From Parietichytrium sp. I65-24A (Eukaryota > Sar > Bigyra > Thraustochytrida > Thraustochytriidae): a stretch of DNA of 64,000 bases. The notes below the pieces were generated by a model. That model searched no databases. It had not been told where the DNA came from and saw nothing but the letters and a program-made list of their open reading frames with translations. Position numbers and translations under genes: made by a program. This document shows, piece by piece, positions 1 through 64,000 of the stretch (position 1 is its first letter; every line of letters starts with the position of its first letter). The stretch spans positions 1 to 64,000 of the forward strand of contig BLSF01000059.1 in NCBI GenBank assembly GCA_012862575.1. The letters run 5' to 3'.

Positions 1-2
1 CC

Positions 3-785
3 TTGATGAACTATGGCGGTCCAGGAAGCACGCATTGGATTGGCGTCAAAACTGTACGCTGCATGTTGGGATTGTGCTCCATCGAGCGCGCAAGGGCTTA
101 CAGCTATGCACTGTACCTCTCTTCTGACGCCGCAAAGATTTGCAAGCCGTGCAAGACCATGGAGGAGGTCACCGAGAAGCTATTGCCGCTGCGCATATGC
201 GAGACCGAGGCTGAGAATGTCATGGAGGAGTATCAGCGCGAGATTGAAAGCCCTTCCTTTATGGAGTCCGAGTCGTTTGCAGGTGCCAAACCAGGCTATT
301 ACTTCTCCACCGGCCCCAAAGGACTAGGGTATTACAAAGACGCGAGTTCTTTGGTGTATAAAGCTTTGGACAGGGAAATCTCGTACCCAAGTCTCGTGCT
401 CCGCATGGTGATGCTCCGGGACGTGGATGGGCAGCACCTTGCTCATGGGTTCGATCGCACGCTTCTCGACCGTGTGCGCAAGGCGCAAGGTAACCGCAAG
501 CAAGGAACAGGCAAGGCATCTCTCCGCAAACTCAATAACTTTTTAGAGCGCAACGGGCAACTGAAGAAGGGTGCCATTCTCGAGTTCGTCCGCCTCCCAG
601 AAGGCGATCTTCGGGTTCGGCTGAACGGAGTGGAAGTGCTTGATGTGCAATCCGAAGCTTTGTCTTGGGCAATCTTTGATGCTTACATGGGTCCAAAGGG
701 CCACATGAGCAGCGCTTCTAAAGATGCATTTCTGGAGCGCTCTACGGAGATCGCCGACATCCTGAAAAAGCGGGATTGGAATTGA
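3..785 (+). CDS. Chalcone-isomerase-like domain protein, 5' end at or beyond window edge
   Basis: About 259 residues are readable from the first ATG at position 6, but the frame is open to the window edge, so the true start may lie upstream. The N-terminal part (GVKTVRCMLGLC, then a stretch reading ARAYSYALYLSSDAAK) resembles the strand that opens chalcone-isomerase-fold proteins. The C-terminal third (KKGAILEFVRLPEGDLRV, RLNGVEVLDVQSEAL, then AIFDAYMGPK) fits the family pattern of a KG turn, paired strands and a final alpha-helix before YLG. The family includes true flavonoid enzymes and non-catalytic fatty-acid-binding relatives. With no flavonoid context here, the fatty-acid-binding type is more likely (inference). 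No introns are evident. The next gene lies on the opposite strand about 430 bases away, so the pair is convergent. Confidence 0.62.
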   Translation: MMNYGGPGSTHWIGVKTVRCMLGLCSIERARAYSYALYLSSDAAKICKPCKTMEEVTEKLLPLRICETEAENVMEEYQREIESPSFMESESFAGAKPGYYFSTGPKGLGYYKDASSLVYKALDREISYPSLVLRMVMLRDVDGQHLAHGFDRTLLDRVRKAQGNRKQGTGKASLRKLNNFLERNGQLKKGAILEFVRLPEGDLRVRLNGVEVLDVQSEALSWAIFDAYMGPKGHMSSASKDAFLERSTEIADILKKRDWN

Positions 786-1211
786 ATTTTCTCTATTTTT
801 TTCACCTTGGGAAAACAGCAATACGTAATTAGAAATATATATTTAATTGGCCGTCTTGATGACGAGAACAACTTCTCGTACTGTTTTGTTGCGGCACCAT
901 CAAATCGTGCCTAAAGAACTACAAACAAATGGTCGCAAATATTAGTTCTTTAGTTTCATGAATTACGATTATCCGAGCTATAGCTCAGTTTTGTTCAAGT
1001 TGATATTAAATTATTTAAAAAAAAAAGTTTTCGGTGCGAAGATTGAAAACAGCTTTGAAGAATCTCCCACGGCTCGCGCGTCTTCGGCCGTGCAGACTTA
1101 ACCTTTCGCATGTTTGCGCTTGGAGAAGTTTAAAAATATATACAGAAAAACATCAAATCATAGTGGTGCACAGATCGGGCAATCGCTCGCATCGTGTGTC
1201 GGGCGTCATGG
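786..1211. other. AT-rich convergent intergenic spacer
   Basis: AT-rich DNA between two convergent stops, including a T-rich run just after the first gene and an A-run near 1018-1026. No coding signal was seen. It probably holds the two 3' untranslated regions. Confidence 0.5.
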
Positions 1212-1613
1212 CTACGAGAACCTGGACACATGCACCAAAATTAAAACGCAGACCAAGACCATGGACACGTCCACGGCAATCTGAAACGGTGACCGGGCTT
1301 GAGTTTCATAGGTCGAGGTCTGAAGTCTCGTCAACTCCTCTCTGGCGCTCTTGAGGGAGTCACAGATGAGCCTCTTCTTATTTTGCCTGCGAGACAGCTT
1401 CTCCGCGGACATCTCCCCTTCAACATCGCCCTCCCAGCACGATAGCGATAGCGATAGCTCCTTCGCAAAGTTAACTTGAAACTCTTCCGGGATCGTTTCC
1501 AAGCCGCACCTAAGCCTGGCCAGCGCAGGCCCCACTGACCGAGGCAAGTTCCTCCAATTTATGTACCCGCGCCTCCGTCCGCGCGTCTTCCGCCGCTCCA
1601 CTAGCGCGCACAT
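1212..1613 (-). CDS. Hypothetical small tail-anchored protein
   Basis: A frame of 133 residues from the first ATG; the frame stays open a little further upstream without an ATG. The N-terminus is basic (RRKTRGRRRG). A charged helical middle follows (AEKLSRRQNKKRLICDSLKS) and then one hydrophobic segment at the very C-terminus (about 112-130: IAVDVSMVLVCVLILVHV). This layout is typical of a tail-anchored membrane protein facing the cytosol, but I recognise no family. A CT-rich tract on the plus strand at 1835-1880, GA-rich on this gene's sense strand, lies about 220-265 bases upstream, as at other genes here. It could be the last exon of a longer gene. Confidence 0.4.
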   Translation of the reverse strand: MCALVERRKTRGRRRGYINWRNLPRSVGPALARLRCGLETIPEEFQVNFAKELSLSLSCWEGDVEGEMSAEKLSRRQNKKRLICDSLKSAREELTRLQTSTYETQARSPFQIAVDVSMVLVCVLILVHVSRFS

Positions 1614-2877
1614 TTCACATCCAACGAGCGGCGCCCAAGCCAAACGCCTCCAAAATTAGACCCAGATCGAAACCGGTCCCCGCTCCTCGCAGCCTCTAAA
1701 AAAAGACCCACCGTCCTCGATCGTCCTTGCCGGTACCGAGGACAGTGCAATGCAGCGGACGCGAATGAAAGAAATCTCCTCGTGAATATCGACACCAACT
1801 ACAAAAGCCTCACGAGCCTCGCGGCTGTGCGTACTCACTCTCTCTCTCTTTCGCATTGGTGGACTGCCCTCTCTCTCTCCACTTACTCCACTTCTCCCTC
1901 CCATCTACCGGAACCGATAGAGCACTTGGTAATAGTCGAGCATTTCAAAGCTACTCGCGGCGCTGACAAGTCCTACGCGGCGCTTCTACGATCAAGTAGG
2001 GTCCAGGTTTAAGACACACGTTACTTAAGTGGCTGCTTGGAGAAGGGCTAGCGTATGGGGATAAGATCGCTTAGCGCCTTGTGAACGAGGGGAAAGAGGT
2101 TGAAGGGGCGGAACTCCCCTGGGAGCCTCGTGATAGGATAAACAGTGAGAGTTATCTGGTCCTATTGTTTGGAATAGCATCTTAATGAAGTCCAACTTGC
2201 GAGCTTGAATACCCTACGTAGTTTGTTTATGGTAAACACTGGGACTGAGGGAAACACGCGTGTGGAGAGACTTGAGGAGCTTGATTGGCCGAGACGACTG
2301 CTAATTCAATAATTAAGAGAACAGTAGCACTGCAACCGATACGAACGAGCCTCTCATTCCTCGTGCCATCGCCGCCGTTCAACGCTAAGAGAAATCATAA
2401 ATGAGAGTAGGGCCACAGTAGTTCAGGGGTATCATTGAGAGTACCGGTGCGTGTGTTTCAAGCGCAGGCCTTGTCTTTGTCTTATTTTTCTGAACACTGT
2501 ATTTGATTTGATTTGATTGATCAAGAATCAAAACCGAAAGAGTTCGAATGTTGGAGTTCGATTGTTGTTAATTAATTGTAAAACAATTTCTAATTCCGTA
2601 TAAAATTAAAAAAGATTCCAAGATTCGAGAAGATTCTTTTGGTGAGCGGAATCGTTGGATTGGTGAACCTCGCTCGCAGACACATCAGTGTCGGCGGAAA
2701 GTTCATAGTTATGTTCGGCCTTCAAATGAATGAATAAAGTTGGCGTTGACTTTGGATTTGCGACTGGTGGCGAAATCACTCAGCATCACTTTACATCCTC
2801 GTGTGTTGCGAAAAGAAAAGTCTTTGCCGTCCCTTCCGTCCTGACTAGCTAGGGGCTACCCGAATTATTAGCGAAAA
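1614..2877. other. Intergenic region with a CT tract and a tRNA-like relic
   Basis: No convincing gene was seen. The stretch holds CT-rich runs at about 1835-1851 and 1868-1880, a block near 2412-2485 that keeps a box-A-like word (TAGTTCAGGGG) but folds into no intact tRNA, and AT-rich DNA around 2490-2640. Confidence 0.45.
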
Positions 2878-3139
2878 TGTCCCCAATTGAATCTTTAGCT
2901 CAGGATGTGGGGCTTGACACTCTGAAAAGAGTCTCCGTGCGAATTTGGATGGGAAACTCGTTCCTGTGATCGTAAAGGATTTCGAAATTCGGCTGTGCAA
3001 GTCCAAGCTGGTGTCCGACGCTAGATTCAAAGAAATTGTCCACAACGCCGAGATTCACAACAGTTGGCCTTGCGAAGGAAGCGTGAATCTGCCACAGCGA
3101 GTCATGCGCAAAGCGAAAAGGATTTTCTCGACACTGTAA
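2878..3139 (+). pseudogene. Possible small broken gene, unrecognised
   Basis: From an ATG at 2878 one frame reads a protein-like stretch (MSPIESLAQDVGLDTLKRVS and a few more residues) and stops at about 2970. An overlapping frame, open from about 2918, carries another protein-like stretch (KLVPVIVKDFEIRLCKSKL and on) to a stop at 3139. Together they look like one coding region that changes frame near 2945-2955. The change could be a mutation, a very short unrecognised intron or a sequencing error. No family was recognised, and chance cannot be excluded for pieces this short. Confidence 0.25.
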
Positions 3140-3807
3140 AGCAAAATCGATTTAATTCTCAGTATTCAATTATTCAGAACTCAGATTCAGATGTTTGGGA
3201 TGGAGCTTGCGTCGGCTTGTGATAGCGGGATGTGTGCAGATGGAGCGACAAGAACCCAACTCATCAGGCAAATTGACAGCCTCCAGCTCTGCAGCGGGCG
3301 ACTCTACTAGTAGGAACCCATGAAAACGAGCAAAGCAAGAAAACGAACGCGTGAAGGGATGATTGAGCCTATCGGCGAGTTGTTGCCGGAAGAAGCGAGG
3401 GTCCGAGACCTTCGATTCTTGTCGGCGGGACAAGTTGAAAAGATGCCGGAAGGCGCGACGTGATTGAAATAGCTTTCCTCGTCGTGATTACTTTTAAAAA
3501 TTTGGATACGCGCAGTCTCAGGGTCGTCGTGAGCAACAACATGACAGCAACGAGGAAGGATAGTTCTTCTTCACAGTCAATGAGTTTTGTTTTTTCGTAG
3601 CTAGAAATGAAGGTTGCCATGTCACCGTCAGACTGAACGAACATGCAGATACATACGCGGGAGCTGCGAGGTTGGGTTCGTCGAACAAGATGGAGAAGAA
3701 AAAGAACAGTCAGAGGTGCGAGACGGCCCGCAGAATCTCATTTGGTTAGCTGTCGATGACGCGAGACATTACGATAGGAAGCCAGATTTTTTTTTAATGA
3801 AGTTAGG
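3140..3807. other. Intergenic region, only fragmentary frames
   Basis: Short protein-like fragments on the plus strand around 3240-3460 (for example EGMIEPIGELLPEEARVRDL) change frame repeatedly and have no recognisable homology. No gene can be supported. Confidence 0.35.
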
Positions 3808-4767
3808 TTAGACGAGCGCCCCGCCACCGTCTCTCTTGCCCAGCTTGGGAAGAGGGATGAAGACGCTGGTTGTTTTTTTGAAGTTTTCGTAGTCAGGCTG
3901 ACCTCCCCACCTCTTTTCGGCCTTTTGCTCGAGGAGACGCACACCAGACACAAAGTAGATGAGGCAAAAGATGAAGACTGGGGAGATCACCGCTACCCAC
4001 TGAGTGCCTGTCAAAGTGGACGCGCAGAGAATAAACATGCCTGTCCACAAGGTGACCTCGCCGAAATAATTTGGGTGCCTGCTGTAATACCAAAGCCCTG
4101 TCTCGATGAATTTGCCGTGATTGTCAGGATTTCGGCGCCAAACGCGCTTCTCGCGGTCGGCCTCCACCTCGATGATGAAGCCAAAAGCCCAAATACAAAT
4201 CCCAACGATGTCCAAGGCGGTGAGAGCGCTGTCTGTTGTGCTTGCAACAGTAACGAAAACCGCATAGGCAGTGAGGAATACCCATAGCGCTTGAAGAGTC
4301 CAAGCCACCAGAAAGCGAATAGGGTTGGGCTTGATCACATCAAAGCGATCGTCTTTCCCATCCGCTCGAATGCGCATGAACAAGAAGCTGCCCAGCCGAA
4401 TCGCCCAGACGAAAACCAGGGCGCAGGCTATAGTGGGCCGCAGCCGTAAAGTCTTGTCCGTCGAGTACCCTGCAGCGTAACCGTAGCTGGTGCAAACCAA
4501 ATACGTCAGGGAGCCAGTGAGGTCGTAGAACATCTCCGTCTGCAAGAGATACGCCGGAATGAATGCTCCAATATTGATCACAAAAGAAATGACGCAGATG
4601 GTCTCCACGATCGTGATGCCCCACAAATAGTCGCCCAACCATGGGTCTTCTCTCCCTTTTCCCAAATAGGACAACCCGGCACCTACTCCCAAGACCACGA
4701 AGAACACCACCACGCCGACTACCTTTCGCGCCGTCGAGGACGACTTTGGCACATCCACGTCCGACAT
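3808..4767 (-). CDS. DUF1295 / steroid 5-alpha-reductase-like membrane protein
   Basis: A 319-residue multi-spanning membrane protein starting at MSDVDVPKSS; the frame continues upstream but without an ATG. About seven or eight hydrophobic segments are visible, for example near residues 15-35, 55-80, 110-140, 160-185 and 190-215. The C-terminal signature GLWYYSRHPNYFGEVTLW, about residues 230-247, is the hallmark of DUF1295 and related 3-oxo-5-alpha-steroid 4-dehydrogenase or sterol-reductase-type proteins, where the HPNY segment lies by the NADPH site. The ending KRWGGQPDYENFKKTTSVFIP also fits. The likely role is a reductase or methyltransferase-fold enzyme of lipid metabolism in the endoplasmic reticulum. 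The substrate cannot be told from sequence. Confidence 0.75.
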   Translation of the reverse strand: MSDVDVPKSSSTARKVVGVVVFFVVLGVGAGLSYLGKGREDPWLGDYLWGITIVETICVISFVINIGAFIPAYLLQTEMFYDLTGSLTYLVCTSYGYAAGYSTDKTLRLRPTIACALVFVWAIRLGSFLFMRIRADGKDDRFDVIKPNPIRFLVAWTLQALWVFLTAYAVFVTVASTTDSALTALDIVGICIWAFGFIIEVEADREKRVWRRNPDNHGKFIETGLWYYSRHPNYFGEVTLWTGMFILCASTLTGTQWVAVISPVFIFCLIYFVSGVRLLEQKAEKRWGGQPDYENFKKTTSVFIPLPKLGKRDGGGALV

Positions 4768-5297
4768 TCTGCCTAGCGCCAAGCCCCCCCTCCCACAAAT
4801 CAGGCGGAGAAGGTACTTTCTTTCGCAAAGCCTCGAGCGACGCTTCCCAATCAATCAACCAACCAACTAATCAACGAACAAATTAATAAACAACGCGGCA
4901 ACGCCACGAGTCGCTGGAGATGCGTGTGAAAAAAAACGGTTTGCCGGACCCACAACACTCCTCGGAGGACCCTTCACCCAGCTGTCGCGACCACTAGGTG
5001 GCAGCTGCTCAGATCACAGAGAGTATGTGGAGCAAGTAAGTTTTTTGAGTTTCTGGGTGTAGGAAGTGTAGGAAAAGAGAAGCTCCTCTTTCGGGTGTGC
5101 ACAGATTCTATTTCTGTATAGCTGAGGCCTAAACGAACAGAGAACATGACATCTAGCCATGACCAGTAAACTCGACCGTGAACAAGTACGATTGAAGAGA
5201 GCTGGAAGCATATTGAAAAGCGCGAGAAGGAATGAGAGGAAATCGATGATCGAGAGGAGATGTACATTGTGTATTGTGTATTGTAGAGAATGTTCGC
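4768..5297. other. Spacer between two minus-strand genes
   Basis: This is the 5' region of the DUF1295 gene and the 3' region of the PH-domain gene. It includes a short tandem CAATCAACCAACCAACTAATCAACGAAC-type run near 4848-4880. No gene was seen. Confidence 0.4.
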
Positions 5298-6875
5298 TCA
5301 AGAGTAGCGACCAAGGCCGTGAGGGGCGCCTGAAGCGGTCTCGCGGCGCTTTCCGAGAATGCAGCCGTGCAAGGCATGCGCAAAGGCGCCGACCTCGTCC
5401 AAGTCAGTTGAACCAAACTTGCAAATTCGGCGAGCTTTTGCTTCGTGTGAAAACGTACTGGACCTTGCGCCGCCGTAAAGGTCATCCGTGACATTTTCAC
5501 GAAAAACAGTGTAAAAAATTTGTCGACCGTCGTCCATCATGGAGTACGTGTGCTTGATCGTAGGCTTACGGATATACATCGCCGCATGCAGACTATAAAC
5601 AATGCGCGCCGGACGCTGCGCTTCGTACTCCGTGTTTGAGTCGTAAAATTTGACCGCATTCTTGGAAACAACGAAAAACATTTCTTTCCACTTTCTGAAC
5701 ACCTTTTTGCTGCTGACACGAACCAAGATCTTGCCAACGAGCTCGCCATTGATCATTACAAAACTTGACGGCATTTCCTTCTTGAAACCTCCCGAGAACG
5801 GATGCGGGGCAACCATGCTTGCCGCTTCCTCGTCAAATTGATCCTGGAGTTGCTTTGCGATTTGAAAGTCGGATTCCTCCTCGCTGTCCAGCTCCGTTTT
5901 AGGTGACGTAGAATCGTCGTCTGAATCAGAGTCATCGAACTCGCTCTCGCGTGTAGTGATCGGAGGCCGCTGCTGGGTGCTATTCGCTCCTGCGCCGGCG
6001 GCTGTGTGGCTTGGGATCGAGTCCCATGCCGGTGGTAACGACGTCGGAGCAGACGGAGCAGGAATTGTTTTGTCATTCGCAACAACTTCCTGGACCACCG
6101 ATTTGTCTCCAGACTGCTCCAAAATGTCCAAAGCAAGCGTTATCTTGGTAGGTAGCAAGTTAGCTTGTGCGCACAACGAGCGGTATTCATACTCCGTCAC
6201 AGAGCCGGTCCGGTAGAAATGCGTCAGTCTTTCCATCACGCTCACTGTATCAATTCGCGAAGCTTTGACGGGTTTTGGCGGCTGGAATGGGTCGAACATG
6301 TTGAGCACCGAAGGATCCTGGGACTGGCTGCTCGTACTGCTCACGCTTGGACCGCGCCCCCGCTCTTGATGCTGATTACCGTAATTATTCGACTGCGCAT
6401 CGCCCCACGATCCAAAGCTCGCCGACGCCGGTCGGCCGCCAGGCTGCTGGTGCTGAATGTAGCCGCCACCTTGATTCTGCGAAGGCATGCCATGCATAGC
6501 TGGGCCGCTCTGATTCTGGTAAAACGGAGGTGTTTGGTGCTGTTGCTGAGGTTGAGGTGGCTGGCCATAGCTCTGGGATCCAAAGCTCTGCAAAGAGTTG
6601 TGAAAGGTGCCCGACCCCGCGTGTGGTCCCATGGAAACCGGCCGCTGATTCTGACTAGCCATGCTCGGGTACCCGCCAGAAAACGACTGCGAATGATGCT
6701 GCATTTGCGGCGCCTCGCCCGGCCCTCTCTTCTGCATCCCCGGTGGTGGGCCGTTCAACCCTCCTCCTTTTGAACCCCACCCGTCCATCCCCACGCTCCC
6801 TTGCAGCTGCTGGTGCTGCTGCTGGGGCTGGTGCTGGGGATGGTACTGCTGCTGATACTGCTGCTGATACTGCAT
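5298..6875 (-). CDS. Gln-rich PH-like domain protein
   Basis: A 525-residue protein starting at MQYQQQYQQQ; the six upstream codons lack an ATG. The first about 200 residues are low-complexity Q/G/P/S-rich. A short motif NMFDPFQPPKP follows, then a helical segment around 215-265 (MERLTHFYRTGSVTEYEYRS), then an acidic Ser/Asp stretch. Residues about 375-510 look like a PH-type fold: GELVGKILVRVSSKKVFRKW, KEMFFVVSKNAVKFYD, and a terminal helix DEVGAFAHALHGC. Such domains usually bind phosphoinositides or proteins at membranes. The DPF motif is the type that binds adaptor appendages, so a role in vesicle traffic is possible (inference). No named orthologue was recognised. Confidence 0.6.
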   Translation of the reverse strand: MQYQQQYQQQYHPQHQPQQQHQQLQGSVGMDGWGSKGGGLNGPPPGMQKRGPGEAPQMQHHSQSFSGGYPSMASQNQRPVSMGPHAGSGTFHNSLQSFGSQSYGQPPQPQQQHQTPPFYQNQSGPAMHGMPSQNQGGGYIQHQQPGGRPASASFGSWGDAQSNNYGNQHQERGRGPSVSSTSSQSQDPSVLNMFDPFQPPKPVKASRIDTVSVMERLTHFYRTGSVTEYEYRSLCAQANLLPTKITLALDILEQSGDKSVVQEVVANDKTIPAPSAPTSLPPAWDSIPSHTAAGAGANSTQQRPPITTRESEFDDSDSDDDSTSPKTELDSEEESDFQIAKQLQDQFDEEAASMVAPHPFSGGFKKEMPSSFVMINGELVGKILVRVSSKKVFRKWKEMFFVVSKNAVKFYDSNTEYEAQRPARIVYSLHAAMYIRKPTIKHTYSMMDDGRQIFYTVFRENVTDDLYGGARSSTFSHEAKARRICKFGSTDLDEVGAFAHALHGCILGKRRETASGAPHGLGRYS

Positions 6876-7915
6876 TGCGAAAGTGCCACTCACTGGCTCT
6901 GTCTAGCTCCCACACCTCCAACCACCACACCGCTCTCGTGCGTTTCAACGTTTACCCGATTCAACGTTTCGTCGATTCAGAGTTTCCCCGATTCGCAGGT
7001 CCTCGCTCACGTGTTGGCGCCCTGCCTGCGCACGCCAATTCCCCGACTCTCATCTATCTCTTGTGTCAACGAGTTGCTGTTCTTCCCTCTACTTAGTATT
7101 ATTCGTAGCTGCTAGAGCTAGAAACTTCCTCACGCAATTTCGCTTTTACTAACTTACTAGCTCGGTGGGGTAGTGCGTCTATGTGTCTCGGTAGTCTCGC
7201 TTACCCCTCGGCGATTTTACATCTTGCTTTACCTTACTATGACCCTCTAATGGCTGGGTAGCGTTTCTGTAGCTAGCTAGCCGGCCACTATGGTTCTCGT
7301 ATGCAGATGGTGGATACTGCTATCTTGAGCTATAGTCGACGGGTAGAGGGTTTGCTGCCGAAGAAATAGCACGTACGGGAAGCCTAGGAGATGCACTAGC
7401 GCTGCATTCAGTGTAGTTGGCAGCGAGCGTTGGGGATGAATAAACGATGAATGCATGAATGCAAGTATTCAGTTGGGCATTGAGTGAATGAGTGAGGTGA
7501 TTTCACGCGATGAGAGACCTGCCCACTTACGAAAGTGGGTGAGTGTGGGAAAGTGGGTATGTTTGTTTATTTTCTTTCCATTGTTGTTGTTGTTGTTGAT
7601 TGACTGTTGATTGACTGTTGATTGATTTTGATTTCGAGAGAATCTGAAGTAAGTCTGACTTGTGAACTTTGGATTCTGAGAGAGAGGTCGAAAGAAGGTC
7701 GTTCATGTTGTGTGAATTCTTTCGAGCTCAGAAATAATAATTCACTTGAGATGGAGAAGAATCATTGTCTAGAAAATAAAGGTAGATGGAGAGTCTTTTA
7801 CAGAGCTGTCTCAACCAAGCAGGTGGAGCTTTTGTTGAACAGGCTTCGATGCTCTGGTATCGAGGAATGACCCGCCGGAGCCGTGAGAGATATTTTGCGG
7901 GGTCGCCTCGGGCAG
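6876..7915. other. Intergenic region with simple repeats
   Basis: About 1 kb upstream of the PH-domain gene and downstream of AP4M1. A tandem TTGATTGACTG-type repeat with a TTG run lies at about 7580-7630. No gene was seen; short frames here have no protein character. Confidence 0.4.
7580..7630. repeat. Short tandem repeat TTG / TTGATTGACTG
   Basis: A run of TTG triplets passes into two to three copies of an 11-base unit TTGATTGACTG. Confidence 0.6.
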
Positions 7916-9247
7916 CTAGAAACGGCAGACATATGACGCCGATTGTGTAACATACCTCACCCACCTGTGCGGATTGTACGTTCTGTTGTTCTCCACGATG
8001 CGCAAGTATTTGACCTGCAGGTTGGATGCGTTAAACATGGGGATTTCGAAAGAAAGAGAGATCGGCCCGATCTCGCGTCGAATGCTGGCGCTTATTGGCT
8101 CCTTCAACGAGATTTTAATCCGCATGGTGTGCTCGGCTCCCCCGGCAAACTTTTTGATGCTCCAGATAACCTTGTTGTCCTTAGTCTTGTACTCGGCAGA
8201 CTGACCTGCGGCGGACGCTCCCGAGTCCAGCTTGGTGGAAACTCCATTGGCGGCCTTGTTCGGAACCGGCACGATGCACTGCACGTTCCCGCCAAAGTTG
8301 TTTTGAGGCAAGTCGGCCCGTATTTTCACGACCACCTCTATCTGAGTTGGGTTGGACTCGTCGATATACGGGTATATGCGGAACGGGGCGACAAAGTCTC
8401 CAGTAATTCGATAATTCATCAGGGAGAACTCCCCGTCAGGAGGGACAAAGTTGAGCGTTCGCATAGATTCAAACTCATCTAGCCTGACACATTCATGGAA
8501 GTTGCAGTCATCTAAAACCACAGCTCCGTAGTTCGCAGCGCCAAGCTCTTTTCCGACAATGAGATCCTCGTTGAGCGCGAGACGGAGCGGGGGATTGCCC
8601 GCCAAGTAACTCTTCATCTGTATGCTACCTTCGATGGACGAGGAAAGGATATATCCACTACTATTGAACAACATGGTGAGCCGCTCCAGAATATCCACAA
8701 AAATCTCGTTCCTCTGCTGCCCAGACGTCAAGGTGACCGGTTTATACACGGAGGAGGACGGAGTCGTCTTTTGATTCACTGTTGGTACCTTGAAGGCGTT
8801 GGCCTGCTTGATCATGTCCACGATAATCGGCTCGTTGTGAACATGTACTTTGAGTTGTTCTGTCGAGGTGCACTGCGGGTACCCATAGTCGAGTACTTCA
8901 TCCACAAGCTCGTAGAGCAAAACGAAATTTTTCCGCAAGCTCTCTTCTGACAATACACCGCAATAGTCTTTGAATAGCTTGGCCAGACGGTTGAGCAGCT
9001 CCAGCACAAAGTTTGGCGACACGTTATACTTGGTCGTGCACACAAAATACAGCCCGTTCTGTTTGATGAAAATATAGCTCACCCCGTCAAGATTGAAGCA
9101 CGGTGGCGCCTCGCCGCCGCCTTGCCAAAACTTGACGTTCCTGAAGAAGATCTCCGCGCTGCCCTTGGGAACGTCCGTCCTGTAGTCCCGCGACAGGATG
9201 GTGTCCCCGCGCGGGCTCATAACGTACAGCTGCGACACCGAATACAT
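7916..9247 (-). CDS. AP4M1: AP-4 adaptor complex subunit mu
   Basis: A 443-residue intronless frame starting MYSVSQLYVMSPRGD. The N-terminal longin domain (about 1-140) reads SRDYRTDVPKGSAEIFFRNV and later VLSEESLRKNFVLLYELVDE. This matches AP-4 mu of plants and animals more closely than AP-1, AP-2 or AP-3. The mu-homology domain (about 175-443) opens with RNEIFVDILERLTMLFNSSG and contains SIQMKSYLAGNPPLRLALNE, the typical cargo-binding half. AP-4 sorts cargo at the trans-Golgi network, and this subunit reads tyrosine-based sorting signals. Length is normal for the family (about 450). The stop is TAG at 7916-7918. Confidence 0.93.
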   Translation of the reverse strand: MYSVSQLYVMSPRGDTILSRDYRTDVPKGSAEIFFRNVKFWQGGGEAPPCFNLDGVSYIFIKQNGLYFVCTTKYNVSPNFVLELLNRLAKLFKDYCGVLSEESLRKNFVLLYELVDEVLDYGYPQCTSTEQLKVHVHNEPIIVDMIKQANAFKVPTVNQKTTPSSSVYKPVTLTSGQQRNEIFVDILERLTMLFNSSGYILSSSIEGSIQMKSYLAGNPPLRLALNEDLIVGKELGAANYGAVVLDDCNFHECVRLDEFESMRTLNFVPPDGEFSLMNYRITGDFVAPFRIYPYIDESNPTQIEVVVKIRADLPQNNFGGNVQCIVPVPNKAANGVSTKLDSGASAAGQSAEYKTKDNKVIWSIKKFAGGAEHTMRIKISLKEPISASIRREIGPISLSFEIPMFNASNLQVKYLRIVENNRTYNPHRWVRYVTQSASYVCRF

Positions 9248-9908
9248 TGCTCCACTTCACCTGGCCTCCTCTCCTGATGCCCAACCCTCCTGCCTCGCCA
9301 GCCAGTTCTCAGTGCAATGCTCCCTCGTCAAGCCTCTTAAAGCCTTTCTGCCTGGTCGTCTCCAGCTCGTGGATATTCTCAGTATCCAGCTGCTACTCGA
9401 AACTTGTTCTTGTTGTCAGTCAATCATCGAAGATAGATGACGATAACGAGAGGCAATGTTATTGTTATTAGCTAGTGCGTACTCTCATTCGTACTCGTCC
9501 CCGGCTGATGTGCAAACTTTTGCGAGCATTGCAGCAAGGGATGAAAGCTCGTGGTCTAACGGAAGGAGAACAAAGGGAGGAAAACATATTTTTGTAGTTA
9601 TTGTTCTTTGGCGTGGCAGGAATGTGTTCGATGCACGGTGTCCATCGGACCAGGACTATCGAACATCGGCAAATCGTTTTCAAGAAGATAGTGGACATGG
9701 CGTGCCTCCACGTCGAACTGGCGTGGCACGAGGAATCCACATGGTTGCTCGAGTGTGTACGCGCAAGCTGGCTTTTAGCTGGCGCGCAGAGATGTCCGAG
9801 AATGTCTTCTCCGCCTCGCGATCCATGCGTTATGTAACAAACGAAATAAAAGCAAAAACCGAATAGTAATGTCGCACCAGAGGAGCGACTAGTCATGGAA
9901 AGACTGCC
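9248..9908. other. Intergenic region between AP4M1 and MOG1
   Basis: This is the 5' region of AP4M1 and the 3' region of MOG1. Overlapping frames of about 136-142 codons on both strands have Ser/Cys-rich compositions and no recognisable domain. No gene is supported. Confidence 0.4.
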
Positions 9909-10502
9909 TCAGCAGACGAATAGGCCAGGGTTGTGAATCTGGAGGGTTTCAAGCATATGGCGAAAAGTTTGCATATTTTCGCTCTGCTTCTCGGGGGTCT
10001 CTTGCAAGGAGTAGCCCGCAGCCTCCATGACTGCAGCCGAACTGCTCTCTGGCGAGACCGAGACAGGGCAATTGAGGGTCACGAGAATCTCGCTCTGATA
10101 CTTGGGAAGCCGGATGGACCCTAGAAACACCCGCACGGTGTTGAGCGCAGTCTCGCGAAACTTTGCAACTGACTGAGTGCCAATGACAATGCCGACATGG
10201 GCGCCTTCGTCCAGGCTCGCGCAGGGCACCGAACTAGACGGCACGCCGGACTCAGTGTGCTCGATCTCCGTCTGCTGCGAACTGTTCGTGCTCGCCAAGT
10301 CCTCGAAGAAAAATCGCGCCGCCTCTTTGTTGGGAACTTCGCTTTCGTACTCCAGTATCTCCACGATCAACGACCTTTCAGAGTCCGGGTGAGCGTAGCA
10401 CTCCTGGTTGTCAGGCACATCTCTTACGGCGCTAATGTCCAAGAACTGCACCGGAATCTCTGCGCTCAGAGCCCCTCCGAATAGCTCTCGTCGCACGTTC
10501 AT
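9909..10502 (-). CDS. RANGRF: MOG1 / Ran guanine nucleotide release factor
   Basis: A 197-residue protein starting MNVRRELFGGALSAEIPV. The upstream in-frame extension is Arg/Lys-rich translation of a purine tract and is not included. The MOG1 signature is clear: RELFGGALSAEIPVQFLDIS, RDVPDNQECYAHPDSERSLI, then ARFFFEDLAS and IRLPKYQSEILVTLNCP. MOG1 binds the GTPase Ran and promotes GTP release, supporting nuclear import. The acidic EILEYESEVPNKEAARFFFE region corresponds to the Ran-binding face. Length is typical (about 185-220). A GA-rich tract on the sense strand lies about 190-240 bases upstream of the ATG. Confidence 0.9.
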   Translation of the reverse strand: MNVRRELFGGALSAEIPVQFLDISAVRDVPDNQECYAHPDSERSLIVEILEYESEVPNKEAARFFFEDLASTNSSQQTEIEHTESGVPSSSVPCASLDEGAHVGIVIGTQSVAKFRETALNTVRVFLGSIRLPKYQSEILVTLNCPVSVSPESSSAAVMEAAGYSLQETPEKQSENMQTFRHMLETLQIHNPGLFVC

Positions 10503-10692
10503 TCCTTTTCCTCCAAACTTGCTCCACCACCGCTTTTTTCTCCTCTCCGCCAAGCTCCGTGAACGCAGCCCAACACCACCTGCAATTTCAACACCGAACA
10601 CAAAAGAACAAATTCGCCGAACTAGTGTCCTCGTCGGCAAGTTTACCCACAGTTTTGTTTGTCTGTTTCTCTGTGCTATACTGTCCTCGAGG

Positions 10693-10740
10693 ACTCTCTC
10701 TCTCTTTCTTTCTTTCTGTCTCTCTCTCTCTCTCCGTCTC
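10693..10740. repeat. CT-rich tract upstream of MOG1
   Basis: CT/CTTT microsatellite, GA-rich on the sense strand of the minus-strand MOG1 gene, about 190-240 bases before its ATG. It may be a core-promoter element (inference). Confidence 0.6.
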
Positions 10741-11734
10741 TGTCCCACTCATCCATTTCCAAGCTAGCATAAGCGAGACCTATCCGTTTCTCTAATTCTG
10801 TCACCCGCAGCAAGCCCGCCCCTCACAATCGTTGTCGTCTCTGTTGGCGTTCCAGAAGAATTGCCTAAGGCATCCTTAACACTGACTCTAGCACCCCCAT
10901 TCAAAAGTAATGTTTGCTGCCCAGACTCTTACTTCTCGCTAGCGAGTGCTATCCCAGAAGGGCTGGTAGGAGCGGGAGGTCCTACCAAATACTACACGAA
11001 CGGACTAGCTAGCCCCGGCGGTGAGCCAATGGAGGTGAAGGACGAGTGGAGATGGATAGCACTACCAATCAGCTACGCCAATGCCTGAGATTATAGAGAT
11101 GGTAGAAGGAAGAGGCTAGTAGGGCTAGATAGCTGCTGAAGTAGGAGGCGAGTGAAGAGTGATTTGTATTGCACACTCGCTCGGTGGGTGCCCATTGATG
11201 CCTGGAGAAAGACGCTGCTAAACAAGTCTTTGTGTTCGCAATGAATGAACCAATTCAGAATAATGATTGATCGACTCAGAATTTCAGAATTCAGAAGACT
11301 TTCTCGCTTTCACATTCAACATTGGTTAGTTTTAAAATCTTGAACCACGATCATCAAAGTAATTCAATGCGAGAGAATACTTTCATTTTAAATGATGAAC
11401 AAAACAACAAACTTGGACTTTGAGTGTTTCGCACTCGATTGACGATGTTGAATGAGGGCATGGACATTTATTTGACGAGGAGTAAAAGTATTTTGGTAAT
11501 TTTGGCCGAGTGAGTCGAGTGAGTGTGGTCCAGGGCAGCATTTGAGAATTTGAGATGAAGGGATCTGCCGGTTTTGACTGTGGATGAGCAAGATCTTGCA
11601 GAGTGTGTGCTCCTGAAATGTGTGTCGTTTCTAGAGTGAAGGGAAAAGAAAAAGAGGAAAGGATCCTCCTGGACACCAGAGTAAGCAGGGTCTTTTTTTC
11701 TCGTTTCCTTGATGGCTTCCCTGATTGTCATGGC

Positions 11735-11752
11735 GTACCGGTACCGGTACGC
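11735..11752. repeat. TACCGGTACCGGTA palindrome
   Basis: Overlapping TACCGGTA units form a near-perfect inverted repeat in noncoding DNA. It is one of at least six to seven such sites in this window. Confidence 0.6.
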
Positions 11753-12183
11753 GATTACGAGAACCAGAACCAACTTTTGCTGTTCTTCGGCTTCACCACT
11801 TCTAGCTAGCTAGAGCTCTACTTGGGGGCTTGAGGCAAGCCAGACTCCTTCCAAACTGTGTCCATCGTATCCACAGCCTTCGTTCACGACCGACGATGCA
11901 CTAATTGTATGAGGCGCTCAAGTACGTGATGAGGAATCTGGCTTGCTTTTAAAAATTATTATTTCGGGGTGAGCTAACCGTGAATCGAAAATTGAAGGAA
12001 TAGAGTTGGTCCTTGCTCTTGCGCATTAAACGTGAGCCAAACTTGACGAGATTCCATGCACTGGTATGCTTGCGCATGCCAGGAGTTGACCAATAAATAT
12101 GATTGTGTCGGTGCAGTAAGTGCAACGATGCATTTCAGGACGATGATGAAGAATGTTTTCAAGAAGCATCCCAAGACTCAGGT

Positions 12184-12609
12184 TTAGGAGGACTTTTGGT
12201 TCTCGAAAAGGTGGGGCACGTGGAAAGCTTCCAACTCGTCGATAACTTTACCGTCTCGCAGACCATCGACGAAGTCCGAGTACCCCCCAATATGCGTGGT
12301 GCCGATAAAGATATTTGGTACAGTTCTCTGCCCGGTAACGCGGAAAATCGCCTGGTGCGTTTCCAAACCGGCCTGCTCCACGTCCAGGTCGTGAATTGTA
12401 GCTGACACGTTGCCTGCCTTGAGAATCTCCTTCAGCCTGTGGCAGTATCCACAGGTCGTCTTGCTATACACCAGCACCCCTCTGTTCAGCTTGATCTCCT
12501 CTGCCACTTTATCTGCCACACTTTGCGTCGAAAGCCCCCGCTGCGACCGCTGCGACTGCTGCGCGGCGAGCCGCCACGCTGTCCGCGACCTCTGAAATAC
12601 AAGCGCCAT
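12184..12609 (-). CDS. Dithiol glutaredoxin, probably mitochondrial
   Basis: A 141-residue protein. The first about 30 residues are rich in Arg, Ser and Gln with no acidic residues (MALVFQRSRTAWRLAAQQSQ), a typical mitochondrial presequence. The thioredoxin-fold core holds YSKTTCGYCHRLK with active-site Cys53 and Cys56, the cis-proline loop QRTVPNIFIG and the glutathione-binding GGYSD. These features mark a class I dithiol glutaredoxin that reduces protein disulfides or glutathione mixed disulfides using glutathione. Length matches family members with a targeting peptide. It is flanked on both sides by long noncoding DNA. Confidence 0.9.
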   Translation of the reverse strand: MALVFQRSRTAWRLAAQQSQRSQRGLSTQSVADKVAEEIKLNRGVLVYSKTTCGYCHRLKEILKAGNVSATIHDLDVEQAGLETHQAIFRVTGQRTVPNIFIGTTHIGGYSDFVDGLRDGKVIDELEAFHVPHLFENQKSS

Positions 12610-13398
12610 ACTACTACTCCTGATTGCTCTACTCTACACTCAGAAACGCTTCACTGGACAGACGCTCGCACTACCCGGCAACACTCCGCAACACCTCGCA
12701 GTCCGCACTTTACTTCGGAAGGTGCTCTCTCCGCAAGCCTCCCGACGACTGACCAACATAAAACATCTACCATTTCTACTCCAAATTCTCCAAATGCTCC
12801 AACATCACACGTTTAGTTCATAGTGCTTCGGAATAGCGGCCGACTAGGCCTCCCAGCACGACCATTGCGTAGAGATGTGCAGTCTCTCGTCACGAGAGCG
12901 TCTACGTTTCGAAGCGTGTCTGTAGACTCTGTGGACTCTGTAGTCTCTGTAGACTTCGAAGACTCCAAAAACTCCAAAGGGTTTCCGAGTCCTCTGGTAG
13001 ATGTGTAATTCGGCGCCTTTGTTTAAACTCATGGTAAATAGTGATATACAATTGTTAACGTAGATTAACAAAGGCGATACGGGCAGCGAGAGACGTTGGG
13101 GGATGAAAATCGGAGTCATCACTCATTATCATTGCGTCGATGAAAGAAAGAAGGAATGAAGGAAGGAAAGAGAGAGAGAGAGAGATAGAAAAAGAGAGTT
13201 TGACTGAGACGCTCAAGTCGAACGCCAAGTCGAAGACGGAAGAGCGTGAGCGAACGGGTGCATTGGGATGCGAGAGACTTGATTTGGGCTGCGAAGGGAA
13301 GGAAGGGGCAGGGAGGAGGCGAAGAAGCAGGAAAAAGTCCTCTTGCCTGCCTGCAGAAGCTCCAGCTTGAGGGGCGAAAGAGCCGTGCGCAGGCCAGG
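12610..13398. other. Divergent promoter region between glutaredoxin and a secreted-protein gene
   Basis: The genes on either side diverge, so both promoters lie here. It contains a degenerate TCTGTAGAC-type tandem repeat around 12918-12960 and a purine tract at 13141-13200. No gene was seen. Confidence 0.45.
13141..13200. repeat. Purine (GA) tract upstream of the secreted-protein gene
   Basis: GAAAGAAGG-type DNA followed by (GA)n, purine on the coding strand, about 200-250 bases upstream of the ATG at 13399. Confidence 0.6.
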
Positions 13399-14118
13399 AT
13401 GAACTCTTTCTGTTGGGTGCTCTTGCTTTTGAATGTGCTGAGAACGGTGGGCCTGGAAACGACAAAGGAGCTGCTTGGCGTGTTCGTTGAGGCCGATGAA
13501 GAGGTCGATATGAGCAGTATTTTGTCAACCTGCTACTATGGATATGGTATAAAAACGTGCACGCTAAGCGAGAGCAGCACGTCAGTGGCGGGAACTAGCG
13601 ACGACTTGGTCGGAATTTTCACGGATGTGAGCGACACGGTTCTTTACCCAGGTACCGATAAATACTGCCTGGAGTGCTGCTCGAATCGTCGTTTGTCACG
13701 AGCCTTCACAGAAACAACGACGCTCACTTGCGATATGTCGGAGCCGCATAACAGAGACACAGTTGATGGCAGAACGCGCTCCTTCAATTTAACATCGCCT
13801 TGGGAGTTCCGATTCGCAAGGCGAGAAACTCTGGACGATGACACCATTGTGACATGCACGCTAAATCGGGAAAACTCTTTTGCGTACGTGCTCGGGTATA
13901 ATCTGAAGCTGTGGGTGACCGAACACAATCGCTTTGTGGACTATTGGCGAGGGGTGACAGCTTGCGAAGCTTCGGCAATTGAGACGACGGACGCCACTCT
14001 GGTGGCCATGAAGATATTCACAGAAAACATAACCATGGTCGTCGGCTCGGCTGCCACACAAAGTATGAGCCTCACTCTCGTGGTTGGCTCTGTTGCATTT
14101 GCATTGTTGGTGTCTTAA
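13399..14118 (+). CDS. Secreted Cys-rich protein, probable GPI-anchored
   Basis: A 239-residue protein. The ATG chosen is the one that gives a clean signal peptide (MNSFCWVLLLLNVLRTVG, cleavage probably near residue 19-20). An upstream in-frame stretch is purine-tract translation. The mature part has eight cysteines, an even number fitting disulfides, including KYCLECC, and at least two N-glycosylation sequons (NLT, NIT). The C-terminus is a hydrophobic stretch (SMSLTLVVGSVAFALLVS) ending without charged residues, as in a GPI-attachment signal. I recognise no family. A cell-surface or wall protein is likely. A single-pass type I membrane protein with no cytosolic tail is the alternative. Confidence 0.65.
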   Translation: MNSFCWVLLLLNVLRTVGLETTKELLGVFVEADEEVDMSSILSTCYYGYGIKTCTLSESSTSVAGTSDDLVGIFTDVSDTVLYPGTDKYCLECCSNRRLSRAFTETTTLTCDMSEPHNRDTVDGRTRSFNLTSPWEFRFARRETLDDDTIVTCTLNRENSFAYVLGYNLKLWVTEHNRFVDYWRGVTACEASAIETTDATLVAMKIFTENITMVVGSAATQSMSLTLVVGSVAFALLVS

Positions 14119-14338
14119 TTCGAGATTCCGCCACCGAAAAACAAAAGTGGCAGTGAGTCATGAGAATGATATGTTTTCTGTTCCCATGTGGTCTGTATTC
14201 TGACACCAGCTGGTGTTTCGTGCGAGTAACGTGTTTGCTATATATTGTGTCTTGTCGGAAGTAAGTGTAAGAAAGGGATCGAAAAAAAATTGAATTTGAT
14301 CTTTCGCGTGTGAAAGAAACTGCAATCGAAACATAGAT

Positions 14339-15157
14339 CTATTTGTCATGCTGGACTGGGGTTAGCTCGCTGTCCTTCTTCCCCTGTCCAAGCGACTCCA
14401 CGCTACGGCGCATAACCGAAATGCTCTCTGCCATGTCCTTCGCTTTGTAGACACCAGAGCCAGAGACGATCAAATTAGCGCCAGCCTTGGCTGCAGCGTC
14501 GATAGTGGCCGGCTTCACCCCGCCGTCCACCTCGATGTCCATGTTTGGGTACTTTTCGCGAATTGTGCGAACCTTGCTCATCATGTCCTCCATGAAGGAC
14601 TGGCCGCCTTTCCCAGGGTATACGGTCATGACGAGCGCGAGGTCGATTTGATCCGCGTATTTTAGGAGAGACTCAACAGGAGTGTCTGGGCTAATTGTCA
14701 GCCCGACCCTCATCTTGTGCTCGCGAACCAGGTCAATCACATCCTGGGTGATACCCCGCTCCTCTGTCGCTTCCAAGTGAAACGTGTAGGTCAACAGGCC
14801 CGGCTTACTCCCTTGAGCTTTCGCAACCCCTTCCACCCACTTTTCCGGCTCGCTAGTCATCATGTGGCAGTCAAACGGGACGTCTGGCACGTGCTTCCTC
14901 AGACACTCGATCACGTAAGGTCCAAAGGAGATGGTCGGCACAAAGTGACCATCCATCACGTCCAGGTGAATGTAATCCGCGCCAGCGTCCAGCACCTTGT
15001 GCACCTCTTTCGCCAGTTGCGCCTGCGCCATCCCGACCCTCTCCAACGTCAGTTCCCTGCGAACATGAACATCCCATCCATCCGCCTCTCTTCCCACACT
15101 TACCATATCGCAGTCCAGCACGGACGGCCCAATCTTGGCTTCGCAGCAGTGTTGCAT
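14339..15157 (-). CDS. RPE: Ribulose-phosphate 3-epimerase, one intron
   Basis: This enzyme interconverts ribulose 5-phosphate and xylulose 5-phosphate in the pentose phosphate pathway. Exon 1 is 15157-15104 (KIGPSVLDCDM) and exon 2 is 15022-14339, with an 81-nt GT-AG intron (donor GTAAGT, acceptor GCGCAG) at 15103-15023. The intron length is a multiple of three and has no in-frame stop, so the unspliced frame is also open. Splicing gives VLDCDMAQLAKEVHKVLDAG, which fits the family exactly; the unspliced version has 27 extra residues. The spliced protein is 245 residues. Conserved sites include IHLDVMDGHFVPTISFGP (metal-binding His and Asp), DCHMM, and DIEVDGGVKPATI with the second catalytic Asp. 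No targeting peptide is seen, so it is probably cytosolic. Confidence 0.93.
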   Translation of the reverse strand: MQHCCEAKIGPSVLDCDMVSVGREADGWDVHVRRELTLERVGMAQAQLAKEVHKVLDAGADYIHLDVMDGHFVPTISFGPYVIECLRKHVPDVPFDCHMMTSEPEKWVEGVAKAQGSKPGLLTYTFHLEATEERGITQDVIDLVREHKMRVGLTISPDTPVESLLKYADQIDLALVMTVYPGKGGQSFMEDMMSKVRTIREKYPNMDIEVDGGVKPATIDAAAKAGANLIVSGSGVYKAKDMAESISVMRRSVESLGQGKKDSELTPVQHDK

Positions 15158-15874
15158 CTTGAGCGCTTCTCCTCACTTTCCTCACTTTCCTCTCTATCCT
15201 CTAATCGCTGCGCCGTTTTCCTATCAAAAGACCTCTCCTATCCCTGCTCTTCTCCGCTCTTTCCTTGCCTTTCTCTTTTTTTGTTCCTCTCCTCTTCTCA
15301 CTGCAACTATGAGCATTGCTCAAGGCTTGTGAACAAACAAACAAACACTTCTGCTCTCTTTGTTATCTCATTCTCTCCCTCTCGCTCGCTCGCTCAAGAG
15401 ATGGGTACTAATGTATTCTCTATATCTGACATTAGCACCCGGCCGCGAGTCCGGAGTTTCAAGAGTGATTACAACATAGCAGCGCGGCTTGTGAGTCTTG
15501 TGAGTGCGAGAAGTGCGAGTGCGAATTTCGTGCGTGAGCAGCTGACGAGTACGGGGGATACGGTGCGCTCCGTGGACGTGTGTGAAGGGTTGACGCGTTG
15601 AGAGACTGCAAGTTAGAGACGGGGTCAGGTTGGCCGGAAGTTGGCTTGGTGGGCAAACATATCTTGGCGGAGTTATCATCACCCGTAACTCTTTCACGCT
15701 TTATCTATTTCTCTCTCTCTCTGTCTGTCTGTCTTTCTCTATTTAGCTCTGTGCGTGCACGCCAGCAGGGGTCGCGCGTGCAGGGGCGGGGGACTTGCTC
15801 GACGAAGTGTGTGAATGGCTCGTTGATAGATTCGCTGGGCCGTTGTTGAAGGATTGGTGTATACGCAGCAGGAG
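15158..15874. other. Divergent promoter region, RPE and longin adaptor
   Basis: About 700 bases between divergent genes. CT-rich DNA on the plus strand lies around 15165-15300 and a CT/CTGT tract at 15709-15740. No gene was seen. Confidence 0.45.
15709..15740. repeat. CT/CTGT tract
   Basis: Pyrimidine microsatellite between divergent genes, about 135-165 bases upstream of the plus-strand ATG at 15875. Confidence 0.55.
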
Positions 15875-18792
15875 ATGGCGCAGGCTGTTGCTCTGCTGGA
15901 TTCCAGCGGGAACGTGTTGGCCCAGCATCACAGTGGTGAGTTTTGGTGTTTCTGCTTAAGGTCAATGTTGAAGTTAAGCTAGTCGAAAGGAGTTCTGACC
16001 TTTTGTGTGATTGAATCTTGATTGACGTTGTTGCAAAGGATGGATGAGCTTTACGAAAGCGAAGAGGATGTCCCAAAAGTTCGCAGCTATGATCCAAGCT
16101 GTACCGAAGTCGGCGCGAATGAATCCAGAGGTGCGTTTCTGTACACCTTGACTTTTACAACTTGTTCCTGGCGGCTTTGCGGGATGCTGACGATATTGAC
16201 GATATGTGCATGGTGGCGGCGGTTATCTGATGATCGTGACATTAGGGCTCATACGCTGCCGAGGATGGAAGGTACCAGGTGCATTTTGTGCAATGCCAAT
16301 CCATTTGGGTTCTTGTGATGGGCAGTAGGCAGGATCTTGGCATCCCAAACGTTGTCATCGCCGGCAACACTATAGATCTAATCCTCGCGGCATGTGCTGG
16401 TAAAGTTTCTGCAAAACGAATCGAGAAGAGGTACGCAGACGTCTATTTTGGTTTGATAAAAGTTTTATCGGAAGGCCACGACGCGCTTGATATCTTCATG
16501 CCGAACCTTAGAAACCAGACGATGCCGGACGCGGGCGCTGTTGCCTTAGGTTGCCGAGAGCCTGCTGCCGGGCGGCAACATAAATATTGCGGACTTGATG
16601 AAAGTGCTCGAGAGCGTGCCTTTCTCAGTAGTTTAGAAAAAGAGGCCCGCTCTGCAAAGCAATCTATGCCTCTGTTGCAGCACGGGAGTGATGCGAGCGT
16701 CCCTCTGGACAAGACTTTTCCATTTGTATCTCAGCTGTACTCTGTCGTCCCAGGTGGGAAGAAGACGTCAAAGAAGAAGCGCAAGGAAGTCCGGAAAGAG
16801 CTCCGCAAGTTGGAGAAGGCATTGTTATCCGACGCATTCGATCAAGAGTTTGGTCCGGAGTTTGATGCCCCTGAACTCTCCGCGTCGGGTGACGAATTTG
16901 ATGCCCCCTTCCCAGCCGAGGAAGGCCTGAGAGATTTGAGCGGATCCCCAGCTCCATTTACACAGACCGCAAACACCCTTCCTCATCAGGGAAATAGTCA
17001 AAGTGACAATGCGAAAGATCTTTTTGGAAACAGCACTATAGAATCGGGAGCCGATTCTTCGAAGGAAACTTTGATTAGTACACAACTAGAGGCGAAACGG
17101 AAAGAGATGCAACATGTCCTCGGGCCAGGTGAGGAGGACAACGGATTTTGGGAACAGACTGAACTGGATGACGAGGACTTTTTTGCAACTGTGAGCACAG
17201 ATCAAAATGTTGTCTCAGACAGCCCACATCCTACCGTAAAGACACCTATGGAGTCCGGCGTTCAATTCGATGCGGATTTCGACGCTGAAGAGGACCCTTT
17301 TGCAGGAATGGATCGCAGCGCCAGCACCAGCGCGCTGGCGTCTGGTGTGCATTCAGGAGAAAGCCGGGAAGCGGTCGAGACAACTTTTTCGGCTTTTGAT
17401 ACCGACGAGATATTTCAGCCATTTGAAGCAGATGGCAAGCCCATTGTATTTGAGGGCGGCTTTGAAGCAGAAGACCTTTTCAAGACTGAAAACGACGGTG
17501 GCCTTCAGTCCGAAATGTTCAAGCATCAGGAGTTTCCAGTACAGTTTGACTTTGCTACTGAGGATTATTTCTTCACTGAGGAAAGTGCAGTCGATTCGGG
17601 TTCATTCGCGGGGGCTGATCAGGCGTTCGCCACTGAAGAAGACTTCTTCGCCACGGAAGGCTCAAGACAGATAAATGCGCCCACAAGAGAAGCGTTTTTA
17701 GAAAAGTCAAAATTGTCCGAAAATGAGTTCACCGCTGCAGCATTTGACGAAGATGACCCTTTCGCGAAAGGAACCGATCTCGGCGATGCTGGGAGCGAAC
17801 ATAGTCCATTAGAGGGATCTACGGACAAAAAGCGAGAAAAGGATGAGGATGAGGCAACCCAAGACGTTCTGAAATCGGACGAGGCACAAAATCCCAGTTT
17901 GCATGTGAGCGTTCCCCCGCCAGTCCCACAGGGCGCCTCCATCCTGAGCCCCGGCCAAGTCTTTGAGGCATCTCCGCAGCCTCCAGATGTCGCAAGTGCC
18001 TGGAGCCCACCAACCCCTCATAGTCGCGTGAGGATAGATTTAGCAGAGCAAGTTTTACTTCAAGGTACTTTGAGCGGGTCGAAACCACAGAGCGGAATGG
18101 CACGCGGCAAAGTTTACGTCACAAATGCGGAGAATGCGGACGACGAGATCGATCGTCTCCGTGATGGACTGACCCTCCTATTAGAGGAGAAGGGGCCAGC
18201 CCAGAACGTCTTATCTTTTAGAGCAGACCCAGGAATGTGTGTCGGCGACAAACTCTCCATAACTGACGTACACACTTACAGTCTCGAGCTTGACAGCTCA
18301 AAGCTTGGCGCGAAGGCGCGCAATGTTGCCCTGTACTGGACGGGACCAACGTGGGTTCCGTCAGCTGCCCCGATATCTGCGCAATTTAGTGCTATGCCCA
18401 CCGAAACAGAGGCAGGTGTACGCTCCTTTTGCGGGGCGCTCTACGGTCCGGACTCAGAAACTGAGGTAGAAAATTTTTGTTTGACTGTTACGCTCTCGCA
18501 CGACCTGGAGGTAGTCAAATTGGAACCAGAAGAGTTTGCTCAGGCCCTTGACGGAAAGCGCGTTCGATGGGATCTTTCGGAGAAGAGGTATACAGTCGCA
18601 GATTTGGCTCTTCTCGCGTTCAGAATAGAAGTGAGGGCCGGTGCCGAGTCTTGCCGAATCGAAGGCGTCAATTTGAGATGCGTCACTCATTGCTCCTCAG
18701 CATGCCTCAAGGCTGGGCTTCAGCCAGTGAGCTGCGGTGTGCGAGAAGCTACTTGCCGAAGCGAGCTCGTTTTGAATCTTGGAGTTGAATAA
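15875..18792 (+). CDS. Longin plus DPF-rich linker adaptor, TSET TCUP/TML-like
   Basis: Three exons, 15875-15935, 16039-16130 and 16246-18792, join in frame to 899 residues (introns of 103 and 115 nt, GTGAG and GTGCG donors). Exons 1 and 2 complete a longin fold: MAQAVALLDSSGNVLAQHHS, then GWMSFTKAKRMSQKFAAMI, then GSYAAEDGRYQVHFVQCQS, and on to RYADVYFGLIKVLSEG. A long acidic linker (about 240-620) carries many FDA/DPF-type motifs (EEDPFAGMD, DEDDPFAKG, IFQPFEADG, EEDFFATEG). Motifs of this kind bind clathrin-adaptor appendages. The last about 240 residues are strand-rich and resemble a partial mu-homology domain. Longin plus linker plus C-terminal mu-like domain fits the TSET subunit TCUP (plant TML, muniscin relatives). 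The longin part is sure; the TCUP assignment is tentative. Confidence 0.6.
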
Positions 18793-19149
18793 ACGCGCTC
18801 TCTTGTGAGAATAAATAGGTACATTATTTTACTTGTATTTACGTGAAAGAAATATCGAAAACAAAAAGGGAACGGTGTTGAGCCGACCCGAAATTCACAC
18901 GCTGCCAATCCTGGATTAAGAGGACCAGATGCAAGGAAAAAGAAATTACTCGAGACCATGCTGTAGAAGAGAGAAGGCAACACAATCCAGCAAACCAATT
19001 GATTGCCATTTGTTGCAAGCATGAAGTACTGCTCGCAAAGAAGGCGAGAGCTGCTACAACCCGCGTCACCGGCTGGACGAGCGGAATACATATATTGTCA
19101 AAGCGCTCACGCCCACACCAGTAGCATCACACAGAGAGCGCGGGCCTCG
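18793..19149. other. Convergent intergenic spacer
   Basis: Probable 3' untranslated DNA of the adaptor gene, with an AATAAA-like word just after its stop. No gene was seen. Confidence 0.4.
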
Positions 19150-19425
19150 CTAGTTTGTCCTTCTTTGCATCGTCGACAGAGCCACTTCGCAGCACGCCTG
19201 CACCGGGATGTCCATCTCGAGGTCTTCATCCATAGGAAAGAACGGCTCCGGTTCATCTTCGCCATCGTCCGCGGCGCGGCGCGATTTGCCCTGCTCATGC
19301 ACACACGCTGCGGGCTTTCCCGTTTGTATGCGTCCTTGCAGGAACCTCGACGTCAGCTTGTTCGCCCAGCGGCTCCCTTCGCCGCCGCCCAGCACGGGCA
19401 TCACTTTGCGCGAGCGATCCATCAT
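19150..19425 (-). CDS. Hypothetical small protein
   Basis: A 91-residue frame from an ATG-ATG start (MMDRSRKVMPVLGGGEGSRW). The N-terminal half is basic and Gly-rich (NKLTSRFLQGRIQTGKP). The C-terminal half is acidic (DDGEDEPEPFFPMDEDLEMD) and ends with a Cys pair. The charge segregation and non-repetitive composition look protein-like, but no family was recognised. A nine-base tandem repeat lies just upstream at 19486-19524. It could also be chance or a single exon. Confidence 0.4.
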   Translation of the reverse strand: MMDRSRKVMPVLGGGEGSRWANKLTSRFLQGRIQTGKPAACVHEQGKSRRAADDGEDEPEPFFPMDEDLEMDIPVQACCEVALSTMQRRTN

Positions 19426-19485
19426 CCCAACCAACTCTGCGCACTCCTACTCGTGCCAACCGCCTATTCGTGCTCTGCTCTTCGC

Positions 19486-19524
19486 GCTGTCCGCACTGTC
19501 CGCACTGTCCGCACTGTCCGCACC
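19486..19524. repeat. Tandem repeat, unit CTGTCCGCA, about four copies
   Basis: A nine-base unit is repeated head to tail about four to five times, just upstream of the small minus-strand frame. Confidence 0.75.
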
Positions 19525-20176
19525 GACCGCTGTTTGGTGTCTGCCGCTCGCTTTCTTCCTTCTCTTCCGTGTCGCACCGCTCGAATCTCGCTGATTAGTA
19601 GTCGGATAAGGATACGTAGCACCGGGAGGGGGAAGGGGCGAAAGACCAGCGCTGGGGAGGAGGAAGGGGATGGATAGTGGAGGCGGTAGCGAGGGTGTAG
19701 GAGGAGGCGCTGAGAGGGAGATGGAGTTGAGGGAGGAACGCCAGGAACTCGCTAGTTATGGGTGGGGTGTGGCTAGCGTGTAGAGTAGGCGTAGTGGGAC
19801 TGTTTCGCCCTAACGCGTTCTTTCTTTTCCTTTATTCAATTGAAATGTTCATCCATCAATGACTCATTCATTCCGAACCACTTTTCTTGAACCAATTTAG
19901 CGCTTTCTTTCTCTCGCTGTTCACTGTCAATTTAATGTTCTCTCTTTATTTTGCACTTAAATCTATGTTCAAAGTGGTGAAGAGAAAGAAGCAAACTTGC
20001 GAGGGAGATGCGTTCATTGTCGATGTAAGTGAGTATAAGTACCGGTACAGTACACTTTGCTGAGATTCGGAAGGACTGAAAAGAAAGGGAGTCAATCTTC
20101 CCAAACTTGCGCTTCAGTGAGAGGAAGGAATGAATGCTAACCAAAATTTGGAACGCCGCTACCTGCTCGCTCCTCT

Positions 20177-20178
20177 GT

Positions 20179-20202
<24 letters not shown>
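20177..20202. repeat. CT microsatellite
   Basis: Uninterrupted (CT)n of about 11-12 units in noncoding DNA. Confidence 0.75.
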
Positions 20203-20209
<7 letters not shown>

Positions 20210-21457
20210 TTTTTCTCCTCAGACCTCTCAATACAATTCCACCAACCGTTTACTGTGTTACGAGCCTTGAGTAGCCTATCGCGACGGCTAGATCAATTTG
20301 CACGAATAACTTTCACAAGTTTTTGTGTGTGAGCGCCGCCCTCACAAGTCCTCACAATCCTCACCATGTGCAACCTCTCCTCTCACAGTCGCTGGAAAGG
20401 TCACGGTCAGAAGAGGGCAACCGTATCTTTCCCAGCACCGTACGCCACGCTAGCAAACTGCTCGCACAAAGCGAAAGCATCCAGCTGATTGGCCTGCTCG
20501 CACTCGCTAGCGAATACGGAGCATCCGTTGCTATTGGCATAAACTTCGAACTTGAACATTGGTGGTACCGGTACTTTAGTGAAATAGTAACCAGTACCAC
20601 GGACGCAGCAAGAGGTGGCAGAGTAAGTTGTAGTTTGGCGCAGATTGGAAGATTCCGCACTAGTTAGTATCCATCCATTCAAGACAGAAGATTCCACAGA
20701 GCAAGTCAGTGAATGTACGTGCAGTGCGATGAATGAATGGCTGACTGGACGACTGATTAATTGACTCCATTGCATTTCATTCCACTGCGTCGAATCAAGA
20801 TGAATCAAGTGTCTTCTTGTCTCGCTCACTCGCGCGCTGTCCTTTCTTATTTTAAAATGTAAAAATGTAAAGTAGAAACCAAATTCTCCAAAGCTTCCAA
20901 CGCCAGCTCGGTCGTGGCGTACGTGGGCGCCTATCTACTCTTACCATATCCTACCTCCGCCGAAACGAACCTGGGGAAGAGGGTGAAGGAGGGCGAAGAA
21001 TGGCGGAAGAGTGAGAGTGCGGGCCAAGATACTCCAAGTGTGTCTTTGACAAGCGCGGGTAGCGAATGGTATCGATTTGGGGTAGGAAGCTGGAATGTCC
21101 CTGAATCTAAGATTCTGAGGTGGCCGTGACTAGAGAAGCATTACCTCAATCGGTAGTAACCGTGTGACAAGTCGAGATGATCCGGGAGCTCCAGCGAATC
21201 ATGTGCATTGATTGACTGCGAAGAGAAGCAGTTTTCATTTCAGTAAAATTTCGATTGAGAATTGATCAAACAAACAATTGCGCACAGATCCATCCACCCA
21301 CGTACTGGCACTACCGGTACTAAAATTTAGAATTCAGAATTTAGTAAAGAGCCTTTCGCTTCTCGCTTGTTCCTTCATGTTTGTGCATTATTACTTGACT
21401 GCGAAAGTCGCAGCGCGTCGCAAGACTTGCAATTTACGATGCAACCTTCAACACACC

Positions 21458-21490
21458 GTCTCTCTCGCTCTCTCGCTCTCTCGCTATCTC
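21458..21490. repeat. CTCTCTCG tandem tract
   Basis: About four copies of an eight-base CT-rich unit, CTCTCTCG. Confidence 0.65.
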
Positions 21491-22499
21491 TGACAAACTG
21501 TAGTTGCTGGCCTTCGTAAGTTGTTCTTTCTCTTCTCCATGCGCGTGCTCATCCTAAAGAACACAGCGCATCTCCCGAATCCGCGATGCGTTTCATGGGG
21601 GGGGCAAAAACGGCTGCTCCGAGTCTTGTAACGAACGGGTTGGCAACAGTTCAAAAGGTTTGTCCTTCCTTATTACTTGGATTAGAATAAAGGATAAAAG
21701 GTTTGTGTAGTGGAAGCTGGAGCTTTTGGTTGATGAGAGGGTCAAATGAGAGATCCAAAGGGACACGACTACAAAAACTAAATGCTACTTGAAAATGCAA
21801 AATGCAAAAATACAGAATGGCGTTCATTGTCACTCAAAAGCAAATACGGCGAAAAATTGAATCCAGACTCCTGACGTTGCCCATGTTGCTAAGCAAGCAA
21901 TACGAAAAGAGAGCAAGGCCACTTTTTCACGTGTGCGTACCAAGTACCAACCACGAAAGCCAAGAGTTTACACTGTGGAGAACGACAACTTTATGACATC
22001 AAAAGAAAAGGCACTCTCTTTCTTACTCTCTTGTTTGACCCCTTTGCTCTTCCTCGGCCATGCGATCGATTCGTGATTGACTGAGAGAAATTTGAAGAGT
22101 TGGGAGCCTACTCGTCCATAGTCGCGTTTTATGGACCGGATAAAAACGAAGAGGATCCGAATCCAATCAGCCTTTCCAGAGCTGACGTTTAGAAAGGTTA
22201 TCAAGTTTGTTCGCAATGGGATTGAATGCTCACTGAGTATGAGTGCTTTCTCAAGGAGGATTAGAGCTGGATGATGATCCACTCCGACTGTCGGAAAGGG
22301 GATGATACAACCAAGCTATCAATTTTTTACAAACAAAGAGCTGGAAGTTCTCTGAGTGGCGAAGTGTGCAGGATCGAGTCGCCGATAAACCGATAACATC
22401 TCTTTCTCTCCAGCTTGGTGCTGGCCACAAAGTATCTTGGAAGCCAGGTTGAATCTTCATTATTAATTTCTGTACAAGTATAAAGCATGCCCCCAAAGC

Positions 22500-23261
22500 T
22501 CAGAGGAATACTGGGTCATCGAAAATATGCTCGGGCTTCGCGCTAGTGGTGCTTGAATAGGTTTCCATCGCTATACCGGCTCCCTTTGGGTGATTATTTG
22601 CTGACGAGGCATCTCGCATTGCTTGCTCAGCTCTGAGGATACAGCGCATGCGCTCAGCCTCGTTCTCGTCGCCCTCCAAGCCACCAAAGCCGCCAAAGCT
22701 ACAATCGCCGAGGATGCGGCTCTGAGTCAACTGAGAATTTGCGACCGCTCCGACCCTGTGTCCTTTCACAGGTACAGCGATGCACTGAATCAAAGTTTCT
22801 ATCCTCTTATCGAACATTTTACACTCACTCTTCAGCAAATGCAGGTCCTCTACCACGTCCAATGACCTCCACTGGATCCATTGCCTGGCAAAGTCGTCCA
22901 TTTTGTCCTGCACTCTCCGAAGCGTTTTGGAGATCATCTCCATCGCCTCCCTCACGCTGGCCACGCAGGTCTTCACGAAATCTTCCTTGGCAGCATCCGT
23001 CTCCACCACATCCGCCTCGATGGCCTCCAGCAGCGACCTGACCGTCTTCATCTTGGCCTCGATGTCCAGTTCCATTAAAATGTACTGCACCTGCCCTATC
23101 GTCTCTCCTCTGCGCCTTCCCATCAACCCTTGGCTGCTCAGCAACGCGATGGCTGCGTTCGCGCCCAACTCCGCCACCTTATACAGCATCACCCGCGTCA
23201 GCTGATACGCCAGCGAGCTCATCCCCGCCATCGTCACGATGGTCGTGGCCACCCCGGCCAT
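22500..23261 (-). CDS. Hypothetical helical protein
   Basis: A 253-residue intronless frame from a clear ATG (MAGVATTIVTMAGMSSLAYQ). The first about 45 residues are hydrophobic and Ala-rich and may form a membrane or mitochondrial targeting segment. Residues about 50-165 are strongly helical with heptad-like patterns (ELDIEAKMKTVRSLLEAIEA, EDFVKTCVASVREAMEMISK, DDFARQWIQWRSLDVVEDLH) and probably form a helical bundle or coiled coil. The tail is loose, with SFGGFGGLEGDENEAERM and Ser/Thr-rich ends. The pattern of charged and hydrophobic residues supports a real protein. I do not recognise the family. Confidence 0.6.
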   Translation of the reverse strand: MAGVATTIVTMAGMSSLAYQLTRVMLYKVAELGANAAIALLSSQGLMGRRRGETIGQVQYILMELDIEAKMKTVRSLLEAIEADVVETDAAKEDFVKTCVASVREAMEMISKTLRRVQDKMDDFARQWIQWRSLDVVEDLHLLKSECKMFDKRIETLIQCIAVPVKGHRVGAVANSQLTQSRILGDCSFGGFGGLEGDENEAERMRCILRAEQAMRDASSANNHPKGAGIAMETYSSTTSAKPEHIFDDPVFL

Positions 23262-24032
23262 CGCGATTCAAGTGGAGATGTCTCTCTTTTTTTCCCCGCT
23301 CAACCACTCTCGTCGCTGCTCTCCAGACGATTTCGTGTCTGTCTGCGCGGCGCTGAGTATCACTGAGCACTGAGTACTGAGTAGCTAGCTAGACCTCCTT
23401 TGTTCTTCGTTGCTTTGGGCGTACTTGCGTGTGCGTCCTCTTCGCAGCAGGTAAGGGGCACGCTAAGTGCGTTAGGACAGGTACTCGGCGGCGAAATTTC
23501 CTGCCTGGCCTTGTTACGCGAGAGGATAGGTGCAGGCTGGGGTCGCTTAGAGTGGCAATAATCTTGAGTAAGAGGGGGTGTTGGTGAGTCAGGTCTAGTG
23601 CGAAATTATGTGTCTCGTTAAGGGGGGCACAGTTCTAGGAAGTTCTCCAACCTCCAGCTCTGCTAAGACTCGGCCAGCGTTTTTGTTGAAATGGATGCTT
23701 CTAGGACTCTTATAAGGGCTCATAAGGAGGGTGATAAGGTCATCGGGGGCTCATAGGAGACTCGAGAGATCCTAGGAGGTTTGCGAGAAATCCTAGGACG
23801 TCTATTCCCTTCACACTCAAAGGTAGCACGTCCTACACACGAATGCACTGTTCGATTGCAAACCCCTACCGGAAGAACTGGTCCCGGTACCGGTACTGAG
23901 TACTAGTACAGGTATTCAAAAATTCTCGACGAACAAAACGAGCAAATGTGGGGAACCAAGTCGAGCTGTTCACGTACACTCATGAGCTCATGATCGCTCC
24001 TCCGACTCTCCAACTCACTTCTCAGGGCTACC

Positions 24033-24050
24033 GTTACCGGTACCGGTAAC
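24033..24050. repeat. Perfect 18-base palindrome GTTACCGGTACCGGTAAC
   Basis: The sequence equals its own reverse complement over 18 bases, the longest of the TACCGGTA-type sites in the window. Confidence 0.8.
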
Positions 24051-24945
24051 AGTCACTACCCATGTTCCTTTGTTCGCTGAGGAGAAAACTTTTTCGCCGG
24101 CTACTCGTACGTGTAGCCTAAGAGCCGATACGAGTCGCGTCATCCTCACACCCACTCCTGGCTGGGGGGGTATCATTGATGCCGGGTCAGGGTTTCGGTT
24201 AGGGTTGCGAATCACAGACCAGAGTCCGTGCGTCTCTCGATACAGTAGTGTCTGAAAACCATTTCGTAGGAAGCCATTAAGCACTTTCCCTATACACGAG
24301 GCGCATTCCGATCTCTGTAATCTCTGCAATCCGAATCAATTTTACACGTCAAGTAGGGTTCTTCAAGACTTGTGCTGAGACTGTGCCATTTTTGAGAGTG
24401 AGAAAGACCAAGAACTCAGGAACTCAAGGCTAACAGAAGATGAATAATAAAGTTGAGAAAATAGAGAAAATAGATGGCTCCAGAACCCACCTTCTGGACT
24501 TAGAGAGCTGGCTCGGAACCAGAACAAGGCGTCGGTTCAACTCCCCACTTCGATTCAACAAAAGAAACCGAATTTCTCTTTCACTGTCAAATGCACTCAC
24601 CCTCTCTCCTCACAACAGAGAAGAAGAAATCCATCCCCTACCTCTCCCACTAGGACCGCTACCCTCCACCTAGCCTCCGCTGCCACTACAGCTCCGCTAC
24701 ACTCCACTAGGGATAACCGCACTACCCCACTAACAGAGCCTACTCTGCCACTACGCCGCGCACTCACCGAAAACCCTTGACCTCCCCTACCCTTGCGCAG
24801 CTACAACTGCAGGTAGACGGTGCTAGCCCTTGGGAGCCACCGTATCCGATCCTACTGCGGGGGCTACCCTGTGGCGTAGATGCACCGTAGACGCGCTATG
24901 GATACGGGAGAAAGGACCATCGATCAGAACAGATACAGATAGATC

Positions 24946-24949
<4 letters not shown>

Positions 24950-24980
<31 letters not shown>

Positions 24981-25010
24981 TGAGAGAGAGAGAGAGTGAG
25001 TGAGAGAGGA
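24950..25010. repeat. GA tract upstream of SDH1
   Basis: Long (GA)n with GAGT interruptions on the coding strand, ending about 110 bases before the SDH1 ATG. Its position suggests it lies in or near the promoter or 5' untranslated region. Confidence 0.75.
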
Positions 25011-25118
25011 GGGAAGGAGCGCGAAAGGGAACGGCAAAAGGCAAAAGGAGCGCGCAAAAGAGACGGTAAAAGGGCGGCCAAAGAAAGCCAAAAAAGCGTT
25101 GAAAACAGGCGAGCAAGA

Positions 25119-27295
25119 ATGATGCTGAGAGAGGCCAGCAGGCGTGCGCAGGGGGGTGCGCGGGGACTCCTGCGGCGCGGACTGTCCAGCCAGGCGTCCT
25201 CGGACTACAGCGTGGTGGACCACGACTTTGACGTGGTGGTGGTGGGCGCAGGAGGCGCTGGACTGCGCGCGGCCATGGGCGCCGCGGAGCACGGGTTCAA
25301 GACCGCGTGCATCACCAAGCTGTTCCCGACGAGGTCGCACACAGTGGCCGCGCAAGGAGGGATCAACGCGGCGCTGGGCAACATGACGGAGGACGACTGG
25401 CGGTGGCACATGTACGACACGGTCAAGGGCGCTGACTGGCTGGGAGACCAGGATGCCATTCACTACATGTGCAGGGAGGCACCGGCTGCGGTGCTCGAGC
25501 TCGAGTCGTTCGGTCTGCCGTTCTCGCGTACCGAGGATGGCAAGATCTACCAGCGCGCGTTTGGTGGACAGTCGCTCAAGTTTGGAAAGGGTGGGCAGGC
25601 GTACCGCTGGTAAGTGTGAATGTCGGGCTTTTTGCTTGCGCCATTGGCTTGCAACTTATTCACTCTGTGGCAAATCGTGGCTCGACGTAGTACTAATTTT
25701 TTTTTGAGTTTGTTGTCGATGACGGTGATGTTAATGTTAATGTTGATGACGCAGCGCATGCGCCGCTGACAGAACTGGACATGCCCTCCTGCATACCCTG
25801 TACGGCCGCTCCCTCGCGTTCGATACCTCTTACTTTGTGGAGTTCTTCGCGCTCGACCTGATCATGGACAGCCAGGGAGCTTGCATCGGTGTCATCGCCC
25901 TCAACATGGACGACGGAACCTTGCACCGCTTCAACGCTAAGAACACTGTTCTTGCCACTGGAGGATACGGGCGTGCATACTTTTCCGCCACCTCCGCGCA
26001 CACCTGCACTGGAGATGGAAATGCCATGGTTCTTCGCGCTGGCCTCCCAATCGAGGACCCAGAGTTTGTTCAGTTCCACCCAACCGTAAGTTTTCTTGAC
26101 AAGTGTCGTGTTTGTCTGGTTGTGTGTGTATATTAAGCACATGTCCTTTTGATTGCAGGGTATTTACGGAGCTGGCTGCCTGATTACCGAGGGTTGCCGC
26201 GGGGAGGGAGGCATCCTGAGAAACTCCGAGGGTGAGCGCTTCATGGAGCGCTACGCTCCATCCGCCAAGGATCTTGCTTCACGCGATGTGGTGTCCCGCG
26301 CAATGACCCTCGAGATCCGCGAGGGACGTGGTGTGGGCAAGGACAAGGACCACATCTTCCTCCACTTGGACCATCTCCCTTCTGAGCTCTTGGCTGAGCG
26401 CCTCCCAGGTATCAGTGAGACCGCCAAGATCTTTGCAGGAGTCGATGTCACCAAGGAGCCAATCCCTGTGCTTCCAACCGTGCACTACAAGTAAGTTTCT
26501 CATTCTGCGGTGCGGTTTCTTGATTAAATGCGTGCTCTTTCACTGACTTCGTACCAATACGTTTAATCGAACAGCATGGGTGGTATCCCAACCAACCACT
26601 TTGGTGAGGTCGTAGCCCCAACCAAGGATGACCCGGACCGCGTTGTGCCTGGACTCTTTGCTGCTGGTGAGGCCGCATGCGCTTCGGTGCACGGAGCCAA
26701 CCGTCTCGGAGCGAACTCCTTGCTCGATATCGTCGTCTTCGGTCGTGCCTGCGCCAACCGTATCGCCGATATTGCAAAGCCTGGCGAGAGCAAGGCCCCT
26801 CTCCCAAGCGACGCTGGACAGCAGAGTATCTCTAACCTCGACAAGCTCAGAAACGCTAACGGACCAACCAAAACCGCCGACCTCCGCCTCAAGATGCAGA
26901 AGAACATGCAGGAGCACGCTGCTGTCTACCGCACACAGTCCGTCCTTGAGGAGGGTAAGCACAAGATTGACGAGATTGTCCAGGAGTTTGTTGATGTTCG
27001 CGTTGAGGACCGCTCCCTCATCTGGAACTCGGACCTTATCGAAACCCTTGAATTGCAAAACTTGCTCGCCAATGCTGCATGCACCATGCACGCTGCTGAG
27101 GCTCGCAAGGAGTCTCGCGGAGCCCACGCTCGCGAGGACTTTGCTGAGCGTGATGACGCTGAGTGGATGAAGCACACCATCGCGTACTTTGACGAGAGCA
27201 AGGGCAAGACCACCATTGACTACAGACCTACCCATCAACACACTCTTGATGAGAAGGTCATAGAATCCTTCCCACCTCAGAAGCGCGTGTACTAA
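25119..27295 (+). CDS. SDH1: Succinate dehydrogenase flavoprotein subunit, four exons
   Basis: Exons 25119-25609, 25755-26085, 26159-26490 and 26575-27295 join to 624 residues. The introns are 145, 73 and 84 nt, all with GTAAGT donors. The protein is the FAD-carrying subunit of mitochondrial complex II, which oxidises succinate to fumarate. A basic presequence ([20 protein letters not shown]) precedes the FAD dinucleotide fold [36 protein letters not shown] contains the His that binds FAD covalently. Later come [15 protein letters not shown] (across intron 1), [20 protein letters not shown] (across intron 2) and VHYNMGGIPTN (across intron 3). The C-terminus has the usual [20 protein letters not shown]. 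Length is typical (620-665). A GA tract precedes the gene. Confidence 0.97.
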
Positions 27296-27570
27296 GAGGC
27301 CAATAGGAGCTGAAATTCTCCACAAGGAACCAACCAAAACACTCCACTTCTTTTTTTAATACTCTTCGCCAGAATCCTCTTTTTCTCATCAGGTCTAGCG
27401 AAGGAGAAAGAACGCAGTCAAAGTCAAAAACCTTTTTTTCATTATTACACATTTTCATCTTCCGTCACAGCGTTGTGAAACAAATGTTGCTGCATAAACA
27501 ATACAATCAACGAGTTTACACGGAGGAGATGTTCTGACACTGTATCAGCCAAGCGGTTTCAATCGCAGTT

Positions 27571-29058
27571 TTACCCTCTGCCGTCGCCGTCGCGCGTGAA
27601 GAGCATGCAGCGCTTCAAACCCCTGCCATCGCTCTCGCCATATCCTTTGAATTTGAAAGTTTTTAAGTTCTCAAATGCATCTTGCACTTGCACGTGTTTG
27701 TCGGTCCGGTTGCCAGGTACCTCAAGTGCAAGCGTGCACTCCCTTGCAAGAAGAGCTAGCACCGCCTCGCTCGAGAGCGCCTGGGCTAGGTGACAGTACA
27801 CTTGCATTCCATCTTCTCCACCTTCGATAGCTTCCTTTGGGCCAACAATTTTCAGCTCCTTGGCCATGCGCTCTGACAGGTATGGCGGATTGCAAATTAA
27901 GAGATGAATGAGACCTTTACCGACCATCATCTCAGCCAGAGTCGAGGCGAAGTCCGCATTCTTATAGTCTGCTTCTATTACGCGGCACCGATCTTTCAGG
28001 CCAACTTCGGAAGCGTTTTTCAGAGTAAGCTTCACTGCCTCTGCGTTCACGTCCACCCCAATGCCTTGCCAACGAGGGTCAAGACCCCTGAGAGCGCCCA
28101 AAAGCAGGCAGCCGGTCCCGCATCCCAGGTCCAGGACAGTTGCTTGGTCCGGGAGGTGGGCCCACGCTTTGGCCACTTTCAAAGCGCTCTCAACAATGCA
28201 AGCGGAAGAGTCTCTCGGCACAAAGACCAAGTCGTTTGCCATCAGGTCCATCTCGCAGAATGTACGCTTTCCGCACATGTGCGCAACGAGATGACGCGAT
28301 TTGGAGGCTTCCAGCGCCTCGTCGGGAGACATCCCGTGTCCCTCGAGTTCGACTTTGCGAGACTCGCTGGTCTTGTCCCACGCCGCTTGCTCCTTGTCGC
28401 ATACCTTGATCATCCTCTCCAGCGCCATCTCTTTATGCTCGCAGCGGAGCGCCTCCCCGGTCGTCGCCGCTTCCGGAGGGACGAAGCTCATGGCCACAGT
28501 GGCCAACATACTTCCTTTTCCGCTCCGAGACCTCAGCCGAAGTGTGTGGAATCCTTTCCCAACGATGGGATGCCCGACTCCGTGCAGCGACATCTTGAGC
28601 GACGCGGCGCTGCTGCCAGGAGCCCAGTGCATCTCAATTAGCGTGAGCTTGTTGCTCTGGTTTGAGTCAACAACCCGCAACACCGCGCACGAAAACAGCG
28701 GCCCATCCCTGTGTATCGCCCGCATCTTGGGCAAAGCATCTTGCGGATCGAACAGGCCATGCACCACTGCTAGGGACCACAGATGCACGCGCTCCAGGCG
28801 CCTCTGCTCGCGCAGGTAGCTTGCAAAGTCGGCATTTTTGCTTACCACCACGATATCCCACACGTTGGTTGCCACGCTCTGCGGCGAAAAGACCGCCCAC
28901 TTGCTCGCCTCTGCGCCGCCACCAGCGGCCTGAGCCTGCATTTTTGCGCTCTCCTCCGCGCAGCTGGCGTTCAGCACTGTCCCCGTGAGAGATGGCGGCT
29001 TGGCCAGCACCAAATAGTCCTCCGTCTCCGCCAGCCTCTCACATCTCGCCAGCGCCAT
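27571..29058 (-). CDS. Fusion: inactive RluA-type pseudouridine synthase domain plus HemK/PrmC-type methyltransferase
   Basis: A 495-residue protein starting MALARCERLAE; the frame extends upstream but without an ATG. The N-terminal half reads like an RluA-family domain: EDYLVLAKPPSLTG opens it, and IVVVSKNADFASYLREQRRL followed by VHLWSLAVVHG matches the core after the catalytic loop. Where active enzymes have HRLD with the catalytic Asp, this one has SVATNVWD, so it is probably inactive. The C-terminal half is a class I methyltransferase with VLDLGCGTGCLLLGAL for SAM binding, GVDVNAEAV, and the CNPPYLSERM motif of HemK-type glutamine or amine methylases. ALEVPGNRTDKHVQVQ fits the HemK C-terminus. 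The substrate could be a release factor, ribosomal protein or RNA. No introns. Confidence 0.7.
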   Translation of the reverse strand: MALARCERLAETEDYLVLAKPPSLTGTVLNASCAEESAKMQAQAAGGGAEASKWAVFSPQSVATNVWDIVVVSKNADFASYLREQRRLERVHLWSLAVVHGLFDPQDALPKMRAIHRDGPLFSCAVLRVVDSNQSNKLTLIEMHWAPGSSAASLKMSLHGVGHPIVGKGFHTLRLRSRSGKGSMLATVAMSFVPPEAATTGEALRCEHKEMALERMIKVCDKEQAAWDKTSESRKVELEGHGMSPDEALEASKSRHLVAHMCGKRTFCEMDLMANDLVFVPRDSSACIVESALKVAKAWAHLPDQATVLDLGCGTGCLLLGALRGLDPRWQGIGVDVNAEAVKLTLKNASEVGLKDRCRVIEADYKNADFASTLAEMMVGKGLIHLLICNPPYLSERMAKELKIVGPKEAIEGGEDGMQVYCHLAQALSSEAVLALLARECTLALEVPGNRTDKHVQVQDAFENLKTFKFKGYGESDGRGLKRCMLFTRDGDGRG

Positions 29059-30892
29059 GCTACTGGCTCTGCCAACAAAGATAAGGTCTCGGGTTACCGT
29101 GTGCCTCTTGCCTTTCTTGTTGCTAGTTAACGAGTGGCATAATTCGTCAACTTTACAGCTTTGCAACTATTGTCATGCTCTCCGTCTCCGTCTCTTTCGC
29201 TTGTCATTGTCCATATTCCATATTCGTCCATCATTGTCCACCGCTGTCCACAGATGATGGATGCATTGAATGGGTTCTCCACCGGGTTCCGGGTTGTTGT
29301 AATTTTTTAGGAGCTTGGTTCTTGTAATTATAGTATATGGTAGACACTTGCTGACGTGTGGGTATGATTAATGGATATATAGGGGTGGGTTAATTTGAGT
29401 AAGCAGTTTCGATCTGTAGATAAATCGGTAGCTATAACATTACACCATCCCACTTTTTTCGCCTTCTCTTCCGGTCCTAGTCCGTTTGTGTAGTGGGGGA
29501 TTAGAAGGCGCTGGCCCACACTCCGACTGCCAAGAGACCCTAATTTTTAACGTAATGAGCTGTAGACTAGCCAGCCAACAATAAGGTGTGCGAGAGAGAT
29601 CTCAAGTAAAAAGAAAGCCATGTGGAGCCAACGAAACGCCCATTGTTCTTCGCTGCCACTTTTCAACTGATTCGATGTTGATTCTCTTTTTGATTCATTT
29701 AACCGTAAACTGGTTTGCAAGGCCCTTTTGTTGAACTCGGGTCGTTCCAAGCTGTCGTTTCACGGTTCAGGAGAATGAGGAAACACGGTTCATCTCGAGT
29801 GCTACCCAGATCCGTAATCGAACTGTTCCTTTACCGGTAACGAGCATACCTCCGCTGCTAGGATACCGTCTGTGAGGACGCTAAAAAGCTTTTCCGACAA
29901 GAAAGTCAGTTCATCTAGTATTATTTAATAAATCTATAACACCTCCATTACTCATTGGTGCTATTGTTTTCTTAATCTAAACGCCTAAAATTCTACTGGG
30001 CCCTCTAGTCGCTAATGCGTTCAGGTAATAGATGCTAATACATGCTAGGCACCGAGATAGCGAATTTCTTGCGAGTGCGGTATGCATTGCTAGCCCCTAG
30101 CTCCCTAGCTCCCTAGCCCACTCCACTGAACCCTAGCCACTGTAAACGGCAAAATTAGCTTAAACGGTAGAAGCAAATTACACGAAACCACCTAGGAGAG
30201 CACCTATCACAATTAGGAGGCGTGCATATGCTTGTATACATGCTTACCCCCGAAAGAGAGAGAGACAGTAGTACTCTTAGTGCGAGCTGCGTAGGAGACA
30301 CTTTGCTTTTCGAACGAAAGAACGATTGATTGATTGATCAATTGATTGTTCAATGAATTGATTGACTGTGAGCACACTGTGACAGCTGTGACAGCGTAAA
30401 GAGTGAATGAAAATTGTGACAGGTGACAGACTGAAGCAAGGAAAGTAGCAAAACAGCCCGACAGACAGAGCACAGCGCCATCCGACCCGTATCTCTAACC
30501 CATCCACCGCTCCATTCGCCCATTCATCCAGTCGTTCATCCGATCTTTGCTCATCAATCCCGTCCATCGGCATCCCACCGTGACGCCGACGCGTTGAGTC
30601 CGCCACCTCGGCCTTATTCGGCTCCAGGGAAAGTTGGTCGTTCGTTTGGTTAGGGGCTCCGCTGCGAGTACGCGCACAGTGGCGCCAGGCGGCACAAGGG
30701 TTGACGCCGCCGGAGTCGTATTGACGGAGACCGAAGTGAGACAGGCGCAGTACTCTCGGAGCAGTCGGAACGGGGAGAGAACAGACGGAACAGCGGGGCG
30801 GTTTGGCCTAACGGTGTACTGCTCGCAGTGGCGTCGTGCTTGTAACTTGGTTTATAATATTCATTGCTCGGACTTGGCTGAGCGAACTCAAC
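29059..30892. other. Divergent intergenic region, about 1.8 kb
   Basis: This lies between divergent genes and should hold two promoters. It contains a TTACCGGTAA palindrome near 29831 and an ATTG/GATTGATT-rich patch at 30325-30370. No gene, transposon or RNA was recognised. Confidence 0.4.
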
Positions 30893-33800
30893 ATGGAATC
30901 TAAAGACGCCGACAAGGCGCTGGAGAATGTAGCAATGGAGATACTTGGATCGCCAACGCAGCAGCAGCAGCAACAACAACAACAACAACAACAGGGAGAG
31001 GGGCAGGGGCAGCATTCGCAAGGCCCGGTGGCGACAGAAAACAGACACAGAAAACCCCCTCCAAGGCCCGTGAGCAGATCCGTGTCGTTCTCGGATGTGC
31101 CAAACAGTGATTCGGGGGAAAAGAAGCTTTCCGTCCCTCCTGAGACGGAGCCAACGGAAGAGGACTATAGGGAGAAAGAAGACGAGGCAACGGACATCAG
31201 TCTCAACAAAATGACGATGGAAACAGACCGCTTCAGACCGGTGTCTGGCTCTTTTAGCGAACCAAGGCTGAGCCGAAGGGGCACCACCGGCTTCTTGGCA
31301 TACACCGTCGCAAAGTACATGAACCAGAAGGATGACTACGATATATCCGACGGAGTGCCACTGTACGAGATCTTGAAGGCGTCCAGGACGTTGAAAACAC
31401 AGAAGAAGGTGTGCGAGGGCATCATATACCTTTTGTTCTTCCTATCGTTTGCCATTTTAGTTTCCAGTCTTCGGCGAAGCAGCATCGCAGGAGAGTCGGC
31501 GGCTGCTATATTGGATCTCTTCCTGGACGAGGAGTTCTCCTTGGTGGACCATGACGAACTTTCAGAAATAGTACCGTACTTCAAAAAAAGCTACGACGAC
31601 ATCATGACGCAGGAGGAGTGGTGGCTCTGGGCCCTGGGCCCGTTGGCAAAAGGGCTCTTCTCCACATCCATCGACAACGCTACCTCTCCGCCTTTTGGAC
31701 CTGCGCTTCCACAGAGCTTTGGACAACTTTACGTCCTTGGGGGGGACCAGGGCGGGGTAATTCTTCGGACTGCGCGAGTCTCGGGCTATGACTGCGCCCC
31801 AGCGTCTCTCGGGATCGAGCAATCATGTTATGGAAAGTGGGAAAACGGCTTGGGCAGCACTGACAGTTTTGGAAACGGACTCAATGTAAGCCCGATGGTC
31901 GGTAAGGGATTCACGTTTCGGGACTATGGATTAGACAGCGTTCTTGTGGGAACCTTTCTCGGAAGCTTGCTAATCGGCAAGAACGATTACGGCTCAAACG
32001 GTTTTTATGTGGATCTGCCAGCCACAAATAAAAATAATCAAAGTCTCGACGCTTTGTTCGAGCTATTCGATAACGGCTGGCTTGATGAGCAGACGCGTGT
32101 CGTATCTGTCGAGTTCAACGTGTACAATCCTGCGTCCCGGATCATTACTGCAGTTCGTTTCTTTACAGAGTTTTCCCACGCTTCAATGGTTCGCACATCG
32201 TATCGCCTCTACCACATTAATGCTATGATGTGGTTTGACGGAGGAAGCTGGATTTTCTTTCTTGTGGTTGTGTTCCTTCTGTTGTTGACCAGCTTTTCTA
32301 TAAAATGGGTGAGCGCTTTTGTTTCGGCACCTAAAGCCTGGAATCATTTCCGCCGGTTCTACGTTGTGTTCGATTTGCTGATCCTCTCGCTCTTTTGGAT
32401 ATCTACATTCTGGGTTCTTTCGCTCACCGCTTCGTCCGACAGCCTCTCCGTTGAAAAATTTCGACCAACTCTGTGGAGCCAAAACTTCACGTCTCAGATT
32501 TTCCCAGAGGCGGAGAGCTTCCATGATATCGACGCCCTCTGCTCTGTCAACCTCATGCTAGCGACCGTCAAACTCATCGGCTACTTGCCTTTCAAAACAA
32601 CCAGGACCATCTGGTCGACACTTGGAGCGGCAGCGAAAGACATCATGGTTCTTGGCATCGTTGTCATCTTGTTTTGGTCAGGGTTTTCTGTGGGATCCCA
32701 CCTGACTTTTGGCCCGCTCGGCTTTTTCGAGTTCGACCGGATCGACCGCACCTTTGGGACCTTGATGGTGCTGATGTTTAGCGGAAGCGTGGACTTCAAC
32801 GCCATGCGCCAGGTCTCCTTCATGTCTGCGCCAGTATTTTACGCCGTCTACATGATCTTCATGTGGGGAGTCATGCTCAACTTGTTCGTCGCGATCATCG
32901 TTCTTACCTATGAACGGCACACCAGTACCCAGCAAAATTTTGACAATTGGGCAAAACAATATCACGGTACAGAGTATGGCTCAATCATCATGATCTGGCC
33001 GGAGAGGGTCTTTCACAGGTTGCGCCGACAATACTTTCGCCTTCGCCGCCGAATGTACACCAAAGAGGTTCAACAGCTGGAGAATCAGCCCGAGCTTGAG
33101 CTCCGCAGCATGCGAATTCGGATGGACTCGGAAATCTTGGCAAGATCGATGAGCAAGGTCATGTCCGTTCGACCTGGTCACGAAAGAGAGTACCTCGCAA
33201 AGGCACTGGGGTACCCTTTCAGGAGATATTTTCAAGAGAAAGCACGCCAAGTTATCTGGCTTCGTGAGGTAAAGCGCACCCGTTTGTTCTTGAAAATGTT
33301 CTATGAAGATGATGAGTCTCAGAACACATTTCTTGGTAAGTGGCGTAAAGAATTCGACTATGCTCGAGGCTCCAACACAGGTTCCTATAGTATTTCCGAG
33401 TTCTTCAACTCGACGTGGGCGAAATGCTGCCGCAGGAATACCGTCCCGGATTCGCCAGTATCGGATTCGGACAGTACCGTGGACCCCAGCGAAAGCCTGA
33501 TGAGCTCCCCAGACACAGTTTCTACCCCAAAAACGTCTCGATCGTTTAACTCGACACATCGCCGCTCTCACTCAGGCACTGTCGGCAGCAGTAGATCGAT
33601 TCACCAAAATAAAGAGGTGATGCGTATGCGCCACGTGCTTGTCATCAATGAAATCGTCAAGCAAGAGACTGAGCTTTTGACGGCCAAGGGAGCCATCGAA
33701 GCGGTCTTGCGGGACACACAAACTCTTTTCAAAAAGCATCGACTCAGCTTCAACCGAATCATGAGCCTCACCTGGAACAAAACTACCAACGAGGAGCGCC

Positions 33801-34174
33801 TGCAAGAACTGAGCTTCACGGAGCTTCGCGAAATCCTCTCCCCTGGCTGCTTGGAGGATCGCGTGTCTTGCAGGCACTGCTCCGAGACGATTGTCGCCGA
33901 GCGTGCCAAAACGTTGATTACAAACTATGCCTTGCTCAAAAAGCGGAGGCAGGTCTTTGCTGAGAACGCGTTGCGAGTTCCTCGGTTCAGAAGACTTCAG
34001 CTACGAAGCAAGCCGTTACAGTTCGACGATGCTCAGAGCGTGGCCTCTTCAGCTGCCTTCAACAAAAATAATGTGAATCTGGCCATGTTGACTACCAGCA
34101 ATGGCACAAACTCCAGGCCGTCCTCCATCTCGAGGCCGACCTCTCTGTCCCTCCAGTTGAAAAACCAGTTGTAA
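30893..34174 (+). CDS. Polycystin-2-like (TRPP) cation channel
   Basis: A 1,093-residue intronless channel protein starting MESKDADKAL. Residues about 22-33 are a polyglutamine run encoded by CAG/CAA. TM1 is near 173-195. A large extracellular polycystin domain (about 200-445) holds NGFYVDLPATNKNNQSL and WLDEQTRVVSVEFNVYNP, the family signature of a Trp, TR and YN motif. TM2 to TM5 lie near 449, 489, 546 and 583, the pore loop near 614-640 and TM6 near 645-675 (MIFMWGVMLNLFVAIIVLTY). The usual LGD filter of PKD2 is here FSGSVD, so selectivity may differ. The C-terminal about 400 residues are cytosolic, basic and Ser-rich, with no clear EF-hand. Protist relatives sit in cilia or the plasma membrane. 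Confidence 0.88.
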   Translation: MESKDADKALENVAMEILGSPTQQQQQQQQQQQQGEGQGQHSQGPVATENRHRKPPPRPVSRSVSFSDVPNSDSGEKKLSVPPETEPTEEDYREKEDEATDISLNKMTMETDRFRPVSGSFSEPRLSRRGTTGFLAYTVAKYMNQKDDYDISDGVPLYEILKASRTLKTQKKVCEGIIYLLFFLSFAILVSSLRRSSIAGESAAAILDLFLDEEFSLVDHDELSEIVPYFKKSYDDIMTQEEWWLWALGPLAKGLFSTSIDNATSPPFGPALPQSFGQLYVLGGDQGGVILRTARVSGYDCAPASLGIEQSCYGKWENGLGSTDSFGNGLNVSPMVGKGFTFRDYGLDSVLVGTFLGSLLIGKNDYGSNGFYVDLPATNKNNQSLDALFELFDNGWLDEQTRVVSVEFNVYNPASRIITAVRFFTEFSHASMVRTSYRLYHINAMMWFDGGSWIFFLVVVFLLLLTSFSIKWVSAFVSAPKAWNHFRRFYVVFDLLILSLFWISTFWVLSLTASSDSLSVEKFRPTLWSQNFTSQIFPEAESFHDIDALCSVNLMLATVKLIGYLPFKTTRTIWSTLGAAAKDIMVLGIVVILFWSGFSVGSHLTFGPLGFFEFDRIDRTFGTLMVLMFSGSVDFNAMRQVSFMSAPVFYAVYMIFMWGVMLNLFVAIIVLTYERHTSTQQNFDNWAKQYHGTEYGSIIMIWPERVFHRLRRQYFRLRRRMYTKEVQQLENQPELELRSMRIRMDSEILARSMSKVMSVRPGHEREYLAKALGYPFRRYFQEKARQVIWLREVKRTRLFLKMFYEDDESQNTFLGKWRKEFDYARGSNTGSYSISEFFNSTWAKCCRRNTVPDSPVSDSDSTVDPSESLMSSPDTVSTPKTSRSFNSTHRRSHSGTVGSSRSIHQNKEVMRMRHVLVINEIVKQETELLTAKGAIEAVLRDTQTLFKKHRLSFNRIMSLTWNKTTNEERLQELSFTELREILSPGCLEDRVSCRHCSETIVAERAKTLITNYALLKKRRQVFAENALRVPRFRRLQLRSKPLQFDDAQSVASSAAFNKNNVNLAMLTTSNGTNSRPSSISRPTSLSLQLKNQL
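30958..30993 (+). repeat. CAG/CAA repeat encoding polyglutamine
   Basis: An in-frame run of about 12 glutamine codons, first CAG then mostly CAA, inside the channel gene's cytosolic N-terminus. Confidence 0.85.
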
Positions 34175-34703
34175 AAATCTTTGTTTTCGCTTGATTCAAC
34201 TGATTCAATCACAAGATATAAATAAAGATGTAATGTATTTTTCTCTCTTGCTCTGTTGCTCGCTTGCTCTTGTTTTTTTACTTCCACATTTCATTCCTGC
34301 GGCTCCTGCGGCAGCTCATGGAACCCAAATGCCTTCCTGGTCAGAGCCACATTTGATATCACTTGACTGTCTTGACTGTGAAAACTCATGAATCTCACTT
34401 CTAGCTGGTGGTACCGCCGTATCTCGTCACAAAAACCCCTTCGTTCACGATGGGACCTCGGCTGGCCCCTTTGTGTGGCTATCGCAATTCGCTATTTTCG
34501 CTATTCGCTTTGGGATGATTTGGGAGATTTGGGAGACAAGCAAGCAAAGCGCCTCACTCTGCAGAACACTGGAACTAAGCAAGGATCTTGGAGGACTTGG
34601 AGGCCACGCTCGGCGCACGTGAAAAAGTCGCATCAACCAAGGCAACGGAGTGACTCGCAGGAGCGCCGGGTCTCAAATAGAACCAAGAAGTAGAGCGGCA
34701 GAA
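34175..34703. other. Tandem intergenic region
   Basis: This is the 3' region of the channel gene (AATAAA-like word near 34220) and the promoter region of the THUMP methyltransferase gene. No gene was seen. Confidence 0.4.
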
Positions 34704-36191
34704 ATGGTCAAGCCCTTGCGGATGTTCGCGGTGGCCAGCCCAGGGCTGGAAGCCAGCGTGCACAAGGAGCTGACTAGTATCCTTGGCACACGGGCATTCA
34801 CAATGAAGCAGCTAGTAGGCGGCGTGGAGTTTTCAGGACACAGGAAAACCCTGATGGAGGCCAACTTGAAATTGCGCAGCTGCAACCGCGTGTTGGTGAG
34901 ACTCGGGACGTTTACGTTTGACGACAAAGAAGACTTTGTCAATCAGTTTGGCGCGTTGAGGTGGGAGACACTCCTGGACCCGGGCTTGAACCACAAGTTC
35001 AAGATTTCAGTTGTAGCAGAGCGCGCGAAAATACGCAGTACCAAAATCATCGAGAGCCTGGCCAACGAAGCCCTCGCAAAGTACGTGTTCCCAATGCAAG
35101 ATCATGACACCGTTCTGAACCATTTGGTCGTTAGAGTCGAGAGAGGCAAGGCGTTTGTGTCCATATCGTCAAGTGGAGAGCATCTACATAAGAGACTTTA
35201 TCGTCAAGACGAGCCTGCTGTCATGCCTATGAAGGAAACTGCAGCGGCTGCTGTCTTGGAAAGCATGGGATGTAACTTTAAGAAGAACCGCTCGTTACCG
35301 TTTGTCGACCCATTCTGCGGAACGGGCACTCTAGTCATTGAGGCTGCACTCATGCGTGCAAACAAGGCTCCGGGATTGGTGCGGCTTGAAAACGGTGGCA
35401 AATTTGATTTTCTCAATTGGCCAATCTATCAAAACATCGAGGACATGAAAGAGGTGGTGTACGAAGCGCATCACAGTATCCTTCCACCACCTTCTCAGCC
35501 TCTCCTATTTGGCAGCGACTTGAACGCTGAAACCATAGAAACGGCTAGGATCTGCGCAAAAAAAGCTGGCGTGCAAGACTGGGTTCAATTCTCTCAGAGT
35601 GCTGTGACCAGCGCAGAGTTTCCGGGTCCCAAGGGGATGATTGTCACCAACCCGCCTTTTGGCCCGCGAGCAGGGGAGACTGCCGTCCTTAAAAAGCTCT
35701 ATTTGGCAATGGGCAAGAGGTTTCGAGAAGCTGCTGATGGTTGGAAAGTGGGCATTTACTCTCCATCACTCACGGAGAATCGAAAGCTCTTGCGCAAGAC
35801 CCAACTCTCCTTGAGACCGGACCTGACCTTCTTGAACAGCGGGCGAAGAATGTTTCTTGCAAAAGGGATTATTACTCAATTAGGTCTGAAGAAAGGAAAC
35901 AAAAGGATTGCGCAAGAGCTGGAAAAGAAGAGCACGCTGTCCTCTGACGGCGTTGATGACTATGAGCGTGAAGTTGGAGAATACAAAGCAGCAGATTTCG
36001 AGGAGCGGAATTTTGAAATTGGCCAAGAAACGCAGGAGGCGACCAACCCAACCACATCTATGTCCCGCAGAAGTTTAATTGGCCCAAATGTAACAGCTGA
36101 GAGCCCCGTTCACGATCGACCTTTTACAAGAGCCGCATTGCCGCAGCATGCATCCCTGCGCCAGCCAAGGCGCTTTACGAAACGGGAGTGA
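34704..36191 (+). CDS. THUMP-domain RNA (guanine-N2) methyltransferase, RlmL-like
   Basis: A 495-residue protein starting MVKPLRMFAVASPGLEASV, the conserved opening of bacterial RlmL/YpsC-type enzymes. A THUMP RNA-binding domain spans about 50-165. The methyltransferase core follows: FVDPFCGTGTLVIEAALMR near 198-216 is the SAM-binding motif, FGSDLNAETIETARICAKKA the second, and MIVTNPPFGPRAGE near 312 the catalytic NPPF motif for base-amine methylation. The family methylates guanine N2 in large-subunit rRNA. In a eukaryote it may act on organellar or cytosolic rRNA, or be of bacterial origin (inference). The C-terminal about 110 residues are a variable charged tail. Its stop is eight bases from the stop of the convergent gene. 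Confidence 0.85.
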   Translation: MVKPLRMFAVASPGLEASVHKELTSILGTRAFTMKQLVGGVEFSGHRKTLMEANLKLRSCNRVLVRLGTFTFDDKEDFVNQFGALRWETLLDPGLNHKFKISVVAERAKIRSTKIIESLANEALAKYVFPMQDHDTVLNHLVVRVERGKAFVSISSSGEHLHKRLYRQDEPAVMPMKETAAAAVLESMGCNFKKNRSLPFVDPFCGTGTLVIEAALMRANKAPGLVRLENGGKFDFLNWPIYQNIEDMKEVVYEAHHSILPPPSQPLLFGSDLNAETIETARICAKKAGVQDWVQFSQSAVTSAEFPGPKGMIVTNPPFGPRAGETAVLKKLYLAMGKRFREAADGWKVGIYSPSLTENRKLLRKTQLSLRPDLTFLNSGRRMFLAKGIITQLGLKKGNKRIAQELEKKSTLSSDGVDDYEREVGEYKAADFEERNFEIGQETQEATNPTTSMSRRSLIGPNVTAESPVHDRPFTRAALPQHASLRQPRRFTKRE

Positions 36192-36199
36192 ACGAGGCA

Positions 36200-37510
36200 T
36201 TATTTCTTCGAAATTCTGATCGGCAAATTTTGACTCGAAATCGACTTGATAACTTTTGTATTTGACCACGACTGCGTACTATGATGAGCCCTTCGTAAAC
36301 TACTGGAGAAGAGGTGGCCATGCTCTTCTGCAAAGAGTACACGGAGTCCCTTCAGTCGACTAGAAAATCGCATTCGAAGCGTATTCGCATTCTTTATCTG
36401 TCGCTTCTCCAGGACCCGAAAAGCACCATTGGTCAAGTTTATTCGAACGAAAGCCCCCACGTCAAGAGAATCAAAGTCGCCCGCTTTCGGAACGGGTGGC
36501 TTCACCCGTGTTGCAATGGTCACAAAAAGGAATTCGCCGTCGTGTGAGACACCCGAGATCCCTGCTTCAAACTCGTTTAAGGCCCAACGGGTGGATCTTG
36601 GATCCTCCGTGCGCTGACGTTTGATAACAGGATGTTCCGTGTCAGTTAGTGTGATTTCGATTTGGAAGTCTTTGCGCAGCATCTCCTGAAGGAGCTGTGA
36701 GATGTCAATCACATGCCGGCTCAACAAGTGGACCTCAGACCGCTCGTATGTTTTCTCTGGAAGGGGCTGGTCCGCGTATTGAAGACCATAAATTTTCGCA
36801 GACGGTCGCTCGTCGACGGCGAACCAAGCTGGTAGTCCAAGTGCCTGCTCGGCTTGCCTGCGCAGAAACGCTGCGGGGAGTATGGGCTCGGCAGTCACCT
36901 TAATGCAGAACCGTGCGATATACACATCGCTTCCGCTCGTGCTAACGCAACAGTGTCTGCCGACTTGGTCAGTTTCAAGAAGCACTCCGCAGGAGGTGAG
37001 CATGCAGAGCTCAACACCAACAACCCTCATCTGGCTCGTGCCACAACGATTCGGAACAATGAACGTCGTCGAGACTTCAGCATCAACTGGAGACCAAATG
37101 TTATAAACAGAACACGAACCATCAAATGCCTCTGAAACAGTTGCAGTGCCACTTTTGATGCCATCTTCCCAAGCAGTCGAGTTAACGCCGACTGAGGAGA
37201 CAAACAGGCTGATACGAGGCTCCCTTAGGCCCCGCCATCCAAGCCTCCATGCAATCGGAACGAATCGCCCCTCCCCAGAGTATTGAAACCCCGTCACGTA
37301 CTCGCCAGACTTGTCAAAGCCCACAACAACCGAAGTGCCGAAAGAAGGTTCTTGACGCGCCAGGTCCTCAAGAACCGCAACTTTGCGCTTGGGCAGTCGC
37401 TCTTCCACTCTCGTGGGGTCTTTGCCCCGCATTTCCCTCCGCAGCAGCGCTTTCACCGCACCATCCCCGCACTTTGAACGCTTTTTGGAGCGGGCGCTCT
37501 GCGCGGACAT
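36200..37510 (-). CDS. Uncharacterised protein, faintly DCAF15/DET1-like
   Basis: A 436-residue intronless frame from ATG, MSAQSARSKKRSKCGDGAV. After a basic N-terminus comes a strand-rich region: SVVVGFDKSGEYVTGFQYS, IAWRLGWRGLREPRISLFVS, then about 300 residues of alternating hydrophobic strands. The GFDKSGEYV and RLGWRG stretches recall the opening blades of DCAF15 and DET1 (GFTKCGQFVLSY and YHLYWW), substrate receptors of CRL4 ubiquitin ligases. The similarity is weak and unverified. Composition and length support a real gene. Its stop lies eight bases from the stop of the convergent methyltransferase gene, so the transcripts must overlap. Confidence 0.5.
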   Translation of the reverse strand: MSAQSARSKKRSKCGDGAVKALLRREMRGKDPTRVEERLPKRKVAVLEDLARQEPSFGTSVVVGFDKSGEYVTGFQYSGEGRFVPIAWRLGWRGLREPRISLFVSSVGVNSTAWEDGIKSGTATVSEAFDGSCSVYNIWSPVDAEVSTTFIVPNRCGTSQMRVVGVELCMLTSCGVLLETDQVGRHCCVSTSGSDVYIARFCIKVTAEPILPAAFLRRQAEQALGLPAWFAVDERPSAKIYGLQYADQPLPEKTYERSEVHLLSRHVIDISQLLQEMLRKDFQIEITLTDTEHPVIKRQRTEDPRSTRWALNEFEAGISGVSHDGEFLFVTIATRVKPPVPKAGDFDSLDVGAFVRINLTNGAFRVLEKRQIKNANTLRMRFSSRLKGLRVLFAEEHGHLFSSSLRRAHHSTQSWSNTKVIKSISSQNLPIRISKK

Positions 37511-38484
37511 ATCCGCGGGGACGTTACGCCGTTACTGATTTCTGCCGTTTCGACTCCACTCGCTGTATGCACCATATGCACCATATGCACGTGCATTTAT
37601 TTTTTCATCACGAGATTTTCTTGCTGGTTTCTTTTGTTTCTTTTCAAAAACAGAATTCAGAAACAAATTGGGTTCCCCTCTGCGTATTTCTGTTCGTTCT
37701 GTTCTTTTGCTCCTTTTGTTCCTTTTTGGTGGGCATTCTAGGAATTCTAGGAGTTGACATAACGATTCACGAATCTCGAAGGCTACGAATGATCAGTAGC
37801 AAACACTATGTCTGTTCTATTATAGCGCGACATTAGTATCCTCACATCTTCCAGACTCCAAATGGATGAGGTGTATCCTGCTAGCCAGGACTATGTTTCC
37901 ATATCTAATCAAAGTTTACTCATGTTTAATCTGCCTCTACGTCGTCCAGATAGCAAGAGCTACTAGCTAGCGAGCAAAGTAGCGAGAATGAACGTAGGAG
38001 GTGGAGTGCATTATAGATAATACTGGCGAAGTAGCTAACAAGAGCGATACGTGGGATAGTCGGATAGTCAAGGGATTCACTAAAATCAAGCGTCAGTGAG
38101 ATTCCTAGCTACCGGCTAGCTAGTAGAGAGGAGTGATTGACAACATCAGAGACAACGTCTGAGAGAGTAGAGTCGGGACTGTCGGGACAGAAGAAGAAGA
38201 GTGACAACAGTGACAAAAACAAGACTCAGTCGCGGAGAGAAGGTCTGAATTCTGACAAAGTGTGACACTTTGTACTGAGCACTCGAGTACTGAGCACCAC
38301 CGCGAGACAGGTTTGTTGGTTTCTTTGTTAGTTGGTTGGTTTGTGTTTGTCGGGGCCTGTCGTAGATCCAGTGGCAAGTCGCGGACCGTCAGATAGCAAG
38401 TGAGCTGAGCCTCTGAGCACTTTGAGCGAGTGAGTGAGTGAGTGAGTGAGTGAGTTTTTGCTGTGGGACGGGCGGAGCGGGAAA
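37511..38484. other. Divergent intergenic region with short repeats
   Basis: This lies between divergent genes. It holds a short GCACCATATG tandem repeat near 37569-37590, CTAGCTAG-rich DNA near 37960-38120 and a (GAGT)n tract at 38424-38455 next to the downstream ATG. No gene was seen. Confidence 0.45.
38424..38455. repeat. (GAGT)n tract just upstream of the DeSI-fusion gene
   Basis: About seven to eight GAGT units on the coding strand, ending 30 bases before the ATG. Confidence 0.75.
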
Positions 38485-40263
38485 ATGGCTCAAGTGCAGT
38501 GCTACATGTATGACCTGTCCATGGGAGCGGCCAAGGCTATGGCGCAGTCGCTGATAGGTATGCACGTGGAGGGCGTGTGGCACACGGGCATTGTGGTGTT
38601 TGGCAAGGAATACTTTTATGGAGGCGGGATACAGTCCCTGCCTGTGGGGCAGTTTGGGACCGAGTATGGGATGCAGCCGGTGAAGAAAGTGGTGCTTGGG
38701 AGCACGACGAAGACTCAGGAGGAACTGCACGCCTTTCTACAAACGGTGCGCTCACAATATAGTATGGAGACATACGATTTGTTTCGCAATAACTGCAACA
38801 ATTTCTCTGATGCGGTGGCGAAATTTCTGCTGAACGGCACCGGTATCCCAAGCGACGTCATTGAGCTCCCGAACCGCGTGCTCAATACACCGATTGGGCA
38901 GATGCTTGCTCCGATGTACCAGAACATGCAGACTCAGATGCAACAACACATGGTCCCATTCAGCGGCCCAGATTCGGCTTTCGATAGCTCGAGCAGCAAC
39001 TCTCAGAGCAATGGGGAAAAGGCTGCTGCTGCTCCTGCTGCTGCTCCAGAGGGCACAGCCTCGGCGGCAACTGGAGATGACGAGGAGGATGGAGAGGACG
39101 CTGTCGAGCTTCAGCTGAAACTGTCAACTCAGGAAGCGCTCATTAAAATCAAAGTCAAGTCGCTAGAGACAACTGTTGGCGAGTTCATGGGTAAAATCGA
39201 ACGAATTGTTGGATACAGGAAGGACGACCAGCGTTTGATTTTCAAGGGAAAGATTTTGAAAGAGGGGTCGGACACGCTCACCAAGTGTGGTATCACGGAG
39301 GGTGTCGTGATTCATTTGGTTCCAAAACCAAACGCAAACCGCGACAACAAGACGTCCAGCCCAGCAGCCGCGCCGCAGGCAAGTAGCGACCCCTTTGATG
39401 TGGCTTTGGAGAAAATCAAAGGAGCTTCGGAAGAGGCGCGCAACACAGCATTGAAAACGCTACAGAAAATTGTACAAAACGTAATCAACTACCCCCTGGA
39501 GCCAAAATATCGAAAGATCAAGAAAGAGAACCCCGCACTAGTCAAGCGGCTGGGCTCTGTTCCCGGCGCGTTTGAGAGCCTTGTCGCGCTTGGGTTTTCA
39601 GAGCAGGAAGAGGGCGGCGAGAAGCTTCTTGTACTGGATGCGACCGAGACTGCTTGGAACAAGGTATTGAGCGGCAACAAAAAGCTGGTGGATATCCTTG
39701 GGTCGCCTTCTGGCTCAGGAGGGGCTGCTGCGCCAGCGCCAGCGCCTGCCCGGAGCAGTCAACAGCAAGGCACGGCAAGCCCGTTCGGATTCCCAATGCC
39801 TTCGGGTTTCGGTGGGAGTCAGTTTGGAGGTGCTGGGGGCGGCGGCTTTCCATCTTTTTCCCCGGAGATGATGCAAAGCATGATGAGTGACCCTCGCGTC
39901 ATGGAGCACGCAAGGCAGATGTTCTCCAACCCTGAGATGATGCAGCAAATGATGAACAACCCCATGGTACAATCGCTCATGCAGGCTAACCCGGCTATGA
40001 ACAGCCAAATGCAGGCCGCATTGCAAAATCCTGAGCTAGTGAGCTCGATGTTCCAGCAACTTACTCAGAACCCGCAGATGCTGCAATCTCTCATGGGCGG
40101 AACTGGTGGAATGGGGGGTGGTTTTGGCGGCGGCATGCGCGGCGGCCAGCAAGGCACACCTAACCAGCAAGGGAATGCGAACAGCAACTCTCAAAATGAC
40201 CCACAGATGACGGAAGAGGAGATGATTCAGGAAGCCATTCGACGATCGCTGCAGGAGCAATAA
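38485..40263 (+). CDS. DeSI peptidase fused to Ubl, PUB, STI1 and UIM modules
   Basis: A 592-residue protein starting MAQVQCYMYDLSMG. Residues 1-140 are a PPPDE/DeSI thiol peptidase, with catalytic His33 in VWHTGIVVFG and Cys104 in RNNCNNFSDA (family roles: deSUMOylation or deubiquitination). Residues about 206-285 are a ubiquitin-like fold (VELQLKLSTQEALIKIKVKS, then QRLIFKGKILKEG). About 300-400 is a PUB domain (FDVALEKIKGASEEARNTAL, then YRKIKKENPALVKRLGSVPG), which binds p97/Cdc48 tails. About 455-545 holds ubiquilin-like STI1 repeats (SDPRVMEHARQMFSNPEMMQ). The C-terminus TEEEMIQEAIRRSLQEQ is a ubiquitin-interacting motif. The whole suggests a shuttle that trims a ubiquitin-like tag and links clients to Cdc48 and the proteasome (inference). 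Confidence 0.88.
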   Translation: MAQVQCYMYDLSMGAAKAMAQSLIGMHVEGVWHTGIVVFGKEYFYGGGIQSLPVGQFGTEYGMQPVKKVVLGSTTKTQEELHAFLQTVRSQYSMETYDLFRNNCNNFSDAVAKFLLNGTGIPSDVIELPNRVLNTPIGQMLAPMYQNMQTQMQQHMVPFSGPDSAFDSSSSNSQSNGEKAAAAPAAAPEGTASAATGDDEEDGEDAVELQLKLSTQEALIKIKVKSLETTVGEFMGKIERIVGYRKDDQRLIFKGKILKEGSDTLTKCGITEGVVIHLVPKPNANRDNKTSSPAAAPQASSDPFDVALEKIKGASEEARNTALKTLQKIVQNVINYPLEPKYRKIKKENPALVKRLGSVPGAFESLVALGFSEQEEGGEKLLVLDATETAWNKVLSGNKKLVDILGSPSGSGGAAAPAPAPARSSQQQGTASPFGFPMPSGFGGSQFGGAGGGGFPSFSPEMMQSMMSDPRVMEHARQMFSNPEMMQQMMNNPMVQSLMQANPAMNSQMQAALQNPELVSSMFQQLTQNPQMLQSLMGGTGGMGGGFGGGMRGGQQGTPNQQGNANSNSQNDPQMTEEEMIQEAIRRSLQEQ

Positions 40264-40527
40264 ATCATGGCTTTCACAACTTAACATTTCATTTTATTCT
40301 ACTCGATATTGCTGACAAGTGCCCCGATGCCTACCATTTGCTTTTCATACTTACAAAGTCAAGCGTCCGCCAACGGACCGCGTTTTGCAAAGAATGCCCC
40401 ATTTATTGTTAACCTACTCCATGCTGCTCTTATTGTTTCTCAGCCAGTCCCGCTTTTCGCAGGGACGCCGTTTCGTCAGAACCTGCTCACGAAGCCAAGG
40501 AAGTAAAGAGAACCGGTCCTACACCGA

Positions 40528-41010
40528 CTAGTCCTCAGTATTAGCGAAGCGAATCTTTTTGGACTTTCTTCTGCGCTTTGCAGGGCCGTGGTCTGCATTA
40601 TTTTGCGATTCCCCATTCTCCTCGTGCGCCCCGTTTTCTTCTTCTATTTTTTTCTCTCCTCCGCCATTCGCCTCGGCGCCGCCAATCTGCACAGGGCAGG
40701 TCCCTCTGCCAGCCTCCTTGTCCGCCTCCGAGTTGTACCACGGCAGTCTTTGAGCGACCCCTGTGAAATCGCACTCCTGCATCGCACGCAAGTCGGTGTC
40801 AAAGTAGCCCGGGCACCTGAACTCGCCATCCTCCTTGGTCTTCAGGCGACCTTTGCCGCACTGCGGGCACTTTGGCGGTACGCCGAGTTCCTCGCCCTCT
40901 ACACAGCGGCTGACGAGCTCCTTCTTCGTGCCGCTGACGGCCATCCCGTTCAGCTTCAACAGCGCCTTCATCTCGGCCAGCTTCATGGCGCCATACTTTT
41001 CCTCCATCAT
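40528..41010 (-). CDS. SAP plus PADR1 zinc-domain protein (PARP1 N-terminus-like)
   Basis: A 160-residue protein from an ATG-ATG start. Residues about 8-40 form a SAP-type helix pair (KLAEMKALLKLNGMAVSGTK) that usually binds DNA. From about 48 comes a zinc-binding PADR1/Zn3-like segment with CPQCGKGRLKTKEDGEFRCP and a last Cys in AMQECDFTGV. The tail is acidic and Lys-rich, with a nuclear-signal-like AKRRRKSKKIRF. In PARP1 this region is followed by BRCT, WGR and catalytic domains, which are absent here. The likely role is a small nuclear DNA- or chromatin-binding protein. It is convergent with the DeSI-fusion gene. Confidence 0.75.
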   Translation of the reverse strand: MMEEKYGAMKLAEMKALLKLNGMAVSGTKKELVSRCVEGEELGVPPKCPQCGKGRLKTKEDGEFRCPGYFDTDLRAMQECDFTGVAQRLPWYNSEADKEAGRGTCPVQIGGAEANGGGEKKIEEENGAHEENGESQNNADHGPAKRRRKSKKIRFANTED

Positions 41011-41319
41011 ACTCCGTCCCCTCTCACCTTTCTTCCTTCTTCTCCCTTCTCACGTCTTTGTCTTCTTTGTCTTCTCTCCTTTTCCTCCCTGTGCCTGCGA
41101 GCCCTCGCTCACAAATGCTATCTTCTTCTCTCCACAACGCCAACGCTCTCACTTGGCTCACTTTCAAGTTGACTCTCTTGACTCACTTCACACTGTTGCC
41201 AACAACAAACAAACAAAGAAAACAAATCAAAAACAAATCATAACTATTAGATCCGTCATATGGAGTAGTCTACACTACTAATAGCTAGTTAGAGAGTGTG
41301 ATATCCAATACGCTATGGG
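41011..41319. other. Promoter side of the SAP-PADR1 gene, next to a transposon
   Basis: CT-rich DNA just upstream of the minus-strand gene (41030-41110), then AT-rich DNA up to the transposon's left repeat. No gene was seen. Confidence 0.4.
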
Positions 41320-41493
41320 CCATCGGAGTGTGCGAGTAGTGCTGGTAATCTGGAGATAGATGAGCTGGGAAAGTTATCAAGGGCGTAGGAGTGGGAGCAA
41401 CCCGCGGCAGGGTGGAAGGAAAGTGGAGGGAGTGGATGGTGGAAGAAAGGCGAAGGTGAAAGCAACCCAATCGTTGGAATTCTTTGTGTACGG
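41320..41493 (+). repeat. Left direct repeat of the transposon
   Basis: Shares CCATCGGAGTGTGCGAG, a block reading ATCTGGAGATAGAT, and CGTTGGAA-TTCTTTGTGT with the right copy in the same orientation. The left copy has about 110 extra bases before the last block. Confidence 0.7.
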
Positions 41494-41857
41494 ATGTGTA
41501 CTCGAGTACGGTAGGTATCCTTTTTCTCTGGTCCGATATGGAATGCTCGGGGCATGTCGGGCCCCCGATTTTGAATAAATTATTTTGATTCTCGACCAAA
41601 GAACTCTTCCTACTGTACTCACGGAATCTTTCCTTTGTTCTCAGTGCTTTGTTCGTTGTTACGTTTTTCAGTTCAGGATTTTTTTCTTTTCTGATTATAC
41701 TTATAGTCAAATTATACAAAACTTCAGTCCTGATTTCGAGGTCCATCCATGTCCATCCCAAAAAAAAGGAGGAGCAAAAGAAAGCTAAGATTTCTAGGAT
41801 TACACACTTCTGATACTCTCGTTCAAAAGGACAAAAGGCAGTCAACTCAAGCGAGGG

Positions 41858-43256
41858 TTGGAGGAATGTCAGATTGGAGATTCGTCAGGTCCAGTCTGCT
41901 GCAAAGTTCGAGTCCTCCGCTTTGAGAAAGTGTGTCCGCGGACGTTTTTATCCTCGATCTGCTGCGAAGAGAAGATGGGGATTCAGAAAGCGGAAGAAAA
42001 TTTCAAGGAGGCCAGGAAGACACACGGGACAGAGCAAATCAGCTTTGCTCTGTGGTGTCACGACGAGGTGCAGTGCAGCGAACGTGGTTCGACTGTGCCG
42101 CAGTGGTTCAAAGCCCCGGACAGGTCGCGCGAGGACGGAAGTGGCGACCTTCATGAGCTTCGCGCATCATTTTACCTCCGGGATGTTTTCGTTTGGGAGC
42201 CTTTGAAACAGTTTCCAGAGAAAGTTTTGCCGTATATACAGTGTCCTTCGTGCAAGAGGTCCTGTGGGTATACCCAAGGCGGGAAGAAAAAATTTCGAAA
42301 TGTCCTCGGGCTATCAAACAATTTTATGTTGGTATACTGCAGGATGACTTGCACAGGTTGCAAAAGAGTTTTCTTGAATATCGACGATGAGGTCATGAGG
42401 AGTCTCCCAGCAGTTGTGCGAGAATCTTTCACTATCGTTATCCGCCAGAACCTTGCCTACGCAACGGACTTCATTGACGATGTGTACAAGATGGCGGCAT
42501 TTGGACCGCGGAATATTGCCGACGTGTTGCAAAGAAGGTACATCCAGGTGTACGAGGCAAAACATAAGAAATACCTCGCGGTTGTGACCCGGCAGGCTTT
42601 CAAAGCACCAAACCAACGTGAATTGAGTGGAAAAGAAGCAAGAAACCACTCAATAATTAAATGTTGGAGCATCAGCGTCTTCGACAAGAGTCAGGTGACC
42701 ATGAACGGGCCAAAAAACAATCAGCACCGACACAAGACGAAATAGTTTTGCTGGAGTGGGAGAGGAATCACAAGAAGGCTAATTCTGCTCGAAAGTTGTC
42801 ATTTCGTAGGACCAAAGAACCCTCTCGCCTAAGGGCTCAGGAAAAGTTCGAGTAAGAAGCATTGGTGATGGAAAAATAGATGCTCTCAAGAGTATTCCTG
42901 AGCGGTTAAAAGAGCTCCGAGATAGCTCCGACCCAGCTACGAGGGCCAGGCTTCTCAAGTTCAGGTACCTGAACAAGTTTGAGCAGAAAGGCATCGAAAC
43001 GGTCTATGAACTCGCAACATTTCCCATTGCGGATTTTGACGATGGCACTTCGTCTCTTAGCGAAACCGACTGCTTTGAGCTCTGTGTTTTACAAGGAAAG
43101 AAAGCTGCGGAGATTTACAGGTTCATGGCCAAAGCATCAAACCGAAAAGAGGTTCTAAAAATTACAAAACAGTGGGTTGAAAATGCGAGGGATGCACTCG
43201 AAGCAATGAGCTTCATGACGATGGAAGAGATTGCTCTCTGGTCGGAGGCACCGTGA
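41858..43256 (+). pseudogene. Transposon leading region: DUF6729-like zinc module and linker
   Basis: The first frame (41858-42745; first ATG at 41975) encodes a zinc-type module: YIQCPSCKRSCGYTQGGKKK, then YCRMTCTGCKRVFLNIDDE, then RSLPAVVRESFTIVIRQNLA. This order (CPxC, CxxC, LP, F) resembles DUF6729, a domain found beside transposases in fungal and protist elements. The coding signal continues in two other frames up to about 43256 (for example ARLLKFRYLNKFEQKGIETV). One stop codon then separates it from the main transposase frame, which is otherwise open and in the same frame. Either it is split by small introns or this copy is disrupted by about three breaks. No canonical intron that restores the frame was found. 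Confidence 0.5.
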
Positions 43257-43322
43257 CCAAGCACTTCAACTTCTGAGGTAGACGAGAACAATGGTCCAGC
43301 TGAAGGAGGAGATGCTCTAAAC

Positions 43323-46300
43323 ATGGGCTTGGAAATGTATACAAACATCACAGAAGAGATCCCTCCACCTCCGTCGGACACGGACTCACAAGAGGCCAAA
43401 GGCCTTCGAACGCCGCCATTTCTACCTCCGCCCTTTGGCATGTATAAGGATGAGGATGGTTATCGTGGTTATGAATTCCAACATCATACGATCAGCTCTA
43501 TAATAAATGGTACCTTCGAAGCCCGGCGGGGAATGATAGAGCAGTCCATGGCATCGTCCAGATGCGAGTATTTGAGCATCGATGGGCAGCACAAACTGCG
43601 GAACTGGGCAAAAATCTACCTTCCCCAGTCCAAATGTTGGATTCCAAGTATGAATTGCTTGTTCGTCGGAGCGAATCAAGTCGGGGAAATAACGCTTCTT
43701 CACTGCCAAACTCTACGTGAAGCAAACTCTGAACTGAGGGTGTGCTTACGGCAGATACAAGATTGCCAAAAGAAGATGTTCGGCGAGGACTCTCGACTCT
43801 ACGGAGTATACAGCGACGACTGCTGTGCAAGGAGAAATTTGGTACAATCTGTCTTCGGGCCACAGTGCCGCTCACTATTGGACTACTGGCACTGGCAAGA
43901 GCGTTGGGAAGTCATGATCCAAAATCCAAAGCAAAACCCGTTGTGGCCAGAGTTCAAAAAGGCTTTGTCGAAGGCTTGCTTTTTAAGGGGAGATGAAGCC
44001 ATAGAGTACATTGAGAGCAGGAAGTTGTACTCGGTGTATGCTCCAGCTTCTCTTGAGAATAATGCAAAGAATGATGAGGAAGACCCTGAGACAAGATACA
44101 GTCGCTTCAAAACCAAGATTGATGTCATCCCTGATTGCAACCTATTGGCCCAGAGAGTGAAAGATACTGTGCATCATTTCTTCGCCATGGATTGGAGGGT
44201 TAAAACCACGAATGCTCGAGAGATGGAAGACTTTCGAGTTAAAAAGTTCGAGCACCTATCAGAAATCCGAGCAAGCGACGAATTTCAAAAACACAGTTCT
44301 CAACGCAAAGAGCAAATCTTGAAAAGAGCGGAGGCGGAGTTTGACAAACTCACTCGGCCAGAGCCAAGACCTATTCTATTCCAAGAAGAAAGCACCGACC
44401 GCAGCGGAAGGAAGGTTAAATTTGACGTCTTCGTTGGTAGGATGTTGAAACATGTCGCTTTGGGTTGTCTTTCAGACCCCATAGAAGATAGACGTCCATT
44501 GTTTTATGCTAATCACGATGGAACACTGCGAAGTGTACGATCAACTTCCAACTTGGAGAATTTCTTCCGCGTCGTCCGCGGACTCCGCGAAAATCAAAGT
44601 TTTATCTCCTCGCAACAAGTGGAGATGCTAGTTCTTGAAGGCGCATTTCATCGGTCAAGAAGTGTGTTGTCTAGCTTGACGGGGGATAAGCTCTTACCGC
44701 TGCACTCTCGTGAGGCTCAGCTCCAGATAAACAGCTATTTGCGAGATTACGAATGTGACCGGCAACAATACCCTTTCCCAGCCATCAAAGCAAGCGTACT
44801 CCCTTCGGACAACTTGCAATTTGGTTTCATCAAGAGGCAAGATACTGCGATTGGTGTGACCCCAGATGGCAAATTCGACTACGACGGATTTAATCGTCAG
44901 TATGTGGAGCGACAGGCCGAAGACACAATTTCAGCGATACTTCGAATCTCCACATCGGTGAAGGAGAATGATCGGGTAGAGGGTACAATTTCTGAATCGG
45001 ACAATAGGAAGACTGGCGTTCAAAGTGCACATACGGAGGGTCATAGCACGACTATCAAGTTGAAAACGTGGGTGGTGAACGATGGACGGGATTGCGATCG
45101 TGCGTTTTTTTGCACTCTTCTGGGTTCTCTTGACACTTCAACTGAGAACTACCATCTACTACTCAGTAGAGTAATGAATTTTTTCCCGCGCTGGGACGTT
45201 GTCAAGGACCTAACTACGATTAAGGTTGCAGTAGGTCAGCATATCCGTTGGGCTAGTAGTCAAGGCAGAAGAGATGCAAAAGCCAACCTGTTCGACATAG
45301 GTGAAAACACGAACTTCGGGCTCCTTCCTCATTGGGACAAGAACAAAGCTTCTCCCGGGGATGCGTTTAGATATGGCAAGGAGGAGTCCACTAGGAAGTT
45401 TATCGCCGCGTCTCGCGTTGCTGTACTCGAGACTGCTGCTCAGGCAGCAGAAGCGAGCGACGCGTGGGTGCCAGTCCTGCGCGAGATATTGTTGAAAGGA
45501 CACTACTTGGAGCAGAATGATTTTGAGGGCTCGACTCCTCGCGTCGTCGTGGCGCAGAGGCTCAGAGGCCTGATTGTCACTGTTCTTGGCGAGCAAGAGT
45601 GCCAAGAGCCGCAATGGAAGCGAAAGGAGCTTACTCCGAACGAGCAGTGTATGGGAGTAAGCTACCTGAGCCTTCTTGCTGTCGCGCTCGAATACGGCTT
45701 GAGGATACGCCTTTGCTTGACTTTGTTCGAGAAAAACGGGAGAAAGCTCTTGAATACGCGCGACCTGCTTCGGGTACCTCAAGATGCAGACGAACCGTTT
45801 GCGACCATTTCAATGGAACTGCAGTATATCCCGCGCGAAAGCAATCCCCCAACATATTGCTGCGTCTTTCCAGACGACGTGGTGGACATTCTTCACCCAA
45901 GGAAGAACCCAAGCGCTTTTACAAAGCGGAAAAGACCTTCTGGCGCATTTGATCGAAGCGAGTACGAGTATTTTGTGGCAAGGACAGGCATCAACAATGT
46001 CCCAGCTCCTTTCAACAACCAGGCCACAGGCGTGATGGAGCGCGGCATATTGTCCAATATTGCAAGGTATCAAGGAGCTGACAACCTTAATACAGAACTG
46101 CTCACGAGAAAGTTCAACTTTGTTGTCAGAAGCATTTTAGATCGGCACAATGGAAAGCCAGTCGTTTCTAAGCATAATGGCGTCAAGCAGCACCTTGCTT
46201 TCAAGAATGTGTCTCATGTTACTGAGTTTCTCAAAGAGTTTCGTTACAGACTGAGGAGGACCCGGTTCTTGCGGCAGAATCAAATTTCGAAATTTGAGCA

Positions 46301-47609
46301 CGATCCCCTGCCTGAGGAACCATTAAATCCTGTCGACGATCCGACTTGCGAAGATATCACCGAAGACATCCTAGTCGGGGACTACGCACTTTATGATACA
46401 CTAGAGAACTCGGTTCTTAACGACATTGGAATCTTCAAACAAGACATTGGCAGTCTCGCGAACGCAAAGAATGTCGTGCTGTCAAACAGATTTGAATCGG
46501 AAGCTGAAATCGATAAAATGGCGATGCTCATGGCCCCCTTCCAGATGGATCTGAGCGATGTGGACACTCTGAACCCATCTGCTCAATTTGATTTTCGAAA
46601 GATTTGCCAGATGTGTTGTCTTCCGCGTAGTGTCCATCACAGCCGGTGTTGGGGCCACTCATGCAATCTACCAACACCAAGAGAGGATCTCAGGTTGCAG
46701 CGCCTAAAACTTGCCGCTTTTGACCAAATTGTTGGGAGGGAGGTCACCACAATCACGGAGGTGGGCCAAAAGGTACGGCTCACCGCTGAAAGGCTGAAAA
46801 AGGTGAATCACTACGAAAAATTGACTCGAAATCCAGAGAATGCTGAAGGAGATGCACAGCTGCTTAACACGGAACTGGCACGCTATTATTCTGGCCATCC
46901 CTGCTCCTCCAGCCCCTTTTGTGTCTTCTCCAAAGAAGATCTAGAAAGTCTGGTAAGAGAAGGAGAGATGCTGAGTGTCCAGGTTCTTATGCGCTTTTTT
47001 TTGTGCATGCAAGACTCTTGGTCGGAAGGGAATCCCCGTTGGGCTTTCAGATATTCCATTGATATTGAGCGCGATCGTAGTAGGATGTTGGCGAAATCTC
47101 GACGCTTTTGTCACAAGTGGAAGTCAGAAGTGGGGGGTACTGACGCCGACTTGGTATTTTCGGTTTTTTGGTTTTCAAATCACTTTGTACTGTTGGTTGT
47201 TGAACCAAAAGGACAGAGAATGACATTGTATAACTCGCTCCCATCGATAGCCGAAAGTCTTGAGGACATGGCTAAGTGGGAGATTCAGAATTTGCATGAG
47301 ATCAACCCCAAGATTTGCTCGGATAGCTCGAAATGGGACATTTCAGACGAAACGTGTGCAACACAGCCCCATGGCTCAAAAGATTGCGGGGCATATGTAC
47401 TTCTGAATGCTTGGTGCTTGGTGCATAGACTGGATGTCCCCGAGACCCCATTTCAGACGAAGGCATTGCGAGCATTCATCCTCGACGTAGTAACCCCCGA
47501 GATGCCTTTGTCCGTGTGGGCAGAAGGCAATATCCCTGCCGTGATAGGGGCGGAGAAGCATGGGCGCCAGTCGCCAATCGCAGAAGAAACCATGGACTTG
47601 ACTGGCTAA
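43323..47609 (+). CDS. Transposase with OTU-like and Ulp1/C48 protease domains
   Basis: A 1,428-residue uninterrupted frame. The N-terminal DDE-like core has a first Asp in CEYLSIDGQHKLRNWA (about residue 85), a second in YGVYSDDCCARRNL (about 163) and a likely Glu in RSTSNLENFFRVVRGL (about 409). Residues about 580-870 resemble an OTU fold with NDGRDCDRAFFCTLLGSL and later GVSYLSLLAVALEYGLRIRL; this is weaker. The C-terminus is a complete Ulp1-type protease: His in SNHFVLLVVEP (about 1286), then YNSLP in place of the usual YDSL, Gln in CATQPHGSKDCGAY and Cys in DCGAYVLLNAW (about 1353). A CX2C pair (CQMCC, with later Cys/His) lies near 1100. The protease may process the transposase or act on SUMO-like tags. 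Confidence 0.72.
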   Translation: MGLEMYTNITEEIPPPPSDTDSQEAKGLRTPPFLPPPFGMYKDEDGYRGYEFQHHTISSIINGTFEARRGMIEQSMASSRCEYLSIDGQHKLRNWAKIYLPQSKCWIPSMNCLFVGANQVGEITLLHCQTLREANSELRVCLRQIQDCQKKMFGEDSRLYGVYSDDCCARRNLVQSVFGPQCRSLLDYWHWQERWEVMIQNPKQNPLWPEFKKALSKACFLRGDEAIEYIESRKLYSVYAPASLENNAKNDEEDPETRYSRFKTKIDVIPDCNLLAQRVKDTVHHFFAMDWRVKTTNAREMEDFRVKKFEHLSEIRASDEFQKHSSQRKEQILKRAEAEFDKLTRPEPRPILFQEESTDRSGRKVKFDVFVGRMLKHVALGCLSDPIEDRRPLFYANHDGTLRSVRSTSNLENFFRVVRGLRENQSFISSQQVEMLVLEGAFHRSRSVLSSLTGDKLLPLHSREAQLQINSYLRDYECDRQQYPFPAIKASVLPSDNLQFGFIKRQDTAIGVTPDGKFDYDGFNRQYVERQAEDTISAILRISTSVKENDRVEGTISESDNRKTGVQSAHTEGHSTTIKLKTWVVNDGRDCDRAFFCTLLGSLDTSTENYHLLLSRVMNFFPRWDVVKDLTTIKVAVGQHIRWASSQGRRDAKANLFDIGENTNFGLLPHWDKNKASPGDAFRYGKEESTRKFIAASRVAVLETAAQAAEASDAWVPVLREILLKGHYLEQNDFEGSTPRVVVAQRLRGLIVTVLGEQECQEPQWKRKELTPNEQCMGVSYLSLLAVALEYGLRIRLCLTLFEKNGRKLLNTRDLLRVPQDADEPFATISMELQYIPRESNPPTYCCVFPDDVVDILHPRKNPSAFTKRKRPSGAFDRSEYEYFVARTGINNVPAPFNNQATGVMERGILSNIARYQGADNLNTELLTRKFNFVVRSILDRHNGKPVVSKHNGVKQHLAFKNVSHVTEFLKEFRYRLRRTRFLRQNQISKFEHDPLPEEPLNPVDDPTCEDITEDILVGDYALYDTLENSVLNDIGIFKQDIGSLANAKNVVLSNRFESEAEIDKMAMLMAPFQMDLSDVDTLNPSAQFDFRKICQMCCLPRSVHHSRCWGHSCNLPTPREDLRLQRLKLAAFDQIVGREVTTITEVGQKVRLTAERLKKVNHYEKLTRNPENAEGDAQLLNTELARYYSGHPCSSSPFCVFSKEDLESLVREGEMLSVQVLMRFFLCMQDSWSEGNPRWAFRYSIDIERDRSRMLAKSRRFCHKWKSEVGGTDADLVFSVFWFSNHFVLLVVEPKGQRMTLYNSLPSIAESLEDMAKWEIQNLHEINPKICSDSSKWDISDETCATQPHGSKDCGAYVLLNAWCLVHRLDVPETPFQTKALRAFILDVVTPEMPLSVWAEGNIPAVIGAEKHGRQSPIAEETMDLTG

Positions 47610-47747
47610 TGGTCGTGGTTGTGCACTCTTTTTTAAGGGTGACATCATCCACCATTCCAAAAGTGCTCATCAAAACAGGGGCGTCGATCTGTCAACGTTT
47701 GCGTTGGTTTTGAATGTGGTTGGTTCAACTTGTAGCGACAGTAGCGA

Positions 47748-47827
47748 CCATCGGAGTGTGCGAGTGAGTTCAACAGTGCTGGTTATCTGGAGATAGATTA
47801 GCTGCGTTGGAAGTTCTTTGTGTGCGG
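47748..47827 (+). repeat. Right direct repeat of the transposon
   Basis: An 80-base copy in the same orientation as the left repeat, about 140 bases after the transposase stop. Confidence 0.7.
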
Positions 47828-48352
47828 TTTGGAGAGTTGGCGTCTGAGATCATTCGTTTCCAGACTTGAACGTTTTTACATCAAGCTCCAAGTCGAAACG
47901 AGAAGAATCAAAAGTCAAAGTATCTCTTTTGAAAAGTTTTGGGGATTGTTTTGAAATTTGAAACTCATTGCACTACAAAACTCATACCAGTGCTTACCTA
48001 CTGCTTGTTTCAAATTTCAAAATCAAATCAAAAAACATCAATTGAAAACTCAGAACAAACAGTGTTCGCGAGCACTTCCTTATTCCTTTTCCTCTGCCAT
48101 TCATTCATTCCATCCATACGCCACACAACGCAACCCAGCACCCTTACCGCCTCCTACCAGATACTCTAGCCGATAGATATCCGCCCTACTCTGAGTCTCT
48201 CTCTCTCTCTCTACGCTCCAGCGCGTCCCCGCCCCACACGAAGCGCGCACCCCATCCTACTGCAACCGCTAGCAAGGAGAGGGCGCTGGGACTCATTCAA
48301 TAGAAAACAAACCCGCCAGAGTAACGCCAGAGTGACAAAGAAAGCACAAGAG
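47828..48352. other. Promoter region of the eIF4B/4G-like gene
   Basis: AT-rich DNA after the transposon repeat, then a CT tract at 48195-48212 about 140 bases before the ATG. No gene was seen. Confidence 0.45.
48195..48212. repeat. CT tract upstream of the eIF4B/4G-like gene
   Basis: A short (CT)n run on the coding strand. Its orientation is opposite to the purine-sense tracts at SDH1 and others. Confidence 0.6.
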
Positions 48353-50875
48353 ATGAGCAAGAAGAACAAGGGCAGGAAGGTGGATGTGGCCACCTTCCTC
48401 GCGGGCGCAGCCACCAACGAGCTGCCCAAGGCGCCGTCCGGCATGCCGCGCGAGGACTTCCGCCGTCCGCCGCGCAGACCTTTCGGCGACGACGGTCCCG
48501 CCGGCTCTGGCGAGGCTGACAACGGCGAGTGGCGCCGCGGACCGGCTGGCGGCGGCGGCGGCTTTGGCGATCGCGGAGATCGCGGCGGTTTCAGCCGCGG
48601 ACCAGGTGGCGGCGGCGGCGGCGGATTCGGGGACGACATGATGATGGACGACGAGCCGCCGTTCTCCGCGGCGGATAACGACGACCAGTGGCGTCGCTCG
48701 CGCATTCCGCCGCCGCAGCAGCAGCAGCAGTTCGGCGGGTTCATGCCGGCGCAGCACGAGGACGAGGGCGACTGGCGGGGGTCCATGATCGCGCAGAGGA
48801 GCGCAGCACCGCCACCGGTCAGTGAGGCGGACAGCGTGGACACCTGGCGTCGCGCAGCGCCGCAGCAGCAGCAGCCGCCGCAGCCACGCTCGGACCCACT
48901 GGCAGAGGACAACTGGCGCCGCGGAGCGCCGGTAGCTGCAAACGCCAACCCAGCAGCAGCAGCAGCAGCGCCACCGCAGCCAACGGCAGACAGGGACGCT
49001 GACTGGCGCCGCGCGCCGGCACCGCGCGAGGCTGCGCAGCAGGAGGAAGCCGCGGCAGAGCAAGCCGCCGCGCCGGCAGATGACGGCAGGCCCAAGCTCA
49101 AGCTCAAGCCGCGTGCTGACAAGGTAGAGAAGGCCGAGAAGGCCGAGAAGGCGGAGACGCCAGACAGCGAGACGCCTGGCGAGCAGGGCGAGGCGGAGGA
49201 CAAGAAGGAGGAGGTCAAGAAGGAGGAGGACAAGAAGGAAGGCGCGGACAAGTGGGACCGCATCTTTGGGCAGAAGAGCGCCGCTCCAGAGGACAAGCCA
49301 CATCGCATGTACGGCGATGCGCCTCGCGACTCTGAGCGCGAGCGCATGTTCCAGGCGAGCTCTGGCCGCGGGCCTGTGGACGCTGCGCCGCGTCCTGGCG
49401 CGCACGCATTCGGCACCGGGCGGCAGCGCATGCGCGGCGACGGCGACGAGATCGCCCCACCGCAGCGCAACTTTCCTGGCCGCGGACCACGCGAGGACTT
49501 TGCTCCACGCAGAGAGTTTCCTGGCGGCGGCGCCCGCGGACCTGTGGGACCGCCACGCGTCTTTCCTGGGTCCACGCAGCGAGATCCTCAACGTGACCTG
49601 GACCGCCAGCGCGCAGCAGCGGTGTTCGGAGGCGGCCGCCGTGACCGTGGCGATCGCGAGCGGGATGAAGGCTTCGGCGGAGGCCGCGAGGACTACATGG
49701 GAGGCATGGAGCGGTTCAACAGTGCCAATAGGGCGGGAGGTTCCGACGACTACCAGCGGCCTCCTGGTGGTGGCCGTCAGATGATGGCCGAGATGGCCAA
49801 GTTCGCTGGCGAGACCGGCGACTGGGGCAGCGAAGACGATAGCAATGCCACCAAGAAGCCTGCTGCTGCTGCGCCAGCAAAGCAGCAGCCCAAGGCCTCC
49901 GCTCCAAAGATGACCAAGGAGGAGTTCCAGGCCAAGGCGGAAGCCATGCTCAAGAGCTTTGTGCTCTCGGAGAACAAGCGCGAAGCTGTGGCCGCCACCA
50001 AGAAGACCATGGCCAACTCGGAGTTTATGCCGCAACTCGTTCGCCGAGCCATTGGTAAAACGTTTGACGAATCCGGCGTCAAGGTGTGCAAACTTATCGT
50101 CTCCTTGATCACAGCCCTCCACGCTGACAAAATCCTCTCGTCCGAGGACCTCGCGTCCGGCTTGGACCTCACCTGTGCCAAGCAAAAAGCTCGCCTCGAC
50201 GACGAGTCCAGCGACAAAAACGCCGCCAAGAGCAAAGTGGAAAGGATCAAGACCTGCTGCAATCTTCTCAAAGATTCTGGGGTCCTGGAAAGCATCGAGC
50301 TCTCCGACACTGTCAAGGAGATGGTCTTTCCTGCCGAGGAGACCGCCGCTCCCTCTGCAGATGGAACCAAGGCTAAGTCTGTGGACGACGAGCTGCTCTC
50401 TACCCTCCTGCAGTCCGGCAAGCTTGGAAAAGAGCTTGCTGACGGTGTTGACAAGTCCAAGGTCACCCCTGCCTTTGGTGTCGAGTTTCTCGAAAAGCTC
50501 TTCGAGCAAAAGCCAAATCTCGTTCAAGAGGACGCTGCCTGCTCATGGCTCGATAAGGCCAAGTACGGCTCTTTGCTCGCAAAGACCTTGTACAATGAAG
50601 ATCCAAGCTCAGAGGTTCTCAAAGTCCAGGTCGACGCTCTCGTTGTTGTTCAATGCGCCTTCAAACGCGTATCGTTCCCTCGCGCAGAGAACGGTCAAGC
50701 CATTATTGAGAAGGTGTTTATGAAGCTGTACAATGATGATATTCTGCCTCCTGAAGCGATTATTGCCTGGAAGGACGATCTCACTGAAACGCCTGGAAAA
50801 ATGGAGGCCATCGTGCAGCTCTCGCAATTCGTAAACTGGCTCGAAGCTGATGACGACGAGGAAGACGACGAGTAG
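48353..50875 (+). CDS. Translation factor: eIF4B-like N-terminus joined to MA3 and W2 domains
   Basis: An 840-residue intronless protein starting MSKKNKGRKVDVATFLAG, which mirrors the eIF4B start (KKKNKKGKTISLTDFLAE). The ATG chosen is the first one in frame. Six WRR/WRG motifs follow at about 58, 111, 138, 162, 185 and 215, each preceded by acidic residues, like the DxxWR repeats of plant and yeast eIF4B. The region to about 510 is Arg/Gly/Pro-rich and low complexity. From about 519 a helical MA3-like domain begins (EEFQAKAEAMLKSFVLSENK). About 680-840 is a W2 domain ending FVNWLEADDDEEDDE, as in eIF4G, eIF5 and eIF2B-epsilon. MA3 and W2 of eIF4G bind eIF4A and Mnk kinases. This protein has no RRM and no MIF4G core. 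Its GC-rich codons produce a long antisense frame. Confidence 0.75.
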   Translation: MSKKNKGRKVDVATFLAGAATNELPKAPSGMPREDFRRPPRRPFGDDGPAGSGEADNGEWRRGPAGGGGGFGDRGDRGGFSRGPGGGGGGGFGDDMMMDDEPPFSAADNDDQWRRSRIPPPQQQQQFGGFMPAQHEDEGDWRGSMIAQRSAAPPPVSEADSVDTWRRAAPQQQQPPQPRSDPLAEDNWRRGAPVAANANPAAAAAAPPQPTADRDADWRRAPAPREAAQQEEAAAEQAAAPADDGRPKLKLKPRADKVEKAEKAEKAETPDSETPGEQGEAEDKKEEVKKEEDKKEGADKWDRIFGQKSAAPEDKPHRMYGDAPRDSERERMFQASSGRGPVDAAPRPGAHAFGTGRQRMRGDGDEIAPPQRNFPGRGPREDFAPRREFPGGGARGPVGPPRVFPGSTQRDPQRDLDRQRAAAVFGGGRRDRGDRERDEGFGGGREDYMGGMERFNSANRAGGSDDYQRPPGGGRQMMAEMAKFAGETGDWGSEDDSNATKKPAAAAPAKQQPKASAPKMTKEEFQAKAEAMLKSFVLSENKREAVAATKKTMANSEFMPQLVRRAIGKTFDESGVKVCKLIVSLITALHADKILSSEDLASGLDLTCAKQKARLDDESSDKNAAKSKVERIKTCCNLLKDSGVLESIELSDTVKEMVFPAEETAAPSADGTKAKSVDDELLSTLLQSGKLGKELADGVDKSKVTPAFGVEFLEKLFEQKPNLVQEDAACSWLDKAKYGSLLAKTLYNEDPSSEVLKVQVDALVVVQCAFKRVSFPRAENGQAIIEKVFMKLYNDDILPPEAIIAWKDDLTETPGKMEAIVQLSQFVNWLEADDDEEDDE

Positions 50876-51253
50876 GTGTTTGTGTTGTTTCCTTTGACTT
50901 GCTGAAACCGTTCCTATCAATTCCTGTTCAGGAAATTTTAAGCGTGCAATTTTTTCTCTTTACTTTATAGCTCTTTTTTCTCTTCTTCTCTTCCGCATTT
51001 CCGCACCCTCTCCCTTTTCTCAAAAGCGCGCCCTTGCAGTGGTTCTGCCCCCGTCTCTTCGTCCACGCAGTCAGAATTCAAACACATATGCACATCTTGC
51101 GAAAAGGAATTTTTGCATTCAGGTTGTCTCTGTCACACGAAGAGCACAATTCATTATTTTTATATCATTATTATTTTTCCTTTCTTTTAAAAAAGATTTT
51201 TGAGAACCCTCCCTCTCGGAGATGTTCTTATATAGTACAAACGCATGAGCGAT
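50876..51253. other. 3' region of the eIF4B/4G-like gene
   Basis: Pyrimidine-rich DNA with no gene seen. Confidence 0.4.
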
Positions 51254-51601
51254 TTAGTGAGACGGATGAAAAGAACGATATTGATTCTGGCGATATAGCA
51301 AAGTTTCGACTTTTCGTGAGCGTTGAAGGGTTGGAGGAGGAAGCTCGTGAGGTGCAAATACGGAGGTACCGCACGTGCGTTCAAATATCTGGTGCGAACT
51401 GCAATTCACACTCTCATTCAGAGGAGCTTTCGCACTCTCTTCGTTCTCTTCCAGAACCTCAACCGGGACTCGGACGCGCATTTGCGCAACGTCGTGTGCC
51501 ACACTCGGCGAGAATCCCGCGCACGTGGCCATTTGGTTCATGACGACCATCACCATCATCGCGACTGCCGCCGTTGCGGCAAAAACAGTCGACCTAAACA
51601 T
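51254..51601 (-). CDS. Hypothetical small secreted protein
   Basis: A 115-residue frame from a clear ATG. The N-terminus is a textbook signal peptide (MFRSTVFAATAAVAMMVMVV, then MNQMATCAG; cleavage probably near residue 29). The rest is short and polar with one sequon (NES) and three cysteines. It has no recognisable domain. It may be the first exon of a longer gene or a chance frame; a frame on the other strand covers the same DNA but has no protein-like features. Confidence 0.38.
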   Translation of the reverse strand: MFRSTVFAATAAVAMMVMVVMNQMATCAGFSPSVAHDVAQMRVRVPVEVLEENEESAKAPLNESVNCSSHQIFERTCGTSVFAPHELPPPTLQRSRKVETLLYRQNQYRSFHPSH

Positions 51602-52572
51602 CGTGTGTCGCTACCACCTTCACTCCCGCTGCTGTCATTCGTTTGCGATTGCGATTGCGAGTCAAGTTTTTCCGGATGTTTTGACGTTCTGGGTTTGCGA
51701 ACTGGATTCGAGGAGCTGCATCCATACATGCAGTCTGGCTGGACATCAGAAACTCCAAAATGGGAATTCTCAGGATCCAGATCTTTAATTAGTCAAGGTG
51801 GGAAGAGCGAGGGTGATTGACACAGATCTGCCCTCCCTCCAAAGAGCTCCTGATGCGCCTAGCCATCTACCGCCTCGAATAGAATCAACTGTCTCCTGAT
51901 GTCAGATTAGGGCCATCGTTCTCATCTTTATCTCGTTGTACACGTACATGACGCTCACCTACCACAATGACAACGCAATATTCGAGTCATCGCCGCGGCT
52001 CGCAAGCCCATTCTCGCTCTCCAGAAGCACCAATCAATCGTTGACAGCGAAACAACGGGACATACCACCAAGCCAACCTCTGACAACGAGTGACCTCTAC
52101 ATTCCACTCATCTGACAGCTGACAGCTGACACTGGATCAATCAGCACATCTCTCCGTCTGCCCATCTTTGCCTGCGCACTCACTGTCAGTACCAGCACTC
52201 CTAACTCTCAATCCGCACTTCCATTATAAATTGTCAAAGTTGTGTCCAACCATCTCTCACTCCGACTGTGAGAGTGTCAGCTTCACCGGTAACTATTATA
52301 GTTTACTCCAATACAATTACTGGGCAAGGAAACTGTCGTTCATGAAAATAAAATGAATTGCAACCTTGAAACGCCCATCGTTAGCCAGTCTTTCGAATCA
52401 GCGAAGACTGCCCACTGGGCAAGTAAAGGTGGCGCAATCCAACAGCGATGATCCGCTGTAGTTGCTCACTGGGAGATGGCTTTCTAATTGGTCTTGAACA
52501 CTGGTGCAGTAAGTACCAAGTACACTCTGGAAAAAAAATCACCTTTTCACTTCGGGACAATGTTTGACTCTA
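51602..52572. other. Intergenic region before the giant gene's 3' end
   Basis: About 1 kb with no gene or RNA recognised. It should hold the 3' untranslated region of the giant minus-strand gene. Confidence 0.4.
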
Positions 52573-55500
52573 CTAAATAAACTTCTTCACCATCACAGGT
52601 TGCGAAGCTGCGTTTCGCAGCGTCTTCTTGGCGGCAGTGTTACGCAGCTCTTGCAACCTTTTTGCCACGGCATCGGTTCCAACAATAAGCCGTGTGTCGA
52701 ATTTCTCGAAAAGAGCGTAGAACCGAATCAACGCTCGGCGCTGCTCTACATTTAGGGCGTCCAAGTTAACGCCACGATCAGAGATCTCCCAGTACTCTTC
52801 TCCATTGAGTTTTTGAAAGTCCCCCCAGATTAGCTTGAGTGTGCCTCCGTGTAAGTCCTTCAAATATCCGTAGAGGCGACGCACGTCGGAGTCGTCATCG
52901 GTCATCTTGTCACCAAATTCCGAGATAAATACTGTGGCAAGCTTGAAGAGTGCTCGCAGGACGCCGCGCTGAGTATAGTCAATTCGCGAATAGCCTTCAA
53001 GCATAGATTGCTCCGGAAGATCGAATTCCTTCAAAAACATTCCCAGAGCATCCAAAACGAGCTCATAAGTTTCAGCAAGATCGAGATGCCTTGCAAATGC
53101 ACATATCACACACATGTCATGGATGATATTCTCGCATGATACACCGAGTCCTCGTGCAAGGCTCAAATGTGCATAGTGCTTGAGATGGGATACCATGTCT
53201 GCAACTAGATCCCCCAGATGCGACCCGGGGTCCCCGTGCGTCACGCTACAGTTCATGCAGTATTCTATAAAGAACCTGTATTGAAGCACTATTGTGTCAG
53301 CAGCCCTGTCATCCCCCTTGTTTATCGCGATTTGAAGAATAGTATTCATGAATTTCACAGCCATGCTACTTCCTGCAAAATCGCCTGCGCGAACAGCGGT
53401 TTGTCCAACATGCCGAAACCCTCTAGAAACCCGCAAAACAGCATCAGAGAACTCGCCCAGGCTAACCTCAAACATCTTCAACATCTGGCGCAATCCCTTC
53501 CACTGAACCCAGGTACAATCGAACTCCATGTCGCAAATGACGGCTTCACTGAGCGAAACGAAATCTGGGTCCTTAGAGACTGGCTCATACACGTGCGCGT
53601 CCCAACCAGAAGGCCCGCGCTTCATCTTCTTTTTTATGTATGAAAGCAGAAATGCACAAGTCAGATCAATGCCATGAAATGCGTTGTGCTTGTCTTTCAG
53701 CCGCAGCGCTCCAAGCGCATAGTCAGAAATCTCATCTAAACTAGACATGACTCTGCTTTGGCGTTTTGTAGCATCTTCTCGTGATTGCGCCAAATGCTTT
53801 GCCCCGCCACTGTCTCGCTGACTTGAGCGGACTGACCCATTTCTTGCGTTTCGCTCTTCCTCTCGGCCATTCGTGTGAAGCCGCTCCGCAGCTAGAGTAC
53901 TTACGGCTGTGGATACCCGTGCGCCAGCTCGATCTGTGTGTCTGAAGAGCTTGTGCTGGTCATTTGTCGGAGGAAAAGCGTTTCGGAGACCCTCATTAGC
54001 AATTTCTCGGAACAACTTTGCGGCATCCAAAAATTGCAGCAAGTGCGCGATATATGGCATAAGCAGTAGAAACGATGCAACCATGGCAATCACCGAAAAG
54101 GTGTACCCGATTGGGCTAACCGAGTTCTTCGTGACGTACGACGCTTGTATTTGCACGAACGTGGCGGACGTGAAGAACACGATGAGCACGATAACGATCC
54201 GAATATTGCGAAGGAACAGCGCCGCAACGCGCGGTGTGTAACGAGACGAGTTGATTTGAATGATGATGGTCGTCACGGTCACAATGCAAGAGAGAAGTGT
54301 GAACAAAATAAGAGACATCGTGCTTAGCGTATTTGCACGCAAGTCAAGGTCTTTTGTTCCGTTGATAACGGCGACCAAATCCGGATCTGTGCACAATGAA
54401 AACGGCGGATTCTCGCTTTGCTCGGAAGAATGTATCAACGCGATTCCGCAATCCGTCAAAAAAGTCGGGAAGGCTACGAGCACTATGATTGCTGGCAATA
54501 CGTGCAGTGCTCTTGACCACAGCGAACCCATATCACGCTTCACTCCCGCGTTTGGTCCCTTGCCAGCTGTGCGTACGGCCTTTCCGCTTCGAAGTCTGCG
54601 TAAGGTGTGTGACACAGTGCCTTCGCCCATGTGTTTCGGGCTTGCAGCTGCGTTCTCGGCTCCGCCTTTGAACGTTTGTCCAGTCGAAAATGTGTCTTGT
54701 CGAATGGACTTTGTCGAAGCGTCCGGAGGAAGCAGGGTCACCAGGTTGCTGGCACTTCCGCGTTTGGACATGCGCAGCATGTGTGCTCGCTGAACATTGC
54801 CAACGCTCGAATGCCGGCTTTTTCTGGAGACTTGCTGTGGTGGGTCGGAGTCGCCTTCACCCAAACCAAAGGAATAATCTGCTGAACCCCTACGATGCTC
54901 CGGCCGAAAGTCTTCATCTTGCAGCTTCTCGACCATGTCTGCAGGACTGTTGATTTCAAGATCCCGCTCCTTCTTCACAAGGGCCTCGCGAGCTTCGCGA
55001 ATTTTCAGAAGCTTCCGCCGAATAGCAGTGCGTCCTAACACGATCGCAGACAGTCTGTGCGGAGTTGCCGACAGGTCATCCGGCTCCTCAAAGTGTTGTC
55101 CGCTCAAAGAAGTAGAGGTCCCAAGGCCGCTTTTACTGTTGATTAGCTGTCGCGAGGGCAAGTGATCATTTGAATTTGGAGCAGCTCGAGTTCGGGTAGA
55201 AACAAGGATACTGACCCGCTCTCCAAGCTTTGCCTCCGCAGAGCTTCTGGAGGCAGAATCGGAAGCTGCAATCTCGCTTGCCTCGCTGAGCCTGCTGAGA
55301 GAGTGGCTCAACTTGTCTTCTTCAATGCCATCCTCCCGCGAATGTTCCTCTATATGCACGAACGTTTCCTCCCTCCTTGCGACTCGGGAATCACCGGGAT
55401 TCACAACACCTTCCAGAACCATGGTAGAACGATCACGCAGTTGGTCCTTCGACATCCACGCAAAGAAATGCATCAGGCAACTTCGCCTTTCTTCGGAGAG

Positions 55501-58500
55501 ATAGTCAAAGTTGGAGCCTCTGTCATTGATTTCCCAAAAATCCCGTTCTGTTACTCCTTCGAGTTTGTTCCGGATCACTTGCATCAATTCGTTGGTGCAA
55601 TAGTCGCGCAGTTTTGAAGCGATCGAGTATGCACGCCCATTGTCTCCTCGCTCCAAATACAAAGTTGCCAGCCTCACACAAGCCCGGCCAATTGCCTCCA
55701 GATTCGTTCGATGCTCGGCGCAAATCCTTTGGCGAAACTCAAGCGAGTTCTTCTGTAAAGTCAATCGAATGGTCTTCCCGCTCTTGTCCACCTTGCTGGG
55801 CAAGTGGTTGAAAAAGTCGAACATTGACAAAAGTTCTCCTAGAATCCTATCATTCGCAGCAGAGTTGTCAAAGCCCAGCAGGTAGGCTGTCTCACACAGG
55901 CTCCCGATATCGAATGCAATGATTTCGACGACAAAGTCCAGACGCATATCGACGGCCACCGAGGCGTAGTATCTGAAGTACTTGGAGATTTGCGTTGCTG
56001 TTTTCAGCTGGAAGGAGCTTGCTTTTCCCGCGCTTGTTGTCTTTGCGTTCGTCACAATAAGGAGCTCAGCAAACTGCCTGTATTGGTGCAAAGTGTTGTA
56101 GATTATTCGAACTCCGCGCTGGTTCATTGCAGTGCGAATAAAAGTGTTAAAAATTTGAATAATATGCTCCGTCACGTGCTGATCGTGAATGTGCAGCGCG
56201 CTTTGTCCTAATTTGACAGTCTCTATCGCCAGAAGTAGACATCCCTCTGGAAGATGCTTGATTGCCTCCGTGAATAAGGACAGATATTGTCGAAGTAGCT
56301 CTGCCTCCACCCAAATCCGCTTCTCTTTCATTTCTTCAAGATGTTTGAATTCCAAGCTTTGAAAATCTTGCGAGTTTCGTACTGCCTTGGTGGTGGCGTC
56401 AAACCACACGTCATGCAACTTTGGCTTCAGCGCGCCGTATTCTTCACCTAGCTGTGACATAATTCGAACAACGTTGTTAAAATTGTGCTTGTCCTTCTCA
56501 AGCAGAGATGCCCCTGCGAAGCTTCCAAATTGCTGCACCGTTTTGGCAAAGCTATTCTGGGCCCGCAAGACATCGAGAGTTTTGCTTGAGTCCAAGCTGG
56601 TATCAAATGCGCGGATTTGCTTCATCGTGTCCCTGAGCATTCGCGATACCACGCGGTTAGGGTCCAGAAACTCGAAGAGGGTTCCAAAGTACGGAAAGAG
56701 CATGACGGTCATTAATGTTACCAGCAACGCGCTCAATATTATTGGCGCGCGGGCATAGTCTCCGTCCTCGATTACGAAGCCGCCCTCCATCCGAGGATCG
56801 CCTTCCACCACTGTGCTGCCATTTGATTCGGAAAAGTGAACCCAAAGTGCGTATACCGACGAGATCGAAAAGAAGGAAAGCATCGTGTACACACGTACGT
56901 CCTTAAAATACTGCTCCGAGATTACCCCGAGTAGATGACGCGAATTGATCTGCAGCATAATGAGCGTTGGTGTCATGACAATACAAAAAATCATGATCGC
57001 AGATTTGGCCAGGGTTTTACTCACGCGCTGATTATCTTCTGGTGCTCGGACTTTGAAGGTCACCGACAGCGGGCTAACGCCATCAAATACCCAGAGGTCC
57101 AACCCAGTGGTTATCAAGAGCAGTGCAATGTTGGTTAAGAAGACCAGCACTATTGGAATCCAGCTGATTCGCACTAGACTCTTGTGCCTCACCTCCGTCT
57201 CGGCATTTTTATGAGCTGAGATATCGTTTCCAGGTCCCGCAAAGCTCCCCACACTTGAGCCATGGTGGGGCATATTTGGCGTGAGTAAAGCTCTTGCCCT
57301 CACCGCCAGCTCGCGAGACAAGGTCATCAAGGCCCCGTCCACCCCCGCAAGTTGCTGCGGAGAAGACCCGTCTGAGTTGGATCGCACTCCAAGAAAGCTA
57401 GAATTCTGACCAAGATCTATTTTTGCTTGTGCCACCTGCCGAACTGTTTCCTCGCAAGCCTTTCTCAACTTTTCTGGAAACCGGGGGAGGGCCTGTTGCA
57501 CCAACATGCGTTTCTCCGCTGAAGTATGATCAATGTTGTACATCCTCTCGTTAATCTCCCAAAACTGCTCAGCGACTGGGTCGACCGCGCATATGTCGGC
57601 GAAGGCACCAGCAAAAGTGTCTTCGTCCTCTTCTTGAAAAAGCTCTTGTAACACAGACTCGGCGTGTTTAAGGCATTTCATATGTGTGTAGTGTGCGAAC
57701 AAACGAAATTGGGTCCTCCGAACCCCGCGGCGGGCTGCTTCCGAATTATGATCGTATGCCCCCAAGTAAATCTTGAGCAAACGGTCGTGCGCGCCGGAGT
57801 TCTTCCTTGCCGCCGTAACGCACATCATAGAGATGTCATGGTTAATCAACTCAGTTAGAAAAGGCAATTTACACGCGGAGCTTGCCAGGGCGTAATGCCG
57901 AAAGTACCATGCAATGTCAAGGACGTATGCTTCAAAATCGGCAGGGCTCAGAGTACATCCGCTCGACACAAGCCTGTTGCTAAGGATGTTCTCCACGAGC
58001 TGGCGGTATTGGTACACGATGCTGTACACCAGTCTGGCATTCTTTCGGTCAAGTGAAATCTTTATGTACGTGTTGAGAACCTTGATGCAGAGATCAAGCA
58101 CGCCAAGATCCTCCTTTTTGAATGCCGCCTCCGCCAGGTGCTTTGTGAGCACAGCGACGCGATAGCAGACATCAGGGACGGAGTCTATGCTTTCGGAGAA
58201 GAGAAAAAGGTACTCTCTAAGGAGTTTCCACTCCAGCCAGGCTTTGTCCTCCTCTAACATTTTCCGAAACTGCTTTGTGAGCCGTGCAAATGTCTCTGAC
58301 TGAGCAATGTCCGGGTGCTCTTTAAAGATCGAGAAGAAAGTCGTAGGTAGCTTGTCCTTGAGAGACAAGTAGCTAACTGCAAGGCAGTAAAGAGCTGTGA
58401 CGCATTTGAATGCGCTGTTCTTGTTCTTTGCTCGAATCGCCGTACATGCAAAATCCGTCACCCGGTCAATAGAGATCACAATCGTGTGAATATTTTCCGG

Positions 58501-61500
58501 AACCTGAGCGATAAGAGCCTCACCCTTTGCTCTATGCGAGAGGGATACTAAAAGCCCTAAATCCGCGGCAACTATCTGGGTGAGCAGCTTGTCCTCATCC
58601 AGGAAGACGAACAAGTATGAGAAGTACGGATAGAGTGTCAAAATGCACAGCGAAGAAAGGAAGAGAGTGATAACGGAGAGAACGGGGCGGTAGGTCGAGT
58701 AGCTGGACTGCGCATTCCATAACGCGAGTACCACGGTGACAGAGTTTAACATCCACGTCAACTTGATCCACCGATCACTTTGGTACATGCCCCAGACGTG
58801 CTTCACCATACGAGCGGCAGACTTTTGGAGCGCGATCAAGGAGCACATAACAATGACCGAGAAGCTGCGCACAACAATTTCCATCGAAAGTGTTGTGTCC
58901 ACCATCTGTAGCTGTCCAGCCTGTACTGCCAAAATTCTTGCGAAGATGCTTCCTTCACCAGATGACCATGAGCTGGACAGCAACATGAAGAGGCATACGA
59001 CAACGATACCAAACAGGACCGGGAGAACAAGCAGGTTTCGAACAGTAACCAGCCCGCTCCTTTCGCGATTTTTGGGAAACAAAAGATCGAGAAAGTCCTC
59101 TAAAGTCTCGTCAACACCGTCGTTGTCGTGAAGAATAGCATCGTTTACAAATTCCCCACCCGTCATACTCGCCGAAAGACGCTGGCCGCCGAGTGATGTA
59201 CGCCGGAAGCCAAATTGTTTTGCTTTGGTTGCTTTGTGCTTTCCCTTTTGGGGTTGCGTTTGATGGCGATCTCGGTGAATCTCTTTCAAGGTTCTCGGAC
59301 GAAACCCATCAAACCCAATGTCCAAGTCACACTTGCCTTCGATGATTCTCTGGGCGAACTGCGAAACAGACTCAGCTGGTGAACGAACATTGAACGAATT
59401 CTGTTGCCGACTGGCTTCCACCATGTCAAAAAACTCGGGAAGCACTCGTTTTTTAGCCTCATCCAAAAAGTTGAGTGGAACTCCCAGCTCGCTAACCTCC
59501 CAGAATTCAGCCCTGTTAGTCGTCAGAAGCTCCTTAACAAGAACAATCTGGCGGGCATAAGGCTCGTCGATCAAATCATTAGCTATGATCTGTGCGTGGT
59601 ACTTATGGCCAGTCGTTAGATATGTCGTTGCCAACTTCACTTGAGCTCTGCGAACGCCAATGAGTGTTTTTTGGTCTTGCTCAGCAACGTCGTCCACCGT
59701 GAGCAAAAGCTCGAGTATGTTTGTGTGCAGCTCCACTCCAAATTCTTGCGCAAATGCGCAGACCTGACTTAATGAGTTGGCCACAGCTTCTGCGACGATT
59801 CCAACGTCTTGTTCGAGAGAAAGCTGCGCATAATAACGTAAATACCATGCTTGCTTTTGCAAAATAGCGCCCCATGGCCCGCGCAAGAAGGGTGCCGCCT
59901 TGGCGGAGCATTTTTGAGAGGTTATGTTCAGCATAAGCTTCTCAAGTTGCGCAACTACGTGGCAGGCAACCTGGTCTTTCTTCGATACAATTGCTCTTCG
60001 CATGAATGTGTTGAAGAATTGCAGGGCGACGTTATACGCTTCGAGATCGTCCGTGGAGAGAAATACTTGCGCAATGAGACGTGTATGAAGACTGATGTTT
60101 TGACAGGCTTCGATCCGATTTCCATTCAAGCATTCCTCAAAAATTAGCAAATATTGCGAAAAAACTTTCCACTCAAACCAGACTTTACTGTTCGAGAGCT
60201 GGATCACTCTCGCGCTAGAAAAGTTGATGAAATCCGAGGTGCGACGAAGTTTTCCGGACACCATAAACCACAAATTGGGGAGCGAGCGCTTCACTTTGGA
60301 ATATTGACGTACCAACCATTTCAGCGTGCTAAGTGCCTCGGTCAAATTTTGTTCGTCCGATTGCTGAACACAAGCAAAACCAAAATCGCAGATTCGCTTC
60401 ATGTGCTCGTGCGCAAGATACTGGTGGGTCCGAATCAAATTTTTGATCTCTTCGGGGATTTGCTGTGAGAGCCGGCGAGCCTGGGACCTCTCCTCGATCG
60501 AAGGTGTTGGGGGGGACCTAATGTCGTTCTCCTGATCAAATTCGTGAACAGCCTCTTCGTCGTCCTCTGCCTCCACGTCGGATATGTTGTCTTCAACTCC
60601 CATGGGCTGAAACCCACCACCGCCGAGCCTTTCGACTTGTGAGCCATCAGGAGAACCGATCTCGGAAATCATAGATGCTTTCCTTGCCGCAACAATGGTG
60701 CTGCGCCTTCTTTTCTGCAGAACAGGAATATGCACTGCAAGATCCACTGCATGCCGAACGTGCGTGTATGCTTGTTTCCGGACCTTGCGAAGGATACGCT
60801 CAGGCTGAAGGACATAAAAAAGGCGAACGAAATACGCCGCGAGAGAGGCGACCTCCAAGCACACCAAGACTCCGAGGGTAGGAACCAAGGCAGGTGCCTG
60901 AACTCCTATTTTTCGGACATAGGTCACCGCAACAGTTGCTAGCGAAGATACAACCACCAGCCAACAAAGAATAAAGTAAAGGACAGGGTCTCGCAGGAAA
61001 GAAAGCATATCGGGATGGAATTTGTACCTCGCCGAAACAAGCTGCAAGATGATCATTGACGTCACGCATAGAAGGACGAAGACTAACACTGTCACGACTG
61101 CGAATCCACCAATAAGAGCATTCATGGACCGTTCATCGCTCTGATTGCTTTGCATGCCTAGGAACGCAAAATAGAACGAGGATTCCTCCGGCCAAGCGTT
61201 AAAACACAGTCCAAACACGGTTATGAGCCAAAGAGAAGCCGAGTGAAGCGCGAATATTTTAAAACTGGAGTGCGAGTTCGCAACCTTTGCTTTTAGGACT
61301 GCAAGCTTCCCAAGAGGCCCGGAGTGTTGCGAGCCCACCACACTTTCACGGCCATTTGATTGGACGGCTTCAAAGTCTTCGGAATCCATCCCTTCGCTCG
61401 ATATTTTGGCTCGGTTTATCGTGTCCGGTGGGTCCGAAAAAGCGACGCTCCTTCGCACGCTCTGCGACTCTCGCCGGAGCTTGACAACACTGTCCATCTT

Positions 61501-63942
61501 CAGAAATTCGGTACCCTCCAGAGCCTCTTCGATTTTGAAACCATCGAACCAAGAGAAAAAAGTCGCCAGCGTTGCTTTGTTCTCGGGCCGCAAATAATCC
61601 AGGTTTTCCGGGCGAAATGTAATTTCCCAAAACATCTCAGTATCGTTTGCGATCAGGTCTCGGTAGAGATTTTTCACTCTGAAAAGAGGCTCGTCAAGCA
61701 TGTCGCGGTGGATTTCCTGGGCAAGAGCCAGCTCGTCGTGGACCAGGTACATGGTCGCCAATTTCACTTGAGCGCGGCGAATTCCGCGATGGATGGACAC
61801 CTGTGTTGAGCCTTTCTGGCTGTCGTCTAGAGTTAGGAATATGGACAACAACTCCTCGTGAGTTTGCACCTGGTAAGTATACGCCTGAGAGCACAAAGTG
61901 CCAACATCGTGAGCGAGCATTTCAGATATGATGGACAACCCTTTCGATGAACTCAAACTTAAATAAAACCGCATAAAAGTCACAATATCAACGACACTCT
62001 TGTTACAAGCTTCAAGCTTGGAATAGAGTGAATCCTTGAGCTCCTCGGCCCGGACTGTCGCCCCACTTTTCTTCGAAGTCAAGCTACTGAGCAGCTTGTT
62101 GGAAACTGCCCGGACCCCACTAGATAACCTTCGTGACATGGATAATCTCCCGCCCGGAGATTGTGAGCGTAACTTTGTTGAAGCGTTGCGATTCCCAGGA
62201 GACGGTGAAAATTTTAGCGAGCTGAACGAGCCTAAGCTCGCCTGAGAATCCAGCCCGCTCTTTGGAATCAGCGGCGACCCTGGGGACTTTGGAGCTGCAT
62301 AGCGGAGGTCCTTCTCTTTGAATACGGCTGCGGTGAATTCGCGCTTGAATACATGCAGTTTCTTGCTTAAAGACTTGGATGTCTCCTGTGATACCAAGTG
62401 AGCCAAATTATCGCCAGAAGACTCTAAGGACTCCAGTGTCTCCCGAATAGTAGCGGCGAGAACGATGAGATGGCTGGCAAGCTCACGGTACTCGTTAAGG
62501 ATTCCAGAAAGGATTCGGATTCCTTTGCAGTTGATGAGGAATCGAATAAACGTGTTGAGGAATTTGATACAAAGCGTAAGGGTTTCCATGTCTCCGTTCT
62601 CAGCAGCAAGCTCGCCAACTTTTCGAGTGTAGAATGAAGCCAAGCCGGCAAGGTGGGGCGAATTTAGTGTGCACGCGGTCTCGAATAGTATTTGGTACGA
62701 CCGCAAGATTTTCCACTCCACCCACGTCTTCTGGGACTCCATCAACTCTAGCGAGGTGAGTGAAAGCGACGAAAAGTCTGGCCGTGCTTTAATAGGAGGA
62801 GAGAGTATATACCACGAGGGTGGGATCCCATGAGCGGCTTTGGCCGCTGCATATGAGCACGAAATAGTGTAAAGGGAAAGCATCGCATTGTTCGCGTGCT
62901 CTTTGTCCTTTTGCTTCAGAGTTGAAAGCCCGATGTCGGCCAGCAGTTCGATTGCGTTTATCCATTCCACTTGCCGATGCGCGACTTTATCAAAATACAA
63001 ACTGTCCGCTTTGCTAGATTGGCCACCTGCGCCGTCTTCCAGCTCGTCGGCTTGCCGAAATTTACCCGCACCTACCTCCTTTTTTCCCCCCTCGTTAATT
63101 GGGTGCAAGATGGATCGTGCTACGGATTTCGACGAGGAGGAAGTGCCATCGTCTGGATGGATCTTGGACTTTGCAGACGCTGACTTTTGCTTCTCGCGCG
63201 CGGCGCTCTCTTTCACGAGGCCAGATATCTGGTCCAGACCGACCTCTCTCACCTGCTTGATCAGTGCATCGGGACTCAGAAAATTTACCAAGAAGTTGAA
63301 ATATGGAAATGTGATGGATAGTGCCAGGAAGCGAAGCGAAACCGCAAGAAAGAGAGGTACCCTAGGAACGTAGTTTCTCGTCATCATGATGTCCACAAGA
63401 CCACCAAATAAAGCTGCCACACACATGAAAGCCAAGATCGCGAACACGCCGCGATTCCGGAAGAAGAGGGATATCGTGTGCGGCAAAAAGTTGGCTGCAA
63501 ACATCTGCAACACCACAAAGGAAGAGGTCACTAGAAGACCCAGCAATATGACAATGTCTCGGGTCGTCATGTCCAAAGTGAGTCGCAATTGCTCCACATC
63601 TTCTTCGGAGAAGATCCAGATGTCTAACACACCGTCACTTCTGAACTGCAGCGCCAGTGGAATAAGGAGAACAAGGGCAATTATCGGGAGGCCAACGATG
63701 GGAATGACAACGAACCGCACATAATCATTCCTCACTCGCAAACGCTGCCCGAGAGACAGCAATCTCCCTTTAAATCCCCCGGACTTTTCATCTACACCAA
63801 AATAAGACGACACTGAGTTTCGTCTGGACATCACACTCGACTGCGACACCGAGTTCACACTCCTCCGCCTTTTATGCTGCGCCTGTGTCGCTGTTTCATA
63901 TTGATCATCCGCGAGACTCAGCCGCCGCCCTTCGCGCTCCAT
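52573..63942 (-). CDS. Giant protein with five tandem DUF2254-like membrane modules
   Basis: One intronless frame of 3,789 residues from ATG (MEREGRRLSLADDQYETATQ) to TAG. It contains five copies of one module, with four-helix membrane blocks near residues 75-225, 890-1050, 1637-1780, 2264-2425 and 3147-3304. Each block has the DUF2254 pattern around helix 2 and 3, for example IIIQINSSRYTPRVAALFLR (module 5). Each is followed by a helical cytosolic part that repeats the motifs WVEWKILRSYQILFE, FLNTFIRFLINCKGIRI, RGIRRAQVKLATMYL and FWEINDRGSNFDYL. The FWEI motif falls near residues 770, 1479, 2127, 2801 and 3717. Bacterial DUF2254 proteins are single modules of about 400-450 residues in the inner membrane with no settled function. 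About 20 membrane helices and five cytosolic domains suggest a large transporter, channel or scaffold (inference). Confidence 0.82.
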   Translation of the reverse strand: MEREGRRLSLADDQYETATQAQHKRRRSVNSVSQSSVMSRRNSVSSYFGVDEKSGGFKGRLLSLGQRLRVRNDYVRFVVIPIVGLPIIALVLLIPLALQFRSDGVLDIWIFSEEDVEQLRLTLDMTTRDIVILLGLLVTSSFVVLQMFAANFLPHTISLFFRNRGVFAILAFMCVAALFGGLVDIMMTRNYVPRVPLFLAVSLRFLALSITFPYFNFLVNFLSPDALIKQVREVGLDQISGLVKESAAREKQKSASAKSKIHPDDGTSSSSKSVARSILHPINEGGKKEVGAGKFRQADELEDGAGGQSSKADSLYFDKVAHRQVEWINAIELLADIGLSTLKQKDKEHANNAMLSLYTISCSYAAAKAAHGIPPSWYILSPPIKARPDFSSLSLTSLELMESQKTWVEWKILRSYQILFETACTLNSPHLAGLASFYTRKVGELAAENGDMETLTLCIKFLNTFIRFLINCKGIRILSGILNEYRELASHLIVLAATIRETLESLESSGDNLAHLVSQETSKSLSKKLHVFKREFTAAVFKEKDLRYAAPKSPGSPLIPKSGLDSQASLGSFSSLKFSPSPGNRNASTKLRSQSPGGRLSMSRRLSSGVRAVSNKLLSSLTSKKSGATVRAEELKDSLYSKLEACNKSVVDIVTFMRFYLSLSSSKGLSIISEMLAHDVGTLCSQAYTYQVQTHEELLSIFLTLDDSQKGSTQVSIHRGIRRAQVKLATMYLVHDELALAQEIHRDMLDEPLFRVKNLYRDLIANDTEMFWEITFRPENLDYLRPENKATLATFFSWFDGFKIEEALEGTEFLKMDSVVKLRRESQSVRRSVAFSDPPDTINRAKISSEGMDSEDFEAVQSNGRESVVGSQHSGPLGKLAVLKAKVANSHSSFKIFALHSASLWLITVFGLCFNAWPEESSFYFAFLGMQSNQSDERSMNALIGGFAVVTVLVFVLLCVTSMIILQLVSARYKFHPDMLSFLRDPVLYFILCWLVVVSSLATVAVTYVRKIGVQAPALVPTLGVLVCLEVASLAAYFVRLFYVLQPERILRKVRKQAYTHVRHAVDLAVHIPVLQKRRRSTIVAARKASMISEIGSPDGSQVERLGGGGFQPMGVEDNISDVEAEDDEEAVHEFDQENDIRSPPTPSIEERSQARRLSQQIPEEIKNLIRTHQYLAHEHMKRICDFGFACVQQSDEQNLTEALSTLKWLVRQYSKVKRSLPNLWFMVSGKLRRTSDFINFSSARVIQLSNSKVWFEWKVFSQYLLIFEECLNGNRIEACQNISLHTRLIAQVFLSTDDLEAYNVALQFFNTFMRRAIVSKKDQVACHVVAQLEKLMLNITSQKCSAKAAPFLRGPWGAILQKQAWYLRYYAQLSLEQDVGIVAEAVANSLSQVCAFAQEFGVELHTNILELLLTVDDVAEQDQKTLIGVRRAQVKLATTYLTTGHKYHAQIIANDLIDEPYARQIVLVKELLTTNRAEFWEVSELGVPLNFLDEAKKRVLPEFFDMVEASRQQNSFNVRSPAESVSQFAQRIIEGKCDLDIGFDGFRPRTLKEIHRDRHQTQPQKGKHKATKAKQFGFRRTSLGGQRLSASMTGGEFVNDAILHDNDGVDETLEDFLDLLFPKNRERSGLVTVRNLLVLPVLFGIVVVCLFMLLSSSWSSGEGSIFARILAVQAGQLQMVDTTLSMEIVVRSFSVIVMCSLIALQKSAARMVKHVWGMYQSDRWIKLTWMLNSVTVVLALWNAQSSYSTYRPVLSVITLFLSSLCILTLYPYFSYLFVFLDEDKLLTQIVAADLGLLVSLSHRAKGEALIAQVPENIHTIVISIDRVTDFACTAIRAKNKNSAFKCVTALYCLAVSYLSLKDKLPTTFFSIFKEHPDIAQSETFARLTKQFRKMLEEDKAWLEWKLLREYLFLFSESIDSVPDVCYRVAVLTKHLAEAAFKKEDLGVLDLCIKVLNTYIKISLDRKNARLVYSIVYQYRQLVENILSNRLVSSGCTLSPADFEAYVLDIAWYFRHYALASSACKLPFLTELINHDISMMCVTAARKNSGAHDRLLKIYLGAYDHNSEAARRGVRRTQFRLFAHYTHMKCLKHAESVLQELFQEEDEDTFAGAFADICAVDPVAEQFWEINERMYNIDHTSAEKRMLVQQALPRFPEKLRKACEETVRQVAQAKIDLGQNSSFLGVRSNSDGSSPQQLAGVDGALMTLSRELAVRARALLTPNMPHHGSSVGSFAGPGNDISAHKNAETEVRHKSLVRISWIPIVLVFLTNIALLLITTGLDLWVFDGVSPLSVTFKVRAPEDNQRVSKTLAKSAIMIFCIVMTPTLIMLQINSRHLLGVISEQYFKDVRVYTMLSFFSISSVYALWVHFSESNGSTVVEGDPRMEGGFVIEDGDYARAPIILSALLVTLMTVMLFPYFGTLFEFLDPNRVVSRMLRDTMKQIRAFDTSLDSSKTLDVLRAQNSFAKTVQQFGSFAGASLLEKDKHNFNNVVRIMSQLGEEYGALKPKLHDVWFDATTKAVRNSQDFQSLEFKHLEEMKEKRIWVEAELLRQYLSLFTEAIKHLPEGCLLLAIETVKLGQSALHIHDQHVTEHIIQIFNTFIRTAMNQRGVRIIYNTLHQYRQFAELLIVTNAKTTSAGKASSFQLKTATQISKYFRYYASVAVDMRLDFVVEIIAFDIGSLCETAYLLGFDNSAANDRILGELLSMFDFFNHLPSKVDKSGKTIRLTLQKNSLEFRQRICAEHRTNLEAIGRACVRLATLYLERGDNGRAYSIASKLRDYCTNELMQVIRNKLEGVTERDFWEINDRGSNFDYLSEERRSCLMHFFAWMSKDQLRDRSTMVLEGVVNPGDSRVARREETFVHIEEHSREDGIEEDKLSHSLSRLSEASEIAASDSASRSSAEAKLGERVSILVSTRTRAAPNSNDHLPSRQLINSKSGLGTSTSLSGQHFEEPDDLSATPHRLSAIVLGRTAIRRKLLKIREAREALVKKERDLEINSPADMVEKLQDEDFRPEHRRGSADYSFGLGEGDSDPPQQVSRKSRHSSVGNVQRAHMLRMSKRGSASNLVTLLPPDASTKSIRQDTFSTGQTFKGGAENAAASPKHMGEGTVSHTLRRLRSGKAVRTAGKGPNAGVKRDMGSLWSRALHVLPAIIVLVAFPTFLTDCGIALIHSSEQSENPPFSLCTDPDLVAVINGTKDLDLRANTLSTMSLILFTLLSCIVTVTTIIIQINSSRYTPRVAALFLRNIRIVIVLIVFFTSATFVQIQASYVTKNSVSPIGYTFSVIAMVASFLLLMPYIAHLLQFLDAAKLFREIANEGLRNAFPPTNDQHKLFRHTDRAGARVSTAVSTLAAERLHTNGREEERNARNGSVRSSQRDSGGAKHLAQSREDATKRQSRVMSSLDEISDYALGALRLKDKHNAFHGIDLTCAFLLSYIKKKMKRGPSGWDAHVYEPVSKDPDFVSLSEAVICDMEFDCTWVQWKGLRQMLKMFEVSLGEFSDAVLRVSRGFRHVGQTAVRAGDFAGSSMAVKFMNTILQIAINKGDDRAADTIVLQYRFFIEYCMNCSVTHGDPGSHLGDLVADMVSHLKHYAHLSLARGLGVSCENIIHDMCVICAFARHLDLAETYELVLDALGMFLKEFDLPEQSMLEGYSRIDYTQRGVLRALFKLATVFISEFGDKMTDDDSDVRRLYGYLKDLHGGTLKLIWGDFQKLNGEEYWEISDRGVNLDALNVEQRRALIRFYALFEKFDTRLIVGTDAVAKRLQELRNTAAKKTLRNAASQPVMVKKFI

Positions 63943-64000
63943 GCCTCGAGTTTACGCAGCCTGCACGCGCACCATTGAACGCCGTCCAAGTGTGTTCCGG

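Follow-up and report, generated by a model that had tools for sequence, protein, structure and literature searches.

The four-domain Nav and Cav channels are natural concatemers of channel subunits. DUF2254 (PF10011, IPR018723), a described family related to the protein reported here, is widespread, and our literature search found no function for it; its name is reportedly also used in a study on salmonellosis severity. Canonical DUF2254 members are single-module proteins of about 440-450 aa, and knots or slipknots are described in some of the family's AlphaFold models (2024; PMC11184937). In the window, that is, the whole stretch of 64,000 nucleotides of Parietichytrium sp. I65-24A that was analysed, one gene encodes a protein with five modules in 3,789 aa. 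This architecture was not found described in a literature search that covered titles and the starts of abstracts, subscription journals lying mostly outside its scope. The RRxS/T-rich linkers of the protein and the adjacency of MscS genes to canonical DUF2254 genes, both detailed below, are new here.

Five modules in a single open frame

We confirmed that the 3,789-residue protein consists of five modules (M1 to M5), each made of a four-helix membrane block followed by a helical cytosolic domain (Table 1). The preliminary description had read five tandem modules from the letters of the sequence, and all five were indeed recovered by a profile built only from bacteria, namely from 12 single-module proteins of the group that we call helical-type, aligned without the window sequence. 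The E-values for the modules taken singly were 1.5e-98 for M1, 3.7e-88 for M4, 1.4e-77 for M3, 3.3e-74 for M5 and 4.1e-68 for M2. On the whole protein, the same profile gave nine stretches, which together take in the membrane block and the cytosolic domain of each of the five modules in their expected succession, and it gave zero matches in the reversed protein and in the rest of the window. In M1, a linker-like insert (aa 495-645) divides the cytosolic domain. The five modules also align with one another (MAFFT), with 24 invariant columns and 21-24% identity to M5. Twenty membrane helices are expected, and 18 of them exceed a Kyte-Doolittle cut-off of 1.5; the two below it are the third helix of M3 and the third helix of M4, the latter being present in the AlphaFold model despite failing the cut-off. 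When the 12 bacterial proteins and the five modules were considered together, six columns were invariant (L205, K278, N369, Y417, W529 and E530, in the numbering of the bacterial protein L102). By definition these columns are kept in all five modules, and thus no module looks dead.

Table 1. Coordinates in the window of the five-module gene and its parts; iE, E-value of the helical-type profile match
Feature	Position	Strand	Remarks
Five-module membrane protein gene, single open frame, 3,789 aa	52573..63942	(-)	
N-terminal tail, aa 1-76	63715..63942	(-)	three RRxS sites
Module 1 membrane block, aa 77-251	63190..63714	(-)	iE 6.2e-25; Pfam DUF2254 2.4e-7
Module 1 helical cytosolic domain, aa 319-494 and 646-801	61540..62988	(-)	iE 8.4e-37 and 4.7e-41
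Module 2 membrane block, aa 893-1066	60745..61266	(-)	iE 9.8e-11; no Pfam DUF2254 match alone
Module 2 helical cytosolic domain, aa 1158-1513	59404..60471	(-)	iE 7.5e-62
Module 3, membrane block and cytosolic domain, aa 1630-2158	57469..59055	(-)	iE 1.6e-76, profile positions 30-534 of 541; no Pfam match alone
Module 4, membrane block and cytosolic domain, aa 2251-2834	55441..57192	(-)	iE 3.8e-84; AlphaFold2 pLDDT 83.5, pTM 0.82
Linker M4-M5, aa 2835-3136, 302 aa	54535..55440	(-)	no profile match
Module 5 membrane block, aa 3137-3338	53929..54534	(-)	iE 7.3e-26; Pfam DUF2254 3.4e-13
Module 5 helical cytosolic domain, aa 3381-3746	52705..53802	(-)	iE 4.3e-49

The frame begins with an ATG, has no internal stop, and is preceded by an in-frame stop with three codons between. 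This single-frame reading comes from one genomic sequence, and the frame might instead represent several genes, a mis-assembled tandem array or a chance open frame. We consider such an artefact very improbable: 3,789 codons run without a stop, and across all 19 blocks of 200 codons, those in the linkers too, GC content reaches its minimum at the second codon position. Moreover, identity between the modules and the reference module of the respective alignment is no higher than 21-28%, and they are therefore not the product of an assembly duplication.

Neighbouring genes mark the window as eukaryotic; they encode an adaptor-complex medium subunit, a polycystin-type channel, a PPPDE-ubiquitin-PUB protein, a Ulp1-type protease domain and a W2-domain protein, and Rfam and tRNA scans of the window gave zero matches. 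The polycystin-type cation channel frame (1,112 aa, 30836-34174, plus strand) lies 18 kb from the five-module gene, and the PPPDE peptidase, ubiquitin and PUB domains are combined in a single frame (38446-40263, plus strand).

Canonical DUF2254, helical-type proteins and the origin of the gene

The preliminary description had called the modules DUF2254-like, and this is true of their membrane half, the four-helix part with the SSQ/R-PR motif. Pfam DUF2254 matches the whole protein in four stretches (E 2e-18), and nothing else was found in a Pfam scan of the protein; nor did any of the five modules exceed the NCBIfam cut-offs. Module by module, the Pfam profile matched three of five, M5, M1 and, under the cut-off of 28.8 bits, M4 (1e-5, 25.0 bits), with zero matches for M2 and M3 scanned alone. 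The matches are confined to profile positions 5-185 of 368, i.e. the membrane half, and the canonical cytosolic half (positions about 186-368) is unmatched by any module. Comparison of the modules with six bacterial proteins using hhalign (E 1.5e-7) was likewise limited to the membrane half. In canonical proteins the cytosolic half contains an alpha/beta part, whereas the cytosolic domain of the modules is helical. The ALSP-NDP region, which had been matched by eye to a stretch of the modules, does fall at the right place, but the match is not significant. The canonical ALSPGINDPFTA motif corresponds to the invariant N315, D316 and P317 of the canonical protein L054; a weak alignment puts the start of the helical domain at this motif, with D kept but N and P absent from the modules.

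The canonical set was assembled starting from a consensus sequence, which led to 78 plasmid records. Six plasmid proteins then seeded a scan of genome contigs that confirmed at least 582 stretches, the best 80 of which (79 loci) were used. From a set of 85 proteins, three truncated ones were dropped (L025, L029 and L038) and 82 kept; an 80% redundancy filter left 58 genome-contig proteins, 57 of which were used (L021 left out). The model of a canonical protein computed with these 57 sequences (pLDDT 89.7, pTM 0.84) shows four membrane helices, the alpha/beta part and a helical C-terminus. In one genome, a canonical DUF2254 appears in two pieces of one frame (G083:C137:18127-18984) with profile positions 153-208 missing, possibly by internal deletion.

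Closer counterparts of the five modules than canonical DUF2254, as judged from profile comparisons, are divergent single-module bacterial proteins of the helical-type group. PF10011 searches gave matches in 25 of 119 Planctomycetota and 16 of 117 Cyanobacteriota genomes, and among these matches a second class stood out, matched in the membrane half only, like the window modules, and mostly in longer frames. Thirteen such proteins were taken, the matches G065:C425 and G151 being left out as fragments. Against a profile of the five modules, 13 of 13 gave matches in the cytosolic domain as well as in the membrane block (E 1.8e-39 to 1.4e-116). Pfam sees helical-type proteins in the membrane half only (10 of 10 tested). 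These proteins are mostly about 500-640 aa long and lack the canonical alpha/beta insert. The full-length comparison of bacterial helical-type with canonical proteins (hhalign, E 1e-17, 356 columns) was confident in the membrane half only, and the cytosolic parts compared alone reached a probability of 11%, which is not significant.

The alignment of 12 bacterial helical-type proteins with the five modules (A9, 17 rows; the truncated L097 left out) shows the ordered motifs W-E, FNT, GVRKAQ-LA and FWEI-DRG-NLDY in all five modules. The preliminary description had reported the same ordered motifs in each cytosolic domain; their order is kept, but single positions vary, M4 having EAE instead of EWK, and M1-M3 lacking a full DRG. 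The motifs W-E, FNT-R, RRAQ-KLA and FWEI-DRG are marks of the bacterial helical-type group and no eukaryotic addition. Bacterial helical-type proteins such as L102 (genome G125) and L108 (genome G210) are homologous to the modules over both halves, with identical motif order; they differ in having one module per frame instead of five, and the 12 aligned proteins are without the long inserts of M1, M2 and M5.

One module per frame was the rule in the bacterial frames compared, as had been stated beforehand: it held for 85 of 85 canonical and 33 of 33 distinct helical-type frames (L127 and L097 partial), and a second copy sought among 110 neighbour proteins at 20 helical-type loci was not found. 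Nor did the bacterial genomes, plasmids and viral contigs searched yield a five-module relative. Some helical-type loci have long frames, the longest of 1,753 aa, which were considered as fusions and ruled out as GC-rich false frames, like that of canonical L072; the long upstream frames in G025, G301, G272, G257, G030 and G314, and that of L072, have a shifted codon-position GC and hold zero further modules.

Helical-type proteins, recognized by matches reaching well into the cytosolic domain, occur in at least 20 of 294 Planctomycetota genomes, a lower bound because at most four candidates per genome were scored. Any match was seen in 43 of these 294, those beyond the helical type being canonical membrane halves. 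Phylum labels of the genome samples are those of the loci that served as sample centres; in these terms, helical-type proteins were present in 5 of 244 Cyanobacteriota genomes, in 4 of 198 from the phylum of a Bacteroidota genome, in 1 of 194 from the phylum of a Chthoniobacterales genome and in 1 of 148 from the phylum of a deltaproteobacterial MAG. None was found in 299 Pseudomonadota and 149 Actinomycetota genomes, samples without a known positive; the same alignment did give matches in the four samples just named. In 29 further genomes with canonical DUF2254, every match ended by position 236 of 548. Viral contigs gave zero matches for M5 and M4, and plasmids zero matches for M5 and the helical-type L102, though canonical relatives are found there. 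One helical-type match (G322:C468:3861-5408) counts two TGA codons inside it. Three relatives (L152, L153 and L154, two of them cyanobacterial) sit on a very long branch (3.9) and are perhaps a third type.

A tree was computed from the five modules and 33 distinct helical-type proteins of bacteria (from 44 frames). The modules group together in a single clade (97/95; recovered in 97% of 200 bootstrap trees), and its neighbours are seven planctomycete proteins (97/94). Long branches lead to every module, and according to a warning of the program M1 with M2, and M3 with M4, are possibly joined falsely. When the modules were placed quickly one at a time, M3, M4 and M5 joined the same seven planctomycete proteins (87, 94 and 82), M2 joined the planctomycete clade with a support of 0, and M1 went elsewhere with a support of 11. 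Since the five modules form one clade beside a planctomycete clade, we favour, without regarding it as proven, a single acquisition followed by tandem duplication within the gene. According to this scenario, supported by the profiles and the tree, the eukaryotic gene would have taken over a single-module bacterial-type protein of the helical-type group, which may then have been duplicated in frame until five copies were present in one chain.

Gene neighbourhoods of the bacterial relatives

Canonical DUF2254 genes are often found next to genes for MscS-type channels. An MscS-type gene occupied position -1 in 13 of 55 cases (57 loci), all on the same strand, and in 8 of these 13 pairs the two genes overlap by four bases. 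Within two genes of canonical DUF2254 the count was 21/205, versus 1/308 at four or more genes away, and the linkage persisted without cyanobacteria (7/151 versus 1/230, p 0.007). The Pfam domain MS_channel_2nd was found in 15 of 105 nearest neighbours (two of 107, over 900 aa, were left out of the scan) and in 5 of 98 second neighbours. The MscS-adjoining loci include L008, L013, L022, L056, L070 and L075, and come from cyanobacteria, a Rhodothermaceae and an Abditibacterium MAG. On plasmids, a Na+/H+ antiporter, ClcA or MscS lay within a few genes at three of six loci and was absent at the other three. For the canonical genes, the MscS neighbourhood offers a lead as to function, in the direction of osmotic or ionic balance.

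At 20 helical-type loci, one MscS gene was found, and none of the 25 families listed from 114 neighbour families was a recurrent ion-transport family. Four Bacteroidota helical-type loci (L175-L178) share three downstream genes of about 175, 205 and 365 aa; the first encodes a protein with about two membrane helices, and the L175 copies of the three are without a Pfam match.

These neighbourhoods bear on a different role for the five-module protein. A DUF2254-type protein could be an accessory that modulates an MscS-like channel or membrane tension, and the eukaryotic chain could do likewise for a eukaryotic channel. The frequent position of canonical genes directly after MscS, with the overlaps given above, agrees with such a role. 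However, the helical-type loci offer a single MscS gene, and a gene neighbourhood cannot tell a partner from a parallel channel; we regard this explanation as unlikely.

Assembly, linkers and comparison with known systems

Each module would cross the membrane four times and carry its alpha-helical domain on the same side, which we read as the cytosol; with four helices per module, all cytosolic domains are indeed expected on one side. We tentatively propose, with slightly less than even confidence, that the acquired and duplicated module forms a pseudo-symmetric, channel-like assembly of five units with kinase-regulated linkers. In this model the bacterial module would be a homo-oligomer, and the five eukaryotic modules may lie side by side in one pseudo-symmetric membrane complex. 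In its favour we count the five complete modules, against one per bacterial frame, the invariant columns kept in each, the RRx[ST]-rich linkers, and the MscS and plasmid ion-transport neighbourhoods of canonical genes. The ring is suggested by the five repeats, by analogy with natural channel concatemers. The complex would most likely let ions or small osmolytes through, as a channel or a conduit resembling a pore. Against a channel assembly stand the observations that the MscS linkage belongs to the canonical type, with a single MscS gene at the 20 helical-type loci, and that for the bacterial model there is no solved structure alike enough to suggest a channel. Indeed, a PDB fold search with the canonical model gave nothing informative, the best match (E 0.017) being a designed repeat protein, and the best hit of a sequence search of solved structures had an E-value of 0.069.

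The M4 model, computed with 43 sequences, shows four helices in the membrane, and its cytosolic domain is entirely helical. In the PDB it matches a designed toroid (E 1e-4) and, weakly, TPR and HEAT/armadillo-like helical-repeat proteins. Such scaffold-like matches fit another reading, in which the modules are beads on a string and do not close into one ring: the chain would serve as a scaffold in the membrane or as a sensor of tension, its helical domains would recruit partners, and the copy number would raise avidity only. The long linkers, up to 302 aa, would give the freedom that such an arrangement uses. For a pure scaffold, however, five complete membrane blocks with their invariant columns kept would be needless, and we consider the beads arrangement unlikely, though it deserves some weight.

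The number of modules may also differ from the number of units in the complex, as in a multimer of two chains with ten modules, or in paired modules with a dimeric bacterial unit. Two-pore-domain K+ channels are a natural precedent for a repeat number that differs from the stoichiometry of the complete complex. A dimer-based unit is not easily reconciled with an odd module count, and we hold a different stoichiometry to be improbable.

The linkers comprise 1,071 residues in ten stretches outside the profile matches. They wholly contain nine RRx[ST] sites, against one in 2,718 module residues, and one more, at aa 1156, lies across a boundary. Shuffled linkers had a mean of 1.78 sites and 0 of 5,000 reached nine, in a test that was not blind because the motif had first been noticed by eye; RRx[ST] was chosen from several patterns counted, four first and then three nested. 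Seven further large frames in the window were compared: four had no site, two had one, and the polycystin frame had three in 1,112 aa, a density about equal to that of the five-module protein as a whole. We propose that the linkers are putative targets of basophilic kinases, and that the protein may be regulated via PKA/PKG-type sites in these disordered segments, much as through the CFTR R region.

In a more specific version of the channel-like assembly, the single chain with its five repeats would be a natural pseudo-pentameric channel with a new fold, would descend from a bacterial homo-pentamer and would be gated by linker phosphorylation; taken as a whole, this version is rather unlikely. 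If the pseudo-pentameric channel were true, the stoichiometry of the large DUF2254 family could be read from a eukaryotic gene. The covalent five-fold version is in any case a natural experiment on subunit number, and yields a specific prediction of stoichiometry for the bacterial proteins.

The CFTR R region is an RRxS-rich segment inside a membrane protein, and the five-module protein likewise carries RRxS-rich segments inside a membrane protein. In the latter, the sites are spread over several linkers and the Pfam match is to DUF2254 only, unlike CFTR. Like the Nav and Cav channels, the five-module protein unites in one chain several copies, since diverged, of a single-subunit protein of bacterial type. 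It differs from them in having five copies, no known fold relation to these channels, and a channel function that is putative.
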